Assembly: GCA_024639405.1 (NCBI GenBank)
Contig: JAHEIL010000013.1
Location: 44,979-108,978 of the forward strand
Length of the DNA: 64,000 nucleotides
Direction of reading: 5' to 3'
Source: Crocinitomicaceae bacterium
Lineage (GTDB): Bacteria > Bacteroidota > Bacteroidia > Flavobacteriales_D > Crocinitomicaceae
The first letter of the stretch is position 1; every line of letters starts with the position of its first letter. Shown piece by piece: positions 1 to 64,000 of the stretch. Under the pieces are notes generated by a model, which was given only the letters and a program-made list of their open reading frames with translations, was not told the origin of the DNA and did not search any database. The translations under genes were made by a program, and so were the position numbers.

Positions 1-746
1 ATTTTTAACATGAGTAAAAATGCTAACAACAAAAACAACCAATACCGTTTCTTTGATTTTTGTTGGGTAGAAATTAAGATATTCAAGTAATAAAAAGCAT
101 AACAAACAGCTATAAATAATATAGTATCTTTCGATAAACCAGAACACCAAAAACCTAAAGATGGAATCCCGAAAATGGCTAAAGCAATTGTTTTGTCTGA
201 ATGTAAGTTATAACTTCGCACCATTTCAAACAAGCGCCATGAAGCGATAAAGGTAAAAAAAGCAAAAACTATTTGTAACAAGATATACGACCCAAAGGTG
301 AAAAAAGAAAAGACAGAACCAAGTTTACAAACAAAAAAAGTTTCTGCTTCGTTGTAAAAATCTCGAATTGGAATACCAGTTTTATTATTAAAATGTTCTA
401 AAACATTATTAGAAGAGTTGTCATAGAACATTTCTTGCCAATAAAAGTTTGGATTTTCAAAGAGTAAGTTATTCAGCATCTCCGCATTTCGCCAATAGTT
501 GATGGAATCTCCCCCACCCTTGTAGGCAATGATATAAAACAAGGCATTTGCAAGTACTAATACTACTTTAAAAGTAAAAGCAGCGATAAAAAAACGGTAA
601 TAGGGTTTTTCTTTGTTTCGTTTGTACCGCAGGTATAAATAAATGTAGATCAATGTTAACCCGACAATACTTAACATTACATTGACTGGGGAAAAGAAAT
701 TGTTCCAGCTACGATCAAATAATAAGGAAAGAGATTCGGAATTCAC
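1..746 (-). CDS. Polytopic membrane protein, partial (3' end outside window)
   Basis: Open minus-strand frame from GTG at 746 to the window edge (VNSESLSLLFDRSWNNFFSPVNVMLSIVGLTLIYIYLRYKRNKEKPYYRFF...YKGGGDSINYWRNAEMLNNLLF...). Not in the supplied ORF track, probably because it runs off the edge. Confidence 0.75.
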   Translation of the reverse strand, partial: MNSESLSLLFDRSWNNFFSPVNVMLSIVGLTLIYIYLYLRYKRNKEKPYYRFFIAAFTFKVVLVLANALFYIIAYKGGGDSINYWRNAEMLNNLLFENPNFYWQEMFYDNSSNNVLEHFNNKTGIPIRDFYNEAETFFVCKLGSVFSFFTFGSYILLQIVFAFFTFIASWRLFEMVRSYNLHSDKTIALAIFGIPSLGFWCSGLSKDTILFIAVCYAFYYLNILISTQQKSKKRYWLFLLLAFLLMLK

Positions 747-819
747 TTTTTTTTGGTAAAAATACAATTTTTTCTTCTTTCTTTTTTCCGTAGCAAAAAA
801 AGAAACAAAAATGCATTTT

Positions 820-1081
820 AAATTTTCCGAGGATTTTTTTCATTTCACTGCGTTGCATGAAAACCACCGATTTCGCATTGCTTCATGCTTTCCCCTGATC
901 AGCCAATGCTATCGCATGGGCTTGGTCGCAATTACGCAAGCTTCACGGTTAAATCTTGGAAAATTTAGGGATTCCCGCTCTTGCGAGATTGATAAGTGCT
1001 TCGGTCGAAGAAGATTCTACTTCGTGCGAAGTAAGCTTTAAAGAATCAACGCGTATTCATTGAAGCAACAGAGAAGTGAGG
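820..1081 (+). repeat. Intergenic repeat element copy A (inverted-repeat-bounded core 820-966)
   Basis: AAATTTTCCGAGGATTT...AAATCTTGGAAAATTT ends; near-identical to copies at 1135, 1509, 6793 and 7315; followed by hairpins and CAGAGAAGTGAGG tail. Confidence 0.9.
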
Positions 1082-1134
1082 GTTTTTCTTCTTTCTTTTT
1101 TCCGTAGCAAAAAAAGAAACAAAAAGTGCATTTC

Positions 1135-1455
1135 AAATTTTCCGAGGATTTTTTTCATTTCACGGTGTTGCATGAAAACCACCGATTTCGCATTGCTTCA
1201 TGCTTTCCCCTGATCAACCAATGCTATCGCATGGGCTTGGGCGCAATTACGCAAGCTTCACGGTTAAATCTTGGAAAATTTAGGGGTTCCCGCGCTGGCG
1301 GGTTGGAAAAGTTGATTTGCAACGAAGAACCCACTTCGGCAGAAGAATGTTTTAAAAGCTATAAATAAATTTTCTAACCGAAGAGAGATCTTTCTCCGAA
1401 CGATGTGAGCATTAAAGAATCAACGCGTATTCTCCGAAGCAACAGAGAAGTGAGG
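1135..1455 (+). repeat. Intergenic repeat element copy B (core 1135-1281)
   Basis: Same element as copy A, with the same TTTCTTTTTTCCGTAGCAAAAAAAGAAAC lead-in. Confidence 0.9.
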
Positions 1456-1508
1456 GTTTTTCTTCTTTCTTTTTTCCCTAGCAAAAAAAGAAACAAAAAG
1501 TGCATTTC

Positions 1509-1745
1509 AAATTTTCCGAGGATTTTTTTCATTTCACTGCGTTGCATGAAAACCACCGATTGCACTTTGCTAAATACTATGTTCCTGTTTCAGCCATCGC
1601 TGCCGCTAAGGCTGGGAACGCACTTCCGCAAATGCAACGATTAAATCTTGGAAAATTTAGAGGTCCTCGCGCTGGCGAGTTGGATAAGGTGCTTCAGTCG
1701 AAGAGAGATCGTTCTTCGATTGATTTATGCTTAATTATGGGGTAA
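1509..1745 (+). repeat. Intergenic repeat element copy C (core 1509-1658), diverged interior, lacks the 3' tail
   Basis: Same end sequences; interior hairpin sequence replaced. Confidence 0.85.
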
Positions 1746-1821
1746 AAACAACTAAAAAATAAATATTACGTCTTTAGTAAGTCACTATTTTTATTAATTT
1801 TGTAATCTTTAATTATAACAA

Positions 1822-2742
1822 ATGAATATCTTGATAACCGGAGGAGCAGGTTTCGTTCCTAGTTCTTTAGCTGATAAATTACTTGCTCAAAACCATTCGG
1901 TTACATTGATTGACAATTTCATCACTGGCTACAAGCACAACATTCCTACTCACCAGAATTGCACCTTCATTGAAGGAAATGTGAATGATTTTGAAACAGT
2001 TGCCAAGGTTATTCGTTCAGAACAATTTGATTACATTTTTCATTATGCTGCTTTGGTTGGTGTTCAGCGTACATTGGACAATCCCATTATGGTTTTAGAT
2101 GATATCAATGGTTTTCAGCATATCTTGAAATTAGCTGTTGAAACAAAAGTGAAACGGGTGTTCTATTCTTCATCATCAGAAGTTTATGGAGAACCTGTTC
2201 ATTTACCACAACACGAAGAAACTACCCCTTTAAATTCTAGATTACCATATGCCATCGTAAAGAATGTTGGGGAATCGTATTTACGCAGTTACCAACAAGC
2301 TTTTGGCTTAGACTATACGATCTTCCGATTCTTTAACACCTATGGTCCAAAACAAAGTCAAGATTTTGTAATGTCTAAGTTTATCCAATTAGCTATGGAA
2401 AATAAAGATATTACCGTTTACGGCGATGGATCTCAAACACGCACCTTTTGTTACATTGATGATAATTTAGACGCTTGCATTAGTGCCATGAATTCTGAAA
2501 TTGCAAAAAACGATACATTTAACATCGGAAATGATACTATTGTGACCATTTTAGAATTGGCACAAACGATCATTGAATTAACAGGTTCATCCTCTAAAAT
2601 TGTTCATTTACCACCGTTGCCAGAAGGAGATATGACGCGTCGTCAGCCAGATATTACTAAAATGAAAACCTTGTTAAACCGAGAATTGACTCCTTTTAGA
2701 GAGGGAATTCAGCGTATTTTGGTTGCGAAATATGGGTTTTGA
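1822..2742 (+). CDS. NAD-dependent epimerase/dehydratase (extended SDR, nucleotide-sugar type)
   Basis: N-terminal MNILITGGAGF Rossmann motif, SSSSEVYGEP, YAIVKNVGE (YxxxK), FRFFNTYGP. Confidence 0.9.
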   Translation: MNILITGGAGFVPSSLADKLLAQNHSVTLIDNFITGYKHNIPTHQNCTFIEGNVNDFETVAKVIRSEQFDYIFHYAALVGVQRTLDNPIMVLDDINGFQHILKLAVETKVKRVFYSSSSEVYGEPVHLPQHEETTPLNSRLPYAIVKNVGESYLRSYQQAFGLDYTIFRFFNTYGPKQSQDFVMSKFIQLAMENKDITVYGDGSQTRTFCYIDDNLDACISAMNSEIAKNDTFNIGNDTIVTILELAQTIIELTGSSSKIVHLPPLPEGDMTRRQPDITKMKTLLNRELTPFREGIQRILVAKYGF

Positions 2743-2839
2743 AAAAGGACTATGAGACTTTAGGACTAAATGACCAGAATGTTATTCTGTTGAAATCTAA
2801 ACCCAAAACCCAACACATTTTTCACCCAAAACCTCACAT

Positions 2840-3313
2840 TTACTGGTGATGATAAGGTTCCCCCTTCAAAATAGTCATCGCTCTATACAATTGTTCGAAG
2901 AAAATCATGCGGATCATTTGATGCGAAAAGGTCATTTTGGATAAACTAATTTTTCCATTGGCTGCAGCATAAACAGCTTCAGAAAAACCATATGCACCTC
3001 CAACAACAAATACCAAGTTTTTTCCACCTGAATTGAATTTTTGTTGAATGAATTGTGAAAAAGCGACGGATGAATATTGGTTTCCGTTTTCGTCCAATAG
3101 TATCAATTGATCTCCTTGTTGTGTTTTAGAGAGAATCTCCTTCCCTTCCAGCTCTTTGATTTGAGGAATGGTTAAATTTTTAGCGTTTTTAAGATCTGGA
3201 ATTTCAATGCGTTCGATGGAGACATAATGTTTCAAGCGGTCAAGGTACTCTTTTTCTCCTGCTTCCAAAAATGCTTTGCCCGTTTTTCCGATACAAATAA
3301 ATTTTACCTTCAT
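2840..3313 (-). CDS. rlmH: 23S rRNA (pseudouridine1915-N3)-methyltransferase RlmH
   Basis: 157 aa; MKVKFICIGKT..., FVVGGAYGFSEAVY, LSKMTFSHQMIRMIFFEQLYRAMTILKGEPYHH signature. Confidence 0.95.
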   Translation of the reverse strand: MKVKFICIGKTGKAFLEAGEKEYLDRLKHYVSIERIEIPDLKNAKNLTIPQIKELEGKEILSKTQQGDQLILLDENGNQYSSVAFSQFIQQKFNSGGKNLVFVVGGAYGFSEAVYAAANGKISLSKMTFSHQMIRMIFFEQLYRAMTILKGEPYHHQ

Positions 3314-3317
3314 ATAC

Positions 3318-5225
3318 TTATGACATCCATTGTTTGTACCACATTTGGAACATTAAAACGTACCACAATTTCACATCCAGTTCTTTTTTACCCTTATAAA
3401 AATCATGTTTTAAGTTGTGGATGAAATCTACGTTGAAAATCCCTTCTTCGGCGATGCGCTTAATGCTTAAATTTTCTTCCACTAATTCTTTTAAATCGCC
3501 CATTAACCAACTAGCAATTGGGATGGCAAAACCCATTTTTGGTCTATCCATCATTGCTTTTGGGATGTAATCGTGAACGATTTCTTTTAAAATGAATTTC
3601 TTTTCACCGTTATTGTATTTGAATTCATTCGGCAATTTAGCCGCCCATTCAATTACATTGTGATCTAAAAATGGCTCACGCCCTTCTAAACTTGCCGTCA
3701 TTGTTGCGCGATCTACTTTCTGCAAAATATCGTCCACCAAATACGTTTGATAATCAATCGCCATCATGTAAGACAAAGGTGTGTGAAAAGGTGCCTTTAA
3801 TTCTGTTGAAGTATAACTTGTAGCCAATCCATTGAACGAAGTATTTTTTAAAACCGATTTTAGTTGTTCGTCGGTGTATTGTTGACTTAAACTCAACATA
3901 ATTTGTTCAGAAGATGGATTTCTTAAGATACCTTTTAACTTTTCGTAACGGTTGTGAAAATTGTATTTATGTTTTAATACCGGGATTTTATCTGAAGGAA
4001 TCGCTTGCATCAATGTTGCCATTCCTTTGCGAGCAAAACCTGGTAAAGCTTGCATTTTCTTTCCGTAACGCAACAAATAATCGTAGCGATTGTAACCTGC
4101 AAACACCTCATCGCCAGCATCTGCACTCAAGGCAACAGTCACATGCTTTTTAGCCATGATACTAACCAAGGTTGTTGGAATCGCACTACTATCGCCAAAA
4201 GGTTCATCGTAGTAAAAAGGCAATTGCTCGATTAAATCAATCGCTTGTTTTTGCGAACATTCAATTTCTGTATGATCAGTTCCCAAATGCTTCGCAACGT
4301 CAGCTGCATAAGGTGCTTCATTTAATCCAATATCAGGAACTGCAATCGTAAAAGTTTTTAATTTTTCAGTTCTATTTTCTTGCAACATTGCGGTAACAGC
4401 AGCACTGTCGTAACCACCACTTAAAAACACACCAACTGGTACATCTGCGACCATTCTGTATTCACATGCTTTTTGAAGAATTGCTTTTGTTTCGTTTTTC
4501 GCTTCCGCAAATGAAAGTTCCATTTTTGGTTGGTTGTAGGCATCATAGACATTCCAATAGGGTGTTATCGTCAATTGTTTGGTTGCAACACTTACGGTCA
4601 TGTGATGCCCCGGTTGTAATTTATAACAATCTTGAAAAATACAATGAGGTGTTGGAACATTTCCATATTGCATGTAAGCACCAACAGCAGCTAAATCAAT
4701 TTTTTTCTGAAAGCGCGGATGTTTGTGAAACGCTTTTAATTCTGATGCAAAAAGGAACAAATCGTCTTTCCAGTAATAGAAAAATGGTTTAACTCCTGCG
4801 CGGTCTCTGGCACAGAAGAAAGCATCCGTTGTTGTATTGTAGAGCACAAATGCAAACATTCCAACAAATTTATCCAAGCAAGCACTCCCCCATTCTTGAT
4901 ACGCATGCAAAATCATTTCCGTATCGGAAGAACTTGAGAACACATGTCCTTTTTCAGCTAATTCAACTTTTATTTCGTTGTAATTGTATATTTCACCGTT
5001 GAAGCAAATCCACCAATCGTTGTATTGCATGGGCTGCGTTCCGTGTTCACTTAAATCAATAATTGATAACCTACGATGACCAAAACCAACTTGAAGGTTA
5101 TTTTTGTTGAAGATTTTAACGCCACTTCCATCTGGACCTCTGTGAGTTAAGGTCGTGGTCATTTCATCTAATACCTCAATAGAAGATGACTTTTTGAAAT
5201 CAATAAATCCAGTTATTCCGCACAT
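3318..5225 (-). CDS. asnB: Asparagine synthase (glutamine-hydrolysing)
   Basis: MCGITGF N-terminal Cys glutaminase; VFLSGGYDS PP-loop. Confidence 0.95.
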   Translation of the reverse strand: MCGITGFIDFKKSSSIEVLDEMTTTLTHRGPDGSGVKIFNKNNLQVGFGHRRLSIIDLSEHGTQPMQYNDWWICFNGEIYNYNEIKVELAEKGHVFSSSSDTEMILHAYQEWGSACLDKFVGMFAFVLYNTTTDAFFCARDRAGVKPFFYYWKDDLFLFASELKAFHKHPRFQKKIDLAAVGAYMQYGNVPTPHCIFQDCYKLQPGHHMTVSVATKQLTITPYWNVYDAYNQPKMELSFAEAKNETKAILQKACEYRMVADVPVGVFLSGGYDSAAVTAMLQENRTEKLKTFTIAVPDIGLNEAPYAADVAKHLGTDHTEIECSQKQAIDLIEQLPFYYDEPFGDSSAIPTTLVSIMAKKHVTVALSADAGDEVFAGYNRYDYLLRYGKKMQALPGFARKGMATLMQAIPSDKIPVLKHKYNFHNRYEKLKGILRNPSSEQIMLSLSQQYTDEQLKSVLKNTSFNGLATSYTSTELKAPFHTPLSYMMAIDYQTYLVDDILQKVDRATMTASLEGREPFLDHNVIEWAAKLPNEFKYNNGEKKFILKEIVHDYIPKAMMDRPKMGFAIPIASWLMGDLKELVEENLSIKRIAEEGIFNVDFIHNLKHDFYKGKKELDVKLWYVLMFQMWYKQWMS

Positions 5226-5284
5226 AGAAACAAAGATAGTGATAAAAACTATGTTGTGTTTTAGTTCAAAACCACTAAAGCAAA

Positions 5285-6592
5285 TTAATCATTGATTAAT
5301 TGAAGTAAGGCAGATTGAACGCGTTGCAATTCTTTAATGGCTTCTCGTTGATTAAAAATTAAAAATATATATTTCCATTTGTAACCAATTCGTTTGAGGT
5401 AACGTGCAAAATTATACGCATACAAACCAGATAAAGGCAAGGAAACACAATAAATTACATCCATATAAAATGGCATGTGAAATAGTTTATCTGCTCCATA
5501 AAATAAACCACTATAAAACAACGGATAGATAATAAAACTTAGCAGCACACCAACGGCAGCATAATATTCTACAAATTTTGTCAATCTTGGAACTAAAAAA
5601 TCAACCAATTTATATTGAATGAAATTATTGATAATGCCAAATACAAAAAAGGGAAAACCAACCAATAAAAAGAAAATTGACAAGGATAGTTGAATCAAAT
5701 ACAAACGCGATCGGAAGCGACGGTGAATGAAATCTGTATGAATGGCTAATTTTCTGGTTTGCCATTCAATAACTTGCAATAAATCTTGAATTTCATTCAT
5801 CAAATAAGGTTTGAGCAATTGAATCTCTTCCAACTTGGTTTGAATTTCTTTCATTAATTTTACTTCTTCAGCAACAACTTTATCCCGTTTTCTTGCCCAA
5901 AACACTGCAAATATTTTATGCAAAAGCTCTTCTTGTGCTTTGTTCTCTGTTGAAATCAATACACGTTCTAAATGCAAGCGGAAAACTTTTGTCAATTTCT
6001 TCGCTGCCAAAGATGCGTTTTGACTGTATTCAGTTAAAAAATCAGTTGCGAAAAGTCCGTTTTCAATTGAAATCAATACAGAACTTCTAAACTTTTCCGC
6101 TTGCGAATAAAACAAACCAATTGGCACGATTTTCAACTTTAAATTTCCGTTGTTTCTTGCTTCAGCCTCTAATGCAATGCGTGCTGTTCCGGATTTCAAC
6201 TCCCGTAATTTTCGTTCAGGAATACTTGTTCCTTCAGGAAATACGACCAAGGTTTTCCCTTCTTCCAGAAGCTGGTAACATGCTTCAAATGAATCTGTAT
6301 TGTTAATTCCTTTGATCTTACCATCTACTTGACGGTTGATTGGAATCATGTTTAAGCTTTTTAGAATTTTTCGTTTTAAAGGCGAGTTGAAAAATGTACT
6401 CTTTGCCATGAAATAGATTGGTTTCGAACACGCATACCCAATCATCCAAGCATCCATTAATGTATTCGGATGATTGGCAATAATAATCATTGGGCCATCA
6501 TGTTCTAACGCTCGAGTGTTTTTTACGGTTACTTCTTTATAGTAAATTTTTATCCCGAGTCCAACAATTAAACGCAGTATTCTGTATATCAT
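5285..6592 (-). CDS. 1-acyl-sn-glycerol-3-phosphate acyltransferase family protein with C-terminal membrane region
   Basis: NHPNTLMD (HX4D-like) and VFPEGTS motifs; hydrophobic C-terminal half. Confidence 0.85.
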   Translation of the reverse strand: MIYRILRLIVGLGIKIYYKEVTVKNTRALEHDGPMIIIANHPNTLMDAWMIGYACSKPIYFMAKSTFFNSPLKRKILKSLNMIPINRQVDGKIKGINNTDSFEACYQLLEEGKTLVVFPEGTSIPERKLRELKSGTARIALEAEARNNGNLKLKIVPIGLFYSQAEKFRSSVLISIENGLFATDFLTEYSQNASLAAKKLTKVFRLHLERVLISTENKAQEELLHKIFAVFWARKRDKVVAEEVKLMKEIQTKLEEIQLLKPYLMNEIQDLLQVIEWQTRKLAIHTDFIHRRFRSRLYLIQLSLSIFFLLVGFPFFVFGIINNFIQYKLVDFLVPRLTKFVEYYAAVGVLLSFIIYPLFYSGLFYGADKLFHMPFYMDVIYCVSLPLSGLYAYNFARYLKRIGYKWKYIFLIFNQREAIKELQRVQSALLQLIND

Positions 6593-6792
6593 AGAGATTT
6601 TGTAATTTTTTCGAAAGTACGAATATTCTAGAAAATGAAGGAATGAAAAGGTTGGTTTTTGTTTTTACGCAAGCGCAAAAACTTAGATAAAATAATTACT
6701 TCTTACTTTTTTAAGCAAAAAATTAAGCAACTAAACGAAGTGACCTCACAAATTCCTTAAAATATAAACACTTATTTGTAAAAAGCTTTTTC

Positions 6793-7055
6793 AAATTTTC
6801 CGAGGATTTTTTCATTTCACTGCGTTGCATGAAAACCACCGATTGCACTTTGCTGCATGCTTTGCCCTGATCAGCCAATGCTCACGCATGGGCTTGGGCG
6901 CAATTCCGCAAGCTCCACGGCTAAATCTTGGAAAATTTAGGGACCCCGCTCTTGCGGGTTGAATTAGGTACTTCGAACGAAGAAAGATCTTTCTCCGAGC
7001 GAAGTGCAATTTTAAGAATCAACGCGAATTTTTCGGAGCAACAGAGAAGTGAGGA
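6793..7055 (+). repeat. Intergenic repeat element copy D (core 6793-6938)
   Basis: Same ends and CAGAGAAGTGAGG tail as copies A and B. Confidence 0.9.
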
Positions 7056-7067
7056 ATAGAAAAAAAG

Positions 7068-7157
7068 CTGTTGCGTTTCGTTGCGCGATTGGCGCTTGCG
7101 TCTGTAAAACGACGAAGGAAGTTTTGCACCTACGATCGTTGCAACGCAGCAATAGCG
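7068..7157. repeat. Second, unrelated inverted-repeat element between copies D and E
   Basis: GCTGTTGCGTT (7068-7078) versus AACGCAGCAATAGC (7144-7157) form imperfect inverted ends; followed by TTACTTTTT...AAAAAGTAA hairpin near 7198-7221. Confidence 0.5.
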
Positions 7158-7314
7158 CTTTTTTCCCGAACGGCTTGTTGCTTCTTGATTTTTGTATTAC
7201 TTTTTATCAAGAAAAAGTAATGAAAGAAAACGCATTTACGCAAGCATAAATATTATTAAGGTTATAATTTTTCTCTTACTTTTTTAAGCAAAAAAGTAAG
7301 CAAAAAGCTTTTTC

Positions 7315-7535
7315 AAATTTTTCCAAGGATTTTTTTCATTTCACTGCGTTACATGAAAAGCACCGATTGCACTTTGCTGCATGCTTTGCCCTGATCAGCC
7401 AATGCTATCGCATGGGCTTGGGCGCAATTTCGCAAGTGCAACGGCTAAATCTTGAAAAATTTAGGGGTTCCCGCTCTTGCGGGTTGGAAAAGGTACTTCA
7501 GTCGAAGAATGATCTATCTTCGTTTAAGGTTTATT
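7315..7535 (+). repeat. Intergenic repeat element copy E (core 7315-7462)
   Basis: AAATTTTTCCAAGGATTT...AAATCTTGAAAAATTT ends; lies directly upstream of pabB. Confidence 0.85.
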
Positions 7536-7589
7536 AGAAAGAGTAATGAATATAAAGCGAATCACTTTTTCTTTCTTAAATTTGTAACT

Positions 7590-8783
7590 ATGAAAGCTTC
7601 ACCAATTGCTTACTTCAATTCAAACAATGGAACAGGAATGTTTGCCTATGGTGAATTTGCTTCTATTGAGCTTTCTAAAGGAATCGATCAAGTACAAGCA
7701 TTCATAGATGAACACAAGGGAAACTACTTAATTGGATGTGTTTCGTATGATGTGAAAAATGAAATTTTCGACTTACAATCAATGAATAATGACGCTATTA
7801 ATTTCCCGTCATTATTGTTTTGGAAGCCATTAGTAGTTTACTCTATAACAGAAAAAGGAATTCACCAAGTTCAAGGTAACCGGTCAAAAGAAGCAGAAGT
7901 AACTTTAGCTGAATTTTTGGCCAAAGAGCAAGAGAAATGTGTGCCATTAGGAAGTGTTTTTCAAGCTACAATCTCTAAAGATGAATATTTAGAAAAAATT
8001 AATAAGATTCAGGAACAAATTCAATATGGAAATTCGTATGAAGTCAATTTTTGTCAAACATTTCTTGCTGAAAATTGTGCCATTGAAGATCCCGAACAAC
8101 TATACTTTAAATTAAACGCTATTACAAAAGCGCCTTTTTCAGTCTATCTTTCTTGGAATGAATTCAATGTTCTTTGCGGAAGTCCAGAACGCTACATTCA
8201 AAAAAAGGGAAATCAATTACGCTCACAACCGATTAAAGGAACTGCACCTAGACACACAAATGAGCAATTAGATAAAGAACTTATAAATACCTTGCAAACG
8301 AGTTCAAAAGAACGCGCTGAAAACACGATGATTGTGGATTTAGTGCGCAATGATTTGGCTCGTATTGCTCAAAAAGACAGTGTTGAAGTGACTGAATTTT
8401 GCGGAGTTCATTCTTTTGCAACGGTACACCAACTTATTTCAACCGTTACCTGCGAATTAAAAGAAAATACTACATTCACAGATTGTCTAAAAGCAACTTT
8501 TCCAATGGGTTCGATGACAGGTGCTCCAAAATTGCGTACGATGGAAATCATTGAAGAACTTGAAAACTTTCAACGTGGATTGTATTCAGGTAGTATTGGA
8601 TACATTGCACCAAATGGTGATTTTGATTTTAATGTTGTGATTCGAAGCCTTTTATACAATCAAACGTTAAAAACAGCTTCGCTATCGGTTGGTGGCGCTA
8701 TTACCATTCAATCGAATCCTGAAGAAGAATACGAAGAATGCTTGGTAAAAATTCAACGCATTATGGATGGTTTAAATGAGTAA
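7590..8783 (+). CDS. pabB: Anthranilate/para-aminobenzoate synthase component I
   Basis: Chorismate-binding signatures (IKGTAPR, MIVDLVRNDLARI, FPMGSMTGAPK, SGSIGY). Supplied ORF starts at 7452 but its first 46 codons are repeat-derived; ATG at 7590 (MKASPIAYF) fits better. Confidence 0.88.
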   Translation: MKASPIAYFNSNNGTGMFAYGEFASIELSKGIDQVQAFIDEHKGNYLIGCVSYDVKNEIFDLQSMNNDAINFPSLLFWKPLVVYSITEKGIHQVQGNRSKEAEVTLAEFLAKEQEKCVPLGSVFQATISKDEYLEKINKIQEQIQYGNSYEVNFCQTFLAENCAIEDPEQLYFKLNAITKAPFSVYLSWNEFNVLCGSPERYIQKKGNQLRSQPIKGTAPRHTNEQLDKELINTLQTSSKERAENTMIVDLVRNDLARIAQKDSVEVTEFCGVHSFATVHQLISTVTCELKENTTFTDCLKATFPMGSMTGAPKLRTMEIIEELENFQRGLYSGSIGYIAPNGDFDFNVVIRSLLYNQTLKTASLSVGGAITIQSNPEEEYEECLVKIQRIMDGLNE

Positions 8784-9705
8784 TATCAAGGCACATATTC
8801 AAGAATTCACAGCTTCTTATGATGCAGCTACAACGTATTATGTTGCTTGTAGTGGCGGTGTTGATTCAATGGTTTTACTTTCAATTTTACATCAATTAGG
8901 TAAAAAGATTCACGTTCTTCATGTCAATTATCATTTGAGAGGCGAAGCTTCCAATTTAGACCAACAAGTTATTGAAGATTTTTGCGCTAATCATGCCATT
9001 CCAATTTCAATACACTCAATTGAACTTCAAATCGAACTTGAAAATGGTGGGAACTTACAGGATATTGCCAGAAAAGTACGTTATGAATTTTTCAAGAAAA
9101 ACGCAACAGAACCTAATTCTAAAATTGTATTAGCGCATCATGCAGACGATCAAATTGAAACGTTTTTATTAAACATTGCACGCAAAGCAGGTGTGATGGG
9201 ATTGGCTTGTATGTTGCCTGAACACGGGACATTCATTCGGCCACTTCTCCCCTTTTCTAAACAAGAAATTCTGGAATTAGCTATAAAAGAAGGAATTGTT
9301 TGGCGTGAAGATGCATCCAATCAAAGTAATAAATACCGAAGAAATAGTATTCGCAATGTTTTTCTTCCTGAAATTGAAGCTCAACTTCCTGAATTTAGAG
9401 AAAGTTGCTTGTATTTAATAGAACAATTCCAAAAAAACCAAGTGGAAATTGAACAAAAAATAAAAAAAATCACCCATAATATCCAACAAGAAAATTTATT
9501 ACTTTATTCTGATTTTGATACACTCACAGAAGTAGAGCACATTGAATTATTGCGTCAATTAGCGATTCCATTTGGCTTTTTGAAAGAATTCAAGAAATTA
9601 AGAATGGCAGAAAATGGTAAACGCTTGCAATTAAAAAAAACAAAGCAATTGGTAATTCGAACAAAAACTGGATTTAAATGGCAATTAAATGAAACAAATG
9701 ACTAA
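8776..9705 (+). CDS. tilS: tRNA(Ile)-lysidine synthase
   Basis: SGGVDSMVLL PP-loop, HHADDQIETFLLNIARKAG; overlaps pabB by 8 nt. Confidence 0.93.
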   Translation: MSNIKAHIQEFTASYDAATTYYVACSGGVDSMVLLSILHQLGKKIHVLHVNYHLRGEASNLDQQVIEDFCANHAIPISIHSIELQIELENGGNLQDIARKVRYEFFKKNATEPNSKIVLAHHADDQIETFLLNIARKAGVMGLACMLPEHGTFIRPLLPFSKQEILELAIKEGIVWREDASNQSNKYRRNSIRNVFLPEIEAQLPEFRESCLYLIEQFQKNQVEIEQKIKKITHNIQQENLLLYSDFDTLTEVEHIELLRQLAIPFGFLKEFKKLRMAENGKRLQLKKTKQLVIRTKTGFKWQLNETND

Positions 9706-11035
9706 TTCACATCCATTTCCAGAAGCATTTAAGCAACGTGTGGAAAACGATGCGTTTCTTGGAGAACAACTGTTGACTGCATTGAATGATACAGCTCCAG
9801 TCTCCGTTCGTTTACATCCGCTAAAACAAAAAGCAGAACTTACTTTTACTGAAAAAATTGCTTGGTGTGAACATGCGTTTTATTTAAATGAACGTCCATC
9901 TTTTACATTGGATCCATTATTTCATGCAGGGTGTTATTATCCGCAAGAAGCAGGTTCGATGGTACTCGATACTGTTTTAAAACAATTGAATTTACCGAGT
10001 CAACCGAGTGTCTTAGATTTGTGCGCTGCACCAGGTGGAAAAAGCACCCTGATTGCCGCTTTTTTAAACAACAATGGATTATTGGTGAGCAATGAAGTGA
10101 TTCAAGCACGTGCGCGTATTTTAACGGAAAACACCACAAAATGGGGTTACACGAATACAGTTGTCACCAATAACGACCCAAAAGATTTTGAACGGTTGAA
10201 TGAATTTTTTGATGTGATTGTCGTAGACGCTCCTTGTTCTGGCGAAGGAATGTTTCGGAAAGACATAAAAGCGCGTGAAGAGTGGTCTGAAGACAATGTC
10301 CAACTGTGTTCAAGTCGACAAAAACGCATCGTGATGGATGTTTGGGACAGTTTGAAACCAGGTGGTTATTTAATTTATTCAACGTGTACCTTCAATTCAG
10401 CCGAAAATGAAGACAATGTAGCTTGGTATTTAAATGAATTACCGGCAACATATGTCCAACTTAAAATGCCTGAAGAATTAGTTTCTGGAAGAAATAACAT
10501 TGGCCATTATTGCCTCCCTGGAAAAACAATTTCAGAAGGATTTTACATTGCTGTTCTTCAAAAAGAAGAAACAACACCTTTGCGCCAACGATTCACTCGA
10601 AAACCATTGTTTAAAGTCCAAAAAGATCTATTGGATGCCGAAAATTATGTGAAATTAAATGAAGCTTTGCTCTTAAATTGGAATGATAAATTATTATTAG
10701 TTCCCAATCAATTAGAAGAAAAAATGTTGCATGTACAAGCACAAATGCGCATTCAGAAAATGGGGTTAATGCTGGGTGAAATTGCCAAAAAAGGCATCAT
10801 TCCAAGTGAAGAATTAGCCTTAAATCCAACGCGTTTAAACAGAACATCTACGATAGAATTAACAGAAAAAGAAGCATTGATGTATCTTCATGGTGACACA
10901 TTTTCCTTGCAAGGTCCGCAAGGATTTCAAATCGTAAGTTACAAAAACGAACCATTGGGTTGGATAAAAAACATTGGAAACCGTTTCAATAATTTATTTC
11001 CAAAAGAATGGAGAATACGCATGAACATTCAATAA
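9689..11035 (+). CDS. rRNA cytosine-C5-methyltransferase (NOL1/NOP2/sun family, RsmF-like)
   Basis: LDLCAAPGGKSTLIA, DAPCSGEGMFRK, YSTCTF. Confidence 0.92.
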   Translation: MKQMTNSHPFPEAFKQRVENDAFLGEQLLTALNDTAPVSVRLHPLKQKAELTFTEKIAWCEHAFYLNERPSFTLDPLFHAGCYYPQEAGSMVLDTVLKQLNLPSQPSVLDLCAAPGGKSTLIAAFLNNNGLLVSNEVIQARARILTENTTKWGYTNTVVTNNDPKDFERLNEFFDVIVVDAPCSGEGMFRKDIKAREEWSEDNVQLCSSRQKRIVMDVWDSLKPGGYLIYSTCTFNSAENEDNVAWYLNELPATYVQLKMPEELVSGRNNIGHYCLPGKTISEGFYIAVLQKEETTPLRQRFTRKPLFKVQKDLLDAENYVKLNEALLLNWNDKLLLVPNQLEEKMLHVQAQMRIQKMGLMLGEIAKKGIIPSEELALNPTRLNRTSTIELTEKEALMYLHGDTFSLQGPQGFQIVSYKNEPLGWIKNIGNRFNNLFPKEWRIRMNIQ

Positions 11036-11042
11036 AATAAAA

Positions 11043-11627
11043 ATGAAATTAGTATTTGCTACACACAATCACAATAAAGCACATGAAATACAAGCTTTAT
11101 TAAATGATCAAATTGAACTTATAACCCTAGACGACATTCAATGTTTTGAAGAAATTCCTGAAACAGCAGTTACATTAGAAGGAAATGCAAAGATGAAAGC
11201 AGCTTATGTTGTTGAGCAATTTAACATGAATTGTTTTGCTGATGACACAGGTTTGGAAATTGATGCTTTGAACAATGAACCAGGTGTATATTCCGCTCGT
11301 TACGCTGGTGAAGAACGTGACCCTGAAAAAAATATGGACTTAGTTTTAGAGAAATTAGCGCATTCAACAAATCGAAAAGCACGTTTTAGAACCGTAATTA
11401 GTTTGTATTGGCAGAATGAATTCCATGAATTTGAAGGCATAGTTGAAGGCGAAATCACCACTTCAAAAAGCGGTGCAAAAGGTTTTGGATACGATCCAAT
11501 TTTTAAACCAGAAAACAGCGAAAAGACATTTGCTGAAATGGATTTAATTGAAAAAAATACGATGAGTCACAGAGCTAGAGCTTTTGAAAAAATGATTGTT
11601 TTTTTAAATACGGGTGCTAAACCCTAA
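11043..11627 (+). CDS. rdgB: XTP/dITP diphosphatase (RdgB/HAM1 family)
   Basis: KLVFATHNHNKAHEI, FADDTGLEIDALNNEPGVYSARYAG, GFGYDPIF. Confidence 0.95.
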   Translation: MKLVFATHNHNKAHEIQALLNDQIELITLDDIQCFEEIPETAVTLEGNAKMKAAYVVEQFNMNCFADDTGLEIDALNNEPGVYSARYAGEERDPEKNMDLVLEKLAHSTNRKARFRTVISLYWQNEFHEFEGIVEGEITTSKSGAKGFGYDPIFKPENSEKTFAEMDLIEKNTMSHRARAFEKMIVFLNTGAKP

Positions 11628-11704
11628 AAATCAACTATATAAAATTAACATATTTATCAAAAATTAACGCGCATTTTGAAGTGTAAAACTTCGATTATAC
11701 GTAA

Positions 11705-13987
<2,283 letters not shown>

Positions 13988-14006
13988 TTATACCATTAAT
14001 TACAAC

Positions 14007-14036
14007 AAAAAGACTTTATGCTTATAAAGTCTTTTT
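14007..14036 (+). terminator. Intrinsic terminator after icd
   Basis: AAAAAGACTTTA-TGCTTA-TAAAGTCTTTTT stem with T-run. Confidence 0.9.
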
Positions 14037-14050
14037 TTTATTTTTGATAA

Positions 14051-15442
14051 ATGACAAGACTAGTTTTCTTACTAATCATAATCAGTTCGTTGATAACGTC
14101 TTGTAAAACTATACAACCTGTACAACCCAATCAATTGGTATTGAAAAAACCGCAACTTGAACAAGTTGAATCTTCAGTTACGTTACCCATTAAATTAAAT
14201 CTTAAACCCTATTTTTTGCAAGTTGAAAAAAGCTTAGATCTAACATTTAAAGGTCAAGATCAACAATGCGAAGGAATAAGTTATGACTATTATTTTGAAC
14301 GTTCTCCCATTGAATTTTATACTTCTAAGAATTCCTTAAATTATGAAGTCGCTGGAAAATATTCTTTAAAATTGAACTTTTGTTCAAAATGCACCGATTT
14401 ATTTAGCAAAAACAAACATTGTATTACACCTAGAATATATGCTAGCTGTGGCATAAATGAACCCATGAGAAAAGTCGCTGTCGGTTATGCAACAACTTTT
14501 AAAATTTCGCCCGATTTAAAATTGGTAACTTCTACTGATTTACAAAAATTTGAAACCATTGATCCATGCGAAATTACTCTGTTTAATTATGATGCAACGA
14601 ATCAAATTAAAAAAGAAGTAACAACAGTACTGAAAAAATTAGAACAAGACATTGATCAAAAGATTGGCGCAATTGATTTAAAAAAAGAAATTCAACATTC
14701 TTGGAATGCACTCAACCAGAGTTTAGTATTGAACCAATTTGGTTATTTGAATTTTCAACCAAAGACACTTTCCATCGGTGATGTTACGTTCAAAGACAAC
14801 TATGCTTATTTCGATATAGGATTAACCATTCAACCAAAAATCACTTTAGTTCCTGAAAAAAATATCTTACAGCCAACTCCAATAATAAGTAAGCACCAGA
14901 AAAAAGATGGTTTTGATTTAACTGTTGACATTATTGCACAATACGATTCATTGAGTTCAATATTAACACATCAATTGAAAGGAAAAAAAATTAAGATTAA
15001 AAATAAAGTTGTCGTTTTGAATAACATTGAAATCAATAGTGCCCTAAACAATCAATTAACATTTAAAGTTGATTTTGATGGATTCAGAAAAGGAACATTG
15101 TATTTACAAGGAACCCCACTCTATGATGTAAATAAACAACATATTTCTTTTCCAGATTTAGAATTTGATCTAGCAACCAAAGACGCATTATTAAAATCCG
15201 CTAAGTGGTTATTTAATAGCAAAATAACCGATTTATTAAGAACGCAATCTAACATTGATTTGAAAAACTATTTAGTAATTGCCAAAAAGGAACTAGAAAA
15301 GCAATTAAACAATAAAATTAGTAATTACGCTCAATTAAAGGGGTCAGTAAATACAATCACTGTTGATGCCTTTTATCCTTCAGAAAAAGAATTGATTTTA
15401 CGCGCAAAAACAAACGGGAAATTATCAATTGAAATCGAATAA
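14051..15442 (+). CDS. DUF4403-like lipoprotein
   Basis: Lipobox-like LITSC; 463 aa; resembles DUF4403 family, family call from memory. Confidence 0.6.
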   Translation: MTRLVFLLIIISSLITSCKTIQPVQPNQLVLKKPQLEQVESSVTLPIKLNLKPYFLQVEKSLDLTFKGQDQQCEGISYDYYFERSPIEFYTSKNSLNYEVAGKYSLKLNFCSKCTDLFSKNKHCITPRIYASCGINEPMRKVAVGYATTFKISPDLKLVTSTDLQKFETIDPCEITLFNYDATNQIKKEVTTVLKKLEQDIDQKIGAIDLKKEIQHSWNALNQSLVLNQFGYLNFQPKTLSIGDVTFKDNYAYFDIGLTIQPKITLVPEKNILQPTPIISKHQKKDGFDLTVDIIAQYDSLSSILTHQLKGKKIKIKNKVVVLNNIEINSALNNQLTFKVDFDGFRKGTLYLQGTPLYDVNKQHISFPDLEFDLATKDALLKSAKWLFNSKITDLLRTQSNIDLKNYLVIAKKELEKQLNNKISNYAQLKGSVNTITVDAFYPSEKELILRAKTNGKLSIEIE

Positions 15443-15444
15443 AA

Positions 15445-15468
15445 AAAGCCCCAATAAATTGGAGCTTT
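15445..15468 (-). terminator. Intrinsic terminator of the pyrH-frr transcript
   Basis: Minus strand AAAGCTCCAAT..ATTGGGGCTTTTTTT. Confidence 0.85.
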
Positions 15469-15484
15469 CAATCGAATTGACAAC

Positions 15485-16048
15485 TTAAATTGTCATAATT
15501 TCTTTTTCTTTTATGTCAAACTGATCATCCACCATTTTAATATAGCTATTCGTGATGTTTTGAATTTCAGCTTCAGCATCTTTTGTCATATCTTCTGACA
15601 AGCCATCTGCTTTCAAATCTTTGACCATATCTAATGCATCTTTACGGTTGTTTCGTACACCTACTTTTGCATTTTCAGCTTCAGATTTTGCACGTTTCAC
15701 TAAATCTCTTCTGCGTTCTTCCGTTAAAGGTGGAACAGAAATAATTAATACTTCACCGTTATTTTGAGGAGCGAATCCTAAGTTCGAATTAATAATTCCT
15801 TTAGCAATTTCATTTAAAAGTGGTTTTTCCCATGGCTGTACCGTAATTGTACGCGCATCCATCGTTGAAATATTTGCTACCTGTTGAATTGGTGTTGGAG
15901 CACCGTAATAATCGACCATCACACCATTCAACATTGAAGGAGTTGCTTTACCAGCTCGAATTTTAACAAATTCATTTTCTAAGTGGCTCAATGATTTCGC
16001 ATTTGAAGATTTGAAATCATCGTATATCATCTGTAAGTCTTCAATCAT
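15485..16048 (-). CDS. frr: Ribosome recycling factor
   Basis: EFVKIRAGKATPSML, ISVPPLTEERRRDLVK, VRNNRKDA. Confidence 0.97.
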   Translation of the reverse strand: MIEDLQMIYDDFKSSNAKSLSHLENEFVKIRAGKATPSMLNGVMVDYYGAPTPIQQVANISTMDARTITVQPWEKPLLNEIAKGIINSNLGFAPQNNGEVLIISVPPLTEERRRDLVKRAKSEAENAKVGVRNNRKDALDMVKDLKADGLSEDMTKDAEAEIQNITNSYIKMVDDQFDIKEKEIMTI

Positions 16049-16068
16049 ATTCTAAAGTTATTCAGTTT

Positions 16069-16776
16069 TCAATTTTGAACAATTGTTCCAACCTGTTCAC
16101 CTTTCATTAATTTTTTGAAATTACCAGGTGTATCCATATCAAAAACAATAATTGGTAAATTATTCTCTTTACACAACGTAAATGCTGTCATATCCATTAC
16201 ATTTAATCCTTTAGCGTAAACATCGTCAAATGAAATTTGATCGTATTTAGTTGCTGTTGGATCTTTTTCAGGGTCTGCTGTATAGATTCCATCGACACGT
16301 GTACCTTTTAAAATTACTTCCGCATTGATTTCAATGGCTCTTAACGATGCAGCTGAATCAGTTGTAAAAAATGGATTACCTGTTCCAGCACCAAAAATTA
16401 CAACACGTCCTTTTTCTAAGTGACGAACGGCTCTTCTACGCACATAAGGTTCAGCAATTTCTTTCATTTCAATTGCAGATTGTAAACGTGTTTTAATACC
16501 AGCAGATTCTAAAGAAGCTTGAAGTGCCATGGAATTAATCATTGTTGCTAACATCCCCATGTAATCTCCATGCGTACGATCCATTCCACCTTCTTCAGCT
16601 TGTACACCTCTAAAAATGTTTCCTCCTCCAATTACGATCGCAATTTCAACGCCTAAATCGTGCATTTCTTTAATTTGAGCAGCATATTGAGCCAAACGAT
16701 TGTTATCTATTCCAAATTGTTTTTCGCCCATAAGGGACTCTCCACTAAGCTTTAAAAGAATACGTTTGTATTTCAT
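16069..16776 (-). CDS. pyrH: UMP kinase
   Basis: [39 protein letters not shown]. Confidence 0.97.
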
Positions 16777-16862
16777 GTGAACGTTTTTGATTTAATTGAA
16801 ACATTTCTTGAACAAAGATAAAAATGTTTCTTATTCTGTGTTGTAAATTTTACTTCAAAAAA

Positions 16863-16888
16863 AAGGCTATCAGTAAACCGATAGCCTT
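16863..16888 (-). terminator. Intrinsic terminator of the rpsB-tsf transcript
   Basis: Minus strand AAGGCTATC-GGTTTACT-GATAGCCTTTTTTT. Confidence 0.9.
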
Positions 16889-16907
16889 AAATGTATTTTT
16901 AAATTTC

Positions 16908-17738
16908 TTAACTTAACGCAATACGTTTAAAGTCAGAAACTGTCAAACCTTTTTCTGTTGATTCTAAGAAAGCCTCAACTGTAAATTTGTTGTCACGGAT
17001 AAACTCTTGACTTAACAATGTGTTTTCCTTAAAGAATTTAGCCAAACGACCTTGAGCAATTTTATCAGCCATGTCAGCTGGTTTACCTTCTTGGATTGCT
17101 AATTCTTTACCAACTTCAATTTCACGTTCGATTGTACGAGCATCAACACCGTCTTTGTTTAAAGCGATTGGGTTCATTGCTGCAACTTGCATTGCAACTT
17201 GTTTACCAGCGTCTTCAGCTACGTCAGTAGCGCTATTCAATCCAACTAAAGTAGCCAATTGGTTTCCTGGGTGGTTATAAGCAACAACTTTTTCAGCATT
17301 CACTACGGCATAAGAAGCTAAATCAAGTTTCTCTCCAATAACACCAATTTGCTCAGTGATTTTGTCAGCTACTGTTAATTTATCATCGTAAGCCAATGCT
17401 TTCAATTCGTCAGCTGATGCTGGCAAGTTTGATAAAGCGATGTCTAAGAAAGACTGAACCAATTTCATGTAACCATCGTTTTTAGCGACGAAGTCAGTTT
17501 CACAATTCAATGCTAAAACAACACCCGCTTTTCCGTCAGCAGTAGCTTGCGCTAAAACTAAACCTTCGCTCGCATCATTTTCACCACGTTTAGCAGCGAT
17601 TTTTTGACCTTTTTTACGTAAGATATCGATTGCTGTTTCAAAATCTCCATTTGCTTCAACTAAGGCGTTTTTGCAGTCCATCATTCCTGCACCTGTTTGT
17701 TGACGTAATTTATTTACTTCTGCAGCTGTAATTGCCAT
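16908..17738 (-). CDS. tsf: Elongation factor Ts
   Basis: MAITAAEVNKLRQQTGAGMMDCKNAL, LNCETDFVAKND. Confidence 0.97.
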   Translation of the reverse strand: MAITAAEVNKLRQQTGAGMMDCKNALVEANGDFETAIDILRKKGQKIAAKRGENDASEGLVLAQATADGKAGVVLALNCETDFVAKNDGYMKLVQSFLDIALSNLPASADELKALAYDDKLTVADKITEQIGVIGEKLDLASYAVVNAEKVVAYNHPGNQLATLVGLNSATDVAEDAGKQVAMQVAAMNPIALNKDGVDARTIEREIEVGKELAIQEGKPADMADKIAQGRLAKFFKENTLLSQEFIRDNKFTVEAFLESTEKGLTVSDFKRIALS

Positions 17739-17761
17739 AGGAATAATTTTTATAAAATTAA

Positions 17762-18535
17762 TTAATCTTGTTTTTCTTCAGTTGCTTCAACTTGCTCTGC
17801 TGCTACTTCTTCTGTTGCAGGAGCATCTTTATCAGCTACTTTTGTGTTTTTACGGTCTTCTAAACCTTCTTTGATCGCTCCACAAATTGCATCCAAAATA
17901 ATCGTGATTGATTTTGTTGCATCATCATTTGCTGGAATTGGGAAATCAACTAACTTAGGGTTAGAATTCGTATCAACCATTGCAAACGTAGGAATGTTCA
18001 AACGTTTAGCTTCATTTAAAGCGATATGCTCTTTTAAGATATCAACTAAGAAAATTGCAGCTGGTTGACGAGTCATGTCAACGATAGAACCAAAGTTTTT
18101 CTCTAATTTCTCACGTTGACGTGTTTTGAACAAACGCTCTCTTTTGTTTAATGTCTCCCAAGTACCGTCTGTTTTCATTTTGTCAATCGCTGACATTTTA
18201 CGAATAGACTTACGTGTTGTTTGGAAGTTTGTTAACATACCACCTGACCATCTTTCAGTAACAAATGGCATATTGATTTCAGCAACTTTTTGAGAAACGA
18301 TCTCTTTTGCTTGTTTTTTAGTAGCTACGAAAAGTACTTTTTTACCCGACTTTGCAATTTGTTTCATCGCCGCACATGCTTGGTCAAGATGTGCAATTGT
18401 CTTATTAAGGTCGATAATGTGGATACCTTTTTTCTCTTCAAAGATATACGGCGCCATTGCCGGGTTCCATTTTCTTTTTAAGTGTCCGAAGTGAACACCC
18501 GCTTCTAATAAATTTTCGAAATTTACTTTTGACAT
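17762..18535 (-). CDS. rpsB: 30S ribosomal protein S2
   Basis: LLEAGVHFGHLKRKWNPAMAPYIF, RWSGGMLTNFQT. Confidence 0.97.
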   Translation of the reverse strand: MSKVNFENLLEAGVHFGHLKRKWNPAMAPYIFEEKKGIHIIDLNKTIAHLDQACAAMKQIAKSGKKVLFVATKKQAKEIVSQKVAEINMPFVTERWSGGMLTNFQTTRKSIRKMSAIDKMKTDGTWETLNKRERLFKTRQREKLEKNFGSIVDMTRQPAAIFLVDILKEHIALNEAKRLNIPTFAMVDTNSNPKLVDFPIPANDDATKSITIILDAICGAIKEGLEDRKNTKVADKDAPATEEVAAEQVEATEEKQD

Positions 18536-18564
18536 TTTAATGTGTTTTTAATTGTTTACGTTCC

Positions 18565-18630
18565 TTTAGTAGATCAACAAACGGAGGGTTCGCCATAAGA
18601 CGAAGGGTACTCTGCAGTTTGGATACTAAA
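18565..18630 (-). promoter_or_regulatory. Structured 5' leader of rpsB (candidate r-protein autoregulatory element)
   Basis: Minus strand folds as TTTAGTA/TACTAAA, CAAAC/GTTTG, GAG/CTC and TTCGTC-TTAT-GGCGAA, all nested (21 bp). Confidence 0.7.
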
Positions 18631-18649
18631 CAACCGCCAAAATAATTTT

Positions 18650-19036
18650 TTAACGTTTTGAGAATTGGAATTTCTTACGTGCTTTCGGTTGACCTGGTTT
18701 TTTACGTTCAACCATTCTTGGATCACGCGTCATCAATCCTTCTCCTTTTAATAATGTTTTGTTTTCTTCAGCTACTACAACCAAAGCACGAGAAATCCCT
18801 AAACGGATTGCTTCTGCTTGACCATTGATACCACCACCAAAAACATTTACTTTCACGTCAAACTGACCTGAAGTACTTGTAATTGCGAACGGTTGTTCAA
18901 TTTTCGCTTGAAGAACTGCAACTGGAAAAACTTCTTTGTAGTCTTTCTTATTTACAATCACTTTACCCGTACCTTTTGTAAGGTATACACGAGCAACGGA
19001 TGTTTTTCTTCTTCCTAATGTGTTAATTACTTCCAT
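18650..19036 (-). CDS. rpsI: 30S ribosomal protein S9
   Basis: [14 protein letters not shown]-terminal [17 protein letters not shown]. Confidence 0.97.
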
Positions 19037-19041
19037 GCTTT

Positions 19042-19497
19042 TTATTTGAATGAGTCAAGATTAAAAACTTCTGGTTTCTGTGCCTCTTGTTTGTGCTCAG
19101 GTCCTACATACACTTTTAAGTTTGTAAATAGTCGTCGACCTAGCGTGTTTTTAGGCAACATCCCTTTGACAGCTTTTTCAATTAAGCGCTCTGGATGTTT
19201 TTTCAACATTTCTTGTGCTGTTGTAATACGTTGACCTCCTGGGTATCCAGTGTAACGTACATACTCTTTGTTGACAAGTTTCGTTCCTGAGAAAGCAATT
19301 TTCTCAGCATTGATAACGATAACGTTGTCTCCACAGTCAGCGTGAGGGGTGAAATTCGTTTTGTGTTTACCACGAATGATTTTCGCCACCTTACTCGCTA
19401 AACGACCAACAGTTTGGCCTTCAGCATCCACAACAAGCCACTTTTTATTAGCGGTCTCCTTGTTGCCGGAAACGGTTCTGTAACTTAATGTATCCAC
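19042..19497 (-). CDS. rplM: 50S ribosomal protein L13 (GTG start proposed at 19497; ORF track start 19524)
   Basis: VDTLSYRT...[46 protein letters not shown] aligns with the usual MDTLSYKT start. Confidence 0.93.
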
Positions 19498-19628
19498 AAT
19501 TTTACATTTATTAAAATAAGACAATATCCCTAAATTGGGGGTGCAAAGATATGATTTCTATTTTTATTAACAAACGAATTTTAAAAAAAGAATGATAATA
19601 AATAAAGTATTTATAGTAAAAGACAAAA

Positions 19629-19660
19629 AAAAGGTGCTAAAATGGAATTCTAACACCTTT
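19629..19660 (-). terminator. Intrinsic terminator downstream of enoyl-CoA hydratase gene
   Basis: Minus strand GGTGTTA...TAGCACCTTTTTTTT. Confidence 0.75.
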
Positions 19661-19681
19661 TAATTTTATTATTTTTTTGTT

Positions 19682-20455
19682 TTACTTTTGCTTAAATGCG
19701 TTGATTGCATTAACTGTAAAATCACTCAGCACTAATTTACCGCTATAACCAGCGCGTTCGATCAATAATTGATCCCAATGTTCTGTACCTTCCCAAAAAA
19801 CAGCTTTCAACAATGCCATAGCTTCTGGATTAGATTGAGCTAATTTCAATGCTAATTTTTGAATTTCAGCATCCATCTCTTCAACCGTATCAAAAACATC
19901 AGTATATAAACCTTTATTTTTTGCCCATTCTGCCGTTCTCCATTCTGTTGCATTGATTGCTAATTCACTCATAGCTGACAATCCAACTTTTCGTTCAACT
20001 GCAGGCCCCACAACAAATGGACCTATTCCAACAGCCAATTCTGACAATTTAACGGCAGCATGTTTTGTAGCCAAACAATAATCAACAGCCGAGGCCATTC
20101 CAACGCCACCTCCTACAGCTTTACCTTGAACGCGACCAAGAATGAATTTAGGAGCTTTTCTACATGCATTGATTACACTAGCAAAACCTGAAAAGAAATG
20201 AAGACCAGTTTCTAAATCTTGAATTGCAATTAATTCATCAAAACTTGCACCGGCACAAAAAGCTTTATCTCCACTAGATTGCAAGACAATAACTTTAACT
20301 GTAGCATCTTTTCCTAAGGCTTCAATGGTATCAGCTAATTTTCTCAAGATTTGCCCTGGCAACGAATTGCTCATTGGGTGAAAAAAAGTTATTGTACCTA
20401 TTCCATTTGAATCAATTGAAACATCAACTGATCCTTGATTGATTACATCAGACAT
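19682..20455 (-). CDS. Enoyl-CoA hydratase/isomerase family protein
   Basis: GDKAFCAGASFDEL, GRVQGKAVGGGVGMASAVDYCLA. Internal ATG (MSDVINQ) at 20455 avoids overlap with the upstream gene. Confidence 0.88.
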   Translation of the reverse strand: MSDVINQGSVDVSIDSNGIGTITFFHPMSNSLPGQILRKLADTIEALGKDATVKVIVLQSSGDKAFCAGASFDELIAIQDLETGLHFFSGFASVINACRKAPKFILGRVQGKAVGGGVGMASAVDYCLATKHAAVKLSELAVGIGPFVVGPAVERKVGLSAMSELAINATEWRTAEWAKNKGLYTDVFDTVEEMDAEIQKLALKLAQSNPEAMALLKAVFWEGTEHWDQLLIERAGYSGKLVLSDFTVNAINAFKQK

Positions 20456-20456
20456 A

Positions 20457-20846
20457 TTAAATGCGTTTACGTGGACGTTTTCCAGGAGTTGAAGAAGCAA
20501 TTGGTTTAGCAAACTCAGAAGGAGCTGCTAAATTTCGTGTTTGTTTGAACGCAGGTTTACCAATTTCTTTTTTCTCTTCTTCTTTTTTGACTGGACGATT
20601 TCCTTTAGGAGAAGCGATTTTAACATCTAACTTTCTACCATTAACTTCCATCCCATTCAATGCCTGAATCGCACTAATTGCATGGTCTGTTTCTTCCATT
20701 TCTACATACCCAAAACCGCGAGAACGTTTTGTATCTTTTTCATAAACAACGTGCGCATATGTTACAGGTCCAAATGCAGAGAAAGTGGCTTTTAAATCTT
20801 CTGAAGTAATTTCCCAGTCAAGATTTGCTATAAAAATATTTACCAT
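20457..20846 (-). CDS. RRM-domain RNA-binding protein
   Basis: NIFIANLDW (RNP2), RSRGFGYVEM (RNP1). Confidence 0.93.
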   Translation of the reverse strand: MVNIFIANLDWEITSEDLKATFSAFGPVTYAHVVYEKDTKRSRGFGYVEMEETDHAISAIQALNGMEVNGRKLDVKIASPKGNRPVKKEEEKKEIGKPAFKQTRNLAAPSEFAKPIASSTPGKRPRKRI

Positions 20847-20879
20847 TTAAATGAGTGGCTTTTTGCCGATTTGATTATA

Positions 20880-21866
20880 TTATTTTAATGTAAAACTATC
20901 TGTTCCAATTAAATTTCCTTCACAGAATATTTTCACTTTGTAATTCCCTTTGACAGCATCTTCTCCTTTTAAATCATAAAAGATAGACATATCAATTTGT
21001 TGGTTGTTGTAATCAATTTCTTTTTTGTCAGAGTAAGCCATGTTACCTAATTCTGTTTGAACTGTATTACTAGATCTTGTTTGTAAAACTCGACCATCTG
21101 GAGATGTGATTTGAAGATAAACAGTTTTTCTTCCAGCATCTGTCAATGAATTTTCAGACAAAGTGAAACTTGCTTTAATTTGAACTGTATTTCTAGCTTT
21201 TGTTGTTTCTTCCGTTGTATTATTCAGCTTCATTCTTAAGCCTGTTGATTGAATTCCATAAGCTTGTAAACGAGCTCCTTTTTTAACCTTCTCCCCTTTT
21301 TCCTCAGCTTCTTGTTTAAATTGGTCTCTTTCAGTTTTAGTAGCAGTCAATTGAGTTGTTGTTTGATCCAAATCTGAAGTTAATTTGATGTTCATGGTAT
21401 TCAATGAATCAATTTGCTTAACGTAACTTTTCATGATTCCACGCAGCGTCTCATTTTCTTTACGCATTCTGAACAATTGACTAGCTGTAATGCGTTTATT
21501 GTTATTTAATTGCGTGATTAACCCTTGGATTTTTGCTTTTTGCATGTTCAAAGAATCAGCTTTAGAAGCATCTTTCGCGATTAATGCATCGTAGGTCTTC
21601 AACATGTTTTTGAAATCTTTTTTCAAATCGTTTGACATGTTTCCAACATAACCAGACATCATGTCATTCATGCCATTCATATCTGAAATTAACAATGCGT
21701 TTTGATTGGTACAATCATTTAATTCAGCATTCTTTCTTGACCATAAAAAAGCCATAGCTCCTAATGCGATCAATAATACTAAAATGATTAAAAGAAAAAC
21801 CCCATTTCCTTTTTTCTCTGTTGTATCTAAGTCGGTCATAACATGAATGGTAAATAATTTGAGCAA
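20880..21866 (-). CDS. Membrane-anchored coiled-coil protein of unknown function
   Basis: N-terminal hydrophobic anchor then heptad-rich segment and beta-rich C-terminus. Confidence 0.6.
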   Translation of the reverse strand: MLKLFTIHVMTDLDTTEKKGNGVFLLIILVLLIALGAMAFLWSRKNAELNDCTNQNALLISDMNGMNDMMSGYVGNMSNDLKKDFKNMLKTYDALIAKDASKADSLNMQKAKIQGLITQLNNNKRITASQLFRMRKENETLRGIMKSYVKQIDSLNTMNIKLTSDLDQTTTQLTATKTERDQFKQEAEEKGEKVKKGARLQAYGIQSTGLRMKLNNTTEETTKARNTVQIKASFTLSENSLTDAGRKTVYLQITSPDGRVLQTRSSNTVQTELGNMAYSDKKEIDYNNQQIDMSIFYDLKGEDAVKGNYKVKIFCEGNLIGTDSFTLK

Positions 21867-21934
21867 ATGTAAATATATTTTCGCAAATGTTGAATAACAA
21901 AAAGAATAAATTTTGTTAACGGGTAAAAAGCTTA

Positions 21935-23425
21935 TTAATACTTGTTTTGATAGACAATTGGACGAGAAAATCGATCTATAGAATCTGTTCCAACAGCCGT
22001 AAAACGAATGTCTGAAGAGGCTGGAAATTTACCACTATGATGCATTGCTCTTCTTGTTTCTACTCCTGTTGGAACCTCATCAAATATAATTCTTCCTGCT
22101 TTTTGCATTGCTAAAAACAGTAACTTATCTTGTATTACTTCATCTTCATAACTCCCGAAAAAACTTGTGGTTAGCTGTCCTTCTAGTAATGAATAAGCGT
22201 TTATTAATGTAGTAATTGTATCAAAAAAAACAACCAGCGAAAAAGGACCAAAAACCTCTTGTTGAAGAGATGGATGTTTCACAAAGTCATCTCCGTCTAT
22301 TCTTGCTAAAACAGGCTTTCCAGTGTTGGGAATTGCATGACTTAATCCTTCGTGAAATTGAATTTCTTTGTGCTTTTTCAAATCTTCAATACGCAGGTTG
22401 TAATTTGAACAGATAATTGGACTCACCATAAAATCTGCATTTACAGCCCTAAATTGTTCTTTTAAAGTAGAAAAAAAAGTTTCACTCTCAGGCGATTTTA
22501 AACAAAAAATCAAGCCTGGTTTTGTACAAAACTGCCCTGAATTATTGGTAATTGAAACTGTCATTTTTGTTGCCCACAAACTTAAGTCCGTATCTTTTTT
22601 AGGGAAAATAAGCAAGGGATTTACGCTTCCCATCTCTGCAAAAACAGGGATAGGATTTTTTCTAGCCGCTGCCAACTTTAATAAGGCCTTCCCTCCATTG
22701 ATACTGCCTGTAAAACCAACCGCTGCAACTCCTTCATGTAGCACCAATTGTTCTCCAACATGAAAATCAATGGCATTTAAATTAGAAAAAACTCCTTCTG
22801 GCATTGCTGATGTTTTCGCTGCTTCAACAACCGCTTTTGCAACTAATTCTCCTGTACCAGCATGCATTGGGTGGCTTTTAACAATAACTGGGCAACCAGC
22901 AGCCAAAGCAGCAACACTATCGCCACCAATGGTAGAATATGCTAATGGAAAATTGCTCGCTCCAAAAACAACAACTGGCCCAATGCCAATTTGTGTTTTT
23001 AACAAACTTTGTTTCGTTGGAATTCGATTTGCATCAGCTTGTTCGTGGATTACTGTTGGCCATTTTCCCTCGATTAGAATTTCTGAAAAATTTGAAAGTT
23101 GCTGAATTGTTCGTTGATATTCTGCTAGAGCACGATTCAAAGGTAATCCAGACTCAGCTTGATAAACTTTTAGTATAGAAGTTTTTGTACGTTCAAGTTG
23201 TTGAATGATTTCATTTAAAAAAACGGCTCTTTCTTTTGGAGTGGTTTTACTAAAATCAAAAAAAGCAGTCTGCGCTTTGCATACTGCTTCATCAACTTCT
23301 TCTGGCGTAGCTTGAAAAAAATCCCATTCATTTTCCTGGTTCAAAACCGGGTTGAAAGTTTTGAATGCGATGGATCCTTTTATTGAAACTGAAGATCCAA
23401 TAAAATTAGCGCCTGAAATTTTCAA
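21935..23425 (-). CDS. Aldehyde dehydrogenase (alpha-ketoglutaric semialdehyde dehydrogenase-like)
   Basis: VVFGASNFPLAYSTIGGDSVAALAAGCPVIVK, FAEMGSVNPLLIFP, NNSGQFCTKPGL catalytic Cys. Confidence 0.87.
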   Translation of the reverse strand: MKISGANFIGSSVSIKGSIAFKTFNPVLNQENEWDFFQATPEEVDEAVCKAQTAFFDFSKTTPKERAVFLNEIIQQLERTKTSILKVYQAESGLPLNRALAEYQRTIQQLSNFSEILIEGKWPTVIHEQADANRIPTKQSLLKTQIGIGPVVVFGASNFPLAYSTIGGDSVAALAAGCPVIVKSHPMHAGTGELVAKAVVEAAKTSAMPEGVFSNLNAIDFHVGEQLVLHEGVAAVGFTGSINGGKALLKLAAARKNPIPVFAEMGSVNPLLIFPKKDTDLSLWATKMTVSITNNSGQFCTKPGLIFCLKSPESETFFSTLKEQFRAVNADFMVSPIICSNYNLRIEDLKKHKEIQFHEGLSHAIPNTGKPVLARIDGDDFVKHPSLQQEVFGPFSLVVFFDTITTLINAYSLLEGQLTTSFFGSYEDEVIQDKLLFLAMQKAGRIIFDEVPTGVETRRAMHHSGKFPASSDIRFTAVGTDSIDRFSRPIVYQNKY

Positions 23426-23430
23426 ATGAC

Positions 23431-23682
23431 TTAAGCTGGAGTAACTGAAAAAGAATAACTTTCCATAATTTGATTAGAAAGTAATTTTTTACACGCTTCT
23501 TCTACTTTTTGTTCTGCAATTTCTTGAGAATTAGCTTCAACAAATAGGCGAACGTGACGACCAATTCTAACGCCATCAATTTCTGGTAAACCAATTGTTT
23601 TCATACTGTTCGATACAGCTTTTCCTTGTGGGTCTAATAATGCGTCCAATGGCATCACATCTATTTCAGCTTTGAATTTCAT
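23431..23682 (-). CDS. purS: Phosphoribosylformylglycinamidine synthase subunit PurS
   Basis: 83 aa; DPQGKAVSNSMKTIGLPEIDGVRIGRHVRLFVEA matches the PurS signature. Confidence 0.88.
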   Translation of the reverse strand: MKFKAEIDVMPLDALLDPQGKAVSNSMKTIGLPEIDGVRIGRHVRLFVEANSQEIAEQKVEEACKKLLSNQIMESYSFSVTPA

Positions 23683-24505
23683 ATGTTTTATTTTTTGTTA
23701 CTTGTGTATTGATAACGGATAAAATGATTTGCAAAAATACAATTAAAGGAATAGACCAAACAAGTAGAAAAGGAATTAATAATCCACAAGTTATTAAGAA
23801 AATATATCTGATTTCATTGCCTTTCCATTTAAAGTGCTTGAATTTTAATGAAAAAAGAGGTAATTCTACAATCAATAAAATACTCATTAACAAAGAAATA
23901 GCTACTAAAAAATAAGAATTAAAAAGAATGCCATAAATACCAGGATTAAATTTCCATGTATTATAATTAGCAGCTAATACCAATGGGAAAAAAGTTATAA
24001 ATACAGTATTTAATGGTGTTGGCACACCAATAAACGAATCTGATTGACGTGTGTCAAGATTGAATTTCGCCAAACGAAACAAGGACATGAATGGAATAAT
24101 TAATGCTGTAAAAGGTAAATATTTGATTGAAGCATCCATGCGATTGGGAACATTATTAAACACAGCATTCATCCAATTTAACAATTGAGCATGAACATGC
24201 GATGAGAAATTTGTCGTGTAAAAAGGCCCTTCCAGATAAATTGTTGCAATCATAACAACCATCATCAAAACCCCTGGCGCTACTCCAAAAGTAACCATGT
24301 CAGCAAGAGAATCTAACTGTTTACCGAGTTCGCTATGTGCATTTAGTTTTCTTGCTAAAAAGCCATCTAAAAAATCAAAAATCGCACCCAAATATATGGC
24401 AAACGGCGCGATATCAATTCGCCCTGCTAATGCTAAAAGAATGGCAATTATTCCACACAACAAATTCAATGCTGTTGTGATATTGGGTATTGAAAATAGC
24501 TTCAT
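23666..24505 (-). CDS. pssA: CDP-diacylglycerol-serine O-phosphatidyltransferase
   Basis: CDP-alcohol phosphatidyltransferase motif DFLDGFLARKLNAHSELGKQLDSLADMVTFG; start at MKLFSIPNITTALNL. Confidence 0.9.
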   Translation of the reverse strand: MKLFSIPNITTALNLLCGIIAILLALAGRIDIAPFAIYLGAIFDFLDGFLARKLNAHSELGKQLDSLADMVTFGVAPGVLMMVVMIATIYLEGPFYTTNFSSHVHAQLLNWMNAVFNNVPNRMDASIKYLPFTALIIPFMSLFRLAKFNLDTRQSDSFIGVPTPLNTVFITFFPLVLAANYNTWKFNPGIYGILFNSYFLVAISLLMSILLIVELPLFSLKFKHFKWKGNEIRYIFLITCGLLIPFLLVWSIPLIVFLQIILSVINTQVTKNKTYEIQS

Positions 24506-24598
24506 AAAAATATATTCGTTAAGTTTTGGTAAACTTCTCAATTAAAAGTAGATTTACACTTTAAACGTTAAAAATCTTACAAATAACACAATTTTTTA

Positions 24599-25735
24599 GT
24601 GAATATGCTGTTATCTAAGCTAAATTTCTTCAAATTAATGTACGTGAAAAGTATCTTTTTTATCCTAATAAGCTTGTTTTTAGCCAAATCATTCGTTTTT
24701 AGTCAAACAGCACCAAAATACTCCAATGAGTTTTTAGCCATTGGAATTGGAGCAGATGCGCTCGGACTTGGTGGCTCTGTAGTAGCGCAAACCGATAATG
24801 TCAATTCAGGTTATTGGAATCCTGCAGGATTAACGAAAGTAGATAAATGGTTAGAAATAGGATTGATGCATTCTGAGTATTTTGCTGGCATCGCCAAATA
24901 TGATTATTTAGGATTGGCTCACAAACTAAATGATAAAAGTTCAATTGGTTTTTCGTTTGTTCGTTTTGCCGTTGATGATATTCCAAACACGACGCAATTA
25001 ATCGATAACAATGGTCGAATAAATTATGATAAAATATCAAGTTTTACGGCTGCGGATTATGCATACATTCTCTCTTATGCTCGGAAAATGAAATTAAAAG
25101 GATTGAGTTTTGGAGCAAACTTCAAAGTAATTAACCGACAAGTTGGAGATTTTGCTAAGTCATGGGGCTTTGGGTTAGATGCAGGGCTACAGTACCATTC
25201 ACCTAAAAACTGGAAATTTGGATTAATGGCGCGTGACATTACTTCTACGTTTAATGCTTGGGTATTTAATTTAGATGATCAAACAAAAGAAGTTTTTGCT
25301 GCAACAGGAAATGAAATTCCAAGTAATGGCTTGGAAATCACACTTCCTAAATTAATTTTAGCCACTTATAAGAAAGTTGAAATTGGTAAAAAAGGAATTT
25401 ATACTGCAGCTGAATTAGATGTTGATTTCACAACAGATGGTCGAAGAAATACTTTAATACAAACAAATGCCATTTCTATAGATCCTCATTTGGGGATTGA
25501 AGTGGGTTACAAATCTTTTTTAGCTGTTCGAGGTGGCTTGTCAAATCTACAATATGTCAAGGATTTTGACGATACAAAAACCTTGAATTTACAACCAAAC
25601 ATAGGTTTAGGAATCACGATCAAGAATTTTAAAATTGATTATGCTTTCACAGATATTGGAGATGCTTCAGTTGCATTGTATTCTCATGTTATTTCAATAA
25701 AATTAAAATTAGATCGACCTTCAAACATGCACTAA
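24599..25735 (+). CDS. PorV/PorQ-family outer-membrane protein (PorV2-like)
   Basis: GIGADALGLGGSVVAQTDNVNSGYWNPAGLTKV, typical of the PorV/PorQ family; directly upstream of a C25-peptidase sortase homologue. Confidence 0.8.
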   Translation: MNMLLSKLNFFKLMYVKSIFFILISLFLAKSFVFSQTAPKYSNEFLAIGIGADALGLGGSVVAQTDNVNSGYWNPAGLTKVDKWLEIGLMHSEYFAGIAKYDYLGLAHKLNDKSSIGFSFVRFAVDDIPNTTQLIDNNGRINYDKISSFTAADYAYILSYARKMKLKGLSFGANFKVINRQVGDFAKSWGFGLDAGLQYHSPKNWKFGLMARDITSTFNAWVFNLDDQTKEVFAATGNEIPSNGLEITLPKLILATYKKVEIGKKGIYTAAELDVDFTTDGRRNTLIQTNAISIDPHLGIEVGYKSFLAVRGGLSNLQYVKDFDDTKTLNLQPNIGLGITIKNFKIDYAFTDIGDASVALYSHVISIKLKLDRPSNMH

Positions 25736-25736
25736 T

Positions 25737-28700
25737 ATGAAACCGACGAATCTGCTATTTTATCTTATCATATTTTTCTCAAATGCTTTATCAGCTCAGA
25801 GTTATGGAAATGAATGGATACAATACAATCAAAAATATTACTCATTTAAAATTGTTACTACTGGAATTCATAAACTAGATTATGCAACACTTTCAAATGC
25901 TGGTGTACCATTAACGTCTTTTTCTTCATCCAATATTCAGTTATTTGGTCGTGAAAAAGAAATTCCTTTGTATATTGAAGATGGTGGCGACCAAAGTTTA
26001 GATTCAGGAGACTATATTTTATTTTATGCTGAGCGAAATGACGCCTGGTTAGATGCAACTTTGTATGAAAGTACAGATGCTATTGGAAACCCCAAATACA
26101 GTTTGTACAACGATACGATTCAGTATTTTTTTACATGGAATTCTAGTTCCTCAAATTTACGATTTTCAGAAGAAACTTCATCAAATTACAGCAATTTTTC
26201 ACCAAGTGATTACATTCTTTTTGAAAAGTCCCAATTTTTTTCTAACTATTACAATGAAGGAGAAAAATCTTCAGATGCATCAAGCTCTTTTTTTACTTCA
26301 GGTGAAGGATGGGGATTAACTCCTGTAAATGGTGCAAGTGGTTATACATGGAACTTTAACAATGTTTTTTTAGACAACATTTATCAAGGGAATGGTAGTC
26401 CTAACATACGTTACAATGCAGTTGTTGTTGGAGCCTCTAACGCAGCTGCAAACGGAACGATGAATCACCATTCAAGGCACACAATTGGGAATTCTAATTT
26501 CATCATTGCTGATTCTGTTTTCAATGGATATAAGGCGATTGTAGTAAAAAAATCGTTTCCAAGTTTGACATTACCAAGCAATGGACTCACGAACTTAAAA
26601 GTTTCAATAGTAAATGATTTAGGCGCTGTGACGGATTATCAATCCATTAATTATTGGTCACTAACCTACCCACGAACTCCTAATTTAGGCGCATTAACTT
26701 CAGGATCTTTCAATGTATCCAATGGTGTAAATCAATCAAAATCAAGAATAGATTTAAGTAATACAGCTTTCAACAATCCCTACTTCTTTGTTTTAGGACC
26801 TTCACCAAAAAGAATTATACCTTCACAAAATGGAACACAGAAAATTCTTTTAATCCCTAATTCCATTACTGACACCATACAGCAAGTAGTATTTCAAGAG
26901 CAAAATACATTTACCTCAGTTTCTCAAATTAAACCTGTTAATACAAGTGGTTTTTTTACAAATTATGCAAATTTATCCCTAGAAAATGCGGTATTGATGA
27001 TTTATCACCCACAATTAAAAGCAGCTTCTGAAGCGTATGCATTATATAGAACTTCAAATGCTGGTGGAAATCACACTGTAATTCTAGCTAATGTAAATGA
27101 ATTGTATTTACAATATGGAGGTGGAATTGATAAACACATTAACGGAATTAGACGTTTTGCGCATCACATATTTTCCATCACTACCCAAAAACCAAAAGCT
27201 CTTTTTTTAATGGGAAAGGGAATTCGTGAGGCTAGTATTGCCGGAATTACAGTTTCAGGACCAGGAACACGAACAACACCAGGTGTTTACAACATGTCGT
27301 TGATTCCTTCTTTTGGTCAACCATCGAGTGATAACTGCATTACTTCTAATTTGCCTGGAACTAGTAAATGGACACCTTTAATTCCAACAGGTCGAATTTC
27401 AGTGAGCACTAACCAAGAATTGGAAAGTTATTTAGAGAAAATAAAGCAACACGACTTAAACCAAGATCAGACGAGTGTTTATAATTCTTCATCAAAAGAT
27501 TGGCAAAAACAAATTTTGCATTTTGTTGGGGGTTCAAATGCTGGTCAGCAACAAACCTTTCAAGGTTATATGAATGGTTTAAAAAACACAATTTCATCAG
27601 CAGATTTTGGTGGAAATGTAACAACTTCAGCCAAAACAAATGATGATCCATTAAGTCCTGCAGAATTGACTAAAATAACGAATCGCATTCAAGACGGTGT
27701 TTCATTGATTACTTTTTTTGGACACGCAGCACCAACAACATCTGGATTTGAAATTAACATTGATGAACCTGCCAACTGGAATAATTCTACGAAATATCCA
27801 ATTGTAATTACGAATTCTTGTTACAATGGAAACATATTTCAAAATAGCATTTCTAAATCTGAACAATTTGTTTCTGCTGAAAATGCTGGAGCTATTGCCT
27901 ATTTAGGAACAGTTAGTTTAGGCATATCTTCTACATTGTATCAATTTTCAAATGAATTGTATAAGCAATTTAGCACAGTGAATTATGGTGGATCTTTGGC
28001 ATCACAAATAAGAAATGTGATACAAAACATTGAGACTCCAGTTCCTAACTTACTTGCAGAATCGACTTGTACACAAATGACATTGAACGGAGATCCATTG
28101 TTGAAGTTAAATTGGCATACGAAACCTGAAATAGAAATTACCCAAGAAAGTGTTTCTTTCTCACCTTCTCAACTTGACTTAACAGTAGATAGTATTACCA
28201 TTAATTTAGAATTAAAAAATTTAGGGAAATCAATAACTGATACGTTTCAAATTGAAGTATCAAGAAACTTCCCTTCGTCATCAATAGATTCTATTTATTC
28301 GTTTTTCGTTCCTTCCTTGCATTACAAACATATCCTATCTTTCAAAGTTCCATTAGAGGCTAATATTGGGGTAGGAATCAATGATTTCACGATTAAAGTT
28401 GATCTACCTTCTTTTATTTCAGAACAATACGATGAAATCGGCAACAATCAATTGACAAAAACATTATTTATTGACATAAGTGGAATTGAACCAGTTTTAC
28501 CGTATGAGTTTGCTGTAGTACCAGATGCAGCGATTACTTTAAAAGCGTCAACAATCAACCCTATCGCTGATTTTAATACGTATCGTTTTGAAATCGACAC
28601 CATCGACTTTGTAGGTTTGCCAAGCCCTTTCCATCGATATGCAACAGTTTCTGGATTAGGAGGCGTAAAAGAAGTGTTACCTTCAGAATGGAAATTAAGT

Positions 28701-30917
28701 TCAAGTGGAAACAATGCACCGTTTATAGCTGAAGATAGTGTTGTATACTTTTGGCGAGTCGCGGTAGATGTCCCTACTAAATTATGGAAAGAAAGCTCAT
28801 TTCAATACATTCCTTCAAAAACAGGTTGGGGACAAGATCATTTTTATCAATTTAAAAACAATGGATTTTCTGGCATTCAATATGATCGAACAGATCGTAA
28901 AAAATACTTTGATCCTTTGACAAAAACACTTACCTGTGATGTGAAATATTCTGGAGGTGTTCCTGCTATTTATTACAATGAGTTTTCCATAGATGGTAAC
29001 CAACAAGAATACGGAATTTGCCAATATACACCTTCATTTTACGTTGCTGTAATTGACCCGTTCACCTTAAAATCATGGGGAACACGTTGGACAAATAATG
29101 CTACGAATCCTCCAACAGTATTTAATCCAAATCACTATTTTGGAAATGCAAATGACAATTCGAGTTGTAGAAATCGTGTAGAAAAGTATTTCATTTTCAG
29201 ACAAAATAGCGCCACTCAATTAGCAGCTTTTGAAGCAATGATGGATACTATTCCAACTGATTATTACATACTAGTTTATTCACCGATGACTACCTTGTAT
29301 GATCAAATTAATACCCTTGCGCCATCTGTCTTTTCTACGTTTCAAAATTTAGGATCAGATAGTATTGTTGCTGGACGACCGAACATGCCTATGGCCTTCT
29401 TTTGTAAAAAAGGAGACACATCTACTGTGATTGAGCTTTTTTCTCAAACAGTAGGTGAAGACATTCACTTGGAAGCTGATTTAACAGGCTATTCAAATAT
29501 TGGTCAAGAAGATGCACCTTTAATTGGGCCAGCATCAAGTTGGAATTCAATCTATTGGAAGCAAGATCCATTTGGTTCGGTGAATGCAGACACGACAAAT
29601 CTTAGCATTCGAATGTATGATGCAAATGGAGTGTATCAAACAAAAATCGATACACTTTTTACACCAAATGACTCCATTGTTACCTTATCTAATCTAATCG
29701 ATGCAAATCAATATCCATTTATCCAATTGAATGCTTTTTACAAAGATCCAGTTGGATTTACACCTGCACAAATTGATCGTTGGCACGTATTGTATACGCC
29801 ATTGCCTGAAGCAGCAATTGATGGAACAACTGCTTTTACATGGATTCCAAATAAAGACTCATTAGCAGAAGGAGAAGAAGTTAAATTTGCTGTTGACATT
29901 AAAAATATTTATTCCGTTCCAATGGATTCTTTGTTAGTCAATTATTGGGTAAAAGACAATCAACAACAGATTCATACTATTGCATATAGTCGCCAAGATT
30001 CATTATTAGTAGGAGAAACATTGCGTGATACTATTACATTTTCTACAACTGGTTTACAAGGCAACAATGTGCTTTGGGTAGAGGTTAATCCATATATCAA
30101 TGGTAGTTTAATTGAAACAGATCAACCAGAACAAAAGCATTTCAACAATTTGATGCAACTTCCTTTTTACGTTAATGGAGATGATCAAAACCCGATTTTG
30201 GATGTCACATTTGATGGGAAACACCTATTAAATAATGATATCGTTTCACCTTCTTCTGAAATATTGATTACTTTAAAAGACGACAATCCGTATTTAATTA
30301 TGAATGACATTTCTGACACCACACGTTTTGGAATCTATTTAACATCACCTTCTGGTGTTCAAAAAAGGATTCCTTTTATGGATGGAAATGGAACAACGAT
30401 TATGCAATGGATTCCAGCTGATGGTCAAACAAAACGCTTTAAAATCATCTATACTGGTAATTTTTTAGTAGATGGTAAATATACCTTATTTGTTCAAGGC
30501 TCTGATCGTTCTGGAAATTTATCGGGTGATTTAGAATACAAAATTTCATTTGAAGTTATTCGCGAATCAGCGATTACGTATATGATGAATTACCCCAATC
30601 CTTTTAGCACAAGTACTCGTTTTGTTTTCACTTTGACAGGTGACGAAGTTCCGGATGAAGTTAAAATTCAAATAATGACAGTAACTGGAAAAGTTATTCG
30701 AGAAATTACGGAGGATGAATTAGGTCCTATTTCAATAGGAAGAAATATTACGAGTTATGCTTGGGATGGAAAAGATGAATTTGGCGATCAATTAGCCAAT
30801 GGTGTGTATTTATATACTGTAAAAGCACAAATAAATGGCGAAGAAATCAAACACCGTGCAAGTGGTGGTGATGGCTATTTCAAAAAAGAATTTGGTAAAA
30901 TGTACTTGTTGCGTTAG
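25737..30917 (+). CDS. C25-family cysteine peptidase, type IX secretion sortase PorU2-like
   Basis: 1726 aa; gingipain/PorU-type LITFFGHAAP (His) and IVITNSCYNG (Cys) motifs; C-terminal FlgD-like NYPNPFSTSTRF...YAWDGKDEFGDQLANGVYLY and terminal GKMYLLR. Confidence 0.8.
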   Translation: MKPTNLLFYLIIFFSNALSAQSYGNEWIQYNQKYYSFKIVTTGIHKLDYATLSNAGVPLTSFSSSNIQLFGREKEIPLYIEDGGDQSLDSGDYILFYAERNDAWLDATLYESTDAIGNPKYSLYNDTIQYFFTWNSSSSNLRFSEETSSNYSNFSPSDYILFEKSQFFSNYYNEGEKSSDASSSFFTSGEGWGLTPVNGASGYTWNFNNVFLDNIYQGNGSPNIRYNAVVVGASNAAANGTMNHHSRHTIGNSNFIIADSVFNGYKAIVVKKSFPSLTLPSNGLTNLKVSIVNDLGAVTDYQSINYWSLTYPRTPNLGALTSGSFNVSNGVNQSKSRIDLSNTAFNNPYFFVLGPSPKRIIPSQNGTQKILLIPNSITDTIQQVVFQEQNTFTSVSQIKPVNTSGFFTNYANLSLENAVLMIYHPQLKAASEAYALYRTSNAGGNHTVILANVNELYLQYGGGIDKHINGIRRFAHHIFSITTQKPKALFLMGKGIREASIAGITVSGPGTRTTPGVYNMSLIPSFGQPSSDNCITSNLPGTSKWTPLIPTGRISVSTNQELESYLEKIKQHDLNQDQTSVYNSSSKDWQKQILHFVGGSNAGQQQTFQGYMNGLKNTISSADFGGNVTTSAKTNDDPLSPAELTKITNRIQDGVSLITFFGHAAPTTSGFEINIDEPANWNNSTKYPIVITNSCYNGNIFQNSISKSEQFVSAENAGAIAYLGTVSLGISSTLYQFSNELYKQFSTVNYGGSLASQIRNVIQNIETPVPNLLAESTCTQMTLNGDPLLKLNWHTKPEIEITQESVSFSPSQLDLTVDSITINLELKNLGKSITDTFQIEVSRNFPSSSIDSIYSFFVPSLHYKHILSFKVPLEANIGVGINDFTIKVDLPSFISEQYDEIGNNQLTKTLFIDISGIEPVLPYEFAVVPDAAITLKASTINPIADFNTYRFEIDTIDFVGLPSPFHRYATVSGLGGVKEVLPSEWKLSSSGNNAPFIAEDSVVYFWRVAVDVPTKLWKESSFQYIPSKTGWGQDHFYQFKNNGFSGIQYDRTDRKKYFDPLTKTLTCDVKYSGGVPAIYYNEFSIDGNQQEYGICQYTPSFYVAVIDPFTLKSWGTRWTNNATNPPTVFNPNHYFGNANDNSSCRNRVEKYFIFRQNSATQLAAFEAMMDTIPTDYYILVYSPMTTLYDQINTLAPSVFSTFQNLGSDSIVAGRPNMPMAFFCKKGDTSTVIELFSQTVGEDIHLEADLTGYSNIGQEDAPLIGPASSWNSIYWKQDPFGSVNADTTNLSIRMYDANGVYQTKIDTLFTPNDSIVTLSNLIDANQYPFIQLNAFYKDPVGFTPAQIDRWHVLYTPLPEAAIDGTTAFTWIPNKDSLAEGEEVKFAVDIKNIYSVPMDSLLVNYWVKDNQQQIHTIAYSRQDSLLVGETLRDTITFSTTGLQGNNVLWVEVNPYINGSLIETDQPEQKHFNNLMQLPFYVNGDDQNPILDVTFDGKHLLNNDIVSPSSEILITLKDDNPYLIMNDISDTTRFGIYLTSPSGVQKRIPFMDGNGTTIMQWIPADGQTKRFKIIYTGNFLVDGKYTLFVQGSDRSGNLSGDLEYKISFEVIRESAITYMMNYPNPFSTSTRFVFTLTGDEVPDEVKIQIMTVTGKVIREITEDELGPISIGRNITSYAWDGKDEFGDQLANGVYLYTVKAQINGEEIKHRASGGDGYFKKEFGKMYLLR

Positions 30918-32146
30918 AAAAAACGGCAACTAAAAATAGCGGTGTCATCTACAAAAGAATTTGTTCCGCGCCATTCATCTAACTTAGAAAAGATCAAATT
31001 CGTCAAATCTTCCATTTTTAATGGGTAAAAAGCATTAACTGTTGATGCTAAACGTTCTACTGAAAATTGTTCGTTTGAATCGTTTTCTAATTCAACAACT
31101 CCATCGGTAAATAAAACTAAGGTTGTATTTGGTTGTAATATTTTTTTACCAACATCTATAAATGGTAATTCATCTAACATTCCCAATCCTATACAACCTT
31201 CACTTAAGTATTCAACTTTCTTACCTGTAGTAATAAAGGGATGGTTATGACCTGCATTTACATAAGTTAATTCCCTTGAAGTGGCGTTGTAATGTGCGAT
31301 AAAGAAGGTGATGAATTTTTCGCCTTTGGCATTGCGCATGACTTTTTTGTTCAATTCTTCCATCAAAAACTCCATGTCGAAACGCTGGTAATTAAACAAA
31401 GTTCTAATTGTTGCTTGAAAGTTTGCCATCAACATCGCTGCTCCAATTCCTTTTCCAGAGACATCGCCAATACAAATCGTGTACTCATCATCTCCTAAAG
31501 GAATAAAATCATAATAATCACCACCTACTTCGTGACGTGGCTTGTATTTTGCAGAGATGTCCATTCTTCGATTCGAAGGTAAATCTGAAGGGAATAGTAA
31601 TTTTTGCATTTCAGAAGCCACTTCCAATTCCTTTTTAATACGTTCTTGAATAATACTCAAACGCGTCATTCGTTGATTTTCAATCGCTACAACAATGATA
31701 TTGGTAAGTATCTGAATAAAATTAGTATTAGAATGCTCATCAATTAAATTGAATTGAGACTTAGGATTGGTAGTAAACAATAAAAATGCTAATGGCGTTC
31801 CTTTATGATAAACGGGAACAATCGTTTCAAATTCTTGCAATAATGAAGAATGGGATGAAGCAATTTCAGTAGATTCCTTGAATCGAATTAAATCGCGTTC
31901 AACATCAATTTCTTTGACTTTCCCTTTGATTCCACTTTTGCAAAAGATTTCCCAATCTTTTTGTTTTAAAAACAAGACAAAGCGTGGAAAGCCTAATTGC
32001 TCTTTCAATACATACATGTAAATTTTAATCAATTGATCAACCGGCAAATTATTGTTAATCGCCTTTGTGATTTCTAACAAAGAATTTAGTTTGAAATCCT
32101 TCTCAGCTAATTGATGTTCTAAATACTTTTGTTGCGTAGCAATCAT
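30914..32146 (-). CDS. GAF-like/SpoIIE-type PP2C serine phosphatase
   Basis: MQKLLFPSDLPSNRRMDISAKYKPRHEVGGDYYDFIPLGDDEYTICIGDVSGKGIGAAMLMA. Confidence 0.88.
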   Translation of the reverse strand: MIATQQKYLEHQLAEKDFKLNSLLEITKAINNNLPVDQLIKIYMYVLKEQLGFPRFVLFLKQKDWEIFCKSGIKGKVKEIDVERDLIRFKESTEIASSHSSLLQEFETIVPVYHKGTPLAFLLFTTNPKSQFNLIDEHSNTNFIQILTNIIVVAIENQRMTRLSIIQERIKKELEVASEMQKLLFPSDLPSNRRMDISAKYKPRHEVGGDYYDFIPLGDDEYTICIGDVSGKGIGAAMLMANFQATIRTLFNYQRFDMEFLMEELNKKVMRNAKGEKFITFFIAHYNATSRELTYVNAGHNHPFITTGKKVEYLSEGCIGLGMLDELPFIDVGKKILQPNTTLVLFTDGVVELENDSNEQFSVERLASTVNAFYPLKMEDLTNLIFSKLDEWRGTNSFVDDTAIFSCRFF

Positions 32147-33072
32147 TTCAATTTTTCCAATAATTTAGGCAATTGACGTAATGCAGCCATTTCTCTGAAT
32201 TTTTCTTTTACCTCAGAACAAGGACTGCCAAAATAAGTTTTTCCACCTTCTAAACTCTTAGCAATGCCTGATTGCGCCAAAACTGTAGCACCTTCTCCAA
32301 TTGTAATATCACTTGCACATCCAACTTGACCCCATAAGGTTACATTGTTTTCAACGCGTACACATCCTGCTAAACCAACATTTGCAGCCAATAAACAATT
32401 TTCTCCCAAAACAGTGTCGTGACCGATGTGAACTTGGTTGTCTAATTTAGAACCAATTCCAATTGTAGTCATTCCAGTTACACCAGCATCAATGGTACAA
32501 GACGCGCCGATTTCAACATTTTTCTTTAGTAAAACTCCCCCGCATGTATGCATTCGATCATAACCAGTAGGTTTTTTCTTGTAATAAAATGCAGCATGAC
32601 CAATAACAGAATTAGGACCAATAATTACATTGTCTTCAATGATTGTTCCGTTCATAATAGATGCTCCTGGATAGATAATTACGTTTTTACCAATCTTAAC
32701 TTGATTTCCGATAAATACATTTGGATAAATTATGGCACTTTCTTCAATTTCACTGTCAATTCCAATTGGTTCTTTTTGAGGAACAAAAGGTGAGAAATGG
32801 CGCGTCAACCGATTGAAATCATCAAAAGGTGTGGCTGAAATAATTAGCGCTTTCCCTTCTGGGCATTCCACTTCTTGATCTATTAAGATGGTTGTTGCGG
32901 CACTTTTCAATGCTTTTTCATAATATTTCGGATGATCGACAAAAACTAAATCACCTGAAACTACCATGTGAATTTCATTGATACCTGTAACAATATGTGC
33001 AGGATCTCCTACAGTTTTACCATTAATGATTGTTGCAATTTCTTCAAGTGTATAGGGCTTCTGTAATTTCAT
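32143..33072 (-). CDS. lpxD: LpxD-like UDP-3-O-acylglucosamine N-acyltransferase
   Basis: Hexapeptide repeats; GVTGMTTIGIGSKLDNQVHIGHDTVLGENCLLAANVGLAG. Confidence 0.82.
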   Translation of the reverse strand: MKLQKPYTLEEIATIINGKTVGDPAHIVTGINEIHMVVSGDLVFVDHPKYYEKALKSAATTILIDQEVECPEGKALIISATPFDDFNRLTRHFSPFVPQKEPIGIDSEIEESAIIYPNVFIGNQVKIGKNVIIYPGASIMNGTIIEDNVIIGPNSVIGHAAFYYKKKPTGYDRMHTCGGVLLKKNVEIGASCTIDAGVTGMTTIGIGSKLDNQVHIGHDTVLGENCLLAANVGLAGCVRVENNVTLWGQVGCASDITIGEGATVLAQSGIAKSLEGGKTYFGSPCSEVKEKFREMAALRQLPKLLEKLK

Positions 33073-33215
33073 CGTTCATATTTTCTATAAAATTACATTA
33101 GATCTTTTCTGTAAAAACACATTATCCACATAATTTTCATCGGTAAAATGTTAATAGTAACTAAAAATGAACGTTTCTATCACTTAGCTGTATTAAGAAA
33201 GAAAATTATATTATT

Positions 33216-33803
33216 ATGAAAAATAAAATTCTAATAGCCCTAACTTGCATTGGGATCAGCAGTCTTGCAATGAGTCAAACAAAACGCATTGCTTTCAAAA
33301 GCCACAGTGGAAATTCAGAACACTTTAAACAAGCTTTATCAGCTGCACTTTTTGAAAATGAAGGTTCAAATTTTGGAATTGCACCGCAACGCTATGTCAC
33401 AGAAGCACATTTAGATACCGTTATCTTCATCAACGACACGACAGTTGAATTGGTAACGAGTCATCATTCACATTTTGAAGATGATTTTAGAAATACTTCT
33501 CATCCAAACCTATGGAAACCTGGGCATGAAACCGTTGTAAACCATCCTGTATTTAATTCCGACAAAACAATTGAGGAAATGAAGGAAATTGTACAAAAAA
33601 CCTATCATTTTAAAAATGACATTTCAAAAGTTGTATTTATTGGAGAGCCGAAAGCTTTGAGAAAAAATATAAAAAGAAAACCAAAAAATACATTGAAAAA
33701 TGGATTTATAAATAGCGGAAACCCTTTTTTCTTATTTCTTTTTGGCGCTGGAATGATCAGTATTATTTCTTTCGTTTTCAAACCATTTGCGATTAAAAAA
33801 TGA
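33216..33803 (+). CDS. Secreted/anchored protein of unknown function
   Basis: Signal peptide; C-terminal hydrophobic segment; overlaps next ORF by 4 nt. Confidence 0.6.
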   Translation: MKNKILIALTCIGISSLAMSQTKRIAFKSHSGNSEHFKQALSAALFENEGSNFGIAPQRYVTEAHLDTVIFINDTTVELVTSHHSHFEDDFRNTSHPNLWKPGHETVVNHPVFNSDKTIEEMKEIVQKTYHFKNDISKVVFIGEPKALRKNIKRKPKNTLKNGFINSGNPFFLFLFGAGMISIISFVFKPFAIKK

Positions 33804-34969
33804 ACCCTCTAAAGAAAATTACTAAATATTTTCTTGCACTATTTATACTGAATGGAATACTTTTTATTCCATTCAGTTTTTCATTTAGTGCTTTTCAATT
33901 AAAGATTTGTCAATTCATTTTTTTACCCATTACAGAAAAGATAACCCACTACTTTACGAATAATTTTCTATTGACCGATTTTTCATCTGATTCGTTAGCC
34001 ATGTATCTACTCATTTTGATTTTGGTTATCGTTAGTTTGTTGTTTTCTCTTTTTCTTTATTACATTGAAAAAAGGAAAGGTTATAATTTAAACTTAGAAA
34101 ACAAAATTCGCCCAATTATTCGCTATTACTTAGCATTAATACTATTGATTTATGGTTTTAGTAAAGTATTTAAAGCACAATTTTATTTACCTGAACCCAA
34201 TTTATTATTCACCCCTCTAGGAAATTTAGATAAAGACATTTTATTTTGGTCAACCATTGGAAGTTCTCGCTCCTACTCTATTTTTTTAGGGATTATCGAA
34301 ATTATTCCAGCACTATTGTTACTTTTTAGAAAAACCTCTTTTATCGGGAGTTTAATGGCTACTGGTGTTCTTTTACATGTTGTTGCAATCAATTTCTCTT
34401 ATTCTATTTCTGTGAAAATCTTCTCACTTTTCTTATTGTTTATAGCGGTTTTTCTAGTCGCTCGTACGATAAAAAACACTTGGAAAGTATTTCAAACTGG
34501 TGATTTTTCAACTTCGCTTTTCTATGAGCCAGCTTTTTCGTTTAAAATTCCTTTTTATCCGTTGGTGAAAACGTTACTCATTTTAATGATTTTTAGTGAA
34601 GCGCTTGCGCCTGCTTTTAAAACAGGGAACTTTAATGATGATTTGCAGGCTAGACCAATTTATCATGGCGCATATGCTGTTCAAGATAATCTATTGAAAA
34701 TAAAACGATTTTTTATTCACCGAGATGGTTACCTCATCTTTCAGAATGAGGATGATACATTTACAGATTATAAATTTCACTTATTGGAAAACGGAGTGTT
34801 TTTATTGAAGGATTACCAGCATCGGCAACAAGAAGGAAGATTGAAATGGAATCCAGAATCACGGAGATTGGAATTGAGTCTAAATTCAATTAAAATTATT
34901 GGTAAACAGATTGAATTAGATCATATGCCGTTATTGAAATCACAGTTTTCGTGGACAGTAGATCAATGA
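33800..34969 (+). CDS. DoxX-like multi-pass membrane protein
   Basis: Multiple TM segments; YLALILLIYGFSKVFKAQF resembles DoxX-like proteins. Confidence 0.55.
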   Translation: MNPLKKITKYFLALFILNGILFIPFSFSFSAFQLKICQFIFLPITEKITHYFTNNFLLTDFSSDSLAMYLLILILVIVSLLFSLFLYYIEKRKGYNLNLENKIRPIIRYYLALILLIYGFSKVFKAQFYLPEPNLLFTPLGNLDKDILFWSTIGSSRSYSIFLGIIEIIPALLLLFRKTSFIGSLMATGVLLHVVAINFSYSISVKIFSLFLLFIAVFLVARTIKNTWKVFQTGDFSTSLFYEPAFSFKIPFYPLVKTLLILMIFSEALAPAFKTGNFNDDLQARPIYHGAYAVQDNLLKIKRFFIHRDGYLIFQNEDDTFTDYKFHLLENGVFLLKDYQHRQQEGRLKWNPESRRLELSLNSIKIIGKQIELDHMPLLKSQFSWTVDQ

Positions 34970-34991
34970 ATTTAAGCTTTAGGAATGTAAA

Positions 34992-35015
34992 TTTACAACA
35001 TTGCAATATTGTAAA
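34992..35015. promoter_or_regulatory. 24-bp palindrome, site S1
   Basis: TTTACAACATTGCAATATTGTAAA. Confidence 0.7.
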
Positions 35016-35074
35016 GAACACAGTCTCTACTTGAGATTCAGAATGCTTTTAAAATAAATAGTTGAATAAAACTC

Positions 35075-35098
35075 TTTACAACATTACAATATTGTAAA
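35075..35098. promoter_or_regulatory. 24-bp palindrome, site S2
   Basis: TTTACAACATTACAATATTGTAAA, identical to S3 and S4. Confidence 0.7.
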
Positions 35099-35118
35099 GA
35101 AATAACACAATAATAAAA

Positions 35119-37212
35119 TCAGAAATTCAAACAAACTTCAATTGCTTTTCTCGTTTTTTCCGCATTAGTCAACAATGCTGCTTCCAAAGTTGAATTCAAA
35201 GGAATAGCAGGCGTGTCAACTGAACCAACAATCGATATTGGTGCGTCTAATGCTTTAAAATTATCGCGTTGTAAGCGTCCCGCTAAACCTAATGTAAAGT
35301 TTGATTCTGTCGATTCTTCTGTTACTAAAACCACTTTTCCATGTCGTTGAACTGCTGCATTCATTGCGTCATGATCCAACGGATTCAACGTTCTTAAATC
35401 AATGATTTCAACTTTTCCCTCGAATGATTTTGCTGCTTCTAAAGCCCAATAAACTCCACGTCCGTATGTGATGACAACACATGAAGTTCCTTTTTCAATT
35501 GCTTCCGCTGCTGCATCTTGAACGATTCTCGCTTTACCAAAAGGAATGCAATATTCTTCATCTGGCTCTATTGACATTGCTCCTTCTGTTCCTGGTATTT
35601 TTGACCAATACAAGCCTTTATGCTCCAACATAACAACTGGATTCGGATCATAAAAAGCAGCTTTCATCAATCCTTTCAAATCTGCTCCATTGGAAGGGTA
35701 AGCCACTTTAATTCCTCTAATATTCGTCAAAACAGATTCCACACTTGAAGAATGGTAAGGGCCACCAGAACCATATGCACCAATTGGCACACGAATGATA
35801 CAACTAACAGGCCATTTACCATTTGAAAGGTAATTTGAACGCGATACTTCCGTAAATAATTGATTCAGTCCTGGCCAAATATAATCTGCAAATTGAACCT
35901 CAACAATTGGTTTTAAACCAACTGCTGACATTCCAACAGTTGAACCTATAATGAATGCTTCTTGAATAGGCGTATTAAAAACACGGTTATCTCCAAAAGT
36001 TTGTGCTAAGGTCGCTGCTTCTCTAAACACACCACCTAAGCGCCCTCCAACATCTTGTCCATACAACAATGCTTCTGGATGTTGTTCCATGATTTCACGC
36101 ACAGCAAACAAGGCGGAGTCAACCATCACCGTTTTTTTCTTGCCAGCAGGCTCGCGAATTCCTTTTTCTTCTGTAATTGGAGTTGGTGCAAAGATATGAT
36201 CTGTAACAGAAGCTGGATCAGGATCTTCAGCATTTAATGCTTTATCATAATCACTGTCTACTAATTTTGTAGCAGTAGCGATTGCGTTAATGATATCTGA
36301 TTCATCTAATCCGTTTTCACGCAACGTGTTTTTAAATTTTGGAAAAGGATCGTTCAATGCGGCCTCTTCTAAATCATCTCGGTACCATTCTTTACGAACG
36401 CCTGATGTATGGTGTCCAAGCAAAGGAACTTTCGCATGAATAATGAAAGGTCTACGTTCGCTTCGAACAGTTGCAAATACTTCTTGTACCGTTTCGTAGG
36501 ATGTGACAAAATCAGAACCATCAATCGTTCTTACTTCAATTCCATTAAACCCTTGTGCATAATAACTCATGTCTTGAGCGCGAGTTTCTGCTGCATTTGC
36601 AGAAATATCCCAGCCATTATCTTGTACTAAAAAAACAATTGGAAACTGTTTCAACGCAGCCATTTGCAAGGCTTCAGAAACTTCCCCTTCCGTACAAGAA
36701 GCATCGCCTAAGGAACAAACTACAACTGGATTCTCTCCCTTATAATCGATTGCTAATCCTTGTTTTTCTTTGTATTGAATTCCCATTGCAATTCCAGTCG
36801 TAGGAATCGCTTGCATACCCGTTGCAGAAGATTGATGTGGAATTTTTGGCATGTCTTCTCGATTCAAAGATGGATGACAATAATACGTTCTACCACCGGA
36901 AAAAGGATCTTCTTTTTTAGCAAAAACTTGCAACATCAATTCATAAGGTTGCATTCCAATACCTAACAAAATACTATCATCACGGTAATACGGCGAAACC
37001 CAATCTTGAGGTTTTAGTTGCATTCCAACAGCCAATTGAATAGCTTCATGACCACGGGAAGTTGCATGCACGTATTTTGCAGTTACTTCTTTATTTGCTT
37101 CGTATTTTTCTGATAATGCTTTTGCCGTAGCCATTTTTTCAAAGGCTATTAAAAGTATGTCTTTTGATATGCGGGTATTCCCTTTTGCAGCGGAGTCTTT
37201 TTCCTTTGCCAT
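35119..37212 (-). CDS. Branched-chain 2-oxoacid dehydrogenase E1, fused alpha-beta subunits
   Basis: Alpha part (VCSLGDASCTEGEVSEALQMAALKQFPIVFLVQDNGW) and beta part (PEALLYGQDVGGRLGGVFREA) in one 697-aa ORF. Confidence 0.9.
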   Translation of the reverse strand: MAKEKDSAAKGNTRISKDILLIAFEKMATAKALSEKYEANKEVTAKYVHATSRGHEAIQLAVGMQLKPQDWVSPYYRDDSILLGIGMQPYELMLQVFAKKEDPFSGGRTYYCHPSLNREDMPKIPHQSSATGMQAIPTTGIAMGIQYKEKQGLAIDYKGENPVVVCSLGDASCTEGEVSEALQMAALKQFPIVFLVQDNGWDISANAAETRAQDMSYYAQGFNGIEVRTIDGSDFVTSYETVQEVFATVRSERRPFIIHAKVPLLGHHTSGVRKEWYRDDLEEAALNDPFPKFKNTLRENGLDESDIINAIATATKLVDSDYDKALNAEDPDPASVTDHIFAPTPITEEKGIREPAGKKKTVMVDSALFAVREIMEQHPEALLYGQDVGGRLGGVFREAATLAQTFGDNRVFNTPIQEAFIIGSTVGMSAVGLKPIVEVQFADYIWPGLNQLFTEVSRSNYLSNGKWPVSCIIRVPIGAYGSGGPYHSSSVESVLTNIRGIKVAYPSNGADLKGLMKAAFYDPNPVVMLEHKGLYWSKIPGTEGAMSIEPDEEYCIPFGKARIVQDAAAEAIEKGTSCVVITYGRGVYWALEAAKSFEGKVEIIDLRTLNPLDHDAMNAAVQRHGKVVLVTEESTESNFTLGLAGRLQRDNFKALDAPISIVGSVDTPAIPLNSTLEAALLTNAEKTRKAIEVCLNF

Positions 37213-37273
37213 TGTCTGATTTTTAGTGCGCCAAATATACGGATTTTTTTAGGTGAAGGCATTTTAATTACAT

Positions 37274-37305
37274 AAAATAAGGGATGCTTTCACATCCCTT
37301 ATTTT
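37274..37305 (-). terminator. Perfect 13-bp stem terminator (bidirectional)
   Basis: AAAATAAGGGATG-CTTTCA-CATCCCTTATTTT. Confidence 0.75.
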
Positions 37306-37363
37306 AAGCTTATCTATATTAAAATCATAATTTGATTAATTCTATCGTTACTTTTTATCAATC

Positions 37364-37936
37364 TTATATTTTCACAAACCGTTTTGCATAGCGTTTATCA
37401 TTCATTGCAAGTTCAAGTGTATAAAAACCACTTTCTAATGGAGCAACATTGATTAATAAAGCAGCTGTTTTTTGCACTAACACTTCTTGCCCCAACGCAT
37501 TATAAATTTTTACACCTTGCAGCACTTCACCATCAGGAAGTGTTAATGTAAGTGCTTCACTTGCTGGGTTGGGTGAAAGTTGGATGAAGGAGTCCGGAAG
37601 TTCGTCAATTGACCAATAATAACATTCCCACCAAACAACTTTTACTAATACCAAAGCCGTGTCATAGGTAGCACAAATAGTATCGTTAACAACGTAAGTG
37701 TACGTATATTCACCTGGAATATTACTTGAAATAATAGTTGTATTATTGATTAACATATTTGATGTATTATACCAAGCACCATTTATATCAGCAATATCAG
37801 ATAGTAAAGAATCTAAATTAAAAGGTGTGTTTTTACATATTTCAATAATTGTATCATTTCCAGCAGATGCGCATTGTGAGAAGGAAATGGTTGAAAGACT
37901 AATTGAGCTGAATAGAAGAAGAATATACTTTTTCAT
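37364..37936 (-). CDS. T9SS type A sorting-domain protein (cargo 1)
   Basis: Signal peptide MKKYILLLFSSISLSTISFSQ; C-terminal SPNPASEALTL...GFYTLELAMNDKRYAKRFVKI. Confidence 0.85.
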   Translation of the reverse strand: MKKYILLLFSSISLSTISFSQCASAGNDTIIEICKNTPFNLDSLLSDIADINGAWYNTSNMLINNTTIISSNIPGEYTYTYVVNDTICATYDTALVLVKVVWWECYYWSIDELPDSFIQLSPNPASEALTLTLPDGEVLQGVKIYNALGQEVLVQKTAALLINVAPLESGFYTLELAMNDKRYAKRFVKI

Positions 37937-37989
37937 AATTCTAAATTTTAAAGATGAATAAATTTTTTCGTTAAGATTTAAACACCATT

Positions 37990-38904
37990 TTAAATCTTCA
38001 CAAACCGTTTTGCATAGCGTTTATCATTCATTGCAAGTTCAAGTGTATAAATACCACTTTCTAATGGAGCAACATTGATTAATAAAGCAGCTGTTTTTTG
38101 CACTAACACTTCTTGCCCCAACGCATTATAAATTTTTACACCTTGTAGCACTTCTCCATCAGGAATTGTTAATGTAAGTGCTTCATTTGCTGGATTAGGT
38201 GAAAGTTGAAAGTAGGACTCGGTTTGTTCGTCGATGCCTAAAGAAAACTCACAATTTTGAAAAAATATAAAAGAAGGTGTTAAATTGTATGAAACATTAA
38301 GTTGAAAAATAAGGTCATAATTTATCATTCCATTTTTATGTTGACAAACTAAAGTTGGTTTTCTTGTGATATTATTTATTATTGTTCTTGCTAAACCATA
38401 CGATGTTCCGACACCTTCTATAAATTCAAACTTACCACTAGTATAGGGAATGTTTTGATTAAAGCGAATGTGCTTTCGGTTTTGTACATCAAAATAAACA
38501 GAATCTACTGGTGCATATGGAAGATTAAATGAAAATGAATTACCAATAACATCTCCAACATTTAATGATAAATCAAAAATTTTGTACCATGCTGTATCTG
38601 TATAATTTTTCTTAACCCATGCTTTACCTTGTATTACGTCTTCCTTTGCATAAAAATTTTCGTTCGGTTGAAAAGAACCAAAGCCTATGTTGGTCGGTGT
38701 ACCAATAATAAAATAAATAGTGTCTCCATTTGCATCTATTGTATCATGATCTATTGAGAGGTTGTAAATAGGGTATTGAGGGTCATCTAAATTACTTCTA
38801 TTTTCCATTATACTCCATGTTGCAGTTGAGTCTCCAAACAAACTTTGATATTGTCCAAAAGCAAGATTGTGAAACAAAAAACAAATTAAGATATACTTTT
38901 TCAT
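37990..38904 (-). CDS. T9SS type A sorting-domain protein (cargo 2)
   Basis: Signal peptide MKKYILICFLFHNLAFGQ; C-terminal domain almost identical to cargo 1; different middle. Confidence 0.85.
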   Translation of the reverse strand: MKKYILICFLFHNLAFGQYQSLFGDSTATWSIMENRSNLDDPQYPIYNLSIDHDTIDANGDTIYFIIGTPTNIGFGSFQPNENFYAKEDVIQGKAWVKKNYTDTAWYKIFDLSLNVGDVIGNSFSFNLPYAPVDSVYFDVQNRKHIRFNQNIPYTSGKFEFIEGVGTSYGLARTIINNITRKPTLVCQHKNGMINYDLIFQLNVSYNLTPSFIFFQNCEFSLGIDEQTESYFQLSPNPANEALTLTIPDGEVLQGVKIYNALGQEVLVQKTAALLINVAPLESGIYTLELAMNDKRYAKRFVKI

Positions 38905-38928
38905 AATTCTAAGTTTAAAAGATGAATA

Positions 38929-39108
38929 CTATTGTTTGATGATTAATTTAGCATCTGTAGCTACGCCATCGCATATCAAAATTGCGGTATAAGTACCATT
39001 CACTATATATGCCCTAATTCGAATAACATTTTGGTAATAATTACTTTAAGATAAAACACTTAATTGTAGTAGAATACTACTTAGTGTACTGATAAAAATT
39101 AGTTTCAT
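38929..39108 (-). pseudogene. 60-codon relic of a third T9SS cargo gene (signal peptide plus sorting-domain tail)
   Basis: MKLIFISTLSSILLQLSVLS*SNYYQNVIRIRAYIVNGTYTAILICDGVATDAKLIIKQ* in one frame. Confidence 0.6.
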
Positions 39109-39238
39109 AGTAGATAGTTTAAATATTAGATAATCAAACTTACAACTATTTTTTTATTAAAACAAATTTATTATCAATTAAATGCTTAAAAATTAAATAA
39201 ATACAAAAAAATCAGGTGCTAACTTATGATGTGAAAAA

Positions 39239-41371
39239 TCACTGATTCTTCTCCATAATATACGTCAATACTTTTTCAATTAAATGCACGCGATCTTTTC
39301 CTGTTACATTGTGTTTATGCATCGGATAGGGGAAGAAATCCATTTGTATTCCTAAATCAACGAATTTTTTTACTAAGGCATAATTATGCTGCATCACTAC
39401 AACGTCATCAATTGTTCCATGAATTAATAATAAATCACCTTTTAAATTTGCTGCATGGTTCAATAAACTCGCATTTTTGTACCCTTCCACATTTTGTTCC
39501 GGGCGATCCATGTAACGTTCGCCATACATGGCTTCATAGTATTTCCAATCTGTAACCGGTCCTCCTGCAACGCCAACTTTAAACACATCTGGGTGACGAA
39601 GCATTAATGAAGTTGTCATAAACCCTCCAAACGACCAACCGTGAACTGCCAAACGATTCGCATCAACATATGGCAAAGATTTTAAATAAGCTACACCTGA
39701 AAGTTGGTCTTCCATTTCCACATCACCTAAACGACGGTGAATTTGTGATTCAAAATCAAAACCACGATTTGCAGAACCTCTACCATCCAACGTAAATACT
39801 AAATAACCTTGTTCAGCCATCCAATACATCCATAAATTTGCACCGTCCAACCAAGTGTTGGTAATCATCTGTGCATGAGGCCCACCATAAACATAGACCA
39901 TAACAGGATATTTTTTAGTCGGGTCAAAATTGCTTGGCTTAATGATGCGCGTGTATAATTTTGAACCATCTTTTCCAATAATCGAACTTATTTCAGCGTT
40001 TCCAATTGCAACAGAACCTAATTTATCTGTACTGTTTAAAAGTAATTTTGCTTTTTTGTTGGAACTTGAAAACAATTCAACATGTTGTGCAATTTTATTA
40101 CTAGAATAACTATCCATAAAGTAGGTCCCAGCATCATTTATTGTAAATGAGTGCGTTCCTTCCGTTGGAGTTACCAATTGTTGTTTTCCTGACAAATCTA
40201 CTTTGTACACCAATGTATTTGTTGCGTTTTCGCCAGTTGCAGTGAAATAAATTTCTTTTCCATTTTTTCGCGCTGCCAAAATTTCTTTTACAACAAATTT
40301 ATTGGTCGTTAATTGTTTGATTAATTTCCCATTAAAATCATAGTAGTACAAGTTGTTAAATCCATCTTTTTCTGAAATCCAAATAAAATTATTCGACGCT
40401 TCAGAAGGGAAGAATGCTGGAAATTCTGGTTCAACCCATTTCTCATTTTTTTCTTCTACTAAAGTTTTAACAAAAGCTCCTGTTTCAACATCGTACACGT
40501 TTAAATAATAATGGTTTTGATCTCTGTTTAATTCTGCAATCAAAACAAACTTGTTATCCGGTGTAAAAACAACATTCGTTAAATAATCATCACTTGCACC
40601 TTTTGGAGAAATATAAACTGTTTTTTGTGTTGCCAAAGAAAAAACACCCACTTTTGGACGCTCAGATTTTTGACCAGCCATAGGATATTTTATCATCATT
40701 GCTTCACCTGGTGTTTTTGAAATATCTAACAACGGGTAATCGTGAACTTCTGATTCGTTCTTTTCATAAAATGCTATATATTGACCGTTTGATGACCAAA
40801 ACAAACCACCTGAAATACCAAATTCATTGCGGGCGATTGATTGTCCAGCAACGATATTTTTATCTGTATGGGAAGTCACTTGAAATTTTATCCCCAACTT
40901 ATTTTGAACAAATACATTGTTTTCAATCGTATATGCAATAGCGCCAGAAGATTCGTGTAGTAAATTATTTTGTGCATCATCAGGAATCGTTTGAATGACG
41001 CTCGCTTTTTTAGTTTGATAATTGAAAGCAAGTGAACGTGTTCCATCAATTATCAATAATTCTTGTTGATTCAACCAAGAAATACCCATTAAATTTGAAA
41101 GTTTCAAATTCGCTGAGGCATTCAAATCTGCCAACGTAAACACGACAGAATTTGCTATTAACTTCGGATTAGATTTGTACAAAGTATCTGCTTTTTTAGA
41201 AAGAAACGAATACTCTTCTGAAGCTGGAATCCAACTGAAACTATTAATGCGGTCTGGACCAAACGTTCTAAATTGATTTAAAACTGCATCTTTTAAGGTT
41301 AATGTGCTTTTTTGAGAAAAGCTATTTAATGTAGCTGTAAGTAATACAACACTTAATAGTATTTTTTTCAT
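39239..41371 (-). CDS. S9-family peptidase (dipeptidyl peptidase IV-like)
   Basis: DPP IV N-terminal beta-propeller type sequence; catalytic GWSFGGFMT; IHGTIDDVVVMQH. Confidence 0.92.
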   Translation of the reverse strand: MKKILLSVVLLTATLNSFSQKSTLTLKDAVLNQFRTFGPDRINSFSWIPASEEYSFLSKKADTLYKSNPKLIANSVVFTLADLNASANLKLSNLMGISWLNQQELLIIDGTRSLAFNYQTKKASVIQTIPDDAQNNLLHESSGAIAYTIENNVFVQNKLGIKFQVTSHTDKNIVAGQSIARNEFGISGGLFWSSNGQYIAFYEKNESEVHDYPLLDISKTPGEAMMIKYPMAGQKSERPKVGVFSLATQKTVYISPKGASDDYLTNVVFTPDNKFVLIAELNRDQNHYYLNVYDVETGAFVKTLVEEKNEKWVEPEFPAFFPSEASNNFIWISEKDGFNNLYYYDFNGKLIKQLTTNKFVVKEILAARKNGKEIYFTATGENATNTLVYKVDLSGKQQLVTPTEGTHSFTINDAGTYFMDSYSSNKIAQHVELFSSSNKKAKLLLNSTDKLGSVAIGNAEISSIIGKDGSKLYTRIIKPSNFDPTKKYPVMVYVYGGPHAQMITNTWLDGANLWMYWMAEQGYLVFTLDGRGSANRGFDFESQIHRRLGDVEMEDQLSGVAYLKSLPYVDANRLAVHGWSFGGFMTTSLMLRHPDVFKVGVAGGPVTDWKYYEAMYGERYMDRPEQNVEGYKNASLLNHAANLKGDLLLIHGTIDDVVVMQHNYALVKKFVDLGIQMDFFPYPMHKHNVTGKDRVHLIEKVLTYIMEKNQ

Positions 41372-41380
41372 GGTTTGAAT

Positions 41381-42055
41381 TTATTTTTGTGCGATAAATT
41401 TAGTTAAAAACTGTTCAATTGGTCTTCCTTTTTTGTAACAATCGATCAATATTTCTGTAAGGTTTTCATGTAAGATAATTTCAGGTTCGAATTCTGCAAA
41501 AAAGTAAAATTGTTTGTTAAAAATCAGTGGTTCAATTTCCGACGCTTCACTCAAATCTTTTGGAATGACTTTGTTTTTCTCCCCTCTAATCTCTCCAAAT
41601 ATTGCTTTAAATTCAGGCGAATCGTATAATTTTTTGAAGGCGGTTAAATTATCAGCAATTCCTTCTCGTACAGATAACAAATCTTCTTTATCAATTTCAT
41701 AGATTCCGCCATACACGCGAACGTGTTCAGGACCAAATTCAAAATAAATTCCATTAATCGCTCTCGATTTTTTGCCTTCAGGAGCAACAACCGCAGAAAC
41801 ATTTAATTTGTAGGGTGTTTTATCTTTTGAAAAACGGATGTCACGATTGATTCTAAAAATGCAATCTTTCGCCTCAACACCTTTGAAATTGGGGTCGAGT
41901 AAAGCAATTTCATCAATAATGAGTTGTACAAAAGTTTTAAAAGGGTTTTTTATCGTGCTTTCATACCTTTTTCGGTTTTCATCAAACCAATCTTTGTGAT
42001 TATTTGCTGCTAAATCAATGAAAAATTGCAAAAAATCAGCTTTAAAATGCGCCAT
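41381..42055 (-). CDS. DUF2461 domain protein
   Basis: FFIDLAANNHKDWFDENRKRYE..., FRINRDIRFSKDKTPYK. Confidence 0.85.
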   Translation of the reverse strand: MAHFKADFLQFFIDLAANNHKDWFDENRKRYESTIKNPFKTFVQLIIDEIALLDPNFKGVEAKDCIFRINRDIRFSKDKTPYKLNVSAVVAPEGKKSRAINGIYFEFGPEHVRVYGGIYEIDKEDLLSVREGIADNLTAFKKLYDSPEFKAIFGEIRGEKNKVIPKDLSEASEIEPLIFNKQFYFFAEFEPEIILHENLTEILIDCYKKGRPIEQFLTKFIAQK

Positions 42056-42179
42056 TCTTTTTCTTTCAAAACTACTAAAAATAAAATGAAGTTAGTAGTT
42101 GATTCAAACCAAAATTCTATTCCAATCCGAATTTCTTTATTCTAATAAAATGCTGTATTTTTACAGAAAAATAAAAAAG

Positions 42180-42659
42180 ATGAAACACGTTAGCTTCGCT
42201 AGTATTGAGAAAGCGATCAAAAAAGTAGATAATTTGGATGATGACGGCTTAGAAAAGTTGTCTGAAACCTATTCTTTAGCACAACAAACTTTATTATCAT
42301 ATGTTATGTCGGCTGCCATTGAATACCAAAACGAACAATTGGAAGGGTTATTGATTTATTACTATTGTTTAATTTCTGAATGTTATGCGCAAGAAGGCGT
42401 AATATTAAATGAAATTACTGAAGCCGACATCGATGCGTTTGAAGAACCTTATTTCCAAATGTTAGACGCCTATTTTGAAAACGACGAGGAAGATGTGTTA
42501 GAAGATTTCTGTGATCAACCTGAATTGGCGCAATTTATGGCAATGGAAATTTCAACAGAAGATGAGGATGGAACATCTTTAGACGATGAAACAGCTACTC
42601 AATTGTTCATTGTAACGATTGCTATTATTACGTTAATGAATCGTGCAATAGCAGCCTAA
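42180..42659 (+). CDS. Acidic protein of unknown function
   Basis: Internal ATG (MKHVSFASIEKAIKK) preferred over ORF start 42099; ends 1 nt into the next ORF. Confidence 0.6.
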   Translation: MKHVSFASIEKAIKKVDNLDDDGLEKLSETYSLAQQTLLSYVMSAAIEYQNEQLEGLLIYYYCLISECYAQEGVILNEITEADIDAFEEPYFQMLDAYFENDEEDVLEDFCDQPELAQFMAMEISTEDEDGTSLDDETATQLFIVTIAIITLMNRAIAA

Positions 42660-43066
42660 TGAAAACGCCGCTTGAAATTGTTCAACTCATGCTTGAGAAA
42701 GACGCTTTTAGTCAACTTTTAGGCATGGAAGTCCTTCAGATTTCAGAAGGAAGTTGTCAATTAGCAATGTCGGTATCAAAAGATTTATTGAATGGTTTTC
42801 ACATAGCTCATGGCGGAATTTGTTATTCTTTAGCAGATTCCGCACTGGCCTTTGCCGCCAATAGTTATGGGTTTCAATCTGTAAGTATTGAAACGAGTAT
42901 TTCTCACGTGAAAAAAGTAGTTGAAAACGATCGTTTAACTGCAACCGTTAAAGAGCTCAATAAAACTTTCAAATCAGGACTTTATGAAGTCACTGTAACC
43001 AATCAACACCAAGAACCTGTAGCCTTTTTCAAAGGTACCGTTTTAATTTCATCAAAAATCTGGTAA
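42659..43066 (+). CDS. paaI: PaaI-family hotdog thioesterase
   Basis: HIAHGGICYSLADSALAFAAN motif. Confidence 0.85.
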   Translation: MKTPLEIVQLMLEKDAFSQLLGMEVLQISEGSCQLAMSVSKDLLNGFHIAHGGICYSLADSALAFAANSYGFQSVSIETSISHVKKVVENDRLTATVKELNKTFKSGLYEVTVTNQHQEPVAFFKGTVLISSKIW

Positions 43067-43120
43067 AATTTTTAATTGAGCCTATCTTTTAGCCTATCTT
43101 TGTAGCACCAAAGACAAAAA

Positions 43121-43567
43121 ATGGCTATTGACTCAACACTATATGACTTTGCTGTCAGACATTCTTGGCATCGTTTATCTCGTATGTACAACCAACGTGC
43201 GCTCGAACATGACATCACCATTCCAATCGGATTTATTTTAATGATTGTAGAAAAAGAGGGAACTCCAAGTACGCAATTAGGACCAAAAATGGGCATGGAA
43301 CCAACTTCATTGTCGCGCACTTTAAAAACCATGGAAGATAAAGGTTACATCATTCGAACGGAAGACGCAAAAGACAAGCGAAAAGTACTAATTTCCTTAA
43401 CTGAAGCTGGAATTTCTATGCGAAAAATTGTCAAAGACTTTATCATTGGATTCAATGATAAAATCGCGACAAGTGTTACACCAAAAAAAATGGCGATTTT
43501 CTTAGAAGTTATTAATCAAGTAGATGAATTAATCGACGAAGAATATAAAACACTTAATCTTCAATGA
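43121..43567 (+). CDS. MarR-family transcriptional regulator
   Basis: Winged-helix: [41 protein letters not shown]. Confidence 0.88.
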
Positions 43568-44837
43568 TTAAGATGTAATTATTTTTCTTTCCTTTTCCGA
43601 TCAACGCATATTTCCCATTGATCAAGTGAGTCGAATTGAACACAAACTGTTCGTCCACTTTCTCTTTGTTTACAGCAACAGCATTCGCTTTCAACTCTCG
43701 TTTCGCTTCACCATTTGAAGCTAAAAAGCCTGTTTTAGCAGCCAAAGCATCGACAATTGTTATGCCTTCATTGAAATCAGCTCGTGAAACAGTAGCTTGA
43801 GGTACTCCATTAAAAATTGCAAAGAAGTCTTTTTCGCTTAATTTCTTCAAATCATCTGAAGTAGATTTTCCAAATAAAATTTGCGATGCTGCAATGGCAG
43901 TTTCAAGCGCTTGTTCTCCATGAACACGCACGGTAATATCGTCAGCAATAGCTTTTTGCAATACTCTTAAATGCGGCGCTTCGTTGTGTTCTTTTTCGAT
44001 AGCTTCAATTTCTTCTTTAGACTTCAATGTAAAAATACGAATGTAATTTACCGCGTCTATATCACTTGAATTCAGCCAAAACTGGTAAAATTCATAAGCT
44101 GAAGTTTTTTCAGGATCTAACCAAACACTTCCACCTTCCGTTTTACCAAACTTTGTTCCATCTGCTTTTTTAATCAAAGGAGTTGTAACAGCATATGCCT
44201 CATTACCAGATTTTCTTCGAATCAATTCTGTACCTGTCACAATGTTTCCCCATTGATCTGAACCACCTAATTGTACAATACAATTGTGGTTTTTATTCAA
44301 ATAGTAAAAATCATAGCCTTGCACCAATTGGTAGGTGAACTCAGTAAAAGACATACCAGTTTCCAAGCGCGATTTCACTGAATCTTTTGATAACATGTAA
44401 TTTACAGAAATGTGCTTGCCCACATCACGAATGAAATCTAAAAAATTAAAATCTTTGAACCAATCGTAATTATTGACCATTTCTGCTCCATTCGCAGATG
44501 CTGAGAAATCCAAAAACTTTTCCAACTGAGATTTTACACACGCAACATTGTGATTCAATGTATCCGCATCTAATAAATTACGCTCTTTAGATTTACCTGA
44601 AGGATCTCCCACCATTCCAGTTGCTCCTCCAACCAATGCGTATGGCTTGTGGCCAGCACGTTGAAAGTGAACCAACGTCATAATTTGAACTAAATGTCCA
44701 ACATGCAATGAATCGGCTGTAGGATCAAAACCAATGTACCCACTTGAAACTTGTTTATTCAGCGCTTCTTCTGTTCCAGGCATAATATCGTGAATCATTC
44801 CTCTCCACGTCAATTCTTGAATGAAATTTGTTGGCAT
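43554..44837 (-). CDS. tyrS: Tyrosyl-tRNA synthetase
   Basis: [26 protein letters not shown] (KMSKS-like). Confidence 0.95.
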
Positions 44838-44838
44838 C

Positions 44839-45738
44839 TTATTTTGTTAATTCTTTAAATACTTCCTCTAATGTTTTCTCTTCTAATTTCAATGTTAAAA
44901 TTAGCAAGTTATGTTGTTGAGCAAATTGTGCAACGCTTCTTCTTAAATCATGCGCAGCAGTTGCTTCCAATAACCAACCTTGGTTCACTTTTTCTAATTT
45001 TTCAACACCATCAATTTTAGCAATCAATGATTTTGAAACATCACCATCAAACTCCACATAAACTGTTTGATGAACTGTGTCTAATTGCAATTCTGCTGCT
45101 GTATTATCTGCAACAATTTGACCTTTGTTGATGATGACGACTCTGTCACAAATCGCTTCTACCTCTTGCATGATATGCGTTGAAAGCATTACCGTTTTAG
45201 ACTTTCCGATTTTCCGAATTAATTCGCGGATCTCTACTAGTTGATTCGGATCTAAACCAGAAGTTGGCTCATCTAAAATCAACACTTCAGGGTCGTGAAT
45301 AATTGCAGCTGCTAAACCAACTCGTTGGCGGTAACCTTTTGAAAGAGCTCCGATTTTTTTTGCTTGTTCAACTTCCAAACCAACAGCAACAATCATTTCT
45401 TCAATGCGCGCCTTTAAGTTTTTTATCTTGTACGTTTTCCCAACAAACTCCAAGTATTCTTTCACGTACATATCTAAATAAAGTGGGTTGTTTTCAGGTA
45501 AATATCCAATCATTTTTCGGGTATTTAACGAATCAACATCCACAGGCATTCCACATACAGTAACTTCTCCTGAAGTTGAAGGAATAAATCCAGTTATGAT
45601 TTTCATTGTAGTGGATTTCCCAGCACCATTTGGACCTAAAAAACCAACAATTTCTCCTTTTGCAACAGAAAATGAAATATCTCTTACTGCAGCTTGTTCG
45701 CCGTAATATTTAAAAAGATTTTTTACCTCGATAGACAT
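44839..45738 (-). CDS. gldA: ABC transporter ATP-binding protein, gliding-motility GldA-like
   Basis: [42 protein letters not shown]; sequence resembles GldA. Confidence 0.8.
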
Positions 45739-45870
45739 GTTTTCAGAATTGAATTGCGAAGATACAGAATTATTCTATTTTTTTTCATGTTCTGAATGCA
45801 GAGATTTCAATATTATACATTTCTATTCTGCGCGAATGAAGGCAATTTTTTTTCTGCTATCTTTGCACCT

Positions 45871-46827
45871 ATGTCAAACAAAGGTGTTGTTTTAAAATCT
45901 ACCGGTAAATGGTATATTGTCGAATTAGAAGATCATTCGATTGTAAATTGCCGTATACGTGGAAAAATTAGACTGGATGGGTTAAAAACCACCAATCCGA
46001 TTGCAGTAGGTGACATTGTTGACTTGGATAAAAAATTAGACGAAGAAGGAAATAGAGTAATATTAGATTTTCAAAATAGACGAAACTACATCGTCCGAAA
46101 ATCAACCAATTTAAGCAAGCAAATGCAGATTTTAGCTGCGAATATTGACCGTGCTTACTTGTTAGTAACGATACATTCTCCCGTAACCCATTTAGCTTTT
46201 ATTGATCGTTTTTTAGTTGCAGCTGAATCATTCCGCATTCCAACTACGATTTTGTTTAATAAAATTGATCAATACAACGAAGATGATATATTGTACATTG
46301 ATGCCTTGATTGATTTGTATGAATCGATTGGTTATCCATGTTTTAAAATTTCCGCTTCTCAAAAAGAAAACATTGATTTTTTACGTTCGGAAATAAATGA
46401 TAAACAAGTTATGATTTCTGGTCACAGTGGTGTTGGAAAAAGCACCTTAGTGAATGCGCTCGATGCTTCTTTAAACTTGCAAACAGGAGAAATCTCACAA
46501 GCTCATTTACAAGGGCAACATACCACGACATTTGCAGAAATGCACAAATTACAATCTGGCGGATACATCATCGACACTCCAGGAATTAGAGCATTTGGAA
46601 TCGTCGATTTAGACAAAGAAGTGATTTCACATTATTTCCCTGAAATGCGAAACTTGATTGGTGCTTGCAAATTTCACAATTGCCAACATTTAAACGAACC
46701 TAAATGTGCTGTGAAAGAAGCTGTTGAAAAAGGAGAGATTTCTGAAAGCCGCTATTTTTCATATGTGCAATTGGTGACAGAAGATGAAAATGAAACTTAT
46801 CGAAGTAAGAAAAATTTCACCCTTTAA
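45871..46827 (+). CDS. rsgA: Ribosome small-subunit-dependent GTPase A
   Basis: Circularly permuted GTPase: FNKIDQ (G4), SGHSGVGKSTLVNAL (G1), DTPGIRAFG (G3); ATG 45871 preferred over 45796. Confidence 0.93.
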   Translation: MSNKGVVLKSTGKWYIVELEDHSIVNCRIRGKIRLDGLKTTNPIAVGDIVDLDKKLDEEGNRVILDFQNRRNYIVRKSTNLSKQMQILAANIDRAYLLVTIHSPVTHLAFIDRFLVAAESFRIPTTILFNKIDQYNEDDILYIDALIDLYESIGYPCFKISASQKENIDFLRSEINDKQVMISGHSGVGKSTLVNALDASLNLQTGEISQAHLQGQHTTTFAEMHKLQSGGYIIDTPGIRAFGIVDLDKEVISHYFPEMRNLIGACKFHNCQHLNEPKCAVKEAVEKGEISESRYFSYVQLVTEDENETYRSKKNFTL

Positions 46828-46836
46828 TTTTTAAGT

Positions 46837-47289
46837 ATGCGTATTGTTTTACAGCGCGTTTTAGCTGCATCCGTAACGATTGACCATCAAATTGTTGGCT
46901 CAATTGAAAAAGGCTTGTTAGTGTATATTGGAATTGAAGATGCCGATACGCAAGAAGATGCTGACTGGTTAGCGCAGAAAATATACTCTCTTCGCATTTT
47001 TAGTGATCAAGATGGGAAAATGAATTTATCCATTCCTGAAATTGGTGGGAACTTTTTGGTCGTAAGTCAATTCACTTTATTTGCTGCAACAAAAAAAGGC
47101 AACAGGCCCAGTTTTATTCGGTCTGCAAAACCAGCTCATTCACGCCCATTGTACACTTATTTTATCGAAAAATTAACTTCTATATCTGATACAAAAATTG
47201 AGACAGGAGAATTTGGAGCAGACATGAAAATCCAATCCATTAATGATGGACCTGTTACTATTCTTCTAGATTCAAAAAACAAAGAATAA
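46837..47289 (+). CDS. dtd: D-aminoacyl-tRNA deacylase
   Basis: MRIVLQRVLAASV, VVSQFTLFA, GNRPSF. Confidence 0.95.
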   Translation: MRIVLQRVLAASVTIDHQIVGSIEKGLLVYIGIEDADTQEDADWLAQKIYSLRIFSDQDGKMNLSIPEIGGNFLVVSQFTLFAATKKGNRPSFIRSAKPAHSRPLYTYFIEKLTSISDTKIETGEFGADMKIQSINDGPVTILLDSKNKE

Positions 47290-47355
47290 AGAACCTGGTT
47301 GGAATGCAAGCATCCATCCGAATAAATCCTTAATTTTACAAGCAAAGCAGAGTAC

Positions 47356-47685
47356 ATGACTTTAGAAGAAGCACAACAAATAGTTGACAAATGGATCAAA
47401 GAATACGGAGTTCGTTATTTCAATGAAATGACAAATACTGCTATTTTGATGGAAGAAGTGGGCGAAGTTGCACGCATCATGGCGCGACGATATGGCGAAC
47501 AAAGTGAAAAAGAAAGCGATAAAAATAAAGATTTAGGGGATGAATTAGCAGATGTATTATTTGTTCTGATTTGTTTAGCCAATCAAACTGGAATCGACTT
47601 AACAGCTGCTTTAGCAAAAAATTTATCTAAAAAAACAAACCGTGATCATTCACGTCACAAGGAAAATAAAAAATTACACGAATGA
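47356..47685 (+). CDS. MazG-like nucleotide pyrophosphohydrolase
   Basis: EEVGEVARIMARRYG...DLGDELADVLFVLICLAN. Confidence 0.88.
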   Translation: MTLEEAQQIVDKWIKEYGVRYFNEMTNTAILMEEVGEVARIMARRYGEQSEKESDKNKDLGDELADVLFVLICLANQTGIDLTAALAKNLSKKTNRDHSRHKENKKLHE

Positions 47686-48302
47686 GTTTAGCAAAATTAC
47701 GCCCTGAATTACAAGAAATCTTTCCAGATAAAGGTATCACTGAATTGAACCCGTTTCAAATAGCTGTTTTGGATGGATTAAAAGCTGGAAAAAATTATTT
47801 AGTAGAAGGAGCTGAAGGCAGTGGTAAAACAACCGCTATTTTCGTAAGTTTACTGCAAAAAATTACTGAACCTGGTGAAGGTTCACCTCGTGCCATTGTT
47901 GTGTGTGAAACGGATCAAGACGCATATGATTTACATGCAAAATTGACGCCAATTTGTAGAATCTTAGATTTAACAGTAGACTTAGCACACGATCGTGGTA
48001 TCATGTTACAACAACGCAATGATATTTTTGATGGTACTGAAATCATTATTGCCAACGCAAAACGCTTGTATGAATTATACATTCAAAATGGTTTCAATGT
48101 GAGTCAACTGAAACTTTTCATACTTGACGATGCACTTTCTTTGTTTAAAAAAGGATACAAAATGCAATTGTCTCGCATGGTTGAAAGTTTTCCGAAATGT
48201 CAGCACTTGTATTTTTCCACAAGTTTTAATGATCGTCGAATCGAAGAGTTTTTGGAAGAGTTCTTGCCAATAACATCAACAATTAAGGCTATTCATGAAT
48301 AA
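47682..48302 (+). CDS. Single-domain, degenerate DEAD-box helicase-like protein
   Basis: Walker A AEGSGKTT; DEAD position reads LDDA; SAT-like STS; no second RecA domain. Confidence 0.7.
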   Translation: MSLAKLRPELQEIFPDKGITELNPFQIAVLDGLKAGKNYLVEGAEGSGKTTAIFVSLLQKITEPGEGSPRAIVVCETDQDAYDLHAKLTPICRILDLTVDLAHDRGIMLQQRNDIFDGTEIIIANAKRLYELYIQNGFNVSQLKLFILDDALSLFKKGYKMQLSRMVESFPKCQHLYFSTSFNDRRIEEFLEEFLPITSTIKAIHE

Positions 48303-48582
48303 AAAAAGAAAAATCAGCAACTGTTTCTTCTATAATAAACAACCTATATTGATTGGGTTCAAATGCTCTTATGATAACTTTTGCTTCTACTAATTTTTGC
48401 AAATGATCATGAACACATTTTGAAGATAAGTTTAATATTTTTTCAAAGTCAACCCCTCTTAAATAATGATTCGTTTTTAAATGATTTACGATTTTTATTC
48501 TCGCTGGATGAGCCATTGATCGTGCAATTTTGGCTAGATTGATTTCTTCTGTTGTGTAATTATTGAATTTTGTGGCTCCCAT
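48289..48582 (-). CDS. ArsR-type winged-helix transcriptional regulator
   Basis: IARSMAHPARIKIVNHL...VDFEKILNLSSKCVHDHLQKLVEAKVI. Confidence 0.85.
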   Translation of the reverse strand: MGATKFNNYTTEEINLAKIARSMAHPARIKIVNHLKTNHYLRGVDFEKILNLSSKCVHDHLQKLVEAKVIIRAFEPNQYRLFIIEETVADFSFFIHE

Positions 48583-48619
48583 GGTAACTAATTTAATGTT
48601 CTATTGAAGATACAAAAAA

Positions 48620-48643
48620 TTTACAACATTACAATATTGTAAA
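48620..48643. promoter_or_regulatory. 24-bp palindrome, site S3
   Basis: TTTACAACATTACAATATTGTAAA. Confidence 0.75.
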
Positions 48644-48676
48644 GAAAATTTTGGTTTTCAAATCGCACCTTTTAAA

Positions 48677-48700
48677 TTTACAACATTACAATATTGTAAA
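48677..48700. promoter_or_regulatory. 24-bp palindrome, site S4
   Basis: TTTACAACATTACAATATTGTAAA. Confidence 0.75.
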
Positions 48701-48737
48701 GAAAATATGCAACTAAACTTTTTCCCAACTCCTTTGT

Positions 48738-49127
48738 TTGACTCTCATGAACCGATCACACATCAAAGCATTACGCCCTGAAATACCTTCAGCAGAAACA
48801 ACACATTCTAAAGAGATTGAAACCTTTCAAAACGCGGTGTTGCGTCCAATCCTAAAATTTCAAAATGCGTGGATTATGACGTTTATTTTGGCAAACCAAC
48901 AGTTTAATCAATTGCGTAAAAAACAACAAGCAAACGAGCAATTGCAAGTGTTTATTTTGGACTTTATCGGTAAACAAAACGCCATTAAAAATCAATTAAC
49001 AGGTTGTATAATTGGATTGTTAACCGAAGAAGAACTCGTTTTTTATTTCACGAACCAATCCGACCTTAACAAACGTATTTATCAGATGATTTGCCAACGA
49101 ATTTATGACAACATCACCCTTCAATAA
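48738..49127 (+). CDS. Protein of unknown function, divergent from ArsR-type gene
   Basis: 129-aa ORF, likely start at ATG 48747 (MNRSHIKALRPEIPSAETTHSKEIETFQ); no family recognised. Confidence 0.6.
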   Translation: MTLMNRSHIKALRPEIPSAETTHSKEIETFQNAVLRPILKFQNAWIMTFILANQQFNQLRKKQQANEQLQVFILDFIGKQNAIKNQLTGCIIGLLTEEELVFYFTNQSDLNKRIYQMICQRIYDNITLQ

Positions 49128-49506
49128 TCGCCTTAATATTGGGTTTGAAATACAAAGATGATTTCATAACTTTTCCATCTTCACGGTAAATTGGCTGACC
49201 GTTTTCGTCTAATTTACTCATGTTAGAACGTTGAATCTCTTGAAACACTTCAGCAATTTTATCTTGTAAACCATGTTTTAAAATGGTACCACACAAAATA
49301 TACAACTGATCACCCAAAGCATCTGCAATTTCAACCAAATCTCCGCGTTGTGCAGCCTCTAAATATTCGTCATTTTCCTCCGCCATTAAACGGTGGCGCA
49401 ATTGAATATCAGATTCAGATAGTGTTGAAGTTGGTTCGTAATTATTTTTAATGCCAAAAGCATCGTGAAAAGTCTCTACGTGAGCAATTGTTTCTTTTAA
49501 AGTCAT
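49114..49506 (-). CDS. MazG/HisE-like nucleoside triphosphate pyrophosphohydrolase
   Basis: EENDEYLEAAQRGDLVEIADALGDQLYILCGTILKHG. Confidence 0.85.
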   Translation of the reverse strand: MTLKETIAHVETFHDAFGIKNNYEPTSTLSESDIQLRHRLMAEENDEYLEAAQRGDLVEIADALGDQLYILCGTILKHGLQDKIAEVFQEIQRSNMSKLDENGQPIYREDGKVMKSSLYFKPNIKAIIEG

Positions 49507-49607
49507 ACAGTTTATTTTGATGCTTCAAATATACACACCTGAGTTCGTTTATAAAAACAAAGTCAACATAAATTATGTAGCCAACAAAAATCGAAAACAA
49601 ACAAGTG

Positions 49608-50453
49608 CTATTTTAACGGTTCAACTGTTAGTACCATTCGAAAACCTACAGAAGGCGATGGTTCTGTGTAAGTCGTTTCTGATGAACTTCGGACATCATA
49701 ACCCGTATCACGCCAAGAACCACCCAAAGCAATGCCTTTTTCAGCGATCATTTCAGCAACGTTTCCATTTAAATTATACACTCCGAATTCATTTGGCCAA
49801 TAGGACTTTACAGGTGCTGTAACATCTGAATAATCAAAAGAATGCCACAAAACAGGAAGTTGAACTACCAATTTATTCTCTTCATTTCGGTGTATGTTCT
49901 CAGATCCAATGTGTGAGAAATTACATTTATAGGCCCCAGCTGCATTTTGAAGAGAACTGTTTCCCCAAGCATAAACTGAAAAATTCGTGTATTTAGCTGC
50001 TTTCAATAATTGTTCTTTCGTTGGCAATGCGCAAGTAAATTTATACGTTGGAAACTTTTGACTTAAGGCATTTTGAACATAGTCACAAAATAATTTTGCT
50101 GCATCGTGTGAAACTGTTACAACTGGATAATTTCTATAAGCGGGATGTTGATGGTAATAAGTGGCATATTTGGTATTCATCCAGTTATCCTTATTCCATT
50201 TTGTGGTGTCCAATCTAGCTATAGCAAGATTAATAGTGTCATTTTTTAATTTTAAATGATTCAAAAACGCACTGTATTCAAAATTACTCACTTCATATTT
50301 AAACAAGTAAAAAGGAGCCAAAACAGAATCAGTTGACGTTTTTTGAGGTATGAAAGCATAGCCATTTTTAAGAACTTTCTTTAATTCTTTTGGTTGTGCA
50401 AAAAGTGAAATTGAAAGGAATAGGGTAAACCCTATAAGTAGTAAATGTTTCAT
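49608..50453 (-). CDS. Formylglycine-generating-enzyme (SUMF1) domain protein, secreted
   Basis: KYEVSNFEYSAFL, FGVYNLNGNVAEMIAEKGIALGGSWRDTG, SVGFRMVL. Confidence 0.85.
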   Translation of the reverse strand: MKHLLLIGFTLFLSISLFAQPKELKKVLKNGYAFIPQKTSTDSVLAPFYLFKYEVSNFEYSAFLNHLKLKNDTINLAIARLDTTKWNKDNWMNTKYATYYHQHPAYRNYPVVTVSHDAAKLFCDYVQNALSQKFPTYKFTCALPTKEQLLKAAKYTNFSVYAWGNSSLQNAAGAYKCNFSHIGSENIHRNEENKLVVQLPVLWHSFDYSDVTAPVKSYWPNEFGVYNLNGNVAEMIAEKGIALGGSWRDTGYDVRSSSETTYTEPSPSVGFRMVLTVEPLK

Positions 50454-50504
50454 GTTTTTAAGTTTTAATGATTATAACGCACTTAAAAACAAAGGTTACA
50501 TATT

Positions 50505-51767
50505 TCAAGATAATTTCTCAAGATGCTCCCAAAATTCTGGGTAACTTTTTGAAACTGCTTCAGCATGTTCAATGGTAATTGGATCACTTGCAAACATTCC
50601 TGCAATGGCAAAACACATGGCAATACGATGATCGTGGTGAGCGCTCACTTCGCCACCACTCATTTTTGACTTACCATGAATATGCATCCAATCATCTTGT
50701 AATTCTATTTGCACACCTAATTTTGCATATTCAGCTTGCAATACTTCACCCCTGCTCGATTCTTTTGTTGTCAAGCGATTTACTCCCTTAATTTTAGAAA
50801 CACCTACTGTAAATGCAGCTAAGGTTGTTAATGCAGGAAATAAATCTGGACAATCCGTTGCATCAAATTCAAACGTTGTTCTGTTTGAGCCATCAATACA
50901 GATGCTTTCATCTGAATTAAAAATGAAACAATTTGCATTTTCTAAGGCCTTTAAAACTTGAATATCAGCTTGTTTTGAATTCAAGGACAATCCTTTCAAG
51001 TGTATGTCGGCACCCAACGCTGCTGCAACTAACCAACAACTCGCTGCACTCCAATCACTTTCGATGGTATAATTTGTCGCTCGATAAGAACTTGATTGAC
51101 GCCATTGAAATGTTTTGAAATCATTGTTATCAATCGTAATTCCAAATGCGCTCAACGTTGCCAAGGTCATTTCAACATAAGGTTTACTTGCTAAATTAAT
51201 CACCGTTAGACAAGTAGATGGCGATAAAAATGGCAAACCAAGCAATATACCTGAAATGTATTGAGAACTTTCAGAACCATCTACTAGTAAGTTTTCACGT
51301 TGTAGTTTCCCTTCTATTTCTACCGGTAAAAAATTAGAAGAAGAAATAAATATTACGCCTGAATTTTGAAAAAAATCGGCATAAATTGACAAAGGACGTT
51401 TTAAAAGCGTTCCCTTTCCTGAAATGGTAAACCGACCACCGTAACAGCTTAACAAGCCAATAATCAATCGAGTAGCCAAACCACTTTCGCCAACATTTAA
51501 TTGTAAATTATTTGGTAATATTGTTATACCTTTTACCTGAAGCGTTTTTTGATCGATGAATTGTACCTCAGCACCTAAATCTTGTATAATTTGCAACACA
51601 GCTTGTTCATCATCACTGCATCCTACATTTGAAATAATTGAAACACCATCAGCAATTCCTGCACAGATTAAGGCACGTTGTGTATCACTTTTAGAAGCTG
51701 GAACTGCAATTATTCCAGAACGAAATCCTGGTTTTACATCAATCTTCATTTGAAAATTCTGTGTCAA
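50505..51767 (-). CDS. aroA: 3-phosphoshikimate 1-carboxyvinyltransferase
   Basis: VPASKSDTQRALICAGIADG, LNVGESGLATRLI, DHRIAMCFAIAG. Confidence 0.93.
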   Translation of the reverse strand: MTQNFQMKIDVKPGFRSGIIAVPASKSDTQRALICAGIADGVSIISNVGCSDDEQAVLQIIQDLGAEVQFIDQKTLQVKGITILPNNLQLNVGESGLATRLIIGLLSCYGGRFTISGKGTLLKRPLSIYADFFQNSGVIFISSSNFLPVEIEGKLQRENLLVDGSESSQYISGILLGLPFLSPSTCLTVINLASKPYVEMTLATLSAFGITIDNNDFKTFQWRQSSSYRATNYTIESDWSAASCWLVAAALGADIHLKGLSLNSKQADIQVLKALENANCFIFNSDESICIDGSNRTTFEFDATDCPDLFPALTTLAAFTVGVSKIKGVNRLTTKESSRGEVLQAEYAKLGVQIELQDDWMHIHGKSKMSGGEVSAHHDHRIAMCFAIAGMFASDPITIEHAEAVSKSYPEFWEHLEKLS

Positions 51768-52842
51768 TTTTTGGATTCATAACCTTTAATTGATGGCGAA
51801 TAGATTCTTGATGAATTTCGTCCATAAAACGTCGAATAAATTTTGGCGTCAATTGGTATTCATCTGTTTGTGCTAATCGTTTGTCAATGATTTTATTCCA
51901 ATGCTCTTGTTGTAGAATTGTTATGTTGTGTTCACGCTTAAAATCACCAATCTCATCACTTAAGCGCATTCGCGTTGCCAAAATATCAAATAAACGATCG
52001 TCTAAAACACTTATTTTTTCACGCATCTCTATAAACTTCCCTTCAAAATCGGCGTTTATTGTTGAATTTCTAGTATTTAATTCGGCTAATAATTCAGCCA
52101 ACTGAAAAGGAGTTACTTGTTGGCGTGCATCCGACCAAGCTTGTGATGGGTTACAATGTGACTCTATCATTAAGCCATCAAAATTTAAATCCATTGCTTT
52201 TTGTGCTACTTCCAGCAACAATTCACTTTTTCCTGTGATATGACTAGGGTCACAGATAATAGGAATCTTCGGTAAGCGTTCTTTTAAATGAATTGGAATT
52301 TCCCAATTAGGTAAATTGCGGTATTTGGTATGTTTGTAATAAGAAAAACCTCTGTGAATTGCCGTTAAATCTGTTATCCCAGCATTTTCTAAGCGTTCAA
52401 AAGCACCAATCCATAACTCTAAATCAGGATTAATCGGGTTTTTAATCATTACTGGAATATTGACTCCTTTCAATGTGTCTGCAATTTCTTGAATAGCAAA
52501 GGGATTAACCGTTGTTCTTGCTCCAATCCAAAGGACATCGACACCAGCTTTTAATGCACTTTCTACATGCTGTTTATTAGCTACTTCTACAGAAATTGGG
52601 AGCTTAACTTTTTTACCAGCATCAACCGCCCAAGGCAATGCAATATCTCCTAAACCTTCAAATGAATTTGGACGTGTTCGCGGTTTCCAGATACCAAAAC
52701 GCAATAAATTAACGCTTGTGTTTTCTGCCAATTGTTGAACAGTTGTAAAAACCTGTTCTTCCGATTCAGCACTGCAAGGTCCACTTACTAAAAAAGGCCT
52801 TTTTACGCGTTTAATTTCTTCTTGTAAATTCAATTTTTGCAA
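51739..52842 (-). CDS. Bifunctional DAHP synthase / chorismate mutase
   Basis: SGPCSAES, KPRTRPNSFEGLG, IICDPSHITGKSEL plus C-terminal chorismate mutase type helices. Confidence 0.92.
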   Translation of the reverse strand: MQKLNLQEEIKRVKRPFLVSGPCSAESEEQVFTTVQQLAENTSVNLLRFGIWKPRTRPNSFEGLGDIALPWAVDAGKKVKLPISVEVANKQHVESALKAGVDVLWIGARTTVNPFAIQEIADTLKGVNIPVMIKNPINPDLELWIGAFERLENAGITDLTAIHRGFSYYKHTKYRNLPNWEIPIHLKERLPKIPIICDPSHITGKSELLLEVAQKAMDLNFDGLMIESHCNPSQAWSDARQQVTPFQLAELLAELNTRNSTINADFEGKFIEMREKISVLDDRLFDILATRMRLSDEIGDFKREHNITILQQEHWNKIIDKRLAQTDEYQLTPKFIRRFMDEIHQESIRHQLKVMNPKIDTEFSNED

Positions 52843-52893
52843 ATCAATTAAGTTTAAGTAACTTCGCTCAAAGATACTTTAAATCAATGTTCA

Positions 52894-53694
52894 ATGAGAA
52901 AAAAAATAGTAAAATTTAGTTTTGTACTCGCGTTACTTTATATAAGCATTTGTTCATACATGTATTTTTATCAAACAGATTTCATTTTCAAACCATCTAA
53001 AATTGCTGCTGATTATCATTTTCATTTCGATCAAACTTTTGAAGAAATTAACATACCTGTTGAAAATGCAATATTAAACGCTGGCCTTTTCAAAACAGAT
53101 TCAATAGCAAAAGGTGTGATATTTTTCGTGCATGGAAATGCTGAAAACATGACAAAATTAGAAGAACATGCTGATTATTACAACACTTTGGGTTACGACT
53201 TTTTTGCGTATGATTTTAGAAGTTTTGGGAAAAGCACAGGGAAAAACACAACAGAACAACAGTTTTACAAGGACGCTAAAATAGTCTATGATTTTATAAA
53301 AAAGCGTTACAATGAAACAAAAATCACGGTCATTGGCTATTCAATTGGAACTGCAACAGCAGCATTTTTAGCGGCTGAAAATCATCCAAAAAATTTAGCC
53401 TTAATTGCACCGTATTATTCATTAAGCAAAATGACCACTCATCGCTATAAAATCATTCCGCCATTTTTATTAAAATTTCCATTTGACACGTATCAACATA
53501 TTCAAAAAGCAACATGCAACATCGGCTTATTTCATGGATCAATTGACGAAGTGATTCCGTTTGAAAACAGTGTAGAATTAGTAAAATTGAACAAAAAAGC
53601 TACTTTGTATCGCTTTGACGGACAATTACATGATTTTTTTGAGCGAAATGAAGCCTTCAGAAAAAAAATGAATACTTTTTTAGAAAAGAACTAA
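52894..53694 (+). CDS. Alpha/beta hydrolase
   Basis: FFVHGNAENM, GYSIGTATAAFLA, HGSIDEVIP. Confidence 0.88.
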   Translation: MRKKIVKFSFVLALLYISICSYMYFYQTDFIFKPSKIAADYHFHFDQTFEEINIPVENAILNAGLFKTDSIAKGVIFFVHGNAENMTKLEEHADYYNTLGYDFFAYDFRSFGKSTGKNTTEQQFYKDAKIVYDFIKKRYNETKITVIGYSIGTATAAFLAAENHPKNLALIAPYYSLSKMTTHRYKIIPPFLLKFPFDTYQHIQKATCNIGLFHGSIDEVIPFENSVELVKLNKKATLYRFDGQLHDFFERNEAFRKKMNTFLEKN

Positions 53695-54356
53695 GCCTTT
53701 TTTGGGGTGAAGAAATCTTTTAAATAAAATGGCTCAAAATAAGCAACATCTTCAAATTCTTGTCGATTAAATTTTATCGTTGCAGCTGGTATTTGACCTT
53801 TTGCAGAAGCATGAATTGTTGCATCAATTTTACAATTTCGCCCCTTCCAACTTTCTACTAATTTAGTTGCACCATCACCAAAATAAACAAAAGGTTCAAA
53901 ATCTTGGTAAGAATTCTCATCAATGACATCCGCAGAAATCTCTTTTAATATTTTTAATGACGGAGAATAAATCGCATTAAAAACTTCCATACGACGGGCG
54001 TCAATTACAGAACACAAATTATAATCTGGGTAAAAATCTTTTGCTAATTGTGCCAATGAATACAATGCATCTATCGCAATTAAAGGAATGCCTAACGCAT
54101 AACACAATCCTTTTGCCGTAGAAACCCCAATTCTTAATCCAGTATATGAACCTGGTCCTGATGCAACAGAAATTGCAGCAAGACTTTCAAGTTTTAAATC
54201 GGCTTCTTCTAATATTGCTGCAATAAACAGTGTCAGGTTCTCACCGTGTGAATATTCTAAATCATTGCTTTCTTTCAATGCAATAAGTTCCCCATCCATA
54301 GAAATGGCCACTGAACAAACTTTTGTTGATGTTTCAATGTGTAGCAAATAATTCAT
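53691..54356 (-). CDS. tsaB: tRNA threonylcarbamoyladenosine biosynthesis protein TsaB
   Basis: LHIETSTKVCSVAI, ASGPGSYTGLRIGVSTAKGLCYA. Confidence 0.94.
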   Translation of the reverse strand: MNYLLHIETSTKVCSVAISMDGELIALKESNDLEYSHGENLTLFIAAILEEADLKLESLAAISVASGPGSYTGLRIGVSTAKGLCYALGIPLIAIDALYSLAQLAKDFYPDYNLCSVIDARRMEVFNAIYSPSLKILKEISADVIDENSYQDFEPFVYFGDGATKLVESWKGRNCKIDATIHASAKGQIPAATIKFNRQEFEDVAYFEPFYLKDFFTPKKA

Positions 54357-55051
54357 TTTTTCACTTCTAATTTAAATCCTATCCCATGAACATTTTGAAT
54401 ATGAATTGCTTGGTCATCTGCAAAATACTTTCTCAATTTTGTAATGAAAACATCCAAACTTCTTCCGACAAAATAATCATCTTGTCCCCAAACTGCGTTT
54501 AAAACCAATTCACGGGGCACTACTTGATTCATAAACTTACAAAGTATTTTAAGGATATGTGCTTCCTTTTTCGTTAAGGTCTTTTCAAAATTAGGATGCT
54601 TTAAAGTGAAGTTAACTGTATCAAATTGAAAATCACTGATAGTGATAATTAGCTCATCTTCAACTTCTTTATGTATGTTCACACGCTTCAATAAAGCTGT
54701 TAAGCGCAATTGTAATTCTTCTACACTAAATGGTTTTGTCAAATAATCATCACCACCCGACTTAAATCCTTCAATTTTATCTTCAGTCATTGCTTTTGCC
54801 GTCAAAAATAAAATTGGAATTGACTTATCAATAACACGAACATCCTTCGCTAATGAAAACCCATCTTTTTTAGGCATCATGACATCAAAAATACACAAAT
54901 GAAAAACCTCTTCATTGAAGCGTTTAAAACCTTCTGCTCCATCACTACACAAAGTAACTTGATAGCCTTCAGATTTCAAATGATCTGAAATGATGAATCC
55001 AAGACTTGTATCATCTTCAACCAGTAAAATTTTAATTTTCATGTGTGTCAA
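54353..55051 (-). CDS. OmpR-type response regulator (RprY-like), no adjacent kinase
   Basis: Receiver LLVEDD...DVMMPKKDGF...PFSVEEL plus winged helix ending NVHGIGFKLEV. Confidence 0.9.
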   Translation of the reverse strand: MTHMKIKILLVEDDTSLGFIISDHLKSEGYQVTLCSDGAEGFKRFNEEVFHLCIFDVMMPKKDGFSLAKDVRVIDKSIPILFLTAKAMTEDKIEGFKSGGDDYLTKPFSVEELQLRLTALLKRVNIHKEVEDELIITISDFQFDTVNFTLKHPNFEKTLTKKEAHILKILCKFMNQVVPRELVLNAVWGQDDYFVGRSLDVFITKLRKYFADDQAIHIQNVHGIGFKLEVKK

Positions 55052-55074
55052 TTGTTTGATAAAAGTACAAAACT

Positions 55075-55160
55075 ATCTAAAATAAACAAGCGCTTTAAAC
55101 GGGTGTCTAAAGCGCTTGTTTTACTAATCAACCTAACCTACTACTACTGCAACAAAGGTA
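55075..55160 (-). ncRNA. Candidate small RNA / attenuator unit: -7 element 55160-55153, terminator 55121-55084
   Basis: Minus strand TACCTTTG followed ~30 nt later by AAACAAGCGCTTTA-GACACCCGTT-TAAAGCGCTTGTTTATTTT (14-bp perfect stem). Confidence 0.6.
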
Positions 55161-55319
55161 AAGAAATTTAAAGCACTAAAAACTATTTTAACATAAATTT
55201 AATTTTTTAGTTGAATCATTATAGCATGAATTGTAAAACATTATAGATATATGTACTAATTGATTAATAAACGAATTATTCTTATTAATTTTAAACATAA
55301 ATTTTATCAACCTTAAAAA

Positions 55320-55991
55320 ATGGTAAAAATATTAGTTATTGATGACGAGGAAGATATCCGTGAATTGTTGAAATACAATTTATTAAAAGAAGGATATGAA
55401 GTTGAAACAGCTGAAAACGGCCAGGTAGGAATTCAGCGATTAAAGCTTTTCAATCCAGATCTAATCATTTTAGATGTGATGATGCCAGGAATGGATGGCA
55501 TTGAAGTATGTGAATACATTCGCAACACATCTGAATACCAAAAAACACTCATTTGTTTCTTAACAGCGCGCAATGAAGATTATAGCCAAATTGCTGGACT
55601 TGATGCTGGCGCTGATGATTATGTAGCAAAACCTGTAAAACCAAAAGTACTTGTTAGTAGAATCAATGCTTTATTGCGAAGAAAAGGCATGTTACAAGAT
55701 GTAGAAAAAAACGATAAAAAAGGACTCATCATTAACCGTGAAAAATATTTAGTAGAGAAAGGCGCTGATGAAATACATTTACCAAGAAAAGAATTTGAAT
55801 TGTTAGCCTTATTAGCTTCAAGGCCTGACTATGTGTTTGAACGAGAAGTCATTTTAGAAAAAGTTTGGGGATCAGAAATAGTTGTTGGGGATCGTACAAT
55901 TGATGTTCATGTGAGAAAATTACGTGAGAAAATTGGGGAAGATTACATCAAAACAATTAAAGGAATTGGTTATAAATTTATCGAACAATAA
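55320..55991 (+). CDS. PhoB-like OmpR-family response regulator (RR1)
   Basis: ILVIDDEEDIRELLKYNL, DVMMPGMDGIEVCEYIR, DRTIDVHVRKLREKIGEDYIKTIKGIGYKF. Confidence 0.93.
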   Translation: MVKILVIDDEEDIRELLKYNLLKEGYEVETAENGQVGIQRLKLFNPDLIILDVMMPGMDGIEVCEYIRNTSEYQKTLICFLTARNEDYSQIAGLDAGADDYVAKPVKPKVLVSRINALLRRKGMLQDVEKNDKKGLIINREKYLVEKGADEIHLPRKEFELLALLASRPDYVFEREVILEKVWGSEIVVGDRTIDVHVRKLREKIGEDYIKTIKGIGYKFIEQ

Positions 55992-56020
55992 ACCTTTAGA
56001 TTAACATCTTATTGCTTATA

Positions 56021-56099
56021 TGTTAACCCAATGTTAACATCAATTAATAATCTAGTAACTATTCAGTAATTACTTAATAAAGCCATAGCCGTTTCTTTG
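56021..56099 (+). promoter_or_regulatory. 11-bp-phased direct-repeat array plus -7-like TTTCTTTG upstream of TonB receptor
   Basis: TGTTAAC (56021), TGTTAAC (56032), ATTAATA (56043), AGTAACT (56054), AGTAATT (56065); CCGTTTCTTTG with TTTCTTTG at 56092. Confidence 0.6.
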
Positions 56100-56119
56100 T
56101 ACCGAAAAAAATCAAAGAA

Positions 56120-58957
56120 ATGAATAAGTTAATTACAATCCTACTTTTACTCTTCTTTTTCCAACTTTCTTTTGCTCAAAATGGAGTTGTTAAAGGGAAA
56201 ATTATCGACAAAACAACCAAGGAAACTATTCCAGGAGCGAAAGTCTCAATTGATCAAACTGCATTTGCTGCAATGACAGATTTTGATGGAGCATTCACGT
56301 TTAAAGATGTTCCTTATGGTTCCTACAAAATCAGTGTAAAATACCCTCAGTATCAAAATCCTGATAATGTTCAATTTAAACTTTACAGCGCAGATACCAT
56401 GCGCATAGAAATTGAATTGGAAAAAATAGTCAAAGAAATTGGTGGTATTACAGTAAAAGGTAAATCGAATAAAGAATCAACAGGTACCTTATTAACCTTA
56501 CAACGAAAAAGTGCAACAGTTTTAGACGGTATTTCGCAAGAGGCGATGAAAAAAACACCTGATTCAAAAGCAAGTGATGTTTTAAAACGCGTTAGTGGTG
56601 CTAGTGTTCAAGACAATAAATTTGTTGTAATCCGTGGATTAAGTGATCGTTACAATTTTGCTTTAATTAATGGTGCGCCACTTCCAAGTACAGAAAGTGA
56701 TAAAAAAGCATTTTCATTTGATATATTTCCATCTAATATGTTGGACAACTTAATGATTATCAAAACAGCTACACCTGATTTACCAGGAGAATTTGCTGGA
56801 GGTGTGATTCAAATCAATACTTCAGAACCAAAAGACAAGAACTTTCAAAGCATTCAAATTGGTGGTGCGTACAATGCAATTACTACGTTTAAAAACTTCA
56901 GAACTTATGATGGTTCAAGCTTAGATTTCTTAGGTTTAGGTTCTTCGGATCGTCAAATACCGACTTCATTACCTGCTACTGCAACATTTGCTTCATTGAC
57001 TAGTGCTGAAAAAGCAAATCTTGCAAAAGGTGTTAATTTTTCATGGAGTACCAATGACAAAATGGCTATGCCGAATAGCAGTCTTCAATACTCATTAGGC
57101 CGTTCTTATAAAAAAGACGAAAAAGAATTTGGTTTTGTTTTAGCATACAGTTATCAAAACAATTTACAAACAAATAACATTACCAGAAGAGAATTTGAAG
57201 AACAAAGTACGGGTGTTATTAAGAAAATGGAATTAAACGATGATGTTTACACGCAAACAGTTTTAAATAGTGGAATGTTAAATGCAACATTTAAATTAAA
57301 TAAGAAAAATAAATTCTCATTTAAAAACTTGTATTCTATCAATAGTGAAGACCGTGTCAATATCCGAAAAGGAGTAAGAGAATTAGACAATGACCCACAT
57401 TTCTTTGAAAAATCTACCAACATTTGGTACACACAAAATAATTTATTTACTTCTCAACTTTTAGGAGAACATGATATTAAAAAAGGGAAATTAAACTGGA
57501 ACATTGGCTTCAGTGATGTACAACGAAATGTCCCTAACCTTCGAAGAATTGTTTACCGTAAATTAGCGTTAACAGAAGACGATCCTAACGAACAATATGT
57601 TGCAGTTATTCAAAATAATGGAACAATTCCAACTGCTGCTGGAAATATGTTTTGGTCTACAAACAATGAGAAAATTGCAAGTTTCAAATATGACTATGTG
57701 TTGCCATTTAAATTCAAGGAAACTGAAAATGAATTTAAAATTGGAGGTTTTCACCAATACAGAACAAGAGACTTTGTTGCAAGAAACTTTGGGTTTTCTC
57801 AATACAAACCAACAGGAAGTTCATTTAATAGTCAAATTTTATTGTTGCCAGAAGATCAATTATTCTCTTCAGAAAATTTAGGATTAATGAGTAATGGTCA
57901 AGGAGGATTCAAATTAGAAGAAGCATCTAAAGTGAATGATAGTTACCAAGCAAACTCTTTGTTAAATGCAGGATTTTTGATGTTGGATACGAAACCATTA
58001 GAAAAATTAAGATTAGTTGGTGGTGTTCGATTAGAATCTTACAACCAACAATTTAGTTACATAGAATTCGGTTCTAACAAACAAATCAATATAGATACGA
58101 CAGTAGTAGATTTATTACCATCAATTAACCTGATTTATAACTTGCATAAGAAAATGAATATTCGTTTAGCTTATTACAAAACAGTATCTCGACCAGAATT
58201 TAGAGAATTAGCACCTTTTGCATTTTATAATTTCGTATTAGACAATGTTCTTTCTGGAAACGATAAATTGAAAAGAGCATTAATCAATAATTACGATGTA
58301 CGTTTTGAATATTTTTTTAAAGAAAACCAAATGGTTAGTGTGTCAGGTTTCTACAAAGATTTCACTGATCCAATTGAGTTAATCAATAGAACAGGAACTT
58401 CAGGAGCACCAGAATTATATTATTCAAATGTTTCAAAAGTTATTAATTATGGTGTTGAATTAGAATACAGAGTAAACCTAGACTTTATGTCAAAAAACAA
58501 AGAACATAAATTCTGGAGTAGAACAGCATTGTACACCAATTTATCGTTGATTAAATCAAAAGTTAACTTAGATGGCTTCTTTGGTTCTGGAGTTGAACGA
58601 CCATTACAAGGACAGTCACCTTATATTGTAAATGCTGGATTGAATTACAATTCATTGAAAAATGATTGGTCAGTTAACTTATCTTATAATATTGTTGGAC
58701 AACGTATATACATTGTAGGAAACGATCAAGAACCTAGTGTTTGGGAAAACGGAAGAAATGTTGTTGATTTACAAGTATCTAAAAAGATCAAACAATTTGA
58801 CATTCGTTTCTCTGTAAAAGATATTTTAGCTCAAAAACTAATTTACTTCCAAGATTTAAACAACAATCAAAAATTTGATGATGGTACAGATAATACATGG
58901 CAAGAATCATCTTTTGGAAGTACCGTTTCACTTTCTATCAAATACAATTTTAAATAA
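56120..58957 (+). CDS. TonB-dependent outer-membrane receptor with carboxypeptidase-regulatory-like N-terminal domain
   Basis: GVVKGKIIDKTTKETIPGAKVSI...; plug DVLKRVSGASVQDNKFVVIRGLSDRY; C-terminal beta-barrel ending SIKYNFK. Confidence 0.92.
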   Translation: MNKLITILLLLFFFQLSFAQNGVVKGKIIDKTTKETIPGAKVSIDQTAFAAMTDFDGAFTFKDVPYGSYKISVKYPQYQNPDNVQFKLYSADTMRIEIELEKIVKEIGGITVKGKSNKESTGTLLTLQRKSATVLDGISQEAMKKTPDSKASDVLKRVSGASVQDNKFVVIRGLSDRYNFALINGAPLPSTESDKKAFSFDIFPSNMLDNLMIIKTATPDLPGEFAGGVIQINTSEPKDKNFQSIQIGGAYNAITTFKNFRTYDGSSLDFLGLGSSDRQIPTSLPATATFASLTSAEKANLAKGVNFSWSTNDKMAMPNSSLQYSLGRSYKKDEKEFGFVLAYSYQNNLQTNNITRREFEEQSTGVIKKMELNDDVYTQTVLNSGMLNATFKLNKKNKFSFKNLYSINSEDRVNIRKGVRELDNDPHFFEKSTNIWYTQNNLFTSQLLGEHDIKKGKLNWNIGFSDVQRNVPNLRRIVYRKLALTEDDPNEQYVAVIQNNGTIPTAAGNMFWSTNNEKIASFKYDYVLPFKFKETENEFKIGGFHQYRTRDFVARNFGFSQYKPTGSSFNSQILLLPEDQLFSSENLGLMSNGQGGFKLEEASKVNDSYQANSLLNAGFLMLDTKPLEKLRLVGGVRLESYNQQFSYIEFGSNKQINIDTTVVDLLPSINLIYNLHKKMNIRLAYYKTVSRPEFRELAPFAFYNFVLDNVLSGNDKLKRALINNYDVRFEYFFKENQMVSVSGFYKDFTDPIELINRTGTSGAPELYYSNVSKVINYGVELEYRVNLDFMSKNKEHKFWSRTALYTNLSLIKSKVNLDGFFGSGVERPLQGQSPYIVNAGLNYNSLKNDWSVNLSYNIVGQRIYIVGNDQEPSVWENGRNVVDLQVSKKIKQFDIRFSVKDILAQKLIYFQDLNNNQKFDDGTDNTWQESSFGSTVSLSIKYNFK

Positions 58958-58975
58958 TAACTATTTAAATATATA

Positions 58976-59005
58976 AAAAGGTGAGGCTTAAGTCTCACCT
59001 TTTTT
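58976..59005 (+). terminator. Intrinsic terminator after TonB receptor
   Basis: AAAAAGGTGAG...CTCACCTTTTTT. Confidence 0.9.
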
Positions 59006-59041
59006 GTTTCTAAATATACTATCATCTGATATAAAATTCAA

Positions 59042-59131
59042 TGTTAAGAAATAAATCACATCTATTAATATAAAGATAATTTAAGGATAAAAATAGAATA
59101 ACGCAACACGAAAAGAATGTCCGTTACTTTG
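59042..59131 (+). promoter_or_regulatory. 11-bp-phased repeat array plus TTACTTTG upstream of the T9SS cargo gene
   Basis: TGTTAAG (59042), AAATCAC (59053), ATTAATA (59064), GATAATT (59075), GATAAAA (59086), AATAACG (59097); CCGTTACTTTG with TTACTTTG at 59124. Confidence 0.45.
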
Positions 59132-59154
59132 CTTCAGATATAAAAAAGAAAAAA

Positions 59155-61689
59155 ATGAAAAATTATTACTTTACAATTTTAGCGCTTTGCTTTTCTGCTG
59201 CTTTGAATGCACAAGAAGCATTTTGGACTGTAACCAACTACCGTGGTGCATTTCCTGTAACAGACAACACAACTGCTACTAACTGGGCAAGTGGATGGTC
59301 AAATTTTGATCCTGAAAATGCAGTTTATGGAGCACCAACTACAACAATATCTGCTGACATTACTACAAATACTACATTAAGTGGAATCGTATTGTTACAA
59401 AATAAAGTATTTGTTAAAAACAATGCTATTTTAACGATTCAACCAGGTACAATTATTCGTGGTGATAAATTAACTCAAGGCACATTAATCATTACTCGTG
59501 GTGCAAAAATCATTGCTAACGGAACGGCTACAAACCCGATTGTTATGACATCTAACGAAGCAGTTGGTGCGCGTAACGAAGGAGATTGGGGTGGTTTAGT
59601 AATCTTAGGATTGGCTAAAAACAACCAACCAGGTGGTGTAGCAAATGTTGAAGGTTTAGTTGTTTCAACTGACACTCAATTTGGAGGTAATTTTGATAAT
59701 GACAACTCAGGTATTTTAAAATATGTACGTGTTGAATTTTCTGGAATTGCATTGCAACCAAATAAAGAAACAAATGGAATTACATTTGGATCTGTAGGGT
59801 CTGCAACACAAGTTGATTATGTTCAAGTTTCTTTTTCAGGAGATGATTCATTTGAATGGTTTGGTGGAACAGTTAATTGTAAACACTTAATCGCTTACAG
59901 AGGATTAGATGACGATTTCGATACTGACTTTGGATACAGAGGTAAAGTTCAATTTGGATTAGCTATTCGTGATAAAGATCTATCTGATGCACCAGGTGAT
60001 TCAAATTGTTTTGAATCAGATAATGATGCTACTGGAAGTGCTGCTCAACCTAAAACTAGTCCAATTTTTTCTAACATGACAATTGTTGGTCCAAAAGGAA
60101 ATGGTACAATCGTATTACCTACAGGTGAGAAATTTGAAAAAGCATTTAGATTAAGAAGAAATACTGCAACAAGTGTATTTAATTCATTAATTACAGGATG
60201 GGAAAAAGGATTGTCTATTGAAAATGCTCCAACAGTTGCTAATACAAATGGAGATACTTTAAAATTTGGGAACAATTCATTAAGTAACTTTGCAACTAAT
60301 GCAAATGTAATAACTTCTATAGATGCTTCAGTTGCTTTCTATGCAGGTATGTTTAATGCAAATTCAAATGACTCTACAAATACAATTGCACAAATCAATT
60401 GGGTTAGTTTGTTTCCTGCTTTAGGAACTGCTCCAGATGCACGTTTAAATTCAACTTCAACAGTTGCTACAACTGCAAGTTTTATGGCTAACAAATTCTA
60501 TAACTTACCAACTCCAACTGCAACACTAAGTTATACTTATTGTGCTGGTGCAACTGCAACTGCTTTAACTGCAACTGCTGTAACAGGTAATTCTTTGAAA
60601 TGGTATACACAAGCAACTGGTGGAACAGCTTCAACTACTGCTCCAACTCCTGCTACAAGTACAGCTGGTACATATACTTACTATGTTAGTCAAACAAACG
60701 CTGCTGGTGATGAGAGTAAAAGAGTAGCAATTACTGTAACTGTTAATGCTGCGCCTGCAGTACCTACAATTACAGCAAATGGACCTACTACTTTTTGTAC
60801 AGGTGGAAATGTTGTTTTAACTTCAAGTGCTACAACAGGTAATGTTTGGTCAACAAATGCTACAATTGATTCTATAATAGTTAATACTTCAGGTTCATAT
60901 ACAGTAACTTATACAGATGTTAACGGATGTTCTGCTACTTCAGCTCCTACAACTGTTAACGTTAGTAATGCTCCAGTACCAACAATCAATGCAAGTGCAA
61001 CAAGCGGATGTTCAGGTGATACAATTGTTTTAACTGCCTCTACATCTGATTCTTATACTTGGTCAAATGGTGCTACAACACAAGCAATTAACGTTATAGC
61101 TGGTGATACTTTCACAGTTGTTTCTACTAATTCAAATGCTTGTAATGGAGTTGGTACTTCTGCACCAGTTATAATTACATTTACTCAAACACCTACAGCT
61201 GCTGGTTCATTTACAATCAATGGTAATATCGTAACATTTGCGAATACATCTACAAATGCTACATCTTATTCATGGGATTTTGATGATTTCACAAACTCTT
61301 CTGCAATGGCACCAACACACGCTTTTGCTGGAAATGGGGTTTACAATGTTGTTTTAACTGCAATTAATGGTGCATGTCAAAACACAGCTGAATTAACCGT
61401 AGCAATTACAGTAGGTGTAGAAGAATTAGCTGGATTAGAAGAAGTAAAATTATTCCCTAACCCAACTTCATCTAATGCAATGATGGTAATTAATTCTAAA
61501 GAAAACACAACTGCATCAATTGCAATTGTAAATCAATTAGGTCAATTAATTTCTACAAATACTATTACATTATTAGCTAAAGAAAACAACTTTGATTTAA
61601 ATGTTAACACATTTGATAATGGAATTTACACTGTAATTATTTCTACTGAATTAGGAAATGTTACAAGAAGATTAGTTGTACAAAAATAA
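59155..61689 (+). CDS. Large secreted T9SS type A sorting-domain protein with PKD/Ig-like repeats
   Basis: Signal peptide; PKD-like YSWDFDDFTNSSAMAPTHAF; C-terminal KLFPNPTSSNAMMV...GIYTVIISTELGNVTRRLVVQK. Confidence 0.88.
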   Translation: MKNYYFTILALCFSAALNAQEAFWTVTNYRGAFPVTDNTTATNWASGWSNFDPENAVYGAPTTTISADITTNTTLSGIVLLQNKVFVKNNAILTIQPGTIIRGDKLTQGTLIITRGAKIIANGTATNPIVMTSNEAVGARNEGDWGGLVILGLAKNNQPGGVANVEGLVVSTDTQFGGNFDNDNSGILKYVRVEFSGIALQPNKETNGITFGSVGSATQVDYVQVSFSGDDSFEWFGGTVNCKHLIAYRGLDDDFDTDFGYRGKVQFGLAIRDKDLSDAPGDSNCFESDNDATGSAAQPKTSPIFSNMTIVGPKGNGTIVLPTGEKFEKAFRLRRNTATSVFNSLITGWEKGLSIENAPTVANTNGDTLKFGNNSLSNFATNANVITSIDASVAFYAGMFNANSNDSTNTIAQINWVSLFPALGTAPDARLNSTSTVATTASFMANKFYNLPTPTATLSYTYCAGATATALTATAVTGNSLKWYTQATGGTASTTAPTPATSTAGTYTYYVSQTNAAGDESKRVAITVTVNAAPAVPTITANGPTTFCTGGNVVLTSSATTGNVWSTNATIDSIIVNTSGSYTVTYTDVNGCSATSAPTTVNVSNAPVPTINASATSGCSGDTIVLTASTSDSYTWSNGATTQAINVIAGDTFTVVSTNSNACNGVGTSAPVIITFTQTPTAAGSFTINGNIVTFANTSTNATSYSWDFDDFTNSSAMAPTHAFAGNGVYNVVLTAINGACQNTAELTVAITVGVEELAGLEEVKLFPNPTSSNAMMVINSKENTTASIAIVNQLGQLISTNTITLLAKENNFDLNVNTFDNGIYTVIISTELGNVTRRLVVQK

Positions 61690-61703
61690 TAATCATACTA
61701 ATG

Positions 61704-61736
61704 AAAGGGTTGGTTTTAAAACCAACCCTTTTTTTT
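61704..61736 (+). terminator. Intrinsic terminator after cargo gene
   Basis: AAAGGGTTGGTTTT/AAAACCAACCCTTTTTTTT. Confidence 0.92.
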
Positions 61737-61748
61737 AATTAATATACT

Positions 61749-62435
61749 ATGGAAAATTTAAAAGGACATACATTACTACTTGTTGATGATGAACAAGATA
61801 TTTTAGATTTTCTTTCTTATAATTTAAAAAAAGAAGGTTTTAAAGTTTTTACTGCTTCTAATGGTGAAGAAGCCGTTAAAATGGTTCAGCAAGTAAATCC
61901 ATCATTAATTGTTATGGACATTATGATGCCTAAAATGGACGGAATTGAAGCGTGCCAAATTATCCGCAAAGACCTAAATATTACTCAGCCAATTATTGCA
62001 TTTTTAACATCTAGATCAGAGGATTATTCTCAAATAGCAGGATTTGAAGCAGGTGCAGATGATTACATTAACAAACCTATTCGGCCTAGACTTTTGATAA
62101 GTAAAGTTGAATCATTATTAAGAAGATTAGACCGCCCTGTTAACTTAGAAAACAGCCTTTCAAATTCATTAAAAATTGATCGTGATAAGTTCATGATTGA
62201 GTTAAATAATGAGAAAATTATTTTGCCTAAAAAAGAATTTGAATTGTTAGAATTATTAGCTAGTAGACCAGGGAAAGTTTACAATAGAGAACAAATATTA
62301 TCTATCGTTTGGGGAAATGAAACGATTGTAGGTGAAAGAACTATTGATGTTCACATCAGAAAATTACGAGAAAAGCTAGGAGATGAGTATATTCGCACTA
62401 TTAAAGGAGTTGGATATACATTTAGCGAAGCGTGA
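61749..62435 (+). CDS. PhoB-like OmpR-family response regulator (RR2)
   Basis: LLLVDDEQDILDFLSYNL, DIMMPKMDGIEACQIIR, ERTIDVHIRKLREKLGDEYIRTIKGVGYTF. Confidence 0.93.
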   Translation: MENLKGHTLLLVDDEQDILDFLSYNLKKEGFKVFTASNGEEAVKMVQQVNPSLIVMDIMMPKMDGIEACQIIRKDLNITQPIIAFLTSRSEDYSQIAGFEAGADDYINKPIRPRLLISKVESLLRRLDRPVNLENSLSNSLKIDRDKFMIELNNEKIILPKKEFELLELLASRPGKVYNREQILSIVWGNETIVGERTIDVHIRKLREKLGDEYIRTIKGVGYTFSEA

Positions 62436-63517
62436 AAAATATAAAACCTATACATTTATTAATTGGAGGAAGTGGGATAATTTTTATAATTACATTAATT
62501 ATATCCTTTATAATTAATTTTCAAATTATTAATTTTCCTCTTTGGGTAATAATCGGATTACCAATAGTAACTGCATTAATTTCTTATGCAGTTTTTTATT
62601 TTTTTATTAAGTATTTCATAAATGATCGTTTAAAAATATTATACCGCTCTATTCGTAAAGATAAATTTACACCTGAAAACTCGATCAAGTTTAAGCTTAC
62701 AGATGATGTAATTGCCGACGCTGAAATAGAAACTCAACGCTGGACAGAAGAGCGAAATAAAGAAATTGTAAAACTTAAAGAACAAGAAGAATTTAGACGT
62801 GAATTTTTGGGGAATTTAGCTCATGAGTTAAAAACACCTGTATTTTCAATTCAAGGTTATATTCTAACTTTATTAGATGGTGGACTAGAAGATGAAACGG
62901 TTAATCGTTCTTTTTTAGAAAGAGCATCTAAAGCAACGGATAGAATGGCTAACATTTTAGATGATTTAGATCAAATAACTAAATTAGAAGTGAATGCGTT
63001 TAAAATTGAGATGCGTTCATTTGATATCAAAGAATTAATCGTAGAAGTATTAGAATCTTTAGAATTAATCGCATCAGAAAAAAACATTACTTTAAAACTT
63101 CACAAAGATTACAACTCAAAATTTGTACAAGGTGATCGTTCTAAAATAGCTCAAGTATTAATAAATCTAATTAGTAATTCCATTTTTTATGGAAATATAA
63201 ATGGTAATACTATAATTAGACTATTTAGTATGGACAATATTATTACAATTGAAGTATCAGATGATGGCCCAGGCATTGAACAACAACATATTCCTCGTTT
63301 ATTTGAACGTTTCTATAGAGTTGAAAAATCACGTAACAGAAATGAAGGTGGTTCAGGATTAGGATTAGCTATCGTTAAACATATAATTGAATCTCATGGA
63401 CAAACAATATCCGTTAGAAGCACAGTAGGAATTGGAAGTACTTTTTCTTTTAGTTTAGATAAAAGTAAAACGCAATCACCTAGTTTATACTCTTCTAGAG
63501 GAATACAAATTAAATAA
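62432..63517 (+). CDS. PhoR-like sensor histidine kinase
   Basis: H-box FLGNLAHELKTPVFSIQGYI, N-box LINLISNSIFYG, G-boxes DDGPGI and GGSGLGLAIVKHIIESHG; overlaps RR2 by 4 nt. Confidence 0.95.
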   Translation: MKNIKPIHLLIGGSGIIFIITLIISFIINFQIINFPLWVIIGLPIVTALISYAVFYFFIKYFINDRLKILYRSIRKDKFTPENSIKFKLTDDVIADAEIETQRWTEERNKEIVKLKEQEEFRREFLGNLAHELKTPVFSIQGYILTLLDGGLEDETVNRSFLERASKATDRMANILDDLDQITKLEVNAFKIEMRSFDIKELIVEVLESLELIASEKNITLKLHKDYNSKFVQGDRSKIAQVLINLISNSIFYGNINGNTIIRLFSMDNIITIEVSDDGPGIEQQHIPRLFERFYRVEKSRNRNEGGSGLGLAIVKHIIESHGQTISVRSTVGIGSTFSFSLDKSKTQSPSLYSSRGIQIK

Positions 63518-63525
63518 AATGAAGA

Positions 63526-63687
63526 ATGAAAGATAAAGACAAGAATCAAGGCAAATTTCACCTCGCATCAATCTTTTTTATTCCGGGATTTATTGTAACT
63601 GTATTCTTAAGTGAAAGTTGGCTAATAAGCATATTCTATCTCTTATTAAGTTTTATTTTGTTGTATTTCTTATTTAAAAGAAATTAA
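63526..63687 (+). CDS. Small (53-aa) membrane protein downstream of the kinase
   Basis: MKDKDKNQGKFHLASIFFIPGFIVTVFLSESWLISIFYLLLSFILLYFLFKRN*; below the length cut-off of the supplied track. Confidence 0.5.
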   Translation: MKDKDKNQGKFHLASIFFIPGFIVTVFLSESWLISIFYLLLSFILLYFLFKRN

Positions 63688-63899
63688 AACAAAGTCAAAT
63701 CAAATATAACATCTTTTACTATATTCATATTAAGCTAAATCGAATAATAAGAAGCACTACTAATATCTAATACACTTGATTTTATTAAATTAGTTTGAGT
63801 TCTACACAAGTATTTCATTTATAAAGATCATATTTCCCCACTAACAAATTATCTTAAATAATTCAATAGTACATACAACATTTCCAAAAAGTTAAAGCA

Positions 63900-63930
63900 T
63901 AAAAAAAGCCCCAACAATACTGAAGGGGCT
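63900..63930 (-). terminator. rRNA operon terminator
   Basis: Minus strand AGCCCC-TTCAGTATTGTT-GGGGCTTTTTTT just after the 5S end. Confidence 0.92.
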
Positions 63931-63937
63931 TAAAAAA

Positions 63938-64000
63938 CGGCGTCGACTTACTCTCCCACCCTCAAAAGGGCAGTACCATCAGCGCAAGCAGGCTTAACTT
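63938..64000 (-). rRNA. rrf: 5S rRNA, partial (3' part)
   Basis: Minus strand AAGTTAAGCCTGCTTGCGCTGATGGTACTGCCCTTTTGAGGGTGGGAGAGTAAGTCGACGCCG matches 5S 3' half. Confidence 0.93.

Follow-up and report, generated by a model that had tools for sequence, protein, structure and literature searches.

Conserved, phased operator-like arrays precede a TonB-receptor gene and a T9SS cargo gene flanked by PhoB-like regulators in Flavobacteriales

ArcA recognizes DNA with a TTAA-like core. Its sites, which are read by a regulator of the OmpR/PhoB family, contain 2-5 direct repeats at 11-bp spacing (PMC3798270), and the PHO box is likewise built from direct-repeat units of about 11 nt, each with 7 conserved and 4 variable positions, of which at least two stand in tandem and whose consensus varies between species (PMC4415409). 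In the open-access literature, we found no published description of a Pho box for Flavobacterium or Bacteroidetes. For Riemerella anatipestifer, one report gives a PhoP DAP-seq core of TTTAACA, with EMSA support that includes one TonB-receptor promoter (PMC9603813). In Flavobacterium johnsoniae, the locus PUSIV (Fjoh_0543 to Fjoh_0546) comprises phoBR, the receptor Fjoh_0545 and the exoprotein Fjoh_0546, and phosphate (Pi) depletion raises Fjoh_0545 by 8.0 log2 and Fjoh_0546 by 9.9 log2 (PMC8115612). The F. johnsoniae exoprotein FII is related to the Caulobacter lipoprotein ElpS (PMC8115612, PMC2996285), which is produced under phosphate starvation and adjoins the receptor CC0171 and T2SS genes (PMC2996285).

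Here, we analysed a 64-kb stretch (the window) of the 2.63-Mb, 98%-complete genome of a Crocinitomicaceae bacterium. An RprY-like regulator on the minus strand (54353-55051) is followed, on the plus strand, by RR1 (55320-55991), an orphan PhoB-like response regulator with receiver and winged-helix domains (Pfam, NCBIfam and tree) that has no adjacent kinase. Next come a TonB-dependent receptor (56120-58957) with CarboxypepD_reg, plug and barrel domains and likeness to TonB-Xanth-Caul, and a T9SS cargo gene (59155-61689) encoding an N-terminal domain, Ig_7, PKD and Por_Secre_tail (both by Pfam and NCBIfam). RR2 (61749-62435), a second PhoB-like response regulator assigned by Pfam, NCBIfam and tree, is paired with a histidine kinase (62432-63517) that has a PhoR/PnpS-like core (Pfam, NCBIfam) and in which Pfam detected no sensor domain. 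Plus-strand intrinsic terminators lie 3' of the receptor gene (58975-59004) and of the cargo gene (61703-61732), suggesting that the two are separate transcription units, each with its own promoter.

Numbering positions with the last G of TTTG as -1, we found six TAA-cored units upstream of the receptor gene (56021-56082, plus strand), starting at 56021, 56032, 56043, 56054, 56065 and 56076, with cores at -76/-65/-55/-44/-33/-22. This putative receptor operator was defined on the exact sequence and on a register conserved in the genus and beyond. An earlier sequence-only reading had described both arrays, and its heptamers, coordinates and 27-nt distances proved exact on re-checking. The five receptor units it placed in 11-bp phase were confirmed; the sixth, AATAAAG at 56076 (-22), which is retained in many relatives, had been overlooked. 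Counted from core to core, the steps are 11, 10, 11, 11 and 11 bp, the step between units 2 and 3 being 10 bp because TAA lies one base earlier in unit 3; this shorter step is itself largely conserved.

Upstream of the cargo gene, the putative operator comprises four TAA-cored units (59064-59103, plus strand) that start at 59064, 59075, 59086 and 59097, with cores at -66/-55/-44/-33, as delimited by invariant alignment columns and register. A distal unit, TGTTAAG (59042-59048, plus strand), has its core at -87, and this unselected column reads TGTTAA in 21 non-redundant cargo promoters. The conserved layout is thus a unit at -87, a two-turn gap and then the four proximal units: the 11-bp phasing proposed from the sequence is real, and AAATCAC at 59053 is an empty slot instead of a conserved unit. 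In the cargo-promoter alignment, the invariant columns are almost solely the four TAA cores and the -7 element, and the exact -66/-55/-44/-33 register is present at 17 loci. The comparison of the arrays with Pho boxes likewise held, in that they have the 11-nt unit layout of 7 conserved and 4 variable positions.

Each array stands upstream of a plus-strand -7 element, TTTCTTTG at 56092-56099 for the receptor, whose CTTTG end is fixed relative to the array in aligned genus promoters, and TTACTTTG at 59124-59131 for the cargo, placed by the cargo alignment and register. The shared core CCGTTWCTTTG noted earlier is valid for the closest genomes and widens across the genus to roughly TTNCTTTG, while some cargo promoters carry TACTTTTG, a perfect TAnnTTTG -7 element. 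Judged as Bacteroidota primary-sigma promoters, these sequences present a -7 element as TTNCTTTG or TACTTTTG, and both window promoters lack a TTTG-type -33 element 17-23 nt upstream of it. In both promoters, the array lies where a -33 element would stand, which suggests that an activator array substitutes for this element in Bacteroidota promoters.

In dinucleotide shuffles, a run of at least four TAA cores at 11 bp was rare (P = 0.0004 for the receptor promoter and 0.0034 for the cargo promoter), also with the period free to vary from 8 to 14 (P ~0.008 and ~0.02, respectively). Since the core and period were picked after the sequence had been seen, these values are unconvincing by themselves; it is the genome-wide and comparative tests that settle the question of chance. 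Period-11 TAA runs of this kind occur in the window only at these two promoters, and the pattern TAA-N8-TAA-N8-TAA-N25-CTTTG matches the whole 2.63-Mb genome exactly twice, at the same two promoters. Four TAA cores at N8 spacing gave six genomic matches, comprising the two promoters, a site upstream of a porin gene, one other intergenic site and two intragenic sites. Sequence-only covariance models recovered no further convincing target in this genome (best others, E = 0.07 and 0.26), and the receptor model recovered the cargo promoter at E = 0.33 only. We thus see no wide Pho regulon, since neither the exact-register rule nor the promoter-specific models yield another target in the genome. 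Searching with TGTTAACN4TGTTAAC and 3 mismatches was discarded as too loose (464 matches versus 1385 for the reversed control).

The porin match lies in the promoter of a phosphate-selective porin (OprP), where a phased array is also conserved in one other genome (G025). Its cores, counted on the sequence, stand at -49/-38/-27/-16, 6 bp out of register, and the other porin loci that we inspected showed no upstream array of this type. We regard the OprP array as suggestive only.

Among 26 genomes of the genus, TAA-N8-TAA-N8-TAA-N25-CTTTG yielded 39 matches, 35 of them at orthologous receptor or cargo promoters (30 matches were classified via their loci and the other nine via contig position and sequence), and the reversed pattern yielded 9. 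The register was also kept in promoters retrieved by receptor homology, not by pattern, down to a receptor identity of ~40%. Phasing and -7 spacing persist in the orthologous promoters of relatives, the test on which the sequence-only reading had staked its claim. Its choice of the two exact TGTTAAC copies as the strongest part did not survive: the genus-wide core consists of the units at -55/-44/-33 and CTTTG instead. Relative to the two closest genomes, the receptor gene differs at 44.5% and 46.8% of fourfold sites and the promoter flank (-120 to -80) at 19/41 and 17/41 positions, and the array and core (-79 to -1) at 2/79 and 6/79. The conservation boundary coincides with the array boundary, and the arrays are a real, strongly constrained regulatory architecture.

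We extended the search to 196 Flavobacteriales genomes. The receptor-type rule (TAA at -55/-44/-33/-22 plus CTTTG) gave 19 matches in 18 genomes, against none for its reversed control and 1 for a period-12 version, and the cargo-type four-unit rule gave 21 matches, against 6 for its reversed control. As the rules themselves impose the TAA and CTTTG columns on these matches, the information lies in the downstream genes, the controls and the unselected columns, among which T at -67, TGTTAA at -90 to -85 and C/T after TAA are conserved. Homologous receptor, cargo or regulator genes lie at 32 of the 40 order-wide matches. For the receptor-type rule, 13 of 19 matches are at homologous loci: homologous receptors in the genus genomes and at L196, L198, L199, L201, L209 and L210, cargo-like genes at L208 and L211, and a regulator-kinase operon that itself carries the array at L206 (G105). 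For the cargo-type rule, 19 of 21 precede a cargo homolog at a distance of 15-35 nt; some of these homologs (L218-L221 and L226) are lipoprotein-like forms of about 410-450 aa. Because many of the loci share ancestry, these counts are not independent events.

Both flanking regulators carry a receiver domain, Trans_reg_C, the phospho-acceptor Asp and a PhoB-like recognition helix, as expected of PhoB-like members of the OmpR family. Against the NCBIfam PhoB models TIGR02154 and NF053854, RR1 scored 206.6 and 200.6 bits and RR2 200.5 and 201.7 bits, below the cut-offs of 296.2 and 270, so we term them PhoB-like rather than PhoB. The recognition helices of RR1 (DRTIDVHVRKLREK) and RR2 (ERTIDVHIRKLREK) are near-equal and resemble that of E. 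coli PhoB (DRTVDVHIRRLRKA), in contrast to that of the RprY-like protein (GRSLDVFITKLRKY); the two probably read similar DNA, and the helices favour neither over the other. In the tree, RR1 is a genus-level paralog, while RR2 groups with its own family relatives (support 100/99) and clusters, with moderate support (94/90, 86/91), with kinase-paired regulators from other families that adjoin a receptor or cargo gene. The RR2 protein is identical to the ortholog in the closest relative (L061) despite differences at 22 of 72 fourfold sites.

From these sequence features, the arrays are likely to be multi-unit operators of a PhoB/PhoP-type regulator, most likely RR2 with its kinase and perhaps RR1, that co-induces receptor and cargo, probably under phosphate limitation, as an ElpS/FII-type module. 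The PhoB scores below the cut-offs and the lack of a wide Pho regulon speak against this reading. The kinase encoded after RR2 would phosphorylate RR2, and the phosphorylated regulator would bind one face of the helix. The simplest arrangement, by analogy with PhoB (PMC4415409), would be head-to-tail binding with one monomer per 11-bp unit, the proximal units (-44/-33/-22) touching RNA polymerase, replacing the missing -33 element and passing the enzyme on to the -7 element, CTTTG. The position of the array, and the fixed register that it keeps to the -7 element, suggest activation; a bound array could also repress. One signal, most likely phosphate limitation, would thereby co-induce receptor and cargo as separate transcription units, and the receptor and secreted cargo would jointly scavenge phosphorus at the cell surface as a module of the ElpS/FII type.

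By analogy with the described receptor-exoprotein pairs, phosphate is probably the signal. Cargo homologs adjoin a TonB receptor in Parabacteroides, Hymenobacter and Indioceanicola, so that the pairing is kept across phyla, and in Indioceanicola gsp (T2SS) genes adjoin as well. Gene context, gene order and the family description would make the window cargo akin to ElpS and Fjoh_0546, its N-terminal domain being, on context, of the ElpS/FII kind; this cargo domain had no match among PDB sequences, and AlphaFold modelled it with a mean pLDDT of 34 from an alignment of 4 sequences. One blind array match (L202) lies upstream of a PlcP-like phosphoesterase gene followed by a glycosyltransferase gene, a pair that resembles a Pho-regulated lipid-remodelling operon of phosphorus stress (PMC4796936). 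PhoU (PF01895) was not detected in the 98%-complete genome, the control search being positive in 13 of 14 genomes, and Pi sensing would consequently need another route. The absence of PhoU and the out-of-register porin promoter both count against phosphate.

The missing PhoU would fit OmpR-family operators that answer a non-phosphate signal, such as redox or envelope status, within a global PhoP/ArcA-like system. In Riemerella, a Flavobacteriia relative, the PhoP motif resembles that of ArcA, and Bat-operon and cytochrome genes are among the direct targets of PhoP (PMC9603813); ArcA sites themselves consist of 2-5 direct repeats with a spacing of 11 bp (PMC3798270). However, the conserved targets here are a receptor and an ElpS/FII-like exoprotein, a kind of pair that F. 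johnsoniae induces when Pi is depleted (PMC8115612), and the PlcP-type operon is also among the array matches, so that we consider a non-phosphate signal unlikely.

The arrays might instead be bound by an unlinked regulator, with RR1 and RR2 flanking them for other reasons. The array-bearing receptors at L196, L198, L199 and L201, from several genera of the same family, fit this proposal, as no regulator was detected within 1.5 kb of them. Yet a regulator adjoins the array-bearing gene in G045, G064, G046 and G196, and at least four families have RR2-type regulators, in differing arrangements, next to genes for a receptor or cargo or to genes that bear an array; together with the array carried by the regulator-kinase operon at L206, this makes an unlinked regulator rather improbable. 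The earlier proposal of co-regulation by the flanking regulators is thereby upheld in part, in that one design is common to both promoters and a PhoB-like regulator and kinase recur beside array-bearing genes. Intrinsic DNA curvature, a UP-like element or an AT-rich intergenic by-product would suit the AT-richness of both regions and the modest free-period shuffle values, but can hardly account for the phasing and was rejected on the reversed and period-12 controls (the latter 1 match versus 19 and 21), on the footprint conservation and exact register maintained over large divergence, and on the TpA steps of TAA/TTAA, which break A-tract bending.

In summary, our analysis favours operators of a PhoB/PhoP-type regulator. 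It is possible, and we put it forward tentatively, that Flavobacteriales share an order-wide 'long Pho box' whose five to six TAA-cored units, each of 11 bp, keep a rigid register to a -7 promoter that lacks a -33 element; in this genome, it would serve two genes only, with a PhoB-like pair, no PhoU and a sensing of phosphate (or phosphorylated glycans) unlike the textbook Pst/PhoU route. With a promoter rule so specific across several families, Pho-type target genes could be listed directly for a large set of environmental bacteria. Such a rule would also link an abundant, uncharacterised receptor-exoprotein pair, of which F. johnsoniae PUSIV and Caulobacter ElpS are examples, with a defined regulator, so that the pair's function could be tested.

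Among the described systems, F. johnsoniae PUSIV shares with this locus a PhoBR-type pair that neighbours a TonB receptor and an ElpS-like extracellular protein, and is strongly induced at low Pi, whereas FII is described as a lipoprotein and the protein here is a T9SS cargo (PMC8115612). Caulobacter crescentus ElpS (CC0170) and CC0171 are likewise a receptor and secreted-protein pair tied to phosphate starvation, but ElpS is secreted by a T2SS and CC0171 is reported as constitutive (PMC2996285). The Riemerella PhoP motif resembles the present arrays in its TTTAACA core and its PhoP/PhoB-like regulator and differs in its broad target set, and the accessible part of that report describes neither a phased multi-unit array nor a -7 spacing (PMC9603813). 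ArcA sites are variable in number and position and act mostly in repression, whereas the arrays here keep a fixed register to the -7 element. The E. coli PhoB Pho box also has 11-nt units upstream of a -7/-10 element and a regulator with a PhoB-like recognition helix; its canonical two units with a CTGTCAT core contrast with the five to six units and TAA/TTAAY core found here, next to a Bacteroidota -7 element and in a genome without PhoU. With its tandem 11-nt units at a fixed position just upstream of the promoter core, the architecture is a variant of the Pho-box/ArcA tandem operator type, adapted to Bacteroidota promoters.

Spacer conservation in the receptor array (window 56018-56099) is pronounced: in the closest genomes, where fourfold divergence is 45%, the 4-bp spacers are near-invariant from unit 2 as far as the -7 element. 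This conservation exceeds what plain direct repeats would demand, and the array may hold an overlapping site or a second protein. Upstream of this promoter, a third regulator of the locus, an RprY-like OmpR-family protein (54353-55051, minus strand; 273.9 bits against a cut-off of 370), adjoins the PhoB-like response regulator RR1, and the two are kept together across the genus.

At the genus locus L055 and its relatives, TGTTAACA lies inside the hairpin 3' of the receptor gene in some genus members, and in these the receptor terminator therefore overlaps the distal cargo unit. The genes for the second PhoB-like regulator, RR2, and the histidine kinase start 17 nt past the cargo terminator and have no obvious promoter of their own in the stretch between the cargo gene and RR2 (window 61690-61748). 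Read-through from the cargo promoter into this pair, if it occurs, would result in positive feedback.

Elsewhere in the same genome (G000), a phased TAA array (C6:12440-12475) was observed upstream of a phosphate-selective porin gene (PF07396; locus L071, C6:9500-16500), which is divergent from a PhoU_div-PHO4 pair. This porin promoter is kept in the genome G025, yet the downstream porins are only ~28% identical, as if the porin gene had been swapped and the promoter retained. PhoU (PF01895) was not found in the whole 98%-complete genome, which encodes a PiT-type transporter with PhoU_div.

Array matches at L197, L203, L204, L205/L238, L162 and L169 precede other or unknown genes (one coding for a Band_7 protein, one for a kinase-like protein, and ORFs without annotation), representing either additional targets or chance. 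At L202 (G076), an exact-register array lies 5' of a PlcP-like metallophosphoesterase gene followed by a glycosyltransferase gene, a pair of the lipid remodelling type.
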